NCBI GenBank assembly: GCA_036924285.1
Contig: JAYKYS010000006.1
Span: 20,558,001-20,622,000, forward strand
DNA length: 64,000 nucleotides
Reading direction: 5' to 3'
Source: Asterella californica
Taxonomy: Eukaryota > Streptophyta > Marchantiopsida > Marchantiales > Aytoniaceae
The stretch's first letter is position 1; each line of letters starts with the position of its first letter. The notes beneath the pieces were generated by a model. It worked only from the letters and a program-made list of their open reading frames with translations. It was not told where the DNA came from and did no database searches. Positions 1 to 64,000 of the stretch are shown one piece after another. The translations under genes and the position numbers were made by a program.

Positions 1-13
1 GAGATCTTGCGAG

Positions 14-991
14 ATGGAGTTATACAATGGCGTCCCTGATGTTACTCATCGTCTTTATCATGTTGTATTGAGTTCGGGATTGGGCTACACTACACTAGAT
101 AGTGTTCTCCGAGAGGTGGGATTAGCTCATTGCTCCCAGACCTATTTCTTCAACTTTCAAAATGGAAAGACTCGTCCCGTTGGTTGGATCCAAGCTGCAA
201 TGGAAAGTTGAGCCATCGAGAAGGAGAAGGTTCAAGCTAGTGCCTTAGTGCGGATCTTTCCCGACTTGAACGAACTCCCTGTTGGAGGTTAGTTTATACT
301 TTTTCCATACTATGACTTGTACGCTTGTGAGTTATTACATGTTAATAATGTGCCATTGTTGTTTGTATGTTCTTCTCACGTTCATGTACTGCCATTAGGT
401 AATTTTGTTTTGTATGCGGACTTGCGTTATGATTCAAGTCGCAATGGATACAATGGGACATGTGCTTTCATCGATTCTCATGACGATCGCGTAGTCGAGA
501 TGGTGAATATGACACGAGTTGAAACCGGAAATAACTCGTGGTTGATAGAGGACTGTGCGTTTGAGGAAGGAGTGCGTAGGTTGATAGCGCGTGGATTGGT
601 CCCGGATGAGGTGGTTCATGATGACAAATCATCAGTTGATGCTATCTTGTCTCGCTACGGCATTGTTAGCCAAAAGGACTTATGGCACAAGTGGAAGAAT
701 GTCATCAAGAAGTTCTTGGTTGAGGTTCAGAACAAGAAACGTCCTCCTGGTAGCGTCGACGATGCTGAAGTCATCCCTGATCTTGAGCTCCTGACGAAGA
801 GACAATTGGTGGTATGACTTCGTGCTCAAGGAACGAATGCAGCTGGGAATAAGCCTGATCTAGTCCGTCGAGTGGCAGAACTGCGTGGGTTGGAGGAAGG
901 AGAGACCGTCGTATCGCGACGGTTTATGTTTCCAGAGCTTCAACTGCATGGTATAGCCGACAGGTTGAAACCTGTTCGGAAACAGGTTTAG
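14..991 (+). pseudogene. Decayed DDE-type transposase-like gene with C-terminal SAP-like motif
   Basis: Two coding blocks join through a plausible 111-base GT-AG intron at 288-398, which keeps the frame (codon GGT split after its first base). The second block begins near DLRYDSSRNGYNG and contains VVHDDK and then DLWHKWKN. This layout (an Asp in a DxRYDS box, a second Asp, then a WHK box) I associate with an uncharacterised, Kolobok-like group of DDE transposases. The end, KRQLVV-stop-LRAQGTNAAGNKPDLVRRV, fits a SAP DNA-binding motif. There are in-frame TGA stops at 209-211 and 815-817; the second sits where a Trp (TGG) would fit. The 5' end lies outside the window. I am fairly sure this is broken mobile-element coding sequence, less sure of the superfamily. 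A host gene of the same fold is the alternative. Confidence 0.55.
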
Positions 992-1038
992 GAAACTTGT
1001 TCCGATACAGGTTTCCAATACCTGTTTACGAACAGGTA
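961..1038. repeat. Cluster of short AACAGGT inverted repeats
   Basis: Several copies of ACCTGTT/AACAGGT lie within 80 bases at the end of the transposase remnant. Two form small hairpins: AACCTGTT-cgga-AACAGGTT (969-988) and ACCTGTT-tacg-AACAGGT (near 1019-1038). They could be transposase-binding or sub-terminal sites, but this is inferred only from their position. Confidence 0.4.
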
Positions 1039-2373
1039 AACATCGAGACAATAAACCATCGAGGAAAAGTAAACCATCAGGCATTTATCGGAGCAGTTTA
1101 CGAAGCTGGCGCTACATTGTCTAATACTCAACCTACCACTCAATCGAAAGCAACAAAGTCACTCTCGAGGGGAGTTGAACCCCTTGGACTGCATCTGTTG
1201 CAGCGAGAGTTCACCCCTCTCTTCCCAATGACAACTACTGTCAATGGATCCTGGGGAGGGGGAGGCCTACTGCCAAAAGAAAAACAAACAAGTCACATGT
1301 CTAAGCAGCTATGAAGCCTACATGAACTTCCCCAGCTGACTCCCAAGTTCTCTGTATTGCACTCTGTAAATCGTCAGGAAAAGCAGTACGTTCAACAAAT
1401 CCCACAGTTTTTTGCTAGCTGCCTATAGACTTTGAACCGCTGTCGCTTCGGCTCAGTCTCCATATATGAGAAGCATGCACATGTCAAGAGAGATGCCACA
1501 TCCATTTGCAGCTCTCTCGCAAAGTTATCGCATGCCAAACAGTAAGATGGAAAGAGTGATCTTAGTCGTTCCTCGTTGAAGAGTCTAGACCTTCGGCTCC
1601 TCTCTGTCTTGCTTTCATAGTCTGGCCACGAAAATCTCCAAAAGCCCTCGATAAGCGTTTCAAGTCGAGGCCCGGTCCAACGATACAGACGTCAACAACC
1701 TCAGAGAATACCCCACCATCAAGGATGGAAAGCAGATCCGTGTTCATCTTGTGCGTAAAAGACTGTCAGCAATAGCCGAAATGAGTCATTGTGCAGCCAG
1801 AACCTCCAGACTGAAAAGTTCCGAGTCAAAGTGTAACCGAAAGTCGATTATCGCACAGCAGATAATAGTGTCCAAGAACTCCCAGCGGCAGATAGTCTCC
1901 AGCGGCAGCGACAGCGAGTCTCCAGCGGCAAATAGGAACGAACGATGCGATGTTAGGAACAGGGTGTGACCTCAAAGCATGTGACATAAAAAGCAACCGA
2001 TTACATAGCCACCTCGTTACAGAAAGCATAGCCACCTCGTTACAAACACTGTGCGCATAAGATGACAAAACACCCGAAAAGTATCTCTTTGTTCACTGCC
2101 GCTAACGAGAACATTGTGCCGCCATCGCTGACACCACCAAAAGGCTATCGAGTGTATGCAGAGTCGAGGCCAAAGACAAACGAGTGCACACAGAGCCGAG
2201 GCCAAGCGAGCCCGATAGTCCACTATTCTCACCTCGCGCGGTACGCTTGCCGGAACCCTACACTCCGTCGGGAAAGAATACCGCTCCTTGCTCCGGCTCC
2301 GCGCGATGGGGTCGCTACAAGAACAAAAAGCTGGACGCGTGCGAGGGTCCGTCTTTTATACTGGGAGTTGTGG
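1039..2373. other. Non-coding stretch, no recognisable gene
   Basis: Only short overlapping open frames occur here and none resembles a known protein. No tRNA, MITE ends or long tandem array was seen. It may be the 3' part of the DNA transposon whose transposase remnant lies upstream. Confidence 0.4.
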
Positions 2374-2545
2374 TTTAAGAGAAAAGTCGTGGGTTAAATC
2401 TCTTGTGAATACAGTTGGAGGTGTAAGAGAAAAGTCGTGGGTTAAATCTCTTGTGAATACGGTTGGAGGTGCATTAGACGGGTGATCTCATGTTTCGAGA
2501 GAGATCGTGGGTTCAATCCCTTGTAGATAGGGTCGGAAGTGCATG
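2374..2545 (+). repeat. tRNA-like (SINE-like) repeat containing a 48-bp tandem duplication
   Basis: A 48-bp unit (AAGTCGTGGGTTAAATCTCT ... GTTGGAGGT) occurs twice in tandem from about 2376. A third, diverged copy contains GTGGGTTCAATCCCTTG, which resembles the B box/T-arm of a tRNA gene. A related sequence at 37443-37532 shares the GGGTTCAAACCCTCTTGT and GGTTGGAGGTGCA blocks. No cloverleaf with a plausible anticodon arm was found, so this is better read as a tRNA-derived repeat than as a functional tRNA gene. Confidence 0.4.
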
Positions 2546-4597
2546 AGAAAAAGTATTCCCATGAGTCTAGTTTGGTGGTTTTGTTCGAGATGAGGTCGCG
2601 GTGGTAACCATCTGTCGTGCCATGCTCTCGCTACCCTTTGTGCTTGGCCACCCCTCCCCTTCGCTTCTGTTACTCTTTTACACTATCTCAATAAAAGTTT
2701 AACTGAGCATCGCGACGACTTTTACTCAAAAAAGAATAAAAGAAAAAGAAAAAGAAGTGATCCATCTTGCTTGAAATTTTAACATAGACACAAGAAAACA
2801 GAAGACAAGAATTATAATATCTCTCATTATCTTTTTTCATTTAGATCGCTCATCTTAACATCGAATTTCCGTGCAGGCTTGAGAGAAGGAAATATGCAAA
2901 AATGAGGGTATACTAAGTATCAAAGTAACTTAAACCTCCAATATAATTCTTTTCCTATATAAAAGTAAGAAAAAAATATTCTCTTTTTCCCCCTGTTAAC
3001 TTACTTAGAGGTTGGAAAAGTTTATGCTATTTTACTCCAAAACACCACCAACAGTTAGTCTCAGTATGTCTGAATCGATACTTAAAAGCTCGTTCAGAAT
3101 TGAATTCTAACGTGTACAACTATTGGAGAGCTGTGATTTAAGTCTTACTTAAAAGAAAACAAAAAAATTGTCCTTACTTAACTGATTGCTATTCCAGTGT
3201 GAAGACTCTATTAGCAGAAGCAATTTATGTAACCGTTGAATTCTAAGATTCTCATACAACCAACCCGCGAAATGAGGTCCTCCTGGTTACCAGGACTATT
3301 CCTATGGAGCCTAGGGGGTTAAAGACTTTCTCTTAAACCACTAGTAGGGGTATAAAAGGCTTGCCTTCCCACGCGGCGCGACCTTTTTCACTGTAGCTGT
3401 TTTCTTTCTCTGAGTCAGAGTGCGGGAGGCCAAGGTCCCTGTGGAGCTCCTTGTCTCAAAAGAGCGGTTGGTTCATAATAACGCGAGGGTAAGTGATTAT
3501 AACAAAATATGCTGGGTAGTAGAACTTTCAAAATTCAAAATTCAGAATATTCTATTTCTGTGGTTCTCAGTGACCCGGGATTCACTTGATAATTTTGAAG
3601 CCGTTCGTAGTCCTCTTGAGCTCATCATGGGCTCATTTTGAAGCTCTTTCTTTTCTGCTCATTTTGCTACCAAGATCACAGTGTTTGAGACTATACTGCG
3701 ATGGTAACTGCGTTGCGTAAATCTCTCAGGGGCCCCCGTCCGGGCCGAACTTACTTAGCAAAAGTTAAAAATGATTAGCGATGGGGATCCCCGCTAATAT
3801 AGCGGTATTTGTGGTTTAACCACGGGTATGAGTTCTTTTAGAAGCGAGTTTGACTCACGACATGATTATTTAAGTCTTTTTTTCATTCGATGACTCTTTT
3901 GCCGCCGAATACGACTGCCCTTGCACAGACTGAACCCTCCCGGCAAGAAGACTTGACCACTATTGGCAAGAAGACTCGACCACACGTCGCCTTGATAGAG
4001 GGGATGGGGCTGCCAACAAGCTGCTGGTCGTTTGCAAACCACGGGTATGAGCAAGAAAAAAAGGGAAATATTCTCTCTCCCGTTTATACTTAGGTCAAAA
4101 TTTCCTTTTTCTTCCAAGCAACAGCAGGATATAGCCTGCGACGCAGAATTAAAGGAACAAAGAATAAGAGACTACTGGTCAGGATCTAAACTCCATAGAA
4201 TCGTATGGATCTCAGTCATTATTATAGAGCTCGTTTACTCTCTTCTCTTTTCACCTATCCACGCCTGAGGGTATGTTTTGTACTATGTTTACTGGATTTA
4301 GTATGTTTTTCAACACAACTTCTACCAAGGATGGAATGTGAACATAGATATCAAATCAACCGTTTACTACAAGGAAATCATCTCTTGCAAGCAAAGGTCG
4401 CTATCAAGTTGAACTTGAAAGTTATCCCTTCAAACGCTTTTTGCAATAGATAGTGTCGTTTAAGCAGGAACTGAAGTGAAGAGTACAGTGCAATGAAACT
4501 AAAATCCATTCCTTTACACACGATCTCTTTATTTGAGGTCACTTTGAACTTTTGCAAACTTGGAATGAGTTCTACGCAAGATTTTGCTCTTCTACAT
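2546..4597. repeat. AT-rich LTR-like repeat debris
   Basis: Part of this block, roughly 3090-3330, is recognisably similar to 33660-33850. Both have GGAGAGCTNTGATTTAA, then TCCTCCTGGTTACCAGGA or its variant TCCTTCCGGTTACCGGA. They belong to one interspersed family, probably LTR or UTR remnants of a retroelement. No intact coding sequence is visible; the open frames inside are short and unrelated to known proteins. Confidence 0.4.
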
Positions 4598-4600
4598 ATT

Positions 4601-5314
4601 AGGGGTGTCAAAGTTAAGCAAAAACAATAATTTACAGTCTGCTAGTTTTGTTTAGAACCTGGATCGCTGATGGTCGCCCTATGAGTTGATAATATGATTG
4701 TTTTATTAATATTTTTATTTTTTAAAAAATTTGAATCATTATTTTGAAAAAATAATTTTCTCTACTGCAAAAACTCAAGATTGGAACAAACGAGAAGTAA
4801 TTAAAGAATACATGTGTCATTTTTCTGCGAGCACCTCTAAAAACACCCGCAGAAAATATTTCATAGAGGTGTGGCCGAAGTAGTAACTCTCTCTTCCTTG
4901 AGTCAAGAATATTTGAAAAAGGTTACAACTTTCACACCCTCTATTAGGGGATGTCAAAGTTTAGAAGAAAGATTCTTCAACGGCTGGGAGATAACTGGAC
5001 GTAAAATTGTCACCGGTAAGTTTATATATAATCGCGGCTCATTCCAGATCGCGCCTGAGATTGAACATCAAGATTTTACCATTGATTATTTTTCCGTTTC
5101 TACACTCAAGATAAGTACTCAGAGTAGCAGAGAATCCGTTGCAAAAAGAATCAGAAAAAATCAATGAATAGCCATTAAGAAAATGCCGGCGGCGTTTTCC
5201 TGCGGGTATCTCCCTGAGGTACCCGCAGGAAACACTGGCCGCAGTGTTGCCGAATCCGTAACTCACGCCCGCTGCTACTGAATATTTCAGAGATTCTTTA
5301 ACTTTGACACCCCT
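4601..5314. mobile_element. Non-autonomous DNA transposon with perfect 17-bp TIRs (copy 1)
   Basis: The element starts with AGGGGTGTCAAAGTTAA (4601-4617) and ends with the exact reverse complement (5298-5314). Both ends are flanked by ATT (4598-4600 and 5315-5317), a likely 3-bp target-site duplication. It carries no transposase; the 98-residue open frame inside does not resemble one. A second copy at 38039-38430 has near-identical ends, the same ATT flanks and similar inner sequence in the opposite orientation, which makes a mobile family convincing. The superfamily is uncertain: 3-bp duplications suggest PIF/Harbinger, but that family normally uses TWA. Confidence 0.75.
5196..5232. repeat. 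Perfect 13-bp hairpin inside the TIR element
   Basis: TTTCCTGCGGGTA (5196-5208) pairs perfectly with TACCCGCAGGAAA (5220-5232) around an 11-base loop. It is GC-rich compared with its surroundings and lies near the right end of the element, so it may be a sub-terminal structure used in transposition (inference). Confidence 0.7.
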
Positions 5315-5337
5315 ATTGTTCTGAACTATAGACGGTA

Positions 5338-5500
5338 TTCCATACTAAGAAACAAAAGAAGACTTAGAACTCCTCCAAAGTTAGAACACTAGTCCATGCT
5401 AAGAAACAAAAGAAGACTTAGAACCCCTCCAAAGTTGGAACAGTTGCCATGCTAAGAAACAACTAAGACTTGGAACCCCTCCAAAGAAGAAACAGTAGAA
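5338..5500 (+). repeat. Three-copy ~54-bp tandem repeat
   Basis: The unit CATGCTAAGAAACAAAAGAA, then GACTTAGAACCCCTCCAAAG, starts at 5341, 5395 and 5448. The third copy carries a small deletion. It lies just outside the TIR element and shows no coding potential. Confidence 0.7.
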
Positions 5501-6050
5501 TCCGTGGTCCCGCTCAAGAGTCCGTAACACATGAGCCTCGAGGATACATCACATTCTTCTACTGAAGAGCCCATAAAGACCAGCATGCAACGTAACGACT
5601 AGAAGTGTTATATCGAAGTTCAAACTCGAGGTTCAGTATTCATGAGGGATCAGGGAAGTCCCGTTCGATTCAATCTTGACACCAAGGAAGTATCTTCCAT
5701 CCTTCCATCCTTTATTCAACTAACGGTTGTATTCCGTCATGTTTATCGCTCTTCAATAAGCACATGAAGAGCTTTCGACATTGCAGCTGCCTCTTTATGA
5801 CAGCTTCGCAATGAAGTCGAGAGTAGAGAGAAACCTTTGAACGAATTTCATGTGATTACTGAACGGAATACGGCGAAGATTCTACACCAAATCTGCACCA
5901 AAAAGGAGCCTTCCTTGCACATTCACTTCTCCATCTTCTGATCGAGGAAGCAAATAGGCAAGGGTTCAATTTATTATTTTATTTTATTTTATAAATTAAT
6001 ATTGATTAAGTATATTTATTTACCGCATGTTGTAGATATAGATCTTTGCA

Positions 6051-6365
6051 CATCTCCAGGTCCAGTTATCACTTAACATTTAGAGACAAGTTGACTTTTT
6101 CTGTAAACTCGATATATATTTTTCATATAACACTTATATTCTTTTTGATAACAACAAGCGAGCAGAATTTATCTTGCATTCATATTCTTGTTTTTTTTAG
6201 AAACTCATCTCCAGGTCCAGTTATCACTTAATATTTAGAGATGTTTTTTCTTGTCAATTTGATAAATGCTGAGTTTTCACATAACATTTATATCTTTTCG
6301 ATAACAGCAAGCGAGCAAAAGTTCTCTGAAGTTTTGTCGGCATATTCTTGTGTTTTTAAAAACAT
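6051..6365 (+). repeat. Direct duplication, period ~155 bp, of an LTR-like sequence
   Basis: CATCTCCAGGTCCAGTTATC begins at 6051 and again at 6206. Each copy is followed by similar sequence including GATAACANCAAGCGAGCA and CATATTCTTG. Related sequence occurs at about 33360-33520 (GATAACAACAAGAGAGCAAA) and more weakly at 57590-57770. This marks a dispersed repeat family, probably LTR fragments. Confidence 0.55.
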
Positions 6366-6387
6366 CCGATGAAAGAATTTTACTCTT

Positions 6388-6420
6388 TCACACGAGGAGT
6401 GCTCACAACTCCTCGTGTGA
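6388..6420. repeat. Perfect 13-bp hairpin
   Basis: TCACACGAGGAGT (6388-6400) and ACTCCTCGTGTGA (6408-6420) are exact complements around a 7-base loop. No coding gene or U-tract follows, so a bacterial-type terminator role does not apply. It may be an element end or an RNA-folding element. Confidence 0.65.
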
Positions 6421-6711
6421 CTATATTTCTATATTTAGTTTAGGTTTCTATATTTTTATATTATTTATTTTATATTCTGTCATTATTCTTTCTATACATC
6501 TCTTATTCTGTACTGTATTTGTTTCAAATGTGCTGAGATTTGCTTGATCGAGCTCCAAACACGTTTGTTGAGCTTGATCGGACCCCTCTTACACTTCATC
6601 GGACCTCTGACTTGTCCTCCCGGTACTCGAACCATGTCAAACTGATCATGTTAGCTTTTCGTCCAACTAGGTTCTTGACGTGTAGACAGAGAATTGAAAT
6701 AGTTGTGAAGC

Positions 6712-7590
6712 ATGAAGATCAAAAGCGGGTGTTTCAAGCAAGGAGTCTCAGTCTGCGCGCGAAGACTGAAGTGCACTCCAAGTATTAGTATGAGCGATTG
6801 TGACTCAGAAGGAGAGTCTTTTTCTAAGTTTTATCACGAGACTGATTCAAGCGGCGTGAAGAAGGTTGAACCACGATGGGTGACATGTGAGGTTATTCGG
6901 GTCGTTCATAACGTGTCTGCATCCATCATTTACGAAGCTTGTACCCAATCTCTAGAGTCTGTTGGAGGCATTGTCGACAGATTAATTTTTCCTCTCTTAG
7001 AAATTACTCGCAATCGTCCTTTGGTAGCTATTGCGCTATGACAATGCCTCTACGTCCTTGGAGATTCTAGGTTACTTTAATGGATGAATTTGTGCCATAG
7101 AAGATAGTCAAGTGTTCACGGTCTTGCAAGCAGGAGACTCGCTTTTGGACATGACCGCTGGTTTGTTTTCTTCAATATCCGATTTTGAGCAGAAGGAGGC
7201 GTTAAATTCCACTATCTTTCGTGAGTTTAAGAAATTACAAGTAAGGTTGACAAGGAAAGAGAGAGAACATATAGTCTTCGCAGGCAGACAACATGGATCA
7301 AGGATATCCTCATGTGATAACATAGAACAGCCTGGGTAGACGTAATTTGGAGAGACTTTGATAGCTTGAGCATGGAGGAGCCATCGATCCTTCTCTTGAA
7401 CCACCAACAACATTACCTCGATGATCTACTCGAAATGCGCAATGTGAAACAGCAGATCATCACAGTCAAATTGAGGAGCGTTGCTTCCCAACATGAGTTA
7501 GATGAGACGATTGAAGATTTGAGCAATGTCCAAGTTTCAGTTGTTTCTACCGCTGAAAAACTCAAACAATTTTGTAGATTACTGGAGTAA
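6712..7590 (+). pseudogene. Unrecognised coding remnant, acidic start and coiled-coil-like end
   Basis: Three adjacent plus-strand frames look like pieces of one protein interrupted by frame changes. The first is an acidic, Ser-rich segment (SDCDSEGESFSKFYHETDSS), followed by WVTCEVIRVVHNVSASIIYEA. The second, from about 7092, begins AIEDSQVFTVLQAGDSLLDM and continues into a charged segment. The third, 7366-7590, is Leu/Gln/Glu-rich and heptad-like (LLEMRNVKQQIITVKLRSVA, then STAEKLKQF). I do not recognise the family. Being embedded in LTR-like repeats, it may be the gag-like part of a transposable element; a decayed host gene is also possible. Confidence 0.3.
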
Positions 7591-9289
7591 TGTTTGATGT
7601 AGCCTATGGGACTCGAAGGTCTCATATGTAATATCACAGAATGTGAATAAAATGAATTTTCATTTTCCGTTACAAAGATGGCAGTGTAAATTGCATTTGC
7701 TTGCTTGCTTACTTTAAGCTATAGAACAATTTAGGTAGAATAATGAGCTATATAACCAGGCCCAAACTCGTTGGGAGAGGAGAGAACTTGATAGACTTAA
7801 TCATGAAGATTGTGAACATGCGTCCTTCATGGTGTCTTAGCGAACCTACATCAAAACCTAGCTAATGTTGTGGATTTGCAGTTCAAATTGTTTGAACGGA
7901 ATTCAACAACTCGCTACTAACTTCACGATTAAGAAATGTGGCATGGAAGTATATGCACCTGAAATAAGGGAACCAATATAAGTGAATTATTTATTGAAAA
8001 TCCGTGTTCTCCACATAGGAATCAGACGAGAAGGAACCCGATGTAGACAGACCCCAGACTTACCAGAATTCTTTTAAAGCCTTTCATTGAACTCTCTTGA
8101 ATTCGAACTCTTTTGTAATAATTAGAATTGAACTCTCATGAACTCGAAAGCATGCATCATTCAGCCTCATACCACTTGATTATATCACTCACCAAAAGTG
8201 ACCAATGCCTCAGCTGGTAGTCGATATCATATATGAAGAACGAAATGAAATAATTTCTAGAAGGTAGTCATAGCGTCCAAGGAGATAACTTGTACTCGTA
8301 CTCCTCGAGGAAGTGGACGTGATACGCACAAAACTTGTAGGAAAACAGAATCGCTTCTCATCAAAATTAGTAGTATAGCTCGTCTCACGGGGCATCAGAA
8401 CCGTTGAACCATGCGGAAAAACAAATAGTTACCTTTCAAGATTTCGACGAGGATTGTCGGATGAACGATCAAATTGTCTAGAGAATGTCCATCGACTATG
8501 AAAAATCGCATACCCTCAAAAAGATGCATCGCAACACTTGTTCTAAAACTAAACATGTTGTCGTCGTCTCCATAATTGTGCTTTGAATCCCTCCCCACAC
8601 TTACATGAAATGAACATACGCTCTTATTTCTGCGATACATGCTGAAGTCAACACGCTGTGATAATCTAAGGCACACACATAGTGTGAAGTTACTAATGAT
8701 AATACTCGAAGTACTCAAAGAATTCTACTCGAAGTACTTATCCAACTACATGTGGTGCAGTCGTCCATGTATAGCAGCATTGGTTAGAATCTAATGGACA
8801 AAAATCGCATGCCAATTAAAGCAAGCAGTTTGATGATGAAGTTTCCTTGTTCAAGTGAAGTCTCAAAATGTTCAATCCTGATCACTGTCCTCAACTTAAT
8901 GCATTATAGGTGAACGTTTCGAAAGTAAAGAAACACTAAAATTGAGGATGTAATTATAAGATATCAGAGTACTTGCCAAGTTTTCATAATACACAACAAC
9001 TCAAATGTCTTCCTCTTCACTGGAAGAGCTAGAAGCACTGAACAGAACTTCGGTATCCACATCTAGAGTGTGTGTTTGCAAAACATCACAAGACAATTCA
9101 ATGACAAATTGTCTTTGATCCATATGCGTGTGTACTTAGACAAGTTCAAACGTTGTGTTTCACTTGTCTGCATCGTCTACACCGGTCTTGTGTAGACATA
9201 TTTCTTGTAGAACAATTGTCTGGAACTGGATATCTTGGAGCAAGAGCATCTTCTTCTAACTTGTGAAAAGTAGTAAGTCCAAAAGTGAT
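7591..9289. other. Non-coding AT-rich stretch
   Basis: No open frame here resembles a known protein and no structured RNA or clear repeat was recognised. Confidence 0.4.
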
Positions 9290-9580
9290 TAACTTGCACC
9301 TTGGGATATCGAATTATCGTGGAAGCAAGGAGAGTGAAATTGAGAACACCCAGGATCGAACTGGAGCAAGAAGAGAGAGCGAGGCCAATTTTATCAGTTA
9401 GGAGCACATTCGAGCTGAGGGAATCCCTGAGGATTTTAAGAAGCAGACCTTGAGGATCGATTAGGAACCAGAGAGAAGCTTCGGGGTAGAAGCGAAAATC
9501 GATTGCAACAGCAGAGGGACGCAACTCAAGATTGACAGCAGAAGCATGATCGTGGTACCACATCGAAGGAGGAAGTGAAG
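9290..9580 (+). repeat. Dispersed repeat, copy A
   Basis: The segment running from GGATATCGAATTATCGTGGA to the CACATCGAAGGAGGAAG block aligns by eye with 24395-24665. Landmarks in the same order are ATATCGAATT, GAGCTGAGGGAATCCC, GCAACTCAAGATTGACAGCA and CACATCGAAG. The copies are substantially diverged, so this is an old interspersed family. It probably continues to about 10.7 kb, which has a similar GAAGAC/CTTCTTCC-rich style. Confidence 0.55.
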
Positions 9581-11829
9581 ATTACTGTGCAGATTGACTC
9601 ACTTGCGGATACACATCTTCGCATAGTACACACACTACGCTCGATGCTAGAGACATACGAATAGAATTGGATTACACCGGAGGGGTCTGCACTTTCGCTT
9701 CCAGCAGTGGATCGAAGATGTAAATAGAGGTAGTGGACAGCCTAGAGCAGGGAATGACATCATCGTGTAGTCCTGTTTCTGAGCTGGTGTGACGAGGAGT
9801 AGTGACAAGAAGTGGAGGGAGTGAGCTTCCCAAAATCAATATACATTCTTCTCGGAGAATTGATTTTCAGATTTGATTGCAGAAGCTTTGTTTGTGTCTT
9901 ATGGGCAGTGAGTTTTCCTCGAATTCACACCCAATTGTGCATGAGAAATCTTCTTCTTGAGTGGCGGTGATTGTTAGAAGTTGTGCAGAGTCGGAGCTTG
10001 TCTCATCCAGTGGAGCACTTCGGATCCACGTACGGACAGTCTTATGAGAAAGCGATCTCGGACAACAGAGTAGTCGGAGCAACAACAGAAGAAGAAAGAA
10101 GCCTTCTTTCCACAGAAGACGACATCCTCGAGTAGAAGACTGTGTAACTATAAGTCAATTTGTGATCTTCTTCCCCAAATTACTACAAGCAGGGATGGCT
10201 TGTTAGTCAAGATCCGGACTAGAAGTCTATCAGAGTCTTAATTTCTCATTTTTATCTTGTTTTTTCTTTGTTTGGATTTTCTCTTCTTCCCCATCTTCTC
10301 TCATCTTCCCATCTTCCTATCTTCTTCTAGTGAGCTTCCGAGACTTCTATTGAGCTTTCGTGAAGATGAATGTCGTTGTAGTGCTACAAGAAGATCGTTT
10401 TCGTAGACAAAAGCTTGGGAAGGTTACAGGGGGCATACACCCTATGATTGATCTAACCTCGTTGGAAATTGAAGAAGCAATGTGTGATAGACAATGATAA
10501 TTTGACGTCTACGAAGCAAGAGCAGTCTTCTGGAGATGTGAGAAGCCGAGTTGAACCACCAGAAGCCGATAATTGCTTTGGGAAGATTGTCTGGGAAGAC
10601 TGGAAGTCGTGATCTGGAAGCATGAAGCGTCTTCTCGAGTTTCCCAGTAGGTATCTGTGTGATATTTTAAGTTGTAGTTGTTTGGTTAGGTCTAGAGCAC
10701 CTTCTGAAAGGTATAGAAACCGTGTGGTTTTGTGAGAAGATGAGATTCTCTAGACAAAACCCGTGTGGTTGTGTGTTTGAACAGATTTTAGAACTTAGAG
10801 CAGCGATACTTGTGCAAATCCTCTATGAGAACGATATCTTTATGCTAAATGGGTTAAAAGATAAATCTTGAGACACACTCATGAGATCTCGCTATTTCCA
10901 TATTAAACTAGCTAAACTGTAGTTGCATGATGATATAGCACAAATGATGTTTTATTAGACGATTATTACAGAGTCAATACAGACCATCTTGAATATAGAC
11001 TTGATGTCGGTGAGTGAACATCGTACCATACAAGAATGTCCTTCATTCTCCACTTGGATGAGGTCAAAACTGCAGCTAAACCTTATTATGTATGTACAGT
11101 ACAATCTGCTATTCCGACATGTTGATTATGATCTCGCTATTATATTCTGAGAATAAATGGCTATCACGGAGATAAGTATCGAGAAGTCTCTAGCATACGC
11201 ATTTTATGGTCACTCTTATGCTGGTCTCAGAAAATCTGCAATGGAAGAGAATATCTTATGTATGTTAATGATGCAGACATAAAATAATAAAAATAATAAA
11301 AATTAAAAAAATTAAAAAAAATGATGGAGACATAGGCTCGTTTTCTAAAGTACAGCAGAGAGTGGTTTCTCAGTCAGGTGGAATAGAAGGGGGTCGAATG
11401 TTTAGAAAATGAGAAGTGAAGATTAAGATCGTGTTTTTTGCAAGTAAAAAGCAAAGAAAATAGAAAGTTCTGATTGTTTTAGGAGGAGATTTAAAGTTTA
11501 GTTGCACTTTTAGAAATATTATTTAAAAATATTAATTGATTAACTATATGACGAGTTGGTTGAGATGTATCATGCACCCAAGATTCAAGACGAGCTGGAA
11601 TCATGTAATAATGTCCCTCCTGTAATTAAGGTACATTGGCTTATGAAACCTTGACACCATCTCACCATCTCACCATCTCACTCAAGTGTGTAAAATACAA
11701 TAACATGTTCGCAAGCTCTGCAGCTAACATGTTTTCAACAGCAGCACGAGTGTGATCCTTTAATTAACCCCATGATACACAAACAGGAACCAAGCAGAAT
11801 AAATGAAAATTCGATCCTTCCTCACAGCC
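9581..11829. other. Non-coding repeat-derived stretch
   Basis: The part up to about 10.7 kb is rich in GAAGA/TCTTC words, like 24.2-26.4 kb, and is probably related repeat DNA. The remainder is AT-rich without genes. A short (CACCATCT)3 microsatellite lies at about 11656-11680. Confidence 0.4.
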
Positions 11830-12085
11830 TTGTACAGTGAAGAGCGGAGAACGTGTAAATATTATAAAAATATTAAAATAAACTATGAAAAATAAAATGA
11901 ATTCATAATTGATGTATATTAACTATTCTCTGAGTTACCAACTGATCCAGATATAAATCATAAGTGAAGAAGGGGATGATGCGCCATTGGAGATATAATT
12001 CAAAGACAGTGATCCCCAAAGGACTTCATTTTGTGAAAAAAAATAATTTATTCCCTAACCCTTCCCGCAGGAAGAGTTAGAGTAT
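11830..12085 (+). repeat. LTR-like dispersed repeat, related to 34005-34270
   Basis: Shared landmarks in order are GCCTTGTACAGTGAA, TAAATATTATAAAAATATTA, GAATTCATAA or AAATTCATAA, ATAACTCATAAGTG or ATAAATCATAAGTG, GATGCGCCATTGGGAG-type sequence, and CTAACCCTTCCCGC with GGTTAG-type complement. This looks like one LTR family with at least two copies in the window. Confidence 0.55.
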
Positions 12086-12096
12086 AAACCAATGTG

Positions 12097-12130
12097 CACC
12101 TCATGTACACTTCTTAGTGTACATGAGGTG
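12097..12130. repeat. Perfect 14-bp hairpin at repeat edge
   Basis: CACCTCATGTACAC (12097-12110) pairs exactly with GTGTACATGAGGTG (12117-12130) around the loop TTCTTA. It lies immediately downstream of the LTR-like repeat. The 6-base loop resembles the hairpin at 52620-52661, though the stems differ. Confidence 0.7.
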
Positions 12131-13937
12131 AATATCCTCCCTCCGTATATCAGAATATATCAAGATACCAACTTCTTATGGAATCGTGGCTTTGAAGAGA
12201 AGATGACACATTTCAGGAGCACATCACTCACATACTAGTACTACCCTTAACCCCGCTCCTGATACTAGGGTCTAGGTTACTTGACCTTTCACTTTTTTCG
12301 CAAACCGCGGTTCTGAAATGCGCTTCCTTGGGTTACCTAGAGCGATTTGCGCTCGTCTGTATCATTTCCTTCGGTTTTCAAATCTGATGTGGAAGATAGC
12401 ACTAGAAAATGACTGAAAATCATTACTGATTTACAAAATGTTTTTATTTTGTTCTAAAAAATATCAGAAACGACTAATCTAAGATTTAAGTTTGTTTGTC
12501 CTCCGAAAAACTCTTTCTCAAGGGAAGAATTTTGAATTCATACAGAGAATATTTCCATTAAAGACCTTTTATAGCAGGAGGTAGGGTTTAAGCTCCATGA
12601 ATCTACTATGCGCAAGTAGAAGTTAACACATGCAAGGAAAATGAACAGAATAAGTGAGTTAAATAAATTAAATAAGAAATATCAATAAATACTGTGTGAC
12701 GGTGCTGTACTCGTATGCTTACGAGAGGTGAAGAATGTTGACGGAAGGACGGAATATTGGCTGGAGGGAGCATACATACATAGATGATGATGATGAGAGG
12801 TAGAGCGGTCACCGAAACCACCTACGTAACAGAGCGAGCGGTTTACAAAGAGAGGAAATGGGACGTACTTCACATAATCTCCCTACGTACGACAGTCATG
12901 ATCTACACCTACCCTGTTTATCCTCGTACACTTGTTCAGATCGCCCTCAATGTGTTGCCTTCCTCCTCTACACCCGTGTTTTAGATAACCCGTCGTGTGT
13001 CTCAGAGCGCTCAGACATCTTAGGCAACGGCTAAGATCACTCTCACCTGGAGCCCTCGACGGAACCGCTCCGCTCCAAGATCATGGCACGAACCAAGATA
13101 CCGGCCGACAATATTGCCGCCAATCTATCTTCCCCTTCAGTTTAAAACCTCCTTTCATCAGCCACCCGGTTCATCGAGTGGTTTCTTGATGGGCGAGGCA
13201 AGCCAACATCCCGGAAATCCCGAATATAGGGCTGGAGAAACGAGAACTGTCGGAGGTCGCAGCGGCATGAGCGCCTCCTCGCCAACCGACGACAAATGAG
13301 CAGTCAGAACGCAATCAACGACGGGACTTGTCGGGCGAGGAAACGGAGCTGTTAGACTCCATTGACTCTACCGCTAGGACTAAACTCTAACTAAAACCAG
13401 CGAGTCACAGAGTCTAACTCGGGGTAAGGTCTGTCCCGACTCCGGACACCTAACAGGATTCTGGAGATGAAGTAGTGAAGTAGAGTAACCAGTAGCAGTG
13501 CGGCGTACAAGCGAACAGTAAATCGCGTCGCGACGGGAAAAAGGAAGTTCAAGGAAGGAGAAGGAGGAGAGGGAGAGCAGAGGAGAGGTGAAGGCTCATC
13601 CTGTTGGATCTGGATCAGTGTGCCGGTGCCTCAGGCAGACCTGCGACTGTCTGTGTCTGCCTAGTCTAGTCTAGTCTAGTCCGATTCAGCCCGCTAGATT
13701 ACATCTTACACGAGTGCAGTGTTGACGAAAGCCTGATGAGTGTGTGTACCGTCGTTCGGGAATCGCGGTAGATTCCCGACAAACGTAAAACTTCGCTCAG
13801 ACGAATATGGTTTTACTCGGAATGTGTCCGAAATTTGCATTTGCGTTCGATTCCTTTCCTAAGAAACAGCAATTTTGGGAAAGTTAAGTTTTCGCCTCCG
13901 CCGTATTTCATGGGGTAGTTCTATAGCACCGTCCCCT
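12131..13937. other. Intergenic stretch, increasingly GC-rich
   Basis: No recognisable protein or RNA gene is present. A (CTAGT)4 microsatellite lies at 13661-13680. The 13.0-13.8 kb part is more GC-rich than the preceding repeats, like other gene-flanking DNA in this window. Confidence 0.4.
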
Positions 13938-14141
13938 CCGCACCACCCCTCAAGGCGTTGCGGTCCTTGCGCCCATCACGGGTGCCACGTAGGTTCGGAA
14001 AACGAGAAGAAGCCCAGATTCGTTTCAAACACTGACTACCTAAAATTTGGGGGGTTATATTTAGCATCAAAACACCCTGGTCGTTCGCCTTTCGGTCTCA
14101 CGAAAAGGGCACCGGTTATACAGGGCTGAAGGGTGGTGCGG
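13938..14141. mobile_element. Possible small inverted-repeat element
   Basis: CCGCACCACCCCTCA (13938-13952) and TGAAGGGTGGTGCGG (14127-14141) are inverted repeats matching at 14 of 15 positions, 204 bp overall. No convincing target-site duplication was found. It lies directly beside the TTA-flanked MITE at 14153 and could be a separate MITE or a chance inverted repeat. Confidence 0.35.
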
Positions 14142-14152
14142 GGTGGGCCTTA

Positions 14153-14401
14153 GAGCATCTCCACCCGAAAACTGAAAACGGCCGGAGGATCCAGTTCTCT
14201 TTGAAACCAAAGACGCAGGAGGGAAAAGAGTTACGGACGCGTTACTCTCATTCGTTAAAAAATCAACGTGAATGTTTTACCGGGACGGTACACGAGATAT
14301 ATGTACAGTGAAAGAACACCGTTTACAGTATTTTCTCTCAAATCAGGTCAAAATAAGGACTGGTTACCGGGATAGTTTAGAGTGCCCCGGTGGAGGTGCT
14401 C
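14153..14401. mobile_element. Tourist/Harbinger-like MITE with TTA target duplication
   Basis: The 249-bp element begins GAGCATCTCCACC (14153-14165) and ends GGTGGAGGTGCTC (14389-14401); the ends match at 12 of 13 positions when inverted. TTA flanks both sides (14150-14152 and 14402-14404), the preferred duplication of PIF/Harbinger transposons. GAGCATCTCCA-like ends are common on plant MITEs. It contains no coding sequence. Confidence 0.7.
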
Positions 14402-14404
14402 TTA

Positions 14405-16197
14405 TACCCTTACTTACTGAAATCAAGAGGATACGAGGACAAGAAAATTATGAGGATAGGAGCTCTAAATTAGTGAAGTAATACTCGTCATTAAATCTCC
14501 CGGAGTGGTCAGCCATCAAAGTGGAATGATGTTTTCTCGTGAGACACCAAGACGAGATCTTCACCGGAGAGGAGAATCTAGATTGCTCATCAAGTGAAGA
14601 TAAATTCCATCATGCACATTCCATCAGCCTTCCATCATAACTAATCAACGAGAAACGATAGAAGTGGTACACAACTTTAGGAGGAGATTTTCACAAGTGT
14701 GGTTAATTAACATTAATCACAGAGCAGACGTTGGAACCGGTAGATTTCGGAGCGGGAAAATTGACGACGTGCCGGTAAACCCCTTGGAAGGAATCCCCAG
14801 AATTCAAATTTATAGACGAGATATCTCCCAAGGGCCCAGTCGGCACATTCCCGAGCCGTGACCTGGAATTCTGTGCCGGTTACCTCGCCGCTGAAGATTG
14901 GCTCAAAGCGGGCACGACCCGGAATCACAAACGACAACGACTCGTTTACCGGAACTCTCGAGCATTGGCATACTGTGTTCTGGTCCGGTGCTGCTGCTGC
15001 TGGAGGTCTTCCTCCAGCGGATGAATCTGGGGTCTACTCTGTCTGGGTTCAGGTCGAGTTTGGTTGCTGCTGGTTGGTTGGGTGCTGTGAACTCTCATTC
15101 ACTGAGTAGAACTTACTGCTCGTCCTCCGTTCTTGTTGTTCGTCGTCCTCTTCCGTTGTCTGATGCTGCTGTGTTCGTTTGTCCGTGAGTAAATGTGTGA
15201 GAGAGCGAGTGTATACTGCACTGTCTTCTGCGATGTCGTTCTGGGTGATTTGGCGTGTTGTGCATTTAGGTTTATGAGACGAGGAGCGATAGACTCCGGA
15301 CTCCGGGGCCGGTTTGGTTGCCTTCGCTTGTTGGTCGAGTGGGGCATATCCTAGTCTCCTCTGAGTCGGCTGTTCAGTCCACTGCTACTACTACTACGAT
15401 CGTTCCTGTTGAGGTTTCTTTTCTGCACGTCCTCTACAACAAGCCTCGGCCTCTCGTGCAACTATACGAGTGCGCATCTCGCCTGGATGTGTGCCTTGCA
15501 TCCGATTATCTTGGCCTTGAATTCATTATTCTCCTTCCTCTTGCGATCTTACGCCACTCTGTTCACGCCCACCTAGTAGGTCGTGGTATATACGTGCGCG
15601 CACGCACCGGTCCCTTTTGGTTTTTGTTTTACGTTTGAATTTTGTTGCAAGTCCTTTTTGAGCGCATTTTTTCCCCTTGCTGGAGGTCGTGGGCAGTTAG
15701 TGCCCGCTGTGCTCAGCTCAAGCCTTGCTTTGCGTCGTCTCGAAGCGGAGACTTCAAAGCTTTCTTCACCCTCGCGGTTGGAGCCACACTGCCTGAATTT
15801 TGGGGCGGCTGGTAGAGCACAATCTACCTACGTTCCTTTTTATATAGTTTGCCCAGTTGATCTGCTAGTCCATTGCAGGGACGTCTACGAGACGATCCTC
15901 TGCAGTTGAGGCACAGACCCCGCGACGAATGATCTTGACGAATTTCCGAGTCAGGAGGATTTTAGAGATGCTGGGGCTTTACTGAGTCCTGTGAATTCTA
16001 CTGCTGCCAACTTCGACCGGTTATGGCCTCGTGGTTTTGGTCTGCTTCTATCCGAAGAGCAGTCTCTTCTTCTTCCTCCGCTGGGAGGTTTTTCTTATGA
16101 AGCATTTGTGATTCCACTGACGTCGTCGAAGTTTGCAGACGACAACACGAACGCATCTGCGTTGTAGAGTAAAGAAGAGCAAATAGAGCGGGGCAGT
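14405..16197 (+). other. Upstream region of the GT47 gene
   Basis: This GC-richer, CT/TG-rich stretch has open frames at 14858-15188 and 15318-15909 that resemble no protein. It probably holds the promoter and a long 5' untranslated region, possibly with a leader intron, of the glycosyltransferase gene starting at 16198. No TATA box could be assigned with confidence. Confidence 0.4.
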
Positions 16198-18204
16198 GTG
16201 TTAGGAAGGACAATCCCGATGCAGCTCAAAGGAGTTCGCATCATGAAGTTCCATCGGATGGTGCTCGTGCCACCGCTGTGCCTGCTGACTTTCTTGTGCC
16301 TCTGGACTTCCTCTACTCTGAGTCCCCTGAACATTTCACACCAGTCTTTTTCCCAGGATGTGCAATGCATCTCTTGTTCGGACGATTCTCCTCTCCCTGC
16401 TACCAGCGCCTTCCTTTCCCTCGCCAACTTTCCCACCACCTCCTACATCAAAGATGTTGTCCTACGTAATAATTTTCTAAAAGTTGAGGATTCCACCACG
16501 GAGCCTATTTCTAGGAGTTCGAACGACGTAGTTTCGGTCGAGGGAAATTCGGGAGGAAAGCAGGATGCTGTACTTGAAAGCAGATTAGGGAGCGGCGGCA
16601 CGACGAGCTCAGACAACTTGGAAGACAGTGAACGCTTCATAGCTTCTAGTGACAACCCGGATGATAGGCACCTCCAAAGCGAGCAGCAGGATGGACAGAA
16701 TAATGTCACCAATGCAAGCATGACTACATTGTACAGGCAACCAGAGGCCAACGAGTCCCTATCCTGGGACGTGGTGTTTAAGCATGATAATATGACTGCC
16801 GCAGATACACTGGCAGCGCAGGAGGTGGAAAAATTGATTCGTCATCTCAGAGAAACATCTCTCCCTTCTCTGAACACAACGTCGAATCAGCCTTTCGTCT
16901 TCCCGGCGTCTGACAGGACTTTGTATGTGCGAGACGGCATTCCTCAGGGAACCATAGCTCCTGAGCGATCATCTTGTGAAGGTCGATATATTTATATCTA
17001 CGACCTTCCGAGTAAGTTCAACGCTCATCTTGTTGGCCAGTGTGGCACTTTGTTGCCATGGTTCAACTTTTGTGACTACTTCCTTAACGAGGGCATGGGA
17101 TTGGTCGTTCCTACCGAAGAGCGGAATAGCCACGGGGAAGCTGTTCTTGTTCCGGAAGGGAGTTGGCATTTGACGCATCAGTATTCATTGGAGCTCATAT
17201 TCCACAGTCGTCTGAAGAATTACGATTGCCTCACGAGCGACGAGTCGAAGGCTTCCTTGTTTTATATTCCTTACTACGGAGGCCTTGATGTGATCCGTTG
17301 GCATTTCACACATAATGTGACCAACGATCACCGCGATGCTTTAACTTGGGAACTTGTGAAGTGGCTGGAGACACAGGAGGCATGGAAGAAGAACAGTGGC
17401 ATCGATCACGTTCTCGTTCTCGGAAAGATATCATGGGACTTTCGACGCCCGAGCGACAGTAATCACTGGGGAAGCAAACTTTTAGAGCTGCCGCAGATGT
17501 TTGCTCCCGCCAAACTGTTGATAGAGCGCAATCCTTGGCATGGGAATGATATCGGGGTTCCACATCCGACGTTTTTCCACCCAAAGTCGGACGATGAGAT
17601 CCGCACTTGGCAGTCGCATCTTGAGAAGTCAGACAGGAGGTACTTGGTCTCGTTTGCAGGAATGCCCAGGCCGAACATGCTGGGGAACGTGCGGGGCCAC
17701 CTAATCCAGCAGTGTTTGGACAATCCGGAGGACTGCTTCTTGCTCAGGTGCGAGAAGACTCTGTGCCTGCGGCCGGACTCAACGATGGATCTCTTCCTGC
17801 ATTCGCATTTCTGCATGCAACCTCCAGGAGATAGCCCAACGAGGCGATCAGTGTTTGACTCTCTTATCGGAGGTTGCATTCCAGTTCTATTCGATCCCTA
17901 CACAGCCTACTATCAGTATCCATGGCATTTGCCGGAGAACTCGAAGTCGTTTTCTGTCTACATCCCTTCCACACATGTCATGAAGGGAAAAGCAGATATT
18001 ATTGAGATACTGAAGAGTATCAGCGCTGAGGAGAGAGCCGCCATGCGTTCAAGGATTATTCACGACATTGTTCCTGGCCTTCTGTATTCCAAGCCAGGCA
18101 CGAAACATCCATCGTTTCGGGACGCGTTCGACATCTCGATTGAGGGTTTACTGCAAAGGGTGGCGAACCTGAGGGCAAAAGCAGGGGCAGCGGCTGGGCA
18201 ATAG
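16198..18204 (+). CDS. Exostosin-family (GT47) xyloglucan galactosyltransferase, MUR3-like
   Basis: This intact, intronless 668-residue frame encodes a type II Golgi membrane protein. A short basic N-terminus is followed by one hydrophobic segment (about residues 21-39), a low-complexity stem with several N-glycosylation sequons (NIS, NVT, NMT, NTT), and an exostosin/GT47 catalytic domain from about residue 260 to 620. Hallmarks are GRYIYIYDLPSKFN at the domain start, RRYLVSFAGMPRP near residue 480, and HFCMQPPGDSPTRRSVFDSL with GGCIPVLF near 540. The MUR3/XLT2 clade adds galactosyl (or other sugar) residues to xyloglucan side chains for the cell wall, using UDP-sugars. The exact sugar and acceptor cannot be read from sequence, because sister clades transfer galacturonic acid or arabinose. 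The first Met was taken as start; Met8, Met16 or Met21 are alternatives before or at the membrane segment. No lesion is visible. Confidence 0.9.
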   Translation: MLGRTIPMQLKGVRIMKFHRMVLVPPLCLLTFLCLWTSSTLSPLNISHQSFSQDVQCISCSDDSPLPATSAFLSLANFPTTSYIKDVVLRNNFLKVEDSTTEPISRSSNDVVSVEGNSGGKQDAVLESRLGSGGTTSSDNLEDSERFIASSDNPDDRHLQSEQQDGQNNVTNASMTTLYRQPEANESLSWDVVFKHDNMTAADTLAAQEVEKLIRHLRETSLPSLNTTSNQPFVFPASDRTLYVRDGIPQGTIAPERSSCEGRYIYIYDLPSKFNAHLVGQCGTLLPWFNFCDYFLNEGMGLVVPTEERNSHGEAVLVPEGSWHLTHQYSLELIFHSRLKNYDCLTSDESKASLFYIPYYGGLDVIRWHFTHNVTNDHRDALTWELVKWLETQEAWKKNSGIDHVLVLGKISWDFRRPSDSNHWGSKLLELPQMFAPAKLLIERNPWHGNDIGVPHPTFFHPKSDDEIRTWQSHLEKSDRRYLVSFAGMPRPNMLGNVRGHLIQQCLDNPEDCFLLRCEKTLCLRPDSTMDLFLHSHFCMQPPGDSPTRRSVFDSLIGGCIPVLFDPYTAYYQYPWHLPENSKSFSVYIPSTHVMKGKADIIEILKSISAEERAAMRSRIIHDIVPGLLYSKPGTKHPSFRDAFDISIEGLLQRVANLRAKAGAAAGQ

Positions 18205-21200
18205 CTGTTAAAGCTAAACCTCAGTGCCCACACATAATGTTGGGTCGGTCAACCTATCAGCGGGTTGCATTCTTCCCCTTTGTACATATAACTGATGAGC
18301 TTATGGATCGGGACAAACCGACGGTGGCGAGCTCTTCGACTGCCCATGAGCTTCGTTTCTTGCCTGCCAATCGTGCCTCATGCACGCTCGATCGGCACTC
18401 GGCAGCGGATGATTGTTGTCTACTCCCAAAGCGACGAAGGGAGGAGTGGACTGCGACGAGCTGCGACGACAGGACAGCGGCAGCAGCAGCAGCAGGAACA
18501 ATTCTTGGAACTCAGAGAGCATCTCGCTAACAATGACGGTGTCTATTCAAGAAGATATATCTCACTACAGTTTGCAGAGCGGTGTTATTACTAAATTTTC
18601 TTGTCAATTTTGCGTAAGGATTAGCCAATCCCTCCTCCCGATCACTGTGTGAGGTTAAACTAGGACGAGGAGGCTGAGTTACTTCATTCGGTAGAATAAT
18701 CAGAGCTCTGCATGTTAGGACTATTCTTGGACATTAAATTAGAAACCATATACTGTCATGACACTGTAGTAGATATATCATATCTTGCAAGAACAGTTGA
18801 ATTAGTTTGACAGCAGCTTCAGGTCGGAGAAAGCTGCGTAGAGTCTCGGTGGTGATCATATTATGTTGGATTCGATTCGTTCACTCGATTAAGTGGCAGG
18901 ATTGTTTGACGTTAAATTTCAGTTACGCAAGGAGATCTTTCCAAGCTTGTAGCAGGACGGTGCGAGATGTGGACCTCTGTACATGCTTCTAGTCGACTCG
19001 CGCTAAGAGAATCCTAGTCTATATGAACCAATAAACTTGTGGTACGACGCAGAGTCAGAATCCTGCACCATGCGTTTATAATCTCATCTTGCGTCTTGCA
19101 TTCTCCCTCTGTGTTACACACCTCCACCGGTACTCATATGCTTATCCTTGAGTCTCAGTTGAACGGAAGCTTAAACACGAGAGCAAACAAATAGAGTAGT
19201 TCTTGTGGTACGTTGTAAGGTTACGTCCTGAATGTAAGTTGCGGTTCTGAACTATCATGGCGAGTCCACTGTTCGAACCTGAAATATCCTCCATGGTGGA
19301 AAAGCGGAAGGGCAATGCCAACAAATTGCACGTATGCACGTATGGTAGATAGCGAGTTTTTGAGCTTACTGCTTCGTATGCTGCACAATGAACAAACACG
19401 CATGATCAACGTAAATCTTTCATGTCAGTATACCCGAAACTGGTTGCGACCTGAAGCATCTACCAACTCTACGCTTTTAGTAGTGTGTTCATTTTCTGTA
19501 GAGAGTAGAGTAGAGTATCTGGATATCTGAGAGAGAATCCATAACAGATCCGTCCCCAGAGTGTGCTGGAGGTGTGGAGGAAACCACTTGTCTGAAATGA
19601 TCAGTAGTGTAGTTGCCAAGATAGAGACTGTTAATGTCAGTAATTAAGGAGTCGTTATAGGGGCGCGTCTCATTATGTCGCGATGAGTTCTTTTTCATGC
19701 GGGAGGACTAAAAGTGCAGAGAATCTCTCTTCAGTTCTAAATTATTTGAGGAGTAGGTCGTGAGCCTGTAAGTGCTCACTGCTCCAATCCTCCGAGGTAC
19801 GAACGAACTCATGCTGTGCATGCGGCGGCCTGGACATTAAAGTCCTGGTCTGAAGCGTTGAATTACAGAGCCAGAACTCACTCTCGAGAGCCCTCCGCTC
19901 CTTCCCACCCCTACTGTTGTCGCAGTTATAGTTCGTTGAATATCCTGGCGTGGCGCGAGGTTGAGTGTTTACCACGGTTTACTGAACTAGTTGTATCTCT
20001 GACGAGCAGGTTTTCGCCCGCGAAGGTGACTGAGACGGACAGACGAATTTATGAACGCGAGAAAAGGAGAGTGGATTACTATGGATATCGTCATGAGCGC
20101 GGCCGCGCATGTCATACGCAGTGCCGAGGGCTTGCAGTGCCACTTCCCTTCAGTCACTGACCGACAGATCATCGAGGGAGAAAGGTACGTGTGCATGGGT
20201 ATCTCACGCATGCGAGTACGCACACAGAGCCCATGAAACGAACGGGATATGGCAGCGCCGCAGGCTCCCTTGCAGTGTTACCCTCACCTACTCAGAAGGC
20301 TTCATAATGCCTGCACGGAAGAGAGAGAGAAAGGGAGGAATGGATGCGCCGCTGACAAGGCGAGCAGGGACGCAGTCAGGCCAGACCTACCAAGTTCAGT
20401 TCCATTCAGATCCAACCGACGAAACTCTTCCTGTCGGGTACAGATGGCTCGACTCTAGAGCGCAGACACAGACAGAGCTCCGACTCGAGTTATGAACAGC
20501 ACAGTCAAGTACCGTAGGAGTAGCAGCATCCGTCCCTCCCTCGGCAATTGCCTAGTTTCCCCAATGAGCCATCGAGCGTCTGGAGAACACAAATCCAGCT
20601 CTTTGTTCGTTAATCTACTAATCCCAGACAGCCTGACTGGTCGCTCAGGACTCTTGTGACAGACGACTGTGAGTGCTTTCGCAGCAGTAGGCTGTCCTCG
20701 TCCAGCTGCGCCCCGCCGCGCCGCTGCCGAATGATGGGATGGAGACTGACCGAGGTGGGACCGCTCATTTCTTCGTCCTTTCTTTGTTTCCTTCATTCGT
20801 TTTCACATGTAGCATGCGGATCTGGTTCAGTTTCTTGACACGCGTCGTGCATTTCCCGGAGAGTGTGACGGAGAATGGACGGAGTCCCGCACTTACGTCC
20901 GTCCTTCACTGGTTCATGAGTGACGACATGACGGGCCTTCGTTCTTCCCGCTCCAGTCCCACCGTCCCGTACCCTGGGCTAAGGTGCGTTCGGATCTCGA
21001 TCATGGCGCGATGACATCGGCGGAGTCTCGGGCGGACTATGGATTCATTTTGCGTGGGCTTCAAGCCTCCCCTTCGTTCCTGCCTTCAGGTGTTCCCAGG
21101 TTTTTCCTGCCTCCTCCACCGGTGGCACCGGATCACCGGCCCAATCTGACCTGAGTCCTGACGCTCCTGACCTGACTTGATTCGGCATCTGCTAATGATC

Positions 21201-22766
21201 TGAGTTGATGAGAACAGGACGCATCACTATAATGAAGTACGTCACTGTACTCCACTCTTGCAAATTGACGCGCAATTTGCCTGTCGTGCACTACTTTTCA
21301 CGTCCGTCAACAATGGAATTTGCGTTATGAAATTGTCCTAAAACGGGCTGTAATTTCCTAGCACGTCCGGTTTATCACAAAACTTCTACTACACAAGTTA
21401 AACCTTCAAACTTCATTGTGGAAGTTCTGAAACTCAACATAGAGTGTAAGGGAATTGAATCAAATTTTCAATTACGAAAATAATTTAATATGGATGCGCT
21501 AATTTGAACTCTAGGATTACCGGAGTTTAGGTTTGTTACTACTTTCATCCCATGACATGTAATATTATAGTGTAATATTCGCCTATTTTCATAAGAAGTA
21601 GGAGCATTCAGTATAATTTCCTTTGTTACTGAGAGGAAGTGCAAAAGTGAACGTCGATCTCAAAGACTGCTGTACTCCCTTCCTCCTCGTTTCTCGCCTC
21701 CCTTCCCTCCTCTGAGTTCTTTCCGAGAGACCTGCCCGTTCCTGCCCTGCCACAAGCGTGCTGTCTCGGATGGAACTGCTCCCTGCCATTTGCTTTGTTT
21801 GGAGTGCAGAACTTTAGAACCGAAGGCATTGGTATTCTTTCGACTATACTTCAACCTTGCTTGCTTGGACGATTGCTGTTATGCTACATTTGGGTGTGAA
21901 TTGAGGTCAAAATTTGTTCCGCGACTGAACTTTCTCCACTTCTTCCATGTTTTACATCACATGCATTACTGGTAACATTCGCAGTGGAGATTCATAGGCG
22001 GCAGTAGTCTAGATAAGGAGACGTTTGATAGATTTTTCTGGGTATAGCAGAGTAGGCATTGAAGTGGGGAGTGTTCATAGCCGACAACATTCATGCCTCG
22101 TGATTCATAGGCGGCAATATTCAAGAGCGGATGAGCTTCATAGCAGAGTTTCAACGGCGAGTGAGCTTGAGGGACGAGCGTGCTTCATAGACAAAGCGAG
22201 CTTCACAAGGAGTTATTTAATCGATAGCAACTGAGTTCAGTCTAGTTCATGTCTGATGTGGAAGTTGTTGTCGAGAGTAGAAGTTGCTGCGAGAGTAGAA
22301 GTTCAGGGATGCATCAAGTGTGTGGAGCCGATAATGAGCAGGAATGATCAGGCTTTGCCTTCTAATGTAGCTCATGATTTGTGGTTCTCTTGTTTCTTGT
22401 TTCACATGGAGAAATGCAAAGCAGATGAGTAGTAAGTAGAAAAGTTGTTCATTTACTAGAAGTAGGTCACTTAGTTCAACCCTCTAATGGATTCTTGGAT
22501 CGATCGACAACTTTCGAGCTTGCTGATGAGTCTATGTCTGACGATGTATGTTACTAGGTCTATAAGTCAATTGATTAAAGAACGATTGTGTCCACTGATA
22601 GCACTTTATATCAATTGTATATCGATTAGTTGTCCACTTACCCACATTGTATCACGGCGAATGGATATTGACGAAAAGAATAACACTCTCTTGTACTTTT
22701 TGAAAGTCAGAATTCTGCGAATCTGCAAACCATGCAACTGAAGTTGACACACCACAGAACCTGAAG
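18205..22766. other. Large intergenic region without recognisable genes
   Basis: Immediately downstream of the GT47 stop is presumably its 3' untranslated region. Beyond that, many short overlapping frames occur on both strands, none recognisable. The 19.8-21.2 kb part is relatively GC-rich, with restriction-like palindromes but no RNA gene that I can identify. I see nothing further to annotate. Confidence 0.4.
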
Positions 22767-22999
22767 TAATGGGTTACTTAGAGATTGAAGTGACATAGAG
22801 TGATGGAAGAAGTACTACGATATTTGGATGCATTATGAATAAGTAATGGGTTATTCAGATCGAAGTGACATAGAGTAATGGAAGAAGTACTATGGTATTT
22901 GGATGTATTATGAATAAGTAATGGGTTACATAGATCAACGTCACATAGAGTAATGAAAGAAGTACTACGGTATTTGGATTTATTATGATAAACTAATGG
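22767..22999 (+). repeat. Three-copy 75-77-bp tandem repeat
   Basis: TAATGGGTT starts at 22767, 22844, 22919 and (partial) 22994, giving periods of 77, 75 and 75. Each unit holds GACATAGAGTRATG, GAAGAAGTACTA and TATTTGGAT. It is non-coding; the copies are about 85-90% alike by eye. Confidence 0.8.
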
Positions 23000-24179
23000 G
23001 TTCCATATTCAAGGTTATTTTATGCGGGAAAAAAGAAAAATAGACATACATACGAGTAATTAATCAATTAAAACCAAATACATATCAAACTATATGTATA
23101 AACTATACACATATAGTAATTATATTCAGATTAATACATAGTTAGATTCACTTACATATAGTATACGTAGTACTCAGCTGGATTTGATAACTCAACATCA
23201 TTAATATTCTGTTTGTTTTGGATACTGAAAAAACTCACGTATGATAAAGAGAGTATAAATTATTGATAGAATAAATCACGTTGAGCATTAAAACTGAGAG
23301 TATTCGAATTATTTGAAGCATGTAATACTTAGTCAAGTTGGACTCCTTTAAACTCTTCATAAAGTTGTACATGATCAAATGGAAAGGAAGATGTAATGTG
23401 ACATATGCAGTTTTGATGTTTGATCGGTAGCTCACATGCATGCTTATTGTGGTAAAGTGTGGACTCCTTCAAAAAACATTTCCTCAATGTACATGAGATG
23501 GTGCATGAGGCTTGCAAGCGGGGTAGATCACCACGGAAGAGACGAAACAAAGTCCTTGTGAAGGATCCATACCCAACTGAGAAAAGTGGTGGACATTTCT
23601 CTACAAAATGACACAGGTTGCACAAGTACCACTTGGAGAGATACATGTATCGGGTATGTGGCTCTCGACAGAAGACTGTGTGTTAGTTCATGTATCTCGT
23701 TTTCAAGTTCTCTTGTGTTCGAAAACTTATTTTCTATCAAGTTTTTGTTATTCTTTCACTGCATTCTGAGGAATTCAGTATACACTTCTAATGTGTAGGT
23801 CATGAAGCAGTTCAGTCACAACGAGGTAACAAGCTTTCAGCCGATCATAGAGCAGATCACAACTTACTACGACGAGTGAAAGATATATGCTACAGCACTG
23901 AAAACACGTCAAACCCTTGCAGATAGTGCCGTCAAGTTTTGGATGGATATTGGACCCTTCATGGAAGGGGCAAAAAGTAGAGCAGAAGTACATATCGATC
24001 TTGAAATTGATACTCTGACCGAGATGATCCAGTGATGAAATGAGGCAAGACGATTTTTTGAAATTTTTAGAGTTAATGATATGTCTATGTAATTGAAATA
24101 ACCTTCTTACTTAAGATTACACCTTGCTTAGAGGAAAGATGATCTTAAGATCTTTTTATAAGAAGAAGTTGACTTTTTC
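23000..24179. other. AT-rich non-coding stretch
   Basis: No recognisable gene. An open frame at 23329-23646 (minus) is Cys-rich but matches nothing I know. Confidence 0.35.
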
Positions 24180-24394
24180 TGAATGACGGAAGACGGAAGA
24201 TGGAAGACGGTGACTGTGTCTTCGGGGGTACCAACCACATGTCACATCACCCAAGAGTAGGTGTACTACCCAGTAGTAGGTAATTTGGGGTCACCGAAGA
24301 TATTAACTTAAATCACAGAGAAGATATGGGACGAGGCATATGAGATCAATGGCCTGCTTCCCGCACTGAAGGACAACTGCGCTTTGAGAGGTCG

Positions 24395-24665
24395 ATTGCA
24401 ATCGAGATATCGAATTGAGTCGTGGAGGCAAGGAAAGTGGAATTGAGAACTCATAAGATCGAATTGAGGCAAGAGAGAGAACAAGGTCGATTCTGTTGAA
24501 CTGGAAGCACAGTCGAGCTGAAGGAATCCCTATGGATTTCAGGAGGCAGACATCGAGGGTTAATTAGAGAGGTTTCGAAGGAGGAGTAAGAATCGATTGT
24601 AGCAGCAAAGGGGCGCAACTCTAGATTGACAGCAGAAGCAGGATCGTAGTGTCACATCGAAGATG
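24395..24665 (+). repeat. Dispersed repeat, copy B
   Basis: This aligns by eye with 9290-9580, with the same ordered landmarks (ATATCGAATT, GAGCTGAAGGAATCCC, GCAACTCTAGATTGACAGCA, CACATCGAAG). The orientation is the same as copy A. No coding capacity is conserved between the two copies. Confidence 0.55.
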
Positions 24666-25944
24666 AAATTGAAGGTTGGAAGCGTACGGAAGACTGATGA
24701 TGCAACAGAAGCAGTCAGAAGCAGTACTGAGGTTCTTCCAGTGTTCTTTCTCTTTCCCATCACTTCTTGTCTCTGATTTTATGTCCCCCATGCTTCCTCG
24801 CTTGTTTGCAGGAAGCTCATCGATCGATTTCTTTACCATGAACTTTCTTCTATGAAAATTAGGCGCGGAAGTGCTGTCCAAATTTCGACAGCCATCTTCT
24901 CACTTCTTCCCAAGTTGGAATCGAGCTTCCCCACCTCTCATTCTTAAATTCGATCACATGACTATTAATTTTCCTATCCTATCGCATCTTTGTTCCCGAA
25001 CCCATGGGCAGAAGACGCTTCTGAAGATCTGAACATCTTCGAAAGATGCTTCTGAATGTCTGAATGTCTTCGGAAGACGACTGTGTTCAATTCGTATCAA
25101 GATTGGATTGGATTGGGTTTTGTGTTGAGAGAGGCTTGGTACGAATCTTGAGTGACTTGGTGAGTTGATTGTTATTTCGAGAAGCTGGAAGTTGGGAACC
25201 AAGCCTTTGCCTCCCGATCTTCCGAGCTTCTCAAATCCACATCTTCCTAGAGAGACTAGAAGATTGGAAAGGCTGGCAGAATGCGAGAGAAGACATGAGG
25301 GTCTTTTACGAGTCTCTTCTGTCCGACCCATAGCAGCATATTCCTTCTTCTTCCCGAATTTAGAAGAGAGTTGTGAGAAGCCTTGTTGGCAGAATCTGGA
25401 GAGAATGATCGAGAGTCATGTCTTCTTGTCATGCAAGAAGCTTCTTCTGAGCATGTATGAGAGATAATGAGTCGGAAGAACAGAGTATGAATGTTCTGTG
25501 TCTGTTGTGAGGTTAGATTGCGTGTAAGAAGCAGAAGCCAGATGAGACCAGTGATGGGAAGCCTGGCTGCGAGAAGTCTTCCGAATATGTCAATTAATCA
25601 GAAACTATCTCGGGAGTCTTCCTGGAAGCCACTGTCATCGCAGGAGTCCGCGACCATCTTCTGAACCTTTTTTAGTACACCATGTTTCTCACATATCTTG
25701 TATCTTCCATTAGGAAGTAAGATGAAATGCAAGGTGGGTTGTCTTCTTGGGAATCCATGCGATGTCTTGCTTAGTTAAGATTGTTTATATATAGCTCAGA
25801 AGACGAGAGGTACTTAGGAAGCACTGTTAGAATCCCGGAAGACGGAATAGCTGTCTTCTGGAAGACTAGATTCACCTTCTAAGAGTAGAAGCTAGACTGT
25901 GACGACTTGAGAAGGACTGAGCCTTCGGCTCACAGCAAGTACGT

Positions 25945-26262
25945 GTGGCTTAGTGTAACGGAGGCTCGAAGCATGTCGATGCATCCTCGAGGGTTGGTGT
26001 TGCCGGTCGCAGAATTGATAGAGGCCAAACCCTTCATCAAGGAGTTGGGTCTCGACTTTTTCACGTGGGACTGGAACCTCGCGGACCAGGGTCTTCTGGA
26101 GGAGGTTTGGGCAGCACTGCCTCCTCGCAACCTTGTACCTGCAAAGGCAGGGGTCGCTCGGGGAAGATCATCTTCCTGGATGACGAAGTGGTGGCGCAGG
26201 ATCTTTCACATGTCAAAATCTGAGAACGAGAGTACGAGCTCGAGAAGAAGATCTTACCTATG
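25945..26262 (+). pseudogene. Unrecognised element-like coding remnant
   Basis: The frame has protein-like composition: LVLPVAELIEAKPFIKELGL, FFTWDWNLADQGLLEEVW, ALPPRNLVPAKAG. After about 26155 a shift of frame gives a better continuation (GKIIFLDDEVVAQDLSHVKI, then stop at about 26222), so a frameshift is likely. I do not recognise the family. Its place in the GAAGAC-rich repeat block suggests the N-terminal (gag-like) protein of another transposable element. Confidence 0.3.
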
Positions 26263-26438
26263 ATCTCAAGGAAGTGACATGTGCATGGGAGCACGACTTA
26301 CCTCTTCTTGGAAGATAGACAATGGAGGAATGGATGGAAGGTAGAAACTTATCGAGAGCTACAGAAGCGTCTTCTGGCGAAGCTATTTCTTCACCTCTTT
26401 CCCAAAGAGAAAGCACAGAAGACGAGATACCTTGGAGA

Positions 26439-27602
26439 TCAAGACGTAGAGTTCTTGGAAGTGCTCAGAAGTGTCTGAGCAGTAACACCCGTCGATCGCA
26501 TCCGACGCTGCTCATCCAATCCACAGCTAACAATGCATGTCAAGCAATTCAAGTCCATTGCTTGATCCAATACTTGACGACGTGAAGTCTCCGACACCAA
26601 AGCTATTGTCATCGTATACGTAGCGAAATCCATCGCTCGTTCTCTCTCATTGGCATTGGGCTCCACCAACTGCCGTAATTGAGCATCCCACACAAACTCA
26701 GGTCCTCCGTCTCTGTAGGCATGTGACGCTGGAAAGCTTACCAAAGTGGGTAACGCTATCATGAGCCATCCCATTAGGTTCACCACTATCATGGGTGACC
26801 TATCGACGACTTTCACTACTTGAGATCGTCGTCCTGCATCCAAGATGCTATCAACCGTGATATGCGCTGGTCGTCTCATTCCATCGTGTGCACGCTTAAG
26901 CACCTCTCTCGGTAACAAGTTCGTCCACCACAACCGTGAACAATGTGCACGAGATCCTACTCTCGCTGCATCCAACAACACTACTGGTCCAACCCAAGAC
27001 CGCACTTGGTGCACACTCGTCATCATCTGTGTACGAGCATCACCCAACAAAGGAACGTTCTCCAAGATGTACGTTGGAGAATCCACTTGATGCATCTGGA
27101 AATGTCGTAAGATCTGTAACATCTCTCAGAACATCCTAGATCGCGGGTCATGTAAACCCTGACCTCTCACAGCACACGTGTGATCTTGACATGGCCATCC
27201 GACTATCACCAAGTGAATGATGCCAACAAACGTAAGATCTTGCGCCCCCAGCAGCAAAATATATGACAATAATGCTTACTGGTATCCTCTAACAGCTGGT
27301 ATGGACAACAACTCAAGATATCTCTGTACTAAACGTGCCACATGTTGCAATGAGATGCATCTCGTAATCTCATCTCTCTCCACATACAAGTATCGATGTA
27401 CTTGTATGCCTGCTTGCAATACCGCAGCCAAACCTGTGCTGATCCCTCCAAACAGCTCCAACACACATACACCCTCCTCTGAATACTGCCACACAGTGGG
27501 AGTCGTACCCAACGGTGATAAGGTCATAGGACCAATAGCAGCAACAACCCTTTGTTCCTCTACTGGTGGTACAAAGGCTTCACTCCAAGCCTGCTGTACC
27601 AA
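26439..27602 (-). pseudogene. Retroelement-borne cytosine-5 DNA methyltransferase domain
   Basis: One reading frame, interrupted only by TAA (27276-27278) and TGA (27126-27128), contains the C5-methyltransferase motifs in canonical order. Motif I is VLELFGGISTGLAAVLQAG (27408-27464, cofactor binding). Motif IV is VIVGWPCQ with the catalytic Cys codon at 27189-27191, followed by GLHDPRSRMF. Motif VI is ENV (27054-27062). Motif VIII is SRAHCSRLWWTNL, where the usual first Arg is Cys. The motif IX/X region contains ALPTLVSFP, ERERAMDF and RRQVLDQAMDLN, where Gly is expected for both Asp residues. Such enzymes methylate cytosine in DNA using S-adenosylmethionine. The order I-IV-VI-VIII-IX-X excludes the rearranged plant DRM type. 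The subtype is unresolved: motif IV reads like DNMT1 or bacterial enzymes, motif VIII more like DNMT3. The TGA fits a Trp or Arg codon changed by one transition. Confidence 0.88.
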
Positions 27603-27667
27603 CTAATCAGCATACTGCTGCAACTCTCCACTCGAACTCTAGAGTGGAACATCCAAGGCAGATGGTA

Positions 27668-28560
27668 CTAACGTAGACATACTAGACATATCCTCCACCT
27701 CCTCAAAGACCGGAGTATCCTCCGCATGGGTATGTCCTCCAACAACTCGTCCGGCCAAGTGATGGTCGAACTGAATCCTGCAACGGATGTAATCGTCCCT
27801 GGTGTAGGCTCCGTCGTCCCAACTCTAGCACTGAACCGCACTGGTAAGCGGCTCACTCGTCTCTCACCGGACTGCCAACCTAGTCTATAAGATGCTGTCT
27901 CCGTCCAATAGTCGATCACGAACCCCATAGGGTATAACACAGCACCTCCAACTAATACATCATAAGACTCTACGGCTGTAACGATGACCTTGGTCCTCAT
28001 CATGGAGCCACACGTGGGATGATCTGATCGAACTCTCACCGTCAACATCTCGCGTGTCATGTGTAGAGTTGTACCCCCTGATCCCTTAGAGATGTCTGCA
28101 ACTGGAATGGACATCTCTCCACCTCAGACTTCTTCAGACCCAAATCAATACACGCCGCCTTCCTCAACATCAACGGTTGGGCTCCAGAGTCTAACAAGAC
28201 CTTCTGTGGTCGATACACCTTCCTTGAAGATGCCACCAAACAGAAGATACCACTTCTGTTGTTCAACAACACCACACCTGGTGCCAAACCAACACGGTCA
28301 ATCGCCGGCCTAGCTGATAACTCATCTAACCTAGCAGCCGCCGCTTGCCAAGTACCACTAGTAGCTGTCTTGATCCTTGACTTCATGGACACATCTACCG
28401 CCTCTCGCTGAACCACCTCCGCACTAGAGGTAACAACATCCTCGTCCTCATTGAACGTGACAACCAGTTGGAACACTGGAGCTAAGCTGACTCCCAATGC
28501 TTTCATATTCGTGGCTGAAAATAGTGGGGCTCGCAAAACTGCTGTAGCCGCCCCCAACAT
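27668..28560 (-). pseudogene. Retroelement aspartic protease region
   Basis: The segment VLLDSGAQPLMLRKAA has the DSG catalytic triad of retropepsins (DSG codons at 28183-28191), followed by a hydrophobic/charged stretch typical of the fold. The frame changes between about 28060 and 28110. The continuation (TREMLTVRVRSDHP, VIVTAVESYDVLVGGAVLYP, DYWTETASYRLGWQ) is the second half of the protease domain plus a linker to the methyltransferase. The protein would normally cut the Gag-Pol polyprotein. The frameshift inactivates it. It lies directly upstream of the methyltransferase domain, so in an intact element the two probably belonged to one polyprotein. Confidence 0.75.
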
Positions 28561-28706
28561 CGGATTCGAGCCGCATCCACAGACGTCGAGGGTGGACTCA
28601 CATCACACCCACTCTTGGATGTCGATATCTCCAACTCTACTGCACCATCGACAGACCGTTTAAGAACCATAGATGTGATCCTCAACGCCTCCGATAACTT
28701 GAACGA

Positions 28707-30381
28707 CTAGAGAAGCCTGGTCTGTCTATCAGCCTCCCCGCGTTGTGGATCCAACTCCACTGACGCACCTCGTGGCTCATAGGCACGTACTGCACCTCTA
28801 GTCACTGCCGCAGATGTCTCAATCTGCGTCACGCCAGCCATGAAGTCGAAGTCACCTCCTTCTCTTCCATAAGACGTGGAAGCTTCTGTTCCACTTGACC
28901 TCCGCTGGACCATAGCCATACTAGCTATCCTCTGCTCCAACTGCTCAATCCGAGCAGCCATACCTGCTTCTGACGTCGTAGCAGGCGGTGGACCGACTGG
29001 TCCTCTCCTAGGTGCTGGACCTCTACCTCCAGCTCGACCACCATGGCCTCCCTGAGCTCCTCCGTCTCGTCCACGATCAGCCTTCTCTTGCCGCAACTCG
29101 AGGAGGAGATCAAAACAACGGTCACTACTGTGACCAGGTCGTCCGCAATGCTCACATTGCCTAAGTACTGCTTGAGACGTCCCTGGCGTCTCATAACCAC
29201 CTCTTCTCTGTAGATAGTCTTTTTGCTGATGAGGACCATCACACGTCCAGCAAGGACCCGCTTGCTGCTGACTAGAGAAGGACGGCATGGACTTCTGCCC
29301 ACCAGATCCTCCAACACCTCCCTAAGATCGTGACTGCTTCGCACGATCCTTACCACCACCACCACCACGCTGTTGCGTAACCTGTGATCCTCGAGAAGAG
29401 GTGGTCGGTCCCTGTGGTGTCTCCTTGCTGAACCCAGCAACCACCACCCTCTCCTCCACCATGTTGAGCTCAATCTGCTCAGCCAGACCAAAGACAACCG
29501 CCAACGTCGGAGCAGTATCTCTAAGGAGAGTAGCATCTCTAACTCTCTTACGCATCTCCCTGTCTAGTATCTCATACCAGAAGTGGACTGCATGTGGTTC
29601 CGTCACTTCTTGGGTAACGCTGATCAATCGTCTCATGCGAGTAAATGCCTCGCGTAGGCTCTCTCCAGTCTTGCGCTGGAACTCCTGTAGATCCTCAACT
29701 TGTCGGTCCACACACCCTAATAGTTCTTCCTCAAACACTTGAAGAACTGAACCACAAGGTTAAACCCTGGTGGTATCTCGCTCACACTACCACCTGCTCC
29801 ACTACTAGTGGACGCACCGCCGGTAGTAGATACTTCGTCATCTGTGGAGGTACCACTGCTACTGGCATCCAAACTCGTAAGTGCTACGCCTCCTAAAACT
29901 GCGCCAGTAGTGATAGAAACGTAGTTGGGAGACCAATGTTGTCTTCACAACTCAATCTTCATACTGTAGTCTCGCCGGAAATCATGATAATCGTCCATCG
30001 GCGGTCCCTTCAAGTGTTGGAACAAATCCTTCCACGTCATGAAAGATGTAAACAGCTATGAGTTCTGCATCTGTTGCAAATCGCACCAACTGTCGAACTC
30101 TTGGATGAAGTCATTCAGCTCGATGATACCACTGTATCTGAATAACGTCGAGGTCCTTTCGTGACCTCATAGATCTCGTCCATGTCCCACAACAACGGTG
30201 TGGTGACACCTGACTCACCACCAGAAAACACGCTATCTGCGTCTGACTCGTCCTCTGGAACAACCGATGGTAATGATGTAGATAGTCGATACCTCACCCC
30301 ACTCCGTGTATACTCACTGTCCGAGAAGTCCTCACCATAACCTCCTGAGAACTCCGTGATGAGAGAATCTCGATAACACAC
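28707..30381 (-). pseudogene. Retroelement gag with CCHC zinc knuckles
   Basis: The central gag segment (29322-29738) shows REAFTRMRRLISV and ATLLRDTAPTLAVVFGLAEQ, typical of the retrotransposon gag domain. It reads in frame through one TAG (29322-29324) into a nucleocapsid part with a complete CCHC knuckle, CEHCGRPGHSSDRC, and a damaged one, CWTCDGPHQQKDY, whose last Cys is Tyr. The N-terminal part (LFRYSGIIELNDFIQEFDSW, near 30070-30140) lies in another frame, as does a possible start segment at 30115-30381, so frameshifts exist. Gag would package the element RNA in virus-like particles. The first and last segments are assigned by position and composition only. Confidence 0.75.
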
Positions 30382-31991
30382 TCTCCGAAATCTCTATCAT
30401 CACTATAACCACCCCTTGCCTAACTCCGCTCCTACTGAGCTCACCTATCTCTTACTAGGACGGTCAAGGTAAGGACAACATGTACCTGCCATCACCACAA
30501 GTAGCCTCTCAAGGTCTGTTGGTCGTCACTCCAACCGCATCGTGAGAGAAACAAAGATAGTCTGACTGTTCTACAACTCCAGCCTCACTACCGACAGCAC
30601 AATGGAGTGAACTCACTCCGGAAATCAAGCGCCAACACAAGCAAACGCGGCGCACAAACAGGAAGCAAAATATGGAGGGGTTCCAACCACAAGAAGTCCA
30701 AACAATAACCTTCCACACTCAAACATCCACATAAAGAGAAACCCAACTCCACCCGGACTGACGTCTCCTCTTCGGTGATCACATGCACAATATATGATCA
30801 CCCATCGTCGTAACTGCTACTGAAGGTCATTAACTAGATGTCCACACCTCTAGTAGCTCCAAAAATCTCTACGTGGTAGCTCTACTAGCTCACTCAAGAC
30901 AACTGTCACCAACTGCCTTCAGTATGCGTCTCTACGGTATAGACAAACACTACCACAACTATAGCTTCCCCCTAATACTGTGGGGTCACCTTACCACTCC
31001 TCTAGGAACGTGCGAGAAGGTCTCCTACTACCTTATACAAGTCCATAAGTACTTGCACGCATCTCTATAAGACACCAAGAGCTATTGGTCTAGTGATAAA
31101 GCCAAAGCTAAGACTACAGAGTTAAGTGTCCAAGTCCAGAAATAGTGTTGGGAGGGGTGACCAGCAGGTTTTACACTTCCCACACAACTGAAACTTGCAT
31201 ACCTCTCTCACGCATGCCAGCAAGCTGGCTTACGGCGGGCTCAGGCTCCGCTCCGCCTCCGCACTCATGCACCTCTGCTCCTCGAAGCCTCACACGGCAG
31301 CGAACTTCGACATGCCATAACTTCTTCGATGCTCAGTCAAACTCCACGAAACTTGATGCCTTACAATCGTCTCTTCAATGCGCTTCCAATGAGCCCACTC
31401 CGGTCTGACATTGACAAGTACTCCGTCTGCCACGTCCAAACGTGCATTCCGGCCCGAACAAGTCACTTCAAGAACATTCTGTAAAATTTCTGCAGCGCTT
31501 CCGCATGACAGAAAATCTCCACTCGACCCCACAACAGCAATCAATCTGCGAACAGCAAGATACCATGCGCCCATACACACCTCGATCGCAGGTCCAATCA
31601 ATCAAGCACGAACGACAACGCCCGAAGATACCACCGGACGATTTCAAATCAGCGAGCTCTTACTGAACTCCGTCTCGAGCTGCACTAAGTTTTTCAAGTA
31701 ATCTGAACAGAGAAATTATCATCTCCAACACTACAACAAAGATTACTCACAAACGGTCAAGCCAAACTCACTCTAAACACGAAGAGAATCCGGGTTACAC
31801 TCAACTAGACTATCCACCATAGCCTAGAGCTTGAAGACTCAACTTGAAGAATTAAGGTCTCCAAGCCCTACCTGCCAAGTATACCTCTAGTGGGCTCTCC
31901 CACCAACTCGTCCTAACGGCACTAACGGCCTCATCGGAGTTCGTCACTTCGCACTCGGTCAACCTAGCCGGGATACCAAACTGACGTGACA
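30382..31991 (-). repeat. Probable 5' LTR/leader of the retroelement
   Basis: The minus-strand sequence beginning TGTCACGTCAGTTTGGTATC at 31991 is similar over at least 50 bases to that beginning at 33178. Both include CGGCTA, GTTGACCGAG and, further in, related blocks. TG starts and TGTCAC words are typical of plant Ty3/gypsy LTRs. The 3' end of the LTR and the primer-binding site were not located, so the LTR/leader boundary is unknown. Short open frames inside look incidental. Confidence 0.45.
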
Positions 31992-33110
31992 ATGATTCCA
32001 AGGCTGAGGCAAGCCACTATTGTCAAAAACTAAAATTTCTTTTTGAGGGAAAGAAGCGCCCAACGATCTGGTTCTTTTGAATCTGAATTCGTCGGAAATA
32101 GACGTCGAACGACGTCACAATCCGGTTGTGCAACTAATCTGGGTAGTCCAAAGTTCAAGAAACGCTAAACGGGATTGTTGAAAATGGACGGGTCTGGGTT
32201 ACTCAGGTCGTTGTACGAAGAGGGGGGTTTCAATCTCGAACTGGCAGGGAGAGAGAGATTGCAGTGCAGGGATGGAGCGAGCCGGTTTGGAAACCATCGG
32301 CAGAAAGGATAAGAGAAGGGATGACACATGCCAGTGTTGGTTTTCATGTTCTTTTGTGACGACCATGGCAACTTGTTAGGCTGGTTTCGCACTGGGTTAG
32401 AGTACCTGATCGAGTTGAGACTCAAGTAAGACAGAGCAAGGAACAAAAGCTACACTAATGATATCTCAACTATTTCTGAGCTATTTCTACTCATCTTCCA
32501 GATTTATACCAATAGGAGAAATATTGCGATCAGTTGATCGAGTTGAACTGACGGTTGTCATATCATTGGAGAAAACTTGAAAAGGAAAAGATATATATTC
32601 TGTGTATTTTTCCAAACTTTCCAAACTTTTAAGATTTTGCATTGCGAATTTACTTCAGAGAAACAATATGTTAAGGTGATTAAATATTTTATTGTGTTCT
32701 AAAACACATCTTCTGGATTCCAGATACACATAAGGAAGTATATATGTTGTTCAATCTAGAGGTGGACTTGTACATGAAATAGTTCTGTAAGGATCCGCAA
32801 CCATCCAGATCTTTTTCTCCAGAATTTCACTTGAAAAGGTAAGCTTTTGGACCGATGATTACATGCAGTTTCTAGTATATAAAGTGTTGCATATATACTC
32901 ACTTCATCTTATCTGTCGTGTGCATCAACATTGCTACACAACATACATCGCTATCAGAGATACATCACACATACACATAACACATGAACAATGTCATACA
33001 CATACACAAGAATATCACAATGTGATAAACGGTATGTACTCACTCCACCATGTAACACGAGTGATAAACTATATGTATTCACTCCATCATGCCAACCGGC
33101 ACTAAACAAT
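31992..33110. other. AT-rich spacer between LTR-like fragments
   Basis: No gene is recognised. CA-rich simple sequence (CACATACACATAACACATGA and similar) lies at about 32960-33010. Two copies of a GATAAACNRTATGTAYTCACTCCA unit occur at about 33013 and 33062. Confidence 0.4.
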
Positions 33111-33178
33111 CACTAAAGTCGAGCCAAATCCATTCTGTGCTCGGTCAACATTAGCCGAGGTGCTAAACTGATGTGACA
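33111..33178 (-). repeat. LTR-start fragment related to the methyltransferase retroelement
   Basis: On the minus strand TGTCACATCAGTTTAGCACC begins at 33178. It continues with CGGCTAATGTTGACCGAG, parallel to the sequence beginning at 31991. It looks like another partial LTR of the same family, in the same orientation. Confidence 0.5.
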
Positions 33179-34460
33179 TATCTTCTGACGGACGGGAAAA
33201 TTATTCACGAGTTTGATTTATTACTTAACTTTTTTGTCATTAAGAGTTAGGTAAAATATTAATGTGTTGATTAAATAGATTCTTTTTGTTAGTAGTTCGT
33301 GGCACTTTTAGTTTTTGAGGGGCATGATTCTATGTTCTCTATATGGGTTATGTTGGATCTTATTGCATCTCCAAGCTCGACTATTACTTAATAGTTAACG
33401 CTAAATTTTTTTCCTCCCGTTAGCTTTATATAAAATTTTCACAAAAATTTTATATCTTTTCCGATAACAACAAGAGAGCAAAAGTTCTCCAAGTTGATCT
33501 TGCATGCATATTTGGTATGAACCTTATGATAAGGCTTTAAAGGAATATAAAAAAAAAAATTTGCTTTCTCATATACTAAATTTAGATTAGAGAAAGATAT
33601 TGTTTTGTTCAAAAAAACCACCAAATTTTCATTTCAACTCTTTTAATGGATATTCAATAGTAAGTTATGAAGTAAATCACATTGTGTACAGCTCTAGGAG
33701 AGCTTTGATTTAAATCTTTATTTAGCAGATTCTGTTCTTGTAAGCAAATTCCATCTCAATGGTGAAAGTTCTTTGTTCGCTAACCGCCCTTCCACATAAT
33801 GAAGTCCTTCCGGTTACCGGACATAGTTATAGCGGCACTTGGGCGTTAAGTATTATGAAGGTATAGCTCCGACAGTCATCGCTGGACTAACCTTCAAGTG
33901 TATAGGAATTTTGATTCCTCTTTGTAAGTAAAGAGAAATGTAAAATTGGGGAGATAACTTGTATTCTTTATTTGAATGAATAAGCATCCCAACGGCCTTG
34001 TACAGTGAATTTCGTTTTCTTTTATCAGAAAATATGTAAATATTATAAAAATATTATATAATTAAATATTATAAAAATTTGAATAAATTCATAAGTGATA
34101 TATGTTAACTCATCTCGGAGTAGCAAACTCAGTAAGATATAACTCATAAGTGGAGTCCGGGCTGATGCGTTACTGGGAGCATAAGACCCAGGCCTTAATT
34201 CTATGATTGCGTAGTTTTACGAGGACACTAATATATGTTCTAACCCTTCCCGCCGGAAAGGTTAGAAGGTATATTAGAACGTATTCTCTTGAAGCTTATT
34301 AATTTCCCCGTTAGAAATCCTACCTAGTTCAGTCCAGACTGACCAATCTGTATAGTACGAGTATATAGGGCTTTTATCCGCTCCTTATGTATACTCTTTT
34401 TCTTGATTAGGTTACAATCACGGAGCACAAGAAAGAAACCGTTAAAATTGAAAATAGAAA
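33179..34460 (+). repeat. Composite LTR-like repeat block
   Basis: Three parts match other places in the window: 33360-33520 resembles the duplicated unit at 6051-6365, 33660-33850 resembles 3090-3330, and 34005-34270 resembles 11830-12085. Together they outline one longer repeat of which the other sites are fragments. No coding sequence is visible, so it is probably an LTR or a non-autonomous retroelement body. Confidence 0.55.
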
Positions 34461-37442
34461 ATCCTTTTGATCATAATGTTCTCATTCAGTAATGAAATCT
34501 GAAATGTTAAGATTCAATACAAAGCTGTTCACAAGCTGTTTGTGATTTGTTCAAATTCATCTCGATAGTACTGTCTGAGATCTATCGAGTTAAAAGAGTT
34601 ATATAGTTTCTCAGAAAAAAAGGAGAATTCAGTATTCTCCTTGACCTAAATTACAAAAGTATAAAAAAGAAACGTTTGTTTTCTTCCTTTTATACCGATA
34701 CTTGCAGTTTAATCAAAGAAATTTAACATTCTCCGTGATCTAAAGTACCAAAGGGACAATACCGATACTTCTGGTCTAACCATCTAAAAAAGGTTCGCTC
34801 CTTGGTGGGTACAAGCATTTCCGTCAAAGTCATCAGTACAGCTGAAATGCATCAAACTTCGCCAAAAATTGTGTTTTTTGTGCTGAGGAAATACTCTTAT
34901 ATCTAGTTCCAAGCCTCACTCATTGCAAGAGTGATGAATTGATCTTGTGGGTCCAGATTGAAGCCATCATGAATGGTTTCATTGTCGGATGTTGTCACTG
35001 ACAAGCCCAACGGACACTAGGATCATGAGAATGCTCCAACTAAGTAGCTAAGAGAAATTGTGTTCCAGCTTGTTCCGGTCATTATTTATTTAGCTATGAT
35101 GAGAAAAACGAGTTACCCTTGCAGTGGAAGTGCAGGGCTATGCGTTCGCCATATATCCGGATCTAAACTCCTCCTTCTCTCTCTTGTCTTTTGCCAATAC
35201 GACAAAATATACTACACTAGCTGATATATGTTTATGAAACCCAATCGAACCACACTCAAACTGCTTCAACAGGTCCGAAACTTCCTTAGGTCTGCCGGTC
35301 GAACATTTGCCATCCATTTCTGGTTAGATTCCACTCGATTGTCGTTGCAGATGGATATAAGTTTCCGAATCGGTAGTTCAATATTTCCAGTCGTTGTCCA
35401 TGCACAGGAGCTTGATTCGCTCGACCCTGTACTGTGATGACCGAGTTATTGCCGGTTAAAATACCGAGGGAACTACGAAAAGCGAAAGGTGACTGCCGGC
35501 TTTCGGAGCCGATATCCTGATACCAAGGCAAAACCCGATTTGGCAAGCATAGCCTTAGAGAGCTTGGCAACCAAAAGCAAATAGATCTATGACGGACTAC
35601 ATGAACAAAACCAGACCCCTCCCGGCCTTCTCAGGAGCAAAGGCTTAACAAGATCCACTTAGGAACAAAGAACTTTAGAGGCATAAGGGAATACACAACA
35701 AATGCCCAGCATTCCAAAACGCAAAAAGGAGTTGGAAAGGGGCCATTTGGCACTCAACGGGCAAACGTTGTAGCGAAGAAAGTAAAAAAGCGATCACAAA
35801 GGCAGAGACGTATAAGGCTATGCTACGCGAGTCAATTTGCAGTCACTTCTCGACACTGAAAACCGGCGCTGCCGAGTCTGTCCTGTATAGTTATAGTTCG
35901 TTAGGAAGAAAAAACCTCGGATGAATCCAACCATATCAATCTTCAAACACTTTTGTCTGATTACAGTACCTTCTCTTATCCTTGCAAAGGGTCAACGGGG
36001 GGCCAGCATCAACCTAGACTACACCACAGGGTCCAACCTCAGGCTAGCCGCAGGAGGTTGTTTATGCATTTCCTAGAATTCTATACTAGAAATCAAATAT
36101 TTCTCGCAGCGTAGAAGACGGAAGCGTTGAGAGGTCCATCTATATCCATGTCTGAATACTGTAGGGAAGGCAAGGTCAGCCTATGGCCCTAAGCAAGCAC
36201 ATTCGGAAATCAGGAAAAGAGTACGAGGGACGGCCGCCACGTTCTTTCCACTTCTGCTACTCTCGTGTTACTTCCTGGAATACTTTCTCCTGTGTTGGCC
36301 CGACAGAGATCATGGGTCACAAACTTCACAAATTACCACTCGAAGGCTGGATCGGAGCTCTAGCTCTCTGCAATTGGGCCGCGTGATCAGTGAAACTTTG
36401 GCCGTGATTCAGCAAACAAAGAGTAAGACCGGAGCGATTAAACCATAAAACTGATCGGTTTACCCCGAACCAAGAAATGAATATAATGACGGCGAGGTGG
36501 GAGTGGAAGACAGGCAAAGAGGAAATAGTTAAAAAAACAGTTGATTTGATTCTTTGGAAATCCGCTTTGGGAATCTTCGAGGCAGCAACTGATCAAGTCG
36601 TTAAGCGTAGCCTAGCATAGCGTGCAATGATCCTTCTGGTGGTACCAGGGCTCTGGCATCTCCACTCCCGACGGACAATAATCCTTGCATTACAAATTTC
36701 ATGATACTGCGTGTCGATCTCCTCGATGCATGAGATGGATAGAACAGTTCATAGGAACCTAACACCTCGCGTGGCGCGTTTGTTTGAGAGGAAGTGAGCA
36801 GTGAAGCTATGGAACGGAAGAACTTAATCGGCCTCAGATCAGTAGCGCAGCGGAGCACCGCGCTAACGACGGTCCACCAGCACTAGCACAACCGCGATCG
36901 AGAATTGCAAGAGCAAGCTTTCAAGGCAGGAATGCAAGCCTTGAGTGGCCCACCATTGAATTCAAACTTTATGTCTTCCATCGCGACCTTTTCTCGTGTT
37001 CGACGTCGACCGCCCGCGGGCGACTCTGATAAAGAAGGAAAATCACGAAATAACTTACGGAATAACTTACGGAAAACAGAACGGAAACTCAATCTCGTCA
37101 TGCCACTTACTCGAGGAGTCAAGTTCGCCCGTCCTAGAATTCAAGTTCTTCTATGTTTATGTTCTTCTATGTCTTGTCTTTTATAACATCATGGTCGCCA
37201 CATAAGATCTAGCGGTAATAAACGGTCCATCGCGAAATAACAAGCATTCAAGAAAAGAGAACATAAAAGAAAGAAGTTACTGCCTCGTCTTTGGAGGAGC
37301 TTTCGGTTGTAATTATATTATCGTAGTTATGGAGTCATCGTATTCAACACTAAGCTTCTTCTTACAGGCATTAATTGCAGTGCGTGTAAGTGACTCCCTT
37401 GACTTCTTATTGTTGTCTGTCAAGAACTCTTGAACTCTCAAC
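34461..37442. other. Non-coding stretch
   Basis: Short frames only; no recognisable protein or RNA. A direct repeat AATAACTTACGG (twice) lies at about 37049-37073. Confidence 0.4.
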
Positions 37443-37532
37443 TATCTGTAGTTGAGATGGTTGAGTCCCATACCTCTAAGCGAAAGATTTGGGGTTCAAA
37501 CCCTCTTGTTCTCGGTTGGAGGTGCAACAAAG
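37443..37532 (+). repeat. tRNA-like (SINE-like) sequence
   Basis: GAGATGGTTGAGTCC (A-box-like) is followed about 35 bases later by GGGGTTCAAACCCTC (B-box-like, T-arm-like), the spacing expected of tRNA-derived RNA polymerase III promoters. It continues with CGGTTGGAGGTGCA, shared with the repeat at 2374-2545. A complete cloverleaf with anticodon was not found, so a tRNA-derived retroposon is favoured over a tRNA gene. Confidence 0.4.
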
Positions 37533-38038
37533 TGGCTGTCGTGTGAAATTAGTCCGAGTACGCTGTGATTACTCACAAAGGACAGTCCGATGCCCCTTGA
37601 AGGGATAAATGGACAAGATAAACATTAAACTATGCCTTGGCTAAATCCTGTATCAAATGAAGGGTCTATGTCTTCGCTAAATCGTATTCCTCATAAGATC
37701 TAAGCGGTGACAAACGATCCATCACAAAGAGACAAGCACTCACAACAAAAAGGACATAAAGGGAAGAAGATATGGCCTCGCTTTTTTTAAGAGCTTTCAA
37801 TTCTAATTTCGTGCCGTAGCTATAGGGTCGGTCCGCAAGCCACTGCCGTTGTCTTAAGAGTCTTGGTGAAATTATGTTTAACAAAGACACATACTCTTTT
37901 GTCGATAGAGGATTTAGTGAAGATAATGATTCTGGACAAGACTTACTCACACACACAATGAAGGCGTACCATCAATGCTTGTAAGAAGAAGCTTAGCATT
38001 GAGGATTATACTTGACTGAGTGATTCATGTCCGCTATT

Positions 38039-38430
38039 AGAGGTGTCAAAGTTAGTAACCTTCTCAAAGATTTGACAGCTGCAGGAGTGAGTAACGACTT
38101 CGGCCAGACTGCGGTTAGTGTTTCATGCGAGCACTTCCGGAGGTACCCACAGGAAATGTCGCGGGTGTTTTTTTAACGGCTATTCACTCATTTCATCCGC
38201 TTTTTTTTACAATAGATTCTTTATTGCTTTCTTTACAATGGATTCTTTACTGCTCTGAGTAATTATCTTGAGTGTACAAACTGAAAAATAATCAATGATA
38301 AAATTGTGATGTCCAGTCACAAATGCAATCCAGAATGAGTCGTCATTTATATACAAAGTTACCAGTGACAATTCTATAGCCAGTTACCTCTCGCCGTGGA
38401 AAAATATTTACTCCGAACTTTGACACCTCT
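38039..38430. mobile_element. Non-autonomous TIR element, copy 2
   Basis: It starts AGAGGTGTCAAAGTTAG (38039-38055) and ends CGAACTTTGACACCTCT (38414-38430), 15 of 17 positions inverted-complementary. ATT flanks both sides (38036-38038, 38431-38433), exactly as in copy 1. Inner sequence near its left end (GTGAGTAACGACTTCGGC, GCGGTTAGTGTTTC) aligns with the reverse complement of the right end of copy 1. At 392 bp it is internally deleted relative to that 714-bp copy. Confidence 0.72.
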
Positions 38431-41400
38431 ATTGTTGTCTTCGCTATATCTTATATCGACTAAAGGATATCTGTCTTTCCTAATCATAATCTCCACCAAG
38501 AACATTAAGACAACGGTAGTGACCTACAATGGAATAGAGAAGGAAGACATACACCTTAAGCAGCAGCGGCCTGGCGTCACACACGCAAGAAAAACAATGT
38601 GAAGATTCAAGCTCAAGACATTTTTACCCTAGAACCAATTTCTCACCACGACTCACTGTCAAAATCGATACATATAGTCATTCATATACATATATCTACA
38701 TGTACTACACCTCTGTCCGACCTCGCACGAGTCGGTCGTGTCATCAATGTTTGTAAGACGAGGGCTAGCGCTTATTCTCGTCGTTCACTTCTACATGAGA
38801 GCGACGCATTTGAGAGAATTAGAAACTCTCGAGCACTAAGATTTCACCAAACATTGCCATCTTAACTACATCAGTTTTAGCAACAAAAACTTCGTGCTTT
38901 GCTAGAATTATTGGAATGTCCACTAAAACCTACCGCTTTTTGGTAGGTTCATCAGCTTGTGGTACCTTCCGATGCTAAACGAAAGAGTAAGAGAGGTTAC
39001 AGTACTACTAATATGTTCACAGCGAAAGAGTCCTAAAAAGTAAATTAACCATTGAAATGTTGTTTGTTAGTCTCTACTGTAATCCAATTACTCCAAGTTC
39101 CACGAAACCCTAAATCATCTTGCAAACTGACCAACTGAACATCAATGCATATTCACCTCTTGCATCCGAAGATGGAAGAGGAGAATATGGAAGGTGGTGT
39201 AATTTATCATCTAAGCCTTCCGATACTTTACACCCCAGATTAAATATTTTCTTGACTCAATACTCCACAAATCTGATGTCTCATGGAATATGGTTTCATG
39301 TGTTTCACTTACAAGTTTTCTCTACCACTTCCTGCATACCTCTAACATCTAACATTTATATATATATATACTTTTCTCATGAAATTAATCCATAATTGTA
39401 ACTTAACATTTAAAGAATCCTTATAAATATTAAATAAAAACATTTATTTAACCCTAAATCCAAAATACTATATCTGACCCAGTTTGATAATCACATCCAC
39501 TTATATCCGGATCCATTACCTCTCTCTCGATGCTTGTCTTTTTCTCTCTTGCCGGACAGGAAGTCCAGATTGCATGCATATTTGACGTGCTCCTTTGCAT
39601 TTCCTCTACTTTTTATTTGACGTGCACCTTTTCACTTCTTCTCAAGAAGAGAGGAAGTTCTACCGAAATGCTAATTCTTCTTATGAAAAGAGGGAGAAGA
39701 AATATTGCACATTGTATTATATGTAGACTAGTAAGAAAATCGTGAAGTACCGTAACCTTAGAGTTCGAATTAAGTATTTCTGCAGATGAAATTCTGTTCA
39801 AATCATTTCTTTCTTTGTTGAGTTTTAGTAACTTCCATAATGAAGTTGGAAGGTTAAAGTTGTGGATATGATAACCTGAAGTTTTGTTATAAACGAAGGT
39901 GCTAGTAAATTAAAGGACGTTTGGGACAGTTTCATATAACAAATACCATTCTTCACGGACGTCATAACTTTTCCAAAGCCCTTCTAGGACGTGAAAAGTA
40001 GTGCAGGCCCGTCAATCTGCAAGTTCAGGGCCTGGACTCGTGACCGACGGTGCGTGTCAACGAGAGCCAATACCACCGGCAAGTTACAGGAACGCAAGTG
40101 GAACAGGCTCATTTCCCGTCGCGTTCCACTGAGATATGAAGCTTCAGCATGACCTGCCGTTAGCCCTTTCTGACTTTTTGGGATATTACTCTTTCCCGTG
40201 ACTATCACGTATGACTGTGGAAATGACTATCACGTCTGACTTAGTTACTTAGAGATTAGGGAAAGTCCGCGAATCGCCACTTTCCTCCCCCATAGCTCTC
40301 CCATCAATCGTTTTTGGGAACCTCACGGTAAAGGATCGGGACGCAAAGGGAACCATTAACGTTAACTTTGAGCATCTCTAACAGGGGTGTTGGAATCTTT
40401 TTGGAAGATTTTTTAGCTTTCTTCGAAGAGATGGGATTTCGGCCAGGTCTTTTGTGGATGTTTTCTGTGAACACTTCAAGAGTGCCTCAAAAGAATATCA
40501 CAAGTAGACAGCTCACTTTTGAAGTAGAGAATCTATTACTCAAAATAATTATTTCAAACGTCAGAGAAGCAATTACTGAAGAGATAATAGTGTACACTCG
40601 TAAAGGAGATCCAAAGTCAACCGCTGAGATTACAGCTTTTCCTCTTTCAACCGTTTGAAGAATATTTCGTCTTAACTTCAAAACCCCTAATAGCACCACC
40701 GATATTAAGAAACCCTTGTCCTCTAACCAAATCGCTAGAGGGATTAAACGCAAACCTCAAAGCTCTTAACGAATATCAATCACAGAGTCAAACAAGATGG
40801 CTACGTGAAACGCCCATTTCGTTCACGCATGACTGCCACAGAAGGACGGTGATTGTACGAGTGTCCTATCTTCAATCTTCTATCAATCACTGAAGGCAAA
40901 GCCCAGGCGCGGAACCACTGGACATAAGGGGTTTCAAAAGTTAGGGCGTCTCAAACCTTACCTTGTACAAATAAGACCAAGCTGTTGTAGGAAGCTGCTA
41001 AAGGGAAGAGAACGGTTCGTGAAAACGCCTCTAAAGTTTAGGGTTTAGATCTAAACCTTAAACCCTAGACCTTTTTACGGTACCTCCCGTTTGAACCAAA
41101 AACCTATGCGTCAGCGATTTATCAAATCTGAATTCGTTCCTCCCTTCTTTCCAGCGATTCCCTCTATCCTTTCCTCTTCTTGATAATCTTTAAAATCACG
41201 ACAAAATACACTACAAGACATCCATCCCCTCCTTTCCTTTTTCCACAATCCACGTATATGCTATGCTAACGCATAGCAACTGTGCTTTGCCAGAGAGATA
41301 TTTGAGACACCTTAACAGCTACTTGGTATCCTTGCAAAACCGCATGTATAAATCACTGTAAACTGATCGGGTCCCAGATATTCGAGAGCACAGCGAAAAA

Positions 41401-42239
41401 TACTAACTATGAGTGAGCATATTTGAAGTGGATCAAAGTCCCTACGCTTCTTTTACGAGGCCAGGCCTACACTGGTCCCGCTGCGTATCGGTGCTAGCCA
41501 GATCCGCGAGGATTCCTTAGTACTATTGAACAACCATCACCCATCTCCAGGGGAATAACCGTCTCTAGCCCAAAGAAGTGCAAGCCAGAAAAGATAGTTT
41601 TCCGTCGATCAAGAACCCCTCCATACGCATTCGTTGCGTCCGTTTCTCAAAATTTACACTAAACATAAGGATTGAAAGTTTAGGGTTTAGTAAACATTGT
41701 GCTTAAAGTATTGAATAAACCTATCAACACCTACAGACGGGTCCTTTTCTTCTTTCCAAAGTCGAGCGCATAATCCATTCCCACTTCAATCAATCATCAC
41801 ATAAACGGACGACAACAGAGCAACAGTATCGGTCGTCGGGAGGGACAAAGAAAGCGTTCCCGGAGGAACTACAGGGAAAAAGGCGGGCCACACCTTCACT
41901 AAATCCGGCAACGATGCAACTTCTAGTGAATCGACGAATAAAATAACGGCTCATGGGGCCCGAAGGATTGTGACGGTTGAACTCACGCTTTGCTTCAGTT
42001 ACGAGCCACAGCACACGGGAAAAGAGGCGGGGCTCCCTAACTGACACGCTGCGGTCACTCGCTGCTTCAGTTCTTCAAGTTAGCATGGAGAAGAGGCTAC
42101 CGGATGAGATGCGACGGGAAGTGGAGGCAGAGGACGAGGAGGAAGAGTTGCGAGGGACGCGAAGGGATGGATGAGAAGCGGCTGCTTCATACGCGGTTCG
42201 ACGTGGCAATGAGCCGGAAACCAACGGCAACGGATTTTA
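38431..42239. other. Intergenic stretch with telomere-like words
   Basis: No recognisable gene. Near 41035-41070, GTTTAGGGTTTAG is followed by its inverted counterpart CTAAACCTTAAACCCTAG, forming the palindrome GGTTTAGATCTAAACC (41042-41057). A further AGTTTAGGGTTTAG lies near 41678. These resemble the plant telomere repeat TTTAGGG but are too few to be an interstitial telomere array. Confidence 0.4.
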
Positions 42240-42569
42240 ATGGCAGGAATAGCACGCATCTTTACAACCCTAAACGAGCGCTTCGAGAGACTGGTAACGC
42301 GCGTGGATCAAATCGATGCACGCAAAGGCAATAGTGCGGGTCCAGATGTGATCGCACAGCAGCAGGCCACGAGGCAATCCATCGCAGGACTGGTCAGACG
42401 CATCGATTCGATAGAAGAGCGACAGAAGAGGCTGCAGGACTCCGTTGACAAACTCAATACTGTCTGTGAAGGCATGAAAGCGTGCCTGCTCGACTACAAT
42501 CCTTCTACGACACAAAGAATGACCAAAAAGCGAAATTCAAGCGTTTATACCTCACCTCTTCAAAGGTGA
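42240..42569 (+). CDS. Hypothetical coiled-coil protein, possibly a fragment
   Basis: The 109-residue frame is rich in Arg, Glu, Gln, Leu and Ile with heptad-like spacing (LNERFERLVTRVDQIDA, IAGLVRRIDSIEERQKRLQD, VDKLNTV), so a coiled coil is likely. I do not recognise the family. It may be a lone exon, or the N-terminal oligomerisation segment of a transposable-element protein. No start context, splice partner or paralog could be shown. Confidence 0.3.
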   Translation: MAGIARIFTTLNERFERLVTRVDQIDARKGNSAGPDVIAQQQATRQSIAGLVRRIDSIEERQKRLQDSVDKLNTVCEGMKACLLDYNPSTTQRMTKKRNSSVYTSPLQR

Positions 42570-44055
42570 TGGATGCACTCCGGCGTCTAGATTATTACGA
42601 GCTCGCAGGACTTTGAAGAACGACGCAAAATAAAACGTCAAATGGAGAAAACCCTTGGGAGTCTGCCATTCAGTTTCAATCAAAAGCCCTGCTTCTACAC
42701 CACCCTCAGGACGATACGTCCACATCACTGCTCGAGCTCTTGCATCTATCACATATTCGCAGGAGCAGCGAAGACAGAAAGGCCGGTTTGTATCCCCGGT
42801 AGGAGGTGAGGGGAGGACCGAGACAGGATAAAAACAGGAGACGACCCCCTTCAGAAGGACCTGAACAAGAAAGGACTAGTTCCTCCCGAAGCGACGAAAA
42901 TAGGTTGAATCCCATAGCCTTAATGGATGCCCTCCTGTCGTCCAGTCAAGGTTTCGATTGATCGCCCAATTCCAGGAACCAATGATGCCCAAATCGGTCT
43001 CCATTACCGTACTTCCATTCCTGTGTAGATGTCATGGCCATGGAGTCAAACTAGATTAAACCATCCAGCATTGCAAGGGGTTTTCCCTCTTCTCTCTTAG
43101 GAGGCCGACTGTCAGCTGGAGGATTACAATCGTCAATTTTGAACTGCACAAAATGCAAATAAGAAAGACCTGCTCCGTCCGACTGCAACCACCTGCCCCC
43201 TAATAATGACGTTAATTTATAGCCACTGTATCCTACTCAGAAAGAAAAGCAGGATATGTTTACCACCACCACCACCAGAGCACCTCACCCGCTGACGCAG
43301 AAGCTTCCCCGTTGTAGTAACCAATTACAAACCTCAGGTCGCCAAGTACAAGAAAGTCAAAATATCATCCGTTAAGCCTCTTAAGTGGAGATCCACGGTG
43401 GGTCCTGCATGAGAATGGTCAAAACCAAGGTCGGAACTCGATCCGTAACTTTGTACAGTGGTAAAATTTTGACAGTTTCGTAAAATTAAACAAATATTCA
43501 AGCCTACAGAATTGTGTGAAAATATCATCTACATTCCCAAGGATCCCTCTGAAGAATCTCACATCCACGTCCACTGCAATACAAAGTCTACAGCGCGAAG
43601 CGAGTTTCACCTACCAGCTGTGTCGTACGTAGTAATCCACAGAGTATGGTGCAGCCGGTTCATCAGACGCCACTTATGGCTCCTGACTCCGAACTCTACA
43701 CACAACTCTTCAGTACAAAAGTTATCACAACTCTTCAGTACAAGCTTAGTCCGAATAATCATGGTTCTCCGCTTCCTCAAAACACAGATCGAATCTGGAA
43801 AACATTACTAAAGATGAAAGACTCCTGCAACCGAACAGGAAGTCCGGACCCCAAAGCTTTGAAGAACAACCCAAAGTATAGTGAAGTAATCTGAAGAGAA
43901 GCTTAATGCTGCTACCGAGGAAGGCCAAAATTTACATTTTGTAGGAGTGAATACTCACTTTAGAAAAAATGATGTATGGAGACCCTTAGCTTGTGCTGCG
44001 GCATCATGTTTTGAAGTGCCTTTATTACTGATGAGAAGACCCCAATGACGGTAAT
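42570..44055. other. Non-coding stretch downstream of TRM61
   Basis: The part next to 44056 presumably holds the 3' untranslated region of the minus-strand methyltransferase gene. The rest has short frames without resemblance to proteins. Confidence 0.4.
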
Positions 44056-46238
44056 TTACACTGCTCTTCGAGCAAAAGTAAGATAACCAGTATGCCCCTT
44101 GGCTTCTGCTTCAGGTCGAGCCACTATCGAACGTCTGGACCCTTGCGGCTGCTCTCCCCTACTTCTACCTTTCTTTGGGCCTTTCTTCATCCAATTATCT
44201 CTGACACTCACCTCAGTTTGGTCTTTCTCAGAGTCGCTAATCTTCGAGTCTACGGAGCATAACCGCTTATGAGGAGGTGAACTCTTTGGACTAAGAAGCA
44301 CACAACATTCAATGTCGTTGCTGACAAGGTCTAGGCCAAGGTCCGTGCCAAAATGCTCTTCATGCACTTCATATGTGCGCAGTAGCACCTCAAAAGTTCT
44401 CAAATCTACAAACGAATCACCACGATGAGTTGCTCGACATGTCCACTCGTTCACGGACACCACACTCACTAAATTTCGAGTCACTTTCAGATGCTTAGAA
44501 CTAAGAATCTGGTGGCACCAGAGCTCATCTTGACCAAAGCAAGCCACAAACTAGAATACAGTAACCACCGTGAGGACTTGGTGGCACCCAATTGGGATGA
44601 AAGTAACTGGTATCATTACCTGAAACTATTATACGGATTAACCATAGAACTACGGTGATCAACAGGATGAAATCGATGCTAGCTTTAACGACAACAACAC
44701 CGTATAAGGAATTCAGCTATATACGCGAACAGGAAACATTCAATAAGTTAATAGCGATCCTCGTACCTCTAAACTCGATTGTCGTCAGGGCTTCGCAAGT
44801 GCGCTGGACCTGCTCCATGCAAGGAGAAAAGGAACAAACAGGAGAGTCTGCCCGCAATGATTTCGCAACTGAAGGTATGGCCAACCATGGCTGAGGCAAG
44901 TCCAAAAACACAGCATCTACTTCGTTCGCAAATGCTTCAGGAAAACCTTCACCCTGTATGTCTCTCACGGTAACCGTGACGAAGCTGCTAAGACCGGTCC
45001 TCTCAAAGTCTTTTCTGTGCAACAATCCGAGACAAATCAGGACATACAACACCAAAAAGAACAGGATAATGTCTCCAAATCAGATGCCAGTAACAATTGT
45101 GGATATATCTTGCAGGGGATAAACGGAGAACCAGCAGAGAAAAATACTGAACCTCTTTAACAACCCACAAACCAGTCACAGCAGATTTTAGTAAATAAAA
45201 TGCAAAACACTCAACTGGAGTCATTACTCGTAGCAAGCAATATCAACTGCAATTTCTCCCATCCCGTTTTTCAGCATTTCCACCCAGTATATAACTAGTT
45301 CTAGTAGTGACAGTTGTCACAGCAGGACAGAAAACAGCAACAATTTTATTTCCGAGTTCAACCGTTCACTTGGCCTTCTTCGTATAACATTACGTAACCT
45401 CCCAGTTTATGTAAAGCTGGACCATTACACAAAGCAGTTCTGATCCATAGTTCCACAATTCGTCCCGCAGTTCCAGCGTGACAGTCTATATGTCGAACAT
45501 GAAACTCACAGTCACATATTACACACAGGTCCACCACTGGTAAATTCCTGCCTTGCACCCTCGTGTGTAATGCGTAGATAAGTTACCTTACTTGACTAGT
45601 AAAGAACATGACACAGTCTGACTGCAACATCCAAGAACCCTCCGAAAGGTCAGCCAGAGTGTATGTTTGGACACAGATCCAAAATTATTTGTACCAGAGA
45701 TCGACATGCAGTTTCCTACTTCTCTAATAGACTCTAATTCTATTCCTCGGTGACCAGACAAAGATCATTCTGCACACAATAGTCACCTGGCTGCTTCAGC
45801 ACGCTGTTCGTGGAAGTCAAATGTGTAGACGTGGCCGGTCGGAGCGGCAGCCCTGGCTAGAGCGGTGGTGAGCGACCCACTTCCAGTTCCAGATTCCATG
45901 ACCACACAACCGGGCCTCACCTCTAAATAAGCTAATACGAAGCTAATATCCATTATGTACAAAATTTGTGTCCTGTGCGTCAAGACCAGAGTCCATAGCT
46001 GAGGTGACGGTGCCAGCAAGTGTACGAACCCGCCCTTCTTCCCGATGACTTTACATCCAAACGGTTTCCCAATCCAGTCATTGTGCATGAAAAGCCCATA
46101 TCGATTTTGAAACTCCCCATTTTTTGTCACCGTCACTGCTTTCATCTGCTTGTGGCTCTCGTACACTACCACTAGGTCACCATCCTTTATCAATCTGTCG
46201 CCTTTCCGAACTTCCGCTACATCCTGCAGCGGCAGCAT
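44056..46238 (-). CDS. TRM61: tRNA (adenine-58-N1)-methyltransferase catalytic subunit TRM61 (three exons)
   Basis: Exons at 46238-45787, 45014-44767 and 44405-44056 join through GT-AG introns with continuous frame (phases 2 and 1) into a 349-residue protein, a usual length for plant TRM61. The enzyme uses S-adenosylmethionine to make m1A58 in the T-loop of tRNAs, working with the non-catalytic subunit TRM6. Visible hallmarks are HNDWIGKPFG and LLAPSPQLWTLVLTHRTQ in the N-terminal beta domain, the SAM-binding VVMESGTGSGSLTTALARA, DFHEQRA, VRDIQGEGFP, the catalytic-region motif FLDLPQPW, SFSPCMEQVQRTCE, LRTFEVLLRTYEV and the C-terminal GHTGYLTFARR. A basic stretch (KKGPKKGRSRG) before the end could be a nuclear signal. 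No lesion is seen. The start Met is the first in frame and matches the family start. Confidence 0.93.
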
Positions 46239-46861
46239 TGTTGCTCACCGATTCACATATGCACCGACTTTGAAATCCAACTTGCTGCCCGTCCCCGAAG
46301 TTTTATTCGCCCTGGAAAAACAAGAAACAACCCTAAACCCTCCCACAATTTGCTATTCGCTAACTCGGTCTCTCTCCCTTCAAACGAGACTTCAAATACG
46401 GGCTATCTAACGCAGAATTTGCGAATGTGTCGAAGTATATCGGGACGTCCGAGCACAGTCTAGCATCATCCGTGTCTGCTGGGACTAGCACCCAGCTAGT
46501 CCGCGGTCACGCCCCAAGTTCTCTCAAGCGCTGCTCTTGGGTTCGACTTCCGCAACTCGACCGTAGTCGCCTCGGCTAACTGCGACCACTGGCGGGGATT
46601 CGAAATGCAAACCGCTGTACGGCGTATCGCAAAACATCGTTAATTTAATCTACTACTAGTAATGTCGCTTGTAGGGAAGGCTCAAGCCCGTATTAAGTGG
46701 GACTCGGGCTCTAGGGAAGTGCGATTTGACGCGCAGGAGTATCGTAGTAATTTAGGGTTCCTCGGACATTTTTGGATTATATAGTTCTGAAATGTCTTAG
46801 CCCGTGTAGGTACTACTCTATTTGAATAAAACCCTACTCCTAATGGGCAGTGGAAATTAAA
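46239..46861. other. Upstream region of TRM61
   Basis: This probably includes the TRM61 promoter and 5' leader. Two tRNA T-arm-like words (GGGTTCGACTTCC near 46539 and GGGGATTCGAA near 46595) occur, but no cloverleaf can be drawn, so no tRNA is called. Confidence 0.35.
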
Positions 46862-46976
46862 CTTATTAAAATGGTTCACCATTATATTTTCACCATTTAA
46901 CTTACTTAAATAGTTTATCATTATATTTTCACCATTTAACTTATTTAAATAATTCAATATTATCTTTCATCATTTA
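46862..46976 (+). repeat. Three-copy 39-bp tandem repeat
   Basis: Units start at 46862, 46901 and 46940; the shared core is TTATATTTTCACCATTTAA. The unit is AT-rich and 39 bp is a multiple of three, so the minus strand reads as a 13-residue repeat. That is probably incidental, as no gene model supports it. Confidence 0.85.
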
Positions 46977-48840
46977 TTTAAATGGATCTCCATCCTTTTT
47001 GGTTCAGCATGCATAATCTAAGCAAAGTTAAGCTCAAGTTAATGGAATAAATAAAATATTGTTTGATCCAGCGAATGGTGTTTGTTCTTTTACTAGGACA
47101 AGCAGGTGCACGTTTTGGTCTAGGTTCTCTTTCGGAACTAAACAGACGCTTTGATATTTATCAAAGCTTTCCTCATGGTTAGGTTTGGTGGATAATTAAA
47201 GTTCATGTTCAAAAGTGAATTTTTATTTCACATTCACGTATTTATTCATGAGACAATTGCATTTATGGGTTTACATGGCATTTGTAACACATATCTAAAA
47301 GCGCAGTATTGGCTAACAATCACAATTGATATATTTATATGTGTGGTAAAAAAATCAAATTAGAATGTGTCAAGATCAAACACCTTGACATGTTTGGAAG
47401 ACATATTAAACCTCAAGTTGCAGTATAAAAGATCGAGGATGTCACACTAACATTATTATAGTGCACATTAGCAAACTTGACGGGGAGCCGGAGGATGAAA
47501 TATCTTGGAAGCCAGAGCGGGATGCAACATGATAGGGTTTTGACAAGATCGTTCTCGGATAGCCACTGCAACTTGTTTTGAAAAATTGCTTATGATATGT
47601 TGTTGATGGTGGGTTCGCACTTGTGGTGGTGGGTTTGTGTTTTGGTGTTGCGCTTATTAGTTTTGGCTACGACTGACACACATTATTTTATGATTTATAC
47701 TATCGAGGTTCTTATTTACTTTTGTTCGGTCGCATGATATTTTTCACGACTCGATATTTTATCATTTTGGATAAGATTCTCGTGCGGAAGAGTGAGGTGT
47801 TGCTATTGCTTTCGGTTCTTTGGGGTGTTTATACCTAAAGTTCATGCGGGATATGCTACTGTAATTTTTCCGTCCTCTAGTTATTGTTTGACAAGGACTT
47901 CTTGCTTCGGACTCATTACAACTATTGACTTCACACAATGATTACATTTTTTGCTAAGACCATTCGTTATCTTCTTGCGTCATCTTGAGATCTTTCTTGA
48001 TGATGTGTCGAAGTATATCGTCTCTCGATGGATAGTTCTTTCAGTGATTCCTTTTGTGTCACATCACTTACTCGTTTGTTCAGTAGACGTGCAGCTTGCA
48101 GTCTACTTTGACTTTTATAGTGGACTAGCTACTTATATCGTGTTGTGGACTATCAGTTTTCATGTGCTTGTTTTGTCTCGGTACTTCTTGGACCAACCTA
48201 TTGTTCGTCCTAGTAGTTTCACAGTAGTTCGTGAAGCTTTTTTGGAATTTTAGTTGTTATACAATGTTCAAGTACAAAGGAGTAGTCAGTTTTCTTGGCC
48301 AAACCACGTTGATGAGAAGCTTGACTGGTTGACCTTCCTCAGTTGAGAGCTTGGTATCCTACTTTTGCTATTGCTTGCGAGTCTTTTGATGCTTCTTTGG
48401 AGATGGAAAATTGAACATTCTTGTTATGTGCATGTTGGACTTGGTCTCAAGAGGAAGCACTTCTAGGTCTACAAGCAGCTTGCTGATTGTGCAAGATGGG
48501 ACGACCGCAAACAATTTCATCATGATCTTGAACTTGTTGTTCAGACCACTTGGGAGTTTTTTGGAGAGGCTCGTGATGGATATCAACCTTAGTTTGATCT
48601 TCTGTTCTCTGTAAGTTTGTCATTTTTTTTTCATTTTTTGTTTGTGTCATTTATTTGGCTTGGATCTCCTCTCCTGCTGTGAGATCAGTGAACCTTCACT
48701 GGATAGGCTAGCTCGTTGTCATATTGTTGGACGTGAAAGATGTGTATGTGAATACATGAGGTATCTGGTTGTAGAAGATGTGGTGCAAATAAAAAAGGCA
48801 AGCAAGAACGCACGAGTGAAGTAAAGTGAAGTCTCCAACC
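46977..48840 (+). other. Degenerate, partly protein-like region
   Basis: Between about 48390 and 48590 one plus-strand frame reads KQLADCARWDDRKQFHHD and ELVVQTTWEFFGEARDGYQP, which looks like former coding sequence. I cannot place it in a family. An adjoining frame at 47951-48253 is hydrophobic and AT-driven. Probably transposon-derived. Confidence 0.25.
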
Positions 48841-50895
48841 TTAATCTAGTTTATTACACATTTATATGTACAAAAGTTTTGCAAGGTAGACTTCTGAAAG
48901 TTTATGGAATCCTCATAAGTATCTCAACCCTCAATTTTATCAACATAGATGTGTAGTTCCTTAGCAACTCTACCCAATAGTATCCAAATCACCCTAAACG
49001 AATATCTCCAGCAAAAGTTACCCCAAGGTATTTGACTTCAGTGTCTACAAACTTCTCCACTTGTTTCTTGAACACTACTTTTTTTAACACCAGCAGAAAG
49101 TACTCAGAAAATGCTTTATGACGGTACTTTATACGTCTAGAACCGATCTCTACACAAAAACACAGCCCTTCGAAGTCGAAAACCTCTTTCAGAAAGAAAA
49201 AGTGTGTGACGTCTCACGCACTTTTGTTCTGAAGTCCTCTTGGACTCCAAACGGTCACTGCTCTCTCAATAAAGCTCCAAATCTGGTGATTTTGGTCTCA
49301 TTGGAAAGCTACGGAAAAGACTTATCCAAGGGTACCAAAAGCGCATCAAACTGATCACTGCAGACAAAACTGCAGCCTCTTGAGTATCCTTATCAACTTT
49401 CAAGAATATAAGTGCGCGAGTCCTCATGTATCTTTCGTTTTCCAAGCCTTTTCCTCTTCAATAAAGTGTGTAAGCCTTCGTGCACTTCTGATTTCTCAAG
49501 ACAAAACATGTTCTGACCACTGAAGTGCACGAGCCCTCAAGTGCTTTTGCCCTCCTATCTAGTAAAGTGCGTGAGTCCTTGCACACTTCCCCGATCTTAG
49601 GTAAGAACCCATTTTGGTTGACGAGTTTGACCTCGATCTAGTCCGATCCAAAACCTAACAAAAATTCAGACAAAAATTTGACGGTCTCCTGACATCTCTT
49701 CCAAAATTTTTCTCTCAATGATCATCGTGAGGTCTCCTTACATACTCGAAGTACCCCACTTGAGGATAACAGCTATGACGTCACCTGTCAAACTTGCGGT
49801 CTGTGACATGTCCGTCGTGCAACTTGTCACCTTTGTACTAAGTCTAGTCAGTGTCAGCACAATCAACAAGTCTTCGTCCATGTTATAATCAACCAAAAAC
49901 TGACACATCACTCAAATCCACATCAACATCTTGACACATCGTAAGTTTGCCACCTCATCCTTGCACCTCATCCTTGTTAGTGTCACGTCAACACCACATA
50001 TCATAAACCCTAAATCTTCAATCACGCGTAACTCCTATCTTGTAGCTCGGTTTGCTACGATCCAATAACTAATTTTGATCTACACAATAGTAGTGTCAAG
50101 TCTGCATTTCGAGTAAGTTGCACATAAAACCTTCTAACCCTAGTTTCTCATAGAACCAGTCCACGACATGACATCATAAAATTCAACTCCCTTTGAAGGT
50201 ATTTTTTTATGTCCACAATAATACACAACTTACATTGTGTTTATAACTATTTTTCCATCTGATGTTCCTTGTACTATTTTTTTAAAAATACCCCTTACCT
50301 AATTACACTAAACGAAGTTTGTTTGCTGAGGTTTATAAAACCTAAGCAAAGCAGTTTCAAAAGTTGTTTGCTGCAGGTTTCCAACCTCAGCAAATGCAAG
50401 TATCGAAACCTGAAGTTCAGAAAACCAAAGCAAAGCAGGTCTCTAAACCTATTTGCAAAAGATCTTGGGATTATTTTGTCCGATTCAGTTGAAAAAAAAC
50501 AAGAATAGAGTTCAGTTTTCTACAGATAAAATGACTAGAGAATACTATATTCATATACAATTAAACCCTACCAAAAGCTTACAATATGTCTAAGGGAAAT
50601 ACTTATCTACTGGGAATAAATTATAAATCAGAAATAAAGTAATAGATTACTAATAGAAAAAACAAATAACTTAACAAGAAAAAACAGAAAACAATTTCCA
50701 AAAAATATCAGTGTAAGAATTACTTTGACTCAAATGTTTGGGAGTGCGAGCTGCGATGTCATACATGAGAAACTTCGTTCATGTAGGAACGACTTCATTC
50801 TAGACAAACTTATCTTAAATAATAAAACACGTTTTGAGGTTCGCTATCATTTACACACACATTAATGATGTTGTCTGAAATCTGATGTCTGGATG
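48841..50895. other. Non-coding stretch
   Basis: No gene recognised. A loosely repeated AAGTGCRYGAGYCCT word recurs several times between about 49400 and 49590. Confidence 0.35.
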
Positions 50896-52170
50896 CTCTC
50901 GATGATCGAGAGTTATTTTCTTTTGTAAATTTTCTGCTAAAATGGAATGATGAGATCGTATAAGTTAGCAAAAGGTGGATACCTAGGCATCCAGAGACGA
51001 GAAAGGGCGTAGCAAGCGACGAAATGCTTCGGGGAACTGAAAATAAGTCATGTTTTTTGACCATCATAAAAAGAATAAAATTTCCCCAATGACATGTGGA
51101 GAGTTTTTTTGGTTTTTCTTTTTCTCCTTTTTATTGTTTATTTTACTCATAGTGAACTTTCGATGATCGAGAGTTCATTATGTGTAAAAAACATTCCAAT
51201 AACATTTAAAGATTAGTTCGATGATCTCAAATGATTCTTTTTTGGTTCGATGATCTAATAGTTCTTTTTCGAATTATATAGATTTTCTTAAAATACTTGG
51301 AGTATCGATGATCGGGAGCTACTCATTCATCAAATCTTTTGTTTATTTTTCTTAAAACTGAAATCTTGATGATATATAGTTGTTGATTTAATCAAATTTA
51401 TTATTAAAAGTGGAACTTTTGGATGTAAAGAATATATTAGTTAAAAAAACTATAAATGTCACAAAAATTTCAGATTTTACTATTTATAAGACATTATGAA
51501 ACTCTCATCATTGAGAACAATCGTAGTTTACATTCTTAGGTTTCATTATTCAATTTTGATATGTACATTATCAGTCAGTACTCTCGATGATCAAGAGCCC
51601 ATACATTCATCAAAGAATTGAATGTCATATCATGAAAAAAAGCACACATAAGTGTATTGTATATTCAAAATCTTTTACTAAGCATTTATAGCTCTCTATT
51701 GATGTAAGATCTAAGTTGTAGTCAACATATCTCGATGATCAAGAGTTCAAGGTCCATTTGCAATCTACTACTTTCAAATCATAACTTGCTAATAGTTAGT
51801 ATTTTTTTATTGTACAACTCTCCAAGGTTGAGACTTGAGGTTCAATTTTTCTCCTTCTAGATTACACATATAACTACAGCTTGAAGATGTACTTCACATC
51901 TTTCGATGATAGAGACTTCAAGATCTTGAATATTCTTTATTTCAAACTGTTTTGTACACATTTTAATATGCTAATCAGTTGATAACTTTTGACAATAGAG
52001 ACTTGTAATTCCGTCCCTCTACACAAGATTTAGTATAAATATAAAATATAACTCACATCCTCCGGTGATCGAGACTACCTAACATTGAAATAATTACTTT
52101 CGCAACTTACAATCTAAACAAGATGCAATAGGGTATTTTGACGCTCTGAATTTCTCATGGTTGAGATTTC
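50896..52170 (+). repeat. AT-rich tract with a recurring palindromic motif
   Basis: The palindrome CTCTCGATGATCGAGAG (50896-50912, 8-bp arms, 1-base centre) recurs in exact or diverged form. Copies lie at 51154-51176 (arms extended to 11 bp), near 51216, 51246 and 51303, at 51581-51597 (CTCTCGATGATCAAGAG), 51731-51747 and about 51900, with weaker forms near 51370, 51503, 51817, 51985, 52060 and 52150. Some copies share flanking sequence such as ATTCATCAAA (51325 and 51605), suggesting a decayed long-unit satellite. Function is unknown. Confidence 0.6.
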
Positions 52171-53477
52171 ACATTCAAACTTGCTCCTTAGAATACAAAC
52201 AAATTTAAGATGTATTTGCTTGATCTTACCATGTCAAGACTAAAAGGTTTGTCAATGTTTGACTAGATCTATTTTTGTATTTTTAATTATCAAAATTTTA
52301 AAATACAATTTTAAAATTACTCTTTTAAATTCAAGTGAATTGTAGTATCAATTATCGATGTTCAACAAGTGACTGATTATTCACAAAATTACTATCTTAT
52401 TTGGTGGTTATTTTGCTTCTCATGGACACCCGTGCTACAATAAGGAGATATCACGATGATATTATTATTGACAGTGACATACAGAACTTTCAATAACGAC
52501 ACTTCTAACTCTTGATATCGAGATCATCAAATATTCAGATAATCTCATCGACATTTCTACATACCATATGTTATATGTCGTATGCCTTGTATGCCAAGTG
52601 CGCTCCACTCTTATAGTTACAACCCACAGTTGATAGATAATCGTCTATCAACTGTGGGTTGCATAATTTTGTAAACACGGGCTTGTTTGCACAGGACGTG
52701 ATGTTAGGATGGAAAGAAAAGTGTTTCCAACAAAATCTATGAACAACAAGATCTATATTGAAACATGATTAGAAACATTAGAGATGATAATATAGATAGA
52801 CAATTGGTTAAAGTGCAAAAGTATCGATTCGAGAATGTAAGTATTGAAGATAAGAGAAAATGGTGGAATCTTGATTACGTAAAATCAACCAACAGTTTTC
52901 AGAAAAGCCATGGACCGACCCCATCGTTTCCACCCCGAATTGGAGGTAATGATAAAGTACTATCAAGCAACGGTAGCAAAATAAATGATTATTTTGTTTA
53001 ACTCATTAACCGTCAGTTAGAAATTTTTAACCGCAAAGTCGAAACGAGAACATGAAAAGCCGAAGTGGAAGCATAAAAGAATAGACGCAAGACTGCATAT
53101 GAAAACATTAAAACAGTGACATCTGAAAGAATAAAATATATTTTAATTTATGACCACAGACATATTTAGTTATAAATAAATAGTCTACATATTTGTTTCT
53201 CTACTTGAAGATGTATACATATGCACGAATAGCGGATCCAAAAGTGATGCGACTTCGTAATAAAACTTAAAAAAAATTCCATGCACCATCTGCTAATGAA
53301 AGAGGTCTTGCTCGCTTGAAATACCATAAGTTTGTTTACAGCAATGAAAGGACACAAACAACAGACTAGATTCATGAGAGAATAATATCCTGTCCCACGG
53401 CCTGACGGCCCTTCGGTGAACCCTTAAGTCGTTTTGTTTCTCTTCTGCGGGCGATTAACGTCTTAATGCCTCTTTTT
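52171..53477. other. AT-rich non-coding stretch
   Basis: Apart from the hairpin at 52620-52661 it holds only short frames. One at 52765-53001 (78 residues) has a mixed composition but no recognisable family. Confidence 0.35.
52620..52661. repeat. Perfect 18-bp hairpin with 6-base loop
   Basis: CAACCCACAGTTGATAGA (52620-52637) is exactly complementary to TCTATCAACTGTGGGTTG (52644-52661) around loop TAATCG. A perfect 18-bp stem in old repeat DNA suggests a recent origin or a selected structure. It is too short for a typical plant microRNA precursor, but it could be one end of a foldback element. Confidence 0.85.
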
Positions 53478-53509
53478 GAAAAAAGAGGACGCGGAAGACC
53501 TCTTTTTTC
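53478..53509. repeat. 11-bp hairpin
   Basis: GAAAAAAGAGG (53478-53488) pairs with CCTCTTTTTTC (53499-53509) around a 10-base loop. It lies upstream of the replitron-like plus-strand copy and may or may not belong to it. Confidence 0.5.
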
Positions 53510-54269
53510 GAACCCCTTCCACTTCCGTTTCTCTTTTTGCAAACGTCCGCGCTGTCGTGGTTTCCGTCTCGAAATGGCCGAACATTTCTTTCTTGTCGTC
53601 TTCCCTCAAGTTGTACCTGTTTAAGGCTTCCTGCCGCATAGACGGTTATGGTTAGAAGCTCATCCGTAGTAGAGACGACCTTCTAAGTGCTAATTGCCTC
53701 GCTCTGCCGTTGGACGGACGGTTTCGCTCTCAGTTTCGATGTCATAATAGCTCGTCGGAGGTAAGCACGCTCTCGCTAGGTCAGTTAGGCTACAATCGTC
53801 GACTGGCAGGAACGACCAATAGGACCACGGCGAATGAACACCTCGAGAGGACGCAATGACGAACACCGCGCAGTTGTATTCCTTATCGCTCCTTGTAATT
53901 GTAATCGATAATCTGCTACAGCCCCTAGACGATTCATTTCATGGCCGGAACGGAGTGGGTCGATGCACGTGAAGATTTCATGCGGACCTCGGAGAGGACG
54001 GAAACGAGATGATCATTGTCATCATTTCATTCGCTCCAACTACCTAATGTACACTATGTTTTTGTGTAAGGATTCAAAGGAAAATGAGCTGGATGCCGCC
54101 GTAGCAATCGAAATCTCCCAGCGCGGCAGGCCAGCACGCACATGCAGCTTTTACGGTTCGATGCTATGGCATGTCGCTTTTACGGTTCGCCATGCTCCTT
54201 ACCGTGGAACGGCACAGTATTATCTTCAGAAGCTAAGTCTGCGTTGTGTTCTTTTTGTATGTTTTCAAA
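53510..54269 (+). other. Leader region of the plus-strand HUH element copy
   Basis: GC content is higher than in the preceding repeats. The open frame at 53963-54316 overlaps the inferred start of the HUH protein in another frame and is probably incidental. The left boundary of the element was not found. Confidence 0.35.
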
Positions 54270-55325
54270 ATGTCTCAAGAGTAGAAGCCGAAGATAGAAG
54301 CTGTAGAGAGTGTTGAAGCTGAATCTGACGACGATGTTCTGGAATGTATATCTATCACTACGCCTCTTTCTTCTCATCTGACATCATTTTGCACGATTTC
54401 TTCCATCATTTCGAAGTTGTCTGTAATCACGAACCGGTTTGTATAGTTGACCGCTTTCGGAGACCACAGAGTATACCTCCACACCCTGTTTATTTTCTAA
54501 GTTGCGTTTCTTTTGCTGACAGTCAGCTATATAAACTTCAAGCATATAATTACCTACAGTTTGACTTCAGTGCCATCTCTCTGGAGTTTCTCATTCTAGC
54601 CTTGGACTTTGTTTTAATTTCCATTTCTTTCTGTACAAAAAGTTGTTGTCTTCAAACACTAATCGGACCGTTTCATTACGTGCAGTATGAAGGGAGTTGG
54701 TTGGTGCTTCGTGACACGAGGTCCTGTCTTTTTTATCCCAAGTTCTTACAGTCTCCTCATGATCGTCTTCTTCTCAAGCCCACTGTCTCCACGGTGTATC
54801 GTTTGAACTGTGTGCACTGTATTTGCCATGACGTGGACTCGACTGTTTTCCCTTTTCGTTGTAAGCACTTAGACGATCCCAGGCATGCTATTTCGACGAG
54901 CGGCCAGAACTAGACATACTGCTGTTCCGCAGGCTACAGGCGGCAGTCGTAGTGTTCTTTCCCCAAAACTACTTGAAATGTCTCTAACTGTCAATTGTAC
55001 AGGGAGAGATCTGGATATGTGCAACTGGCCACGTTTGTGTCGGTTTCTAGATAATGAATGTACGAGTGGTTTATCATTTGTCGAGAGGGGTGGAACCTTG
55101 CTGCATCTCCACATACATGGAGTTATCTCACTTCACGCCACCAGTACTGTACAGATAAAACAACGTCAGCTCTATGTATTGGGATGGAAGAGAACTGACA
55201 GGCCGGTCGGTGGCGAGGTATGCGTCAAACTTTTGACTAATAGTGGTCTGCACACTTTCGTTGACGTTGTCCGGTATTGCATGAAAGCCAAGGGCAGCTA
55301 CACCATCAAGGCGGTCAAAAATTAA
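54270..55325 (+). pseudogene. HUH (Y1) Rep-type endonuclease, replitron-like, truncated copy
   Basis: A likely start at 54270 is followed by a stop at 54282-54284 and then an acidic N-terminal stretch (EAVESVEAESDDDVLECISI) that ends in another stop. The conserved domain reads in the frame at 54885-55325. It shows the three rolling-circle motifs: MSLTVNCTG (motif 1), HLHIHG (motif 2, HxH, codons about 55104-55112) and YCMK (motif 3, catalytic Tyr codon 55275-55277 with Lys three residues on). The protein would nick and rejoin single-stranded DNA during replicative transposition. The copy stops soon after motif 3, and its sequence diverges from the minus-strand copy from about 55322. Replitron-like transposon is my preferred reading; an integrated small-circular-replicon Rep is the alternative. 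Confidence 0.65.
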
Positions 55326-55881
55326 TCCTTTTTTGCGTGCCTTTTGTAATTTTTTCTCACTATTTTGGGCTCCAGTGAAAATATTTGTGAAAATATTTCC
55401 GCTCCACTGTAATTTTTTCCTACTGTTTTTGGCCACAATTCGTTGTTTTTTGGACTTGACTTGAAAGAGGTAAATAGCCACATACGGACTATACAGCAAT
55501 GATTTTGCATGGATCCACGTAACTCGGTTCGGAGCTTCTGCATAGATCTAGTTTAGAAACTCCTCCACGTAACTCCCTTCGGAGTTTTTGCATAGAAGTA
55601 GTTCAGACGGTGAAAATAATACATCACCAGTACGCACGAATTATTTCATTCAGTCGGCACTATATCGTTACGAGGAGGTATAATATAGAACACTGGTACC
55701 GAGCACAGCAACAACGTCCAAGTCACTAGTCTGCGGTCCAGCATAGGACAAGGTTTGTACTAAACGGAAAAGGCTCCGGCGAGCCCATTGGTAACTTTAG
55801 TTATATACGGCAGCAAGGCCAACTTGTAAAACATGGCGAAAACAAAATGAATAAGTCTCCAAGCCAGTAGTTTGTGGCTTC
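55326..55881. repeat. Spacer with short tandem repeats
   Basis: Two 50-bp units beginning TCCACGTAAC start at 55514 and 55564; each contains TTCGGAG and TGCATAGA. Earlier, TGTAATTTTTTC occurs twice (about 55346 and 55408), marking another imperfect duplication. These lie between the two inverted HUH copies. Confidence 0.55.
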
Positions 55882-56100
55882 TGCTCTATCAGTGGTACTG
55901 TGGTAGTGACCAGAGCAGGGAAAATCACTCTAACCAACAACCAAGAAGCTACAAGCTAGAAAGAGTACATTATAGTAACAGTAGCGCGAAAACCGGCTTA
56001 TGCTCTATCAGTGGTAGTGTGGTACCGACCAGAGCAGAGAAAATCACTGTAAGTAATAACCAAGAAGCTACAAGCTAGAAACAGTACAGTATAGTGAGCC
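55882..56100 (+). repeat. Two-copy 119-bp tandem repeat
   Basis: TGCTCTATCAGTGGTA starts at 55882 and again at 56001. Each copy continues with GACCAGAGCAG, GAAAATCACT and AACCAAGAAGCTACAAGCTA. It lies between the inverted HUH-endonuclease copies. Confidence 0.8.
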
Positions 56101-56350
56101 ATGTCGAAGCCTTAAGCCTTAAAGTTGGGACTCAACGAGAAGGAGAAGCATAGTGAGTGGCAGTCGGCGGCCTGTCAGATGCGGGGCCTGTTCAGAAGAT
56201 CAGATTCAGCACTACAAAAAAGAACGCAAAACAGAAGGGACGGAAAAGAAAAGAAAAGAAAATAAGAAGCCTCTACTGCAACCCAAATTTCTTCCCAATG
56301 CACTGCAAACGGGCATATACTTTGGACATTATACGCATATACTTTAGGTA

Positions 56351-57091
56351 TTATACACATATATGGGCACTGCAAACGGGCACTATAGACTTCCACAGGG
56401 AATCACTCCACGCTTTATGTATCTCACAGACCATAAGCCATCTGCAAGACGGTGCATATTTCCCAGATCGTATCATCGATCTCAAACAAGTTTTAAGCGT
56501 TGTACCTAGCGGATGGACACTACGATACTTATTAAATTGCAAAGCTCGCTGGAAGATATTCGTGTAGTTCAGCTCAACTCTGTTTTTCGTATCTGCAGCA
56601 CCAAACAACGTGAACAACTCTTCTCCGTCTGGGAGCATGGACTCCGTGATGTTTTTCATCGCTGACTGATGGTGTAGTTGCCCTTGGTGTTTCATGCAAT
56701 ACCCGATCATACCAACGAAAGTGTGCAGACCCCTGTTAGTCAAAAGTTTGACGCATACCTCGCCACCGACTGGCCTGTCAGTTCTCTTCCATCCCAATAC
56801 ACAGAGCAGACGTTGTTTTATCTGTACAGTGTTGGTGGCGTGAAGTGAGATAAATCCCTGTATGTGGAGATGCAGCAAGGTTCCACCCCTCTCGACAGAT
56901 AATAAACCACTCGTACATTCATTATCTAGAAACTGACACAAAGATGACCAGTTGCACTTATCCAGATCTCTCCCTGTACAATTGACAGTTAGAGACATTT
57001 CAAGTAATTTTGGGAAAGGAACACTACGACTGCCGTCTGCAGCCTGCGGAACAGCAGTATGTCTAGCTCTGGCTGCTCGTCGAGGTAGCAT
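56351..57091 (-). pseudogene. HUH (Y1) Rep-type endonuclease, replitron-like, longer copy
   Basis: This 246-residue open frame contains motif 1 (MSLTVNCTG), motif 2 (HLHIQG, codons about 56864-56872) and motif 3 (YCMK, Tyr codon 56699-56701), the arrangement of Y1 HUH endonucleases. After motif 3 it continues with MKNITESMLPDGEELFTLFG, ILQ-like IFQRALQFNKYR and MIRSGKYAPSCRWL, conserved-looking features missing from the plus-strand copy. Homology to that copy extends upstream of the Met to about 57183, so the frame lacks the acidic N-terminus and is probably also incomplete. The domain itself has no stop. Such proteins cut and join single-stranded DNA; no helicase domain is attached, unlike Helitrons. 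Confidence 0.68.
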
Positions 57092-57183
57092 GCCTGGGAT
57101 CGCCTAAGTGCTTATAACGAAAAAAGAAAACAATCGAGTCCACGTCATGACAAATACAGTGCACACAGTTCAAACGATAGAGA

Positions 57184-58201
57184 CATTCCATGTGCTGGAG
57201 AACTGTACCGTAGTGTTAATATATTTTGCGCAAAGTGCAGAGTAAATTATTCTCTAGTGTATCAAAACAAAGTAGTTCACACAAGTATAAATTAATTATT
57301 TTCGTAGAGTTTATTCTTTATGTATCACATTCAAATACATTTTTGGGAGTAAAAATTGGTTCGCAGTGTCATTTAGGTTTTGGTGTGCACCGATCTTTTC
57401 CTCCTTTTTTGGGCATCCATCTTTCATATTTATTTTACACTGCCTCCTCATATTTGAAATACACCTTCCATTGAGAATATGCGAACATCTATGCACGAAA
57501 TATATTAGCAATATGGTATTCACATTCCCACGCTCTTGGGGAAAGTCTTTCTATAACATAACCCTTCTATTAGGAAAGGTTAGGTAAAAGATTAATGCCT
57601 CGTTTAAATTAATGTGTGTTTGTTACCAGCACATCATTTACCATTTACAAATAAATTTAAATATTGTTTACACCTTAGTATAAAAGAAAATGCCTTCCTT
57701 ATACCTTAAGTCTTATTCGATGAAAGGATGTGAACAAAAGTTCCGGAAGTTGATCTAGCATGAATATATTATTTGGGTCCCAGTTGAGAATTTCATCAGG
57801 AGAGCAAATGACCAACTAGTTCCGAATCCACCGTACTCTGGGCGAAGTAAAAGAGTGAAAAGAATAACGTACGTCCTCCAAGGTCGATAGCGGAATGGAT
57901 GGATAGACGGACGGACGGACCCAAAATCAAACCTTTACCCGTACGTTTTCTTCTATTGCTTGTTCTGCTTCTGCATCGTGCTTCGTAGATTGCTTTCCGT
58001 GCGTTCCTTCTTTCTTGTTTGTGGGAGAGAAGAAGCGAGAGGAGAGGTCTCGGAGGAGCTGCTTGACTTCCTCTTCCATTCTGTTTCTTCGTGCCAGACT
58101 TTCCTTCATCAGTTACTCGACCATTTGTCTTCGGAGCTCGAATTGTGAATCTTGAGAGCGTCCGCAGCCTCTGAAGTCAGGGTTTAGGCGAGAAACGTGA
58201 A
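57184..58201 (+). other. Spacer, LTR-like fragment and proteasome gene leader
   Basis: 57590-57770 weakly resembles the dispersed LTR-like family (GTTAGGTAAAAGATTAATG as at about 33248, and GTTGATCTAGCATG as at about 33492). From about 57890 the sequence becomes CT-rich and is likely the promoter and 5' leader of the proteasome gene at 58202. Confidence 0.45.
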
Positions 58202-60153
58202 ATGGCGAGGTATGATCGAGCAATTACTGTGTTTTCACCCGATGGGCATCTTTTCCAGGTCGAGTATGCCCTGGAGGCCGTGCGAAAGGGGAATGCGGCT
58301 GTAGGGGTCAGAGGAACTGATACTATCGTTTTGGGAGTCGAGAAGAAATCCACAGCCAAGCTCGAGGATGCCCGGTTCGTATTGCATGCCTAAACAGCTG
58401 TTTTGTTCGTTCATAGTGATTTTTTCCTTCGAGTGATGTGGCGCCGTGTGGTCTGGTTTTTTACTTTCTTCTTTCTACAGTACGCCTTTTCAGGTATTTC
58501 TAGTGTGATGTGGTATGGTCATTTAGAGTTTTCTTGGGATTGTTACACCTGGACGATCGTGGCTGTAAATTTGTTGGTATTTAGTTCCGTTGCGCTTCTT
58601 AAGGCGCGTGCGGGGCGGCTGTAAGAAAGTACGATTCCCTTGAAACTTTGCATTGTCTGACTCGAGTTCTCTGTGGTTGGGGTTCTTCAGAACTGTCCGA
58701 AAAATTCTCAAAGTGGATGATCACATCTCACTAGCCTTTGCAGGACTCACAGCCGACGCCCGAGTTTTGGTGAACCGAGCTCGGGTGGAGTGCCAGAGTC
58801 ACAGACTTACTGTGGAAGATCCAGTTACAGTAGAGTACATTACCCGCTTTATCGCAGGCTTGCAACAAAAGTACACGCAGAGTGGTGGAGTAAGACCATT
58901 TGGAATTTCAACCCTTATTGTTGGGTTCGATCCATATACTTGTGTGCCGTCTCTTTATCAAACGGATCCTTCTGGAACATTCAAAGCTTGGAAAGCTAAT
59001 GCCACAGGGCGTAACTCGAAGTCTGTGCGGGAATTTTTGGAGAAAAATTACACGGAGACCTCAGGGAAGGAGACGGTTAAGCTTGCTGTTCGTGCTCTTC
59101 TTGAAGTGAGTTATCCTATTATCGCCCCTGTCAGTATTATTCGCTCTGTTCATTTCCGTCTTTTCCAGTGAATTAAAGTGCTGCTAGAAGTGACGTCTAA
59201 TATATAGTGTTAAGCGACACGCTCTTTGGAATGTAAAAACCGAGTAAGGATTTTTGTGCTTGATCTTCGAGGTTTGGATCTTTGTTTGTTTGGGAGTTTT
59301 TTCTCTGCTGCCTAGGTCTACATGACCGTATATTAGCACGATTTTATGCTTTGTTTAATGAGTTTCAGATTTGTCATTTTATTCATCAAGGATGAAAACT
59401 AAGCTTCTGGATCGAGAAATATTATGTGGAAGAGTCTTGTAGGCTAGAAATCTCTGTCTTCTAGCTTAAATCGTTGAAGCTGTTCTCATAAATTTACCTG
59501 TAGGTAGAGAGTATTTGGTTTTAGTCAGAGATTGCTTGATCGTGATTGGTTTGGTACTGCTTCATATAATACCCGTCGTCATAGATACGTACCTGTACAC
59601 GTGTGGACGGCAACAACGACCTTGATCTTGTTATAAATTTCACATGAACTTTAGCGTCATGACTTGAGATGAGAAGTACAATGGATGCACTGAGCCAAAT
59701 AACATTTGGATTACCGCCCATATCACGATGTATCTTCTGCAAAATTACTGTGTAACTTTTATATCAAAGAGGTGGTTTATGGAGTACCATCTTTTTCTGT
59801 CGTCACAAATTGTTGCCGTCTCAAACCCAGCCTTATTGGCTCCTCAGCAGTTAGTCGGACCGTGCTTCATTGTCAGTTAGAAACGTTCACGGGCACAACT
59901 TTCAAACTGACAGCTCGATATCACAAAGTTGAGCTTTCTTGATGTATAGTTGTCGAGGAATTTACTCACGTACTTTTCACCAACTTTGTGCCAGGTGGTA
60001 GAGAGCGGAGGGAAGAACATTGAAATTGCGGTCATGACAAAGAACGAGGGACTGCGGCTATTGGAAGAATCTGAAGTGGAAGAAATTGTTGCCGGGATAG
60101 AATCTGAGAAAGCAGCTGCAGAAGCAGCGAAGAAGGGTCCACCGAGAGATTGA
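58202..60153 (+). CDS. PAD1: 20S proteasome subunit alpha type-7 (three exons)
   Basis: Exons at 58202-58374, 58691-59105 and 59995-60153 join through GT-AG introns (316 and 889 bases) with continuous frame into 248 residues, the usual family length. The protein is an alpha-ring subunit of the 20S proteasome; it gates the chamber and is not proteolytic. The N-terminus has the alpha-subunit signature ([23 protein letters not shown]). Further on are [56 protein letters not shown] and [19 protein letters not shown]. The C-terminus is Glu/Lys/Ala-rich ([15 protein letters not shown]), as in plant PAD1/PSMA7. No defect is visible. The gene acts in the nucleus and cytosol as part of ubiquitin-dependent turnover. 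Confidence 0.95.
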
Positions 60154-62154
60154 TAGGTCTCTGCAACAGCGTCTTGCATGTAGAAATACCCCGTTCGATT
60201 TTGCTAGGAAGAGATGGGGTGCAGCTAATAAAGTAGGCGGGCAGGTCATATATTCTATCTGGCTGTACATGCTGCTCCCCAGGTGTTGGAGTATGGTCCT
60301 GCTGATTTCAAGTTGAAACCCTACTGTGCAATCTTGTATTAAGGGGTTTTCCACCAGGCATGGTCTATCACGCAACGTTATTCACCAAGTAACAGTGAGT
60401 CGATCCCGACTGTCGTGGGACAGATCACCTCTACAGTGAGGTGTAAAGAGTAGCCTTCCTGAAATGCGGTTGTTGAGGATCAGTCCGCAGTACGAGAGAA
60501 GTCATGCCGACAAGGGGAAGTACTCCGCCAAGAAAAGGAATGGTAAAATGGCCCAGTGGGTGGAGCCAGTTGTTGAGGACGTTGTCTTCTCGACGCGCTA
60601 TTATTGACAGGATTTCTATTTGTTAGAGGTTCTTGTGCTGTTAGCTGAGCATCGGCTTTTGCAGCATAGCAGCGCCGGGAGTCCGTACTACTCTGTCTGT
60701 GGTATTTACCTTCTTTGTAGTAGATGGCAGTTTCGTTGAACCAACTTCTTTTTGATCGTCATGCTGTCAACAATCTTGCACTTTTTGAGTGTGAAGGTTC
60801 TTTGGGGAGAGGTAAATTCGTAATCAACAATGTGTTTGGTGCTTGGTCTTGCTACAACTGTACCGGTCTTGTAAGTGCGTCGATAAATCATAGCCGTGTC
60901 TTTCCTTACGAAGTTTAGCCATCCAAACTTCTACTGTGGAACTGCAAACGAAGTTGAAGTTTTATCCTGCATCTTGTATGGTTTTGTATCGCCTGATGCT
61001 CAAGCTTCTGTTCGTCCATATGTGCGGAGCACCTTCGGACCGGGAGCGTCATGTTTCAGTCACAAACATTCCCTCTGCGACATGTTATGGAAGAATCTAC
61101 CACACTCGAAAAGTCATGTTCATTTAAATTGCATTAGGAACATGGCATGTTGGCGAGGTTGAATAGAAATTGCTTGCCTCTTAAGTGAAAGGCTTATATC
61201 GACTTGAATGAGGAAACGCCCTAAGTGAGAGGGGAAGGTCCAGAATTTATGTGCTGATAAGTCAGGAATAAGAATAAATAATAAATGCCGAGAAAAAAAT
61301 TGTGCTGCACTCATCAATGCCAGTGGATTCCCGTCAATGAGCTACAGAAGTTAAAACCACGGGAAAAGGCCGACAGACAATGCAAGAATCATCGTTTCAG
61401 GTCCACTGACACCTGGACATTACTCATGGAAGCAAGAGTGCATTTGCGGGTTAACTCGCCATGGCAAAGTGTTCGTTACAACCTTCTGTCGTTACTTCGA
61501 TCACCTTTGGCACAATAACAACAGAATCGAACAGATCAAGCATGATAAGGGGAGAAATTTGAGCTCAGGAATAGACGGCGCAAAAGTCACCTCATCGTAG
61601 AAAGGTGGGTTACTATTGAAACCGCCACTGGTTACATGATCTCAGCTGTAACACCAAGACGCTACTTAGAACTGAAACGGGCAGTAGTCTCAGACTCTCA
61701 GCTGTGACCTCAAGATTCATAAAGCGACTTTCAATAAGTGTACATACTAATGCTACCTGAGCTGTACCCGTCTAGACTCAAACAAACTCAGAGCCGAACT
61801 AAGGTCGGCAGACGGTTCGGTCGGCAGACCCGCAGTCCGCGCATCGACGTCATTATCCGCATCTTCGGTCTAAGAGTTCTTCTTAGGAAAAGAAGGCCCG
61901 AGACTGACGGAGAACTCCTGGCTCAAATAATTTCGTTCCTTATCGTGTATGTTCCGTTTCACCAACTTTGTGTGTGACTGATTTATTTTGTTCGGATCCA
62001 GGCACAGATTGGTTTAATTGATCGTCCATTCGGGAATCCAGCACCTCCTTTCTGGTCGGGTGTGCCATTTACATTTGCGTTTCTCGCTCATCCGAAGTCT
62101 CTGTGTTTAGACAGAGAGACGTGAGGGAGGGAGGGAAGGATTGAGGAAGGAAAG
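60154..62154 (+). other. Spacer between the proteasome gene and the small gene
   Basis: The first part is 3' untranslated region. A 47-codon frame at 60464-60607 (basic, ending FSTRYY) is unrecognised and probably incidental. The word AGTACGAGAG at about 60491 resembles the rRNA sarcin-ricin loop but its flanks are not rRNA. The stretch from about 62000 is the likely promoter and leader of the next gene. Confidence 0.4.
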
Positions 62155-62675
62155 ATGGTGACCACAGCAGGAATTCTCGGGGCGGGCATGGGCTTGTTCG
62201 TGCAGCTCTACTCGAATGGAGTCCGCAAACTGCCATTGATGCGTCGTGAGTGCTCTCTACCTTGCTTTACGCTTTTCCAGCATGCTCGTAGTCTATCGTT
62301 GCGGTTGTTGTTAGATTGCGCCTCATGCAGTGTGGATGAGATGGATGGACTGTATTTTACTGGGCGAGTGTTTGAAGGTTTCTATGAGTAGTTGCATCCA
62401 TCGGCTTGGGTCTTAGGGTTTCTGCATTATAAGGGCGAACCTCAGTGCACGTGAGTCTACGAGTTACTACTGGTCTTACGACTGCGATTCTCAGTCTTGT
62501 GTTTTTGGAGGAGCGAGCTGAAATTTCGAAACTGCAGATCCATGGGAGCATGTGCTGGCAATGGGATTGGGTAGCGCATTCGGGAATGCCGTTGTGAAGT
62601 GGGAGGAGCATTTGCAGGTTGAGCTTGATAAGATGATGGAGGAGGCCAAGATGTCCAACAACAAGCGCTACCTCG
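62155..62675 (+). CDS. Plant-conserved small protein, possibly a mitochondrial complex I accessory subunit (partial)
   Basis: Exon 1 (62155-62245) and exon 2 (62538-62675) join through a 292-base GT-AG intron, phase 1. The protein begins MVTTAGILGAGMGLFVQLYS and continues NGVRKLPLMRHPWEHV across the junction, then ends its readable part with VKWEEHLQVELDKMMEEAKM. Exon 2 ends at a GT donor after YL plus one base, so at least one short exon follows. A candidate acceptor lies near 63949-63958, but the choice is not secure. The sequence resembles a small land-plant family (about 70-80 residues) with one N-terminal hydrophobic segment and a charged helix, which I tentatively link to plant complex I. 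That functional link is from memory and weak; the gene itself is well supported. Confidence 0.65.
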
Positions 62676-64000
62676 GTACGCTTGTTTTTCCTGTGTTGTC
62701 CAGGTTTTTTCCCCTTGTTGCGTTGCTCTCAGCTGGTTTCTATTTTGTCCTCTTTTACATGTCTAGGAAGGTCTGTGGTTTTCAAGAATATAGCGGGTTC
62801 TGAATTGTGCTCTAAGCTGAGGTCCATATTGCGGTCATTCCATCAGTATGTTGGTGCTTGTTGGAAAATCACTGCAGTTTGGGTACGTCTTTCACCTCCT
62901 TCGTATCATTCCCATTCCAAGTCCCGTTTATCCGGTTCCCTGTGTCTGCGGTTGTCAGAATTCATACAGGCTCTGTTTTCTGACTGTGTCATTCCCATAG
63001 CCTTAGTGATTGTGCGCCATTACTCGCGAGTATCGGAGATGGCATACTTGGTCCAAGTAATTTCGGTTTACCTGGGGAATTTCAAGTTTTACTATATAAT
63101 GTCAATCGAAACCACAAGCAGTGTAGGAAAAACCGTTCCTTATCTGAGACAAGACGTTCCAAATTCGTTCCCAGCAGGAGTTTGTGACTCGTTTCCAGAT
63201 AGAAGTTAGTCCGCAAATCAGTAGCCTCAAACCGTTTTCCTCTGTTGTAATGTTGAGCTCCAATTAAACGTTGAGCCCTTAATTATGTGTTTCCATGTAC
63301 CGCTCATACAGTGGATTGGCTTTTCTTAGTACGGTCTCGATGGCTATGTAGTTGATTAGGCGGCTGCTTTTCCATCCGTATTGAGTCGCTCAGCAGCCTT
63401 ATCATTTTTTTGGAATTGATTCACTTTAGGGTATTAAGTTAAGAGGCCGGGACTCTCACGATAAGTACACTTGCTTCTGGTATACTTCCGAGCATCAGCT
63501 AAGATGTGGTTAGAGTTTCAAGGTGAATTCCTGCTTGTCCTTCTTAGCGGACCAGTTATCCGAATCCATGTTCTAGGTGGTAGATAGATGTTGAAGTAAA
63601 CTCAAGACTTATTTCGCGAAATTCGTACTGCTTACAGCATCAGCCTCATAGAAGGAGATGTTCGACGAACGAAAGCGCGATGTTCCTTCGTCTGGCTTCT
63701 CACCTGTGTTAAATATGTTGGCTATCTGTAGATCTTCACGGATGTGAGACGTGCGCTTTTACTTCACTGATATGTTATTTGGACGCTCTTACTACCTAAT
63801 CAGTTGTGTAGCACTGTGATCGTGTTACCGATCGTGTTACTCTGTCGTTCTTGGATGGTACCTTCTTCCACGTGAGGTTGTTAAGGTGACTTAATTTATT
63901 ACTTTCATGTATTTCTTTTTTGTCTATATAGCAAACCACACATTGAGATTCCACAGCACCTCAGGTTAGATGGAACAAATTCGGGAACGCTGGAAGGCGA
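62676..64000 (+). other. Probable second intron and right edge of window
   Basis: Following the GT donor at 62676 there is no clear exon. The open frame at 62682-63209 runs straight through the donor in a shifted frame and looks like intron sequence. The last ~50 bases (from about 63950) contain a pyrimidine/AG acceptor context and could start the final exon. Confidence 0.35.

What the first reader, a model, noticed from the sequence alone, without database searches (positions are those of the whole stretch)
26439..28560. A retroelement that carries its own cytosine DNA methyltransferase
Gag zinc knuckles and a DSG protease lie immediately upstream, on the same strand, of a domain with C5-methyltransferase motifs I, IV (PCQ), VI (ENV), VIII, IX and X in order. 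A mobile element that encodes the host's own silencing chemistry could self-methylate, hide from, or reprogramme host silencing. Such fusions are reported in charophytes and dinoflagellates; seeing one in what looks like land-plant DNA would widen that picture. Here the domain follows the protease.
Basis: partly seen in the sequence, partly recalled or inferred. Interest (0 to 1): 0.9.

Follow-up and report, generated by a model that had tools for sequence, protein, structure and literature searches.

The report
Liverwort retrotransposon carrying a DNA methyltransferase
The window holds a dead, cut-off copy of a jumping gene that is abundant in this liverwort genome and carries its own DNA-methylating enzyme, kept working by selection; such elements were described from algae, and one review says that land plants lack them.

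Summary
Confirmed and extended. Window 31991-26459 (minus strand) is a decayed, 3'-truncated copy of a Ty3/gypsy-type retrotransposon with gag, protease and a DNMT3-like cytosine methyltransferase. The host is probably a liverwort; its genome is held, and the junction between the element's two frames occurs there 1,675 times. Ten copies chosen for an open ORF1 show gag-CCHC-protease-DNMT (about 1370 aa), then in-frame UAG-CAGUCA, which fits the CAR-YYA readthrough signal (10 of 10). ORF2, open throughout in 5 of 10, holds RT, RNase H, integrase and a PHD finger. Ends are TGTC...GACA with A-coding-B-A-B repeats, as reported for Klebsormidium's KnitGypsy-Dnmt3. The DNMT is under purifying selection (dN/dS 0.17-0.20; wrong frames 1.1-2.1); the window copy is relaxed (0.63). 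Marchantia has the same order; Sphagnum, Calypogeia and Riccia show parts. A related DNMT lies between RNase H and integrase in a protein labelled Chrzof1 (a green alga). This is a known kind (de Mendoza 2018) in a lineage where I found no report, with the enzyme on the gag side of a leaky stop. Self-methylation of its cDNA is inferred, not shown.

The parts
26459..31991 (-). Remnant of a DNMT-carrying Ty3/gypsy retrotransposon, 5' part only (terminal repeat A, leader, gag, CCHC, protease, DNMT)
   Evidence: blastn to intact copy L025: 31248-26459 at 91% and 31991-31290 at 87%
31699..31991 (-). 5' terminal repeat A, begins TGTCACGT; about 294 bp in intact copies
29260..30372 (-). gag part of ORF1 (frame starts at about 30372, first Met of the conserved part about 30183)
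   Evidence: mapping to ORF1 of L025; weak Retrotrans_gag profile hit below cut-off
29117..29252 (-). Two CCHC zinc knuckles; the first has lost its last Cys here
   Evidence: zf-CCHC 13.7 bits, below cut-off
27835..28197 (-). Aspartic protease (LLDSGA), broken by a single-base deletion
   Evidence: gag-asp_proteas 13.8 bits, below cut-off
26459..27521 (-). DNMT3-like C5 cytosine methyltransferase domain; motif I about 27470, IV (PCQ) about 27194, VI (ENV) about 27062, VIII about 26957, IX about 26657, X about 26567; two in-frame stops (ORF1 codons 1036 and 1086)
32913..33021 (-). Lone B terminal repeat ending in GACA, the 3' end of another copy of the family
   Evidence: 88% to both B repeats of L026 (sequence)

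Best explanation
The window holds a dead 5' part of a Ty3/gypsy-type retrotransposon family that captured a DNMT3-type cytosine methyltransferase and still keeps it working. Intact copies make Gag-protease-DNMT as the main product, and by occasional readthrough of a leaky UAG a longer Gag-protease-DNMT-RT-RNaseH-integrase-PHD protein. The protease would cut these, so DNMT would be made in gag-like amounts inside the particle with the genomic RNA and RT. Most likely the enzyme methylates the element's own cDNA (probably at CG) before or during integration, and the PHD finger on the integrase reads histone H3 at the target, so a new copy arrives already marked like silent host DNA and escapes defences against naked foreign DNA, or keeps harm to the host low. 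Shown: architecture, leaky-stop context, copy number, youth of seven measured copies, purifying selection on DNMT. Inferred: readthrough itself, proteolytic release, packaging, cDNA as substrate, the benefit. Subjective odds: DNMT-carrying Ty3/gypsy element 0.98; gag-side expression with programmed readthrough 0.85; own cDNA as main substrate 0.5.
For: DNMT identity; the AlphaFold model of relative P0001 (mean pLDDT 79.7) is closest to DNMT3A chains (TMt about 0.83). Copies: 16 of the 123 scored PF00145 matches sit in open frames of 1367-1381 aa; 10 of these 16 fetched; 9 of 10 have a frame of 305 aa or more starting right after the stop, and 5 of 10 continue it unbroken for 701-705 aa more in the next stretch. 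UAG CAGUCA in 10 of 10 and 6 of 6 further copies; of 815 junctions with flanks fixed and the codon free, the 100 listed are 96 UAG, 3 UAA, 1 AAG. CAR-YYA after UAG is the known plant readthrough signal (PMC2754532, passages). ORF2 of L025/L026 carries RVT_1, RT_RNaseH, Integrase_H2C2, rve and PHD above cut-off; RT closest to Ty3, E 5.5e-49. A repeats 98.6-100% identical in 7 of 10 copies; TG..CA-type ends and 4-bp duplications in 6 of 7, 3 of 4 bases in the 7th (read by eye). dN/dS of DNMT 0.178 (bootstrap 0.12-0.23) in 10 copies and 0.197 (0.14-0.25) in 27 stop-free copies; gag 0.21, protease part 0.25, stretch after DNMT 0.66, RT 0.09, PHD 0.07 with n=5; between sub-families DNMT 0.172 and protease 0.12, against 1.1 and 2.1 for DNMT in the two wrong frames.
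Against: No methylation, expression or protein data here. The window copy itself is dead and its profile score barely passes. P0258 and P0259 have ECQ in place of PCQ, P0118 EHV in place of ENV, and DNMT scores of P0263 and P0265 lie below Pfam's cut-off, so not every relative need be active. dN/dS was measured on copies chosen for open frames. The 9-base UAG-CARYYA word by itself is not rare (0.53 expected in 10 kb, 75 of 200 shuffles have one): only its place at the end of ORF1 counts. The window copy's decay (143 of 189 changes C>T/G>A) is about equal in CG, CHG and CHH contexts, so it gives no sign of a CG-specific self-methylation mark. PHD specificity is untested.
Confidence: 0.75

Rival explanations
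1. The DNMT fragment is a host gene or retrocopy that merely landed next to a gag-protease fragment.
For: In the window alone RT and integrase are missing, so the linkage could have been chance.
Against: Same order in 16 of 16 other copies and in Marchantia, Sphagnum and Calypogeia proteins; 1,675 ORF1/ORF2 junctions genome-wide; the host DNMT3-like gene (L001) lies on the other side of a 100/99 branch.
Confidence: 0.01
2. The DNMT is kept to methylate host chromatin or competing elements or viruses rather than the element's own cDNA (an antiviral role is speculated in PMC6338049).
For: The domain is under selection; the PHD could bring it to host chromatin; the antiviral idea is in print (PMC6338049, passages).
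Against: Gag-side placement suggests packaging in the particle (inference); de Mendoza et al. [quoted passage not shown]
Confidence: 0.2
3. The domain acts on RNA or as a nucleic-acid-binding packaging factor, its DNA methylation activity being unused.
For: De Mendoza et al. raise RNA methylation for SymbioLINE-Dnmt (PMC5890265); its place next to gag would suit RNA packaging.
Against: The best PDB hits by sequence and fold are DNMT3 chains; motif IV Cys and motif VI Glu are kept in every row that covers them; SymbioDIRS-Dnmt3 enzymes can methylate CGs (PMC5890265 discussion).
Confidence: 0.12
4. The UAG is not a programmed readthrough signal; pol is reached by splicing or internal initiation, or the stop is a fixed defect.
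For: No translation data; Marchantia gene models P0247 and P0073 run from DNMT into pol parts without a stop, probably by predicted splicing; P0258 has no stop there at all.
Against: UAG-CARYYA in 16 of 16 copies and UAG in 96 of 100 listed junctions, ORF2 in the same frame right after it, ORF2 under strong selection.
Confidence: 0.12

Closest known systems
KnitGypsy-Dnmt3 of Klebsormidium nitens (de Mendoza et al. 2018, PMC5890265; sections on Symbiodinium retrotransposons, charophytes and discussion read)
   Same: Gypsy domain set plus an unrearranged Dnmt3-type DNMT in the polyprotein; repeats in the DIRS-like A-coding-B-A-B order; DNMT under purifying selection (their Ka/Ks < 0.2; ours 0.17-0.20)
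   Different: Host is a land plant; DNMT lies with gag-protease upstream of a leaky UAG, whereas theirs is described as in the Pol polyprotein ORF; PHD not mentioned in the main text (word search; figure and supplement not seen); no Klebsormidium sequence at hand, so kinship untested
DNMT-carrying elements P0263 (label Chrzof1, read as Chromochloris zofingiensis) and unnamed P0260-P0262, P0264-P0266, P0268, P0101
   Same: Related DNMT and gypsy RT; integrase followed by a PHD finger in 5 of 9 (P0260, P0261, P0263, P0264, P0265; three of the other four end before that point)
   Different: DNMT lies between RNase H and integrase; they form one clade in the DNMT tree (100/96) and the six with RT in the RT tree (98/98)
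SymbioDIRS-Dnmt3 and SymbioLINE-Dnmt of Symbiodinium (PMC5890265)
   Same: Retroelement with its own DNMT; split repeats in the DIRS type
   Different: Tyrosine recombinase or LINE machinery instead of a DDE integrase
Tf1-type self-primed gypsy elements (recalled)
   Same: 11-base complement between the site just after repeat A and an inner stretch of A
   Different: Only the complementarity was tested, not priming

Membership tests
Ty3/gypsy LTR retrotransposons | Gypsy-type RT and order RT-RNaseH-integrase | tested here: met
   RT best to Ty3 4ol8; domain order in L025/L026
Ty3/gypsy LTR retrotransposons | DDE integrase with TG..CA ends and short target duplication | tested here: met
   rve in ORF2; 4-bp duplication in 6 of 7 copies
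Ty3/gypsy LTR retrotransposons | Plain pair of LTRs at the two ends | tested here: not met
   Ends are A and B, with B-A-B at the 3' side
KnitGypsy-Dnmt3 type | Gypsy domains with unrearranged Dnmt3 domain | tested here: met
   Motif order I, IV, VI, VIII, IX, X
KnitGypsy-Dnmt3 type | A-coding-B-A-B repeats | tested here: met
   against PMC5890265
KnitGypsy-Dnmt3 type | DNMT in the Pol polyprotein ORF | tested here: inconclusive
   Here DNMT ends ORF1, before a leaky UAG; it would be in the readthrough Gag-Pol
KnitGypsy-Dnmt3 type | Common descent with the Klebsormidium copies | not testable with these tools
   No Klebsormidium name appeared in the protein lists
DNMT3 family | Closest to DNMT3 by sequence and fold, unpermuted | tested here: met
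   (PDB only)
DNMT3 family | De novo DNA methylation activity | not testable with these tools
   Needs an assay
DRM (plant rearranged DNMT3) | Motifs VI-X before I-IV | tested here: not met
   Host DRM-like L002 is permuted, the element's domain is not
DIRS retrotransposons | Tyrosine recombinase | tested here: not met
   rve integrase in ORF2; no tyrosine recombinase among the Pfam hits of ORF1 and ORF2 of L025/L026

The most novel reading that the evidence does not exclude
One old capture of Dnmt3 by a gypsy element with circle-like split repeats, in the ancestor of green plants or an early donor, gave a lineage that carries both a methylation writer (DNMT) and a histone reader (PHD). The writer later moved once between two places in the polyprotein (before RT; before integrase), and in bryophytes it was placed on the gag side of a leaky stop so that it is packed in bulk and pre-methylates each new copy. 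The element sets its own chromatin state on arrival and has stayed abundant in a land plant.
Probability: 0.3. Interest if true: 0.85.

Novelty: new variant of a known kind. Interest (0 to 1): 0.64.

Why it matters
[quoted passage not shown] Here a land plant carries 1,675 junctions of such an element; the seven copies whose repeats could be compared are young, and the enzyme is under selection. Marchantia polymorpha, a laboratory model, has the same family, so the open question of why a transposon would carry the host's silencing chemistry becomes testable in a laboratory plant.

Tried and rejected
Rejected: a host gene beside gag (paralogues and tree). Rejected: DRM origin (motif order). Looked for and not found: RT or integrase of this copy elsewhere in the window (the relatives used there held few RT or integrase parts; L025/L026 also matched only the 5' part and repeats); a pair of terminal repeats for this copy. 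A possible CC-context bias of C>T in the window copy was weak in the non-coding part and not pursued; the lack of a CG preference held at two thresholds. No Klebsormidium name reached the lists, so its kinship stays open. Literature searches that could have shown a prior report in bryophytes; no title or abstract in the listings reports one, but only openly licensed PMC text was searched, I saw passages or named sections of six papers, and supplements were not seen. PMC12344493 says that some DNMT3s lie in retrotransposons 'as previously reported in streptophytes', and its data set may include bryophyte copies. PMC6338049 names green algae among lineages with DAM- or DCM-encoding retrotransposons, so the chlorophyte case may not be new. 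Rfam found nothing at its curated thresholds in the window. dN/dS pairs with synonymous difference under 0.02 were left out; of 36 mapped loci, 8 with stops and the short L047 were left out of the 27-copy figure.

Full report
What is there. On the minus strand, window 31991-26459 is the 5' part of a retrotransposon: terminal repeat A (31991-31699), leader, gag, two CCHC knuckles (about 29252-29117), protease (DSG about 28197) and a cytosine methyltransferase domain (about 27521-26459). The methyltransferase stretch scores 22.4 bits against Pfam DNA_methylase with stops read as X, just over the cut-off, and E 2.8e-8 against DNMT3A in the PDB. 171 proteins match it. The copy is dead: 9 in-frame stops, 5 single-base deletions and one of 6 bases in ORF1, and an end 185 bases before the ORF1 stop. 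All 9 stops are explained by C>T or G>A relative to codons found in intact copies; 143 of 189 differences at sites where ten copies agree are of that kind, without preference for CG (rates 0.083 CG, 0.115 CHG, 0.092 CHH at a looser threshold).

Host. A single-frame GT47 gene at 16168-18201 is 77% identical to Marchantia paleacea, 68 and 63% to the best Riccia proteins and 68% over 69% of its length to Calypogeia, so the host is probably a complex thalloid liverwort. The window lies in a held genome of 516.7 Mb.

The living family. A PF00145 search of that genome scored 123 of 1250 candidates; 16 of the 123 sit in open frames of 1367-1381 aa. Four of the 123 begin at the first positions of the profile; two of those were examined and look like host genes, a DNMT3 split over two frames (L001) and a permuted DRM (L002) (classed by eye). 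Ten of the 16 were fetched with flanks. Each has ORF1 of 1367-1381 aa; 9 of 10 have a frame of 305 aa or more starting directly after the stop in the same frame, L009 not; 5 of 10 continue it unbroken for 701-705 aa in the next stretch. The stop is UAG followed by CAGUCA in 10 of 10 and in 6 of 6 further copies. The hexamer fits CAR-YYA, described as essential for readthrough at UAG in plants (PMC2754532, passages; that paper also mentions readthrough candidates among rice gypsy elements, so readthrough in plant gypsy elements is not new). The word itself is not rare, 0.53 expected per 10 kb; its place is what counts. Genome-wide the junction pattern occurs 812+863 times with up to 3 mismatches, control 0. 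With flanks fixed and the codon left free, 815 places match; the 100 listed are 96 UAG, 3 UAA, 1 AAG. ORF2 of L025/L026 holds RVT_1, RT_RNaseH, Integrase_H2C2, rve and a C-terminal PHD finger. RT is nearest Ty3; the PHD is nearest PHDs of CHD4, KMT2C, DPF and KDM5 proteins, several of which bind H3 tails unmodified at K4 (recalled).

Ends. In 7 of 10 copies two A repeats of about 294 bp are 98.6-100% identical; in the other three the pair was not found. The 3' side reads B-A-B, the outer ends are TGTC and GACA (changed to GATA in L022), and 4-bp duplications flank 6 of 7 copies, the seventh matching at 3 of 4 bases (read by eye). This A-coding-B-A-B order with gypsy domains is what de Mendoza et al. 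report for KnitGypsy-Dnmt3 (PMC5890265). The inner junction GACA-GC-TGTC looks like two cDNA ends joined, which would fit integration from a two-repeat circle (inference). The 11 bases after A are the exact complement of a stretch inside A (two matches, 0.01 expected), as in Tf1-type self-priming (recalled).

Selection. Pooled pairwise dN/dS in ten copies: gag 0.21, CCHC part 0.20, protease part 0.25, DNMT 0.178 (bootstrap 0.12-0.23), stretch after DNMT 0.66; DNMT in 27 stop-free copies 0.197 (0.14-0.25); RT 0.09 (10 loci that passed the filter); RNase H 0.16, integrase core 0.03, integrase C-terminus 0.38 and PHD 0.07 (n=5 each, few sites). Between sub-families the DNMT gives 0.172 and the protease 0.120 in frame, against 1.12 and 2.11 (DNMT) and 0.97 and 2.43 (protease) in the wrong frames. 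The window copy against intact ones gives 0.63 for DNMT. So the DNMT is kept about as firmly as gag and protease, less firmly than RT and integrase core, and the window copy has been decaying without that constraint. Copies were chosen for open frames, which favours low values somewhat.

Relatives. Sphagnum troendelagicum P0012 and Calypogeia P0057 carry protease and DNMT in one protein collinear with the window; Marchantia P0047 and P0241 carry gag, CCHC and DNMT; Riccia P0056 runs from DNMT into the start of RT (by eye); Marchantia P0247 and P0253 run DNMT, RT, RNase H; P0073 joins DNMT pieces, the integrase end (by eye) and PHD. P0258 (unnamed) has CCHC, protease, DNMT, RT, RNase H and integrase in one frame. 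In P0263 (label Chrzof1, read as Chromochloris) and in P0260, P0261, P0262, P0264, P0265, P0266, P0268 the DNMT follows RNase H; in P0101 it precedes the integrase; the DNMT scores of P0263 and P0265 lie below the Pfam cut-off. In a tree of 34 rows, a selection from the hits, the 32 element DNMTs are separated from the host DNMT3-like gene and a DNMT3A fragment (100/99), the bryophyte group of 11 rows (with three unnamed rows) is one clade (100/100) and the RNaseH-DNMT-integrase layout one clade (100/96); the RT tree of 12 rows agrees (98/98). This suits one capture and one relocation, but two captures from related donors are not excluded: only two non-element rows were in the DNMT tree, the host row has a long branch, and only Ty3 served as RT outgroup. 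P0255 and P0257 were put in the PR-DNMT group by order and kinship, without a protease profile hit.

Catalytic make-up. Motif IV Cys and motif VI Glu are kept in all rows of that set that cover them; P0258 and P0259 read ECQ, P0038 PCY, P0118 EHV, and some rows of the second layout change the V of ENV. The AlphaFold model of P0001 (mean pLDDT 79.7, pTM 0.83) matches DNMT3A chains best (E about 5e-17, TMt about 0.83).

How it probably works. Gag-protease-DNMT would be the main product and the readthrough product adds RT to PHD. That would put DNMT in the particle in gag-like amounts, where double-stranded cDNA is its natural substrate; de Mendoza et al. showed that other retrotransposon DNMTs methylate CG de novo and proposed cDNA methylation (PMC5890265 abstract and discussion). 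The PHD could steer integration by H3 state. Architecture and selection are shown; readthrough, packaging, substrate and benefit are inferred.

Novelty. The kind is known. For these I found no report in the searches named under Tried and rejected: presence in land plants, the gag-side place before a leaky UAG, the PHD on the integrase, and the second layout. PMC6338049 says such transposons are not present in land plants such as tracheophytes, but names green algae among lineages that have DAM- or DCM-encoding retrotransposons; PMC12344493 speaks of streptophytes, citing de Mendoza.

Noticed in passing
window 33021-32913 (-): Lone B terminal repeat of the same family, 0.9 kb from this copy's A repeat, with no A or internal part beside it.
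   Followed up: partly
window 22782-23006 (+): 75-bp unit repeated three times in tandem, 79-100% identical.
   Followed up: no
window 16168-18201 (+): Single-frame 678-aa exostosin/GT47 (xyloglucan galactosyltransferase-like) gene, used to place the host.
   Followed up: yes
L025 2930-2940 and 3085-3095: Perfect 11-base complement between the site just after repeat A and the inside of A, suggesting Tf1-like self-priming; mutated in the window copy.
   Followed up: partly
L016-L028, inner B-A junction: GACA-GC-TGTC between B and A looks like joined cDNA ends; a DDE integrase with split direct repeats is an odd pairing that may imply a circular intermediate.
   Followed up: partly
window copy, ORF1 (30372-26459): Decay is 76% C>T/G>A with about equal rates in CG, CHG and CHH, unlike a CG-only methylation decay.
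   Followed up: partly
P0263 (label Chrzof1): A probably chlorophyte element with DNMT between RNase H and integrase, a G-patch domain and a PHD finger.
   Followed up: partly
window 12249-12597: 68% match to the flank of another copy (L026 3423-3787), probably an unrelated repeat.
   Followed up: no
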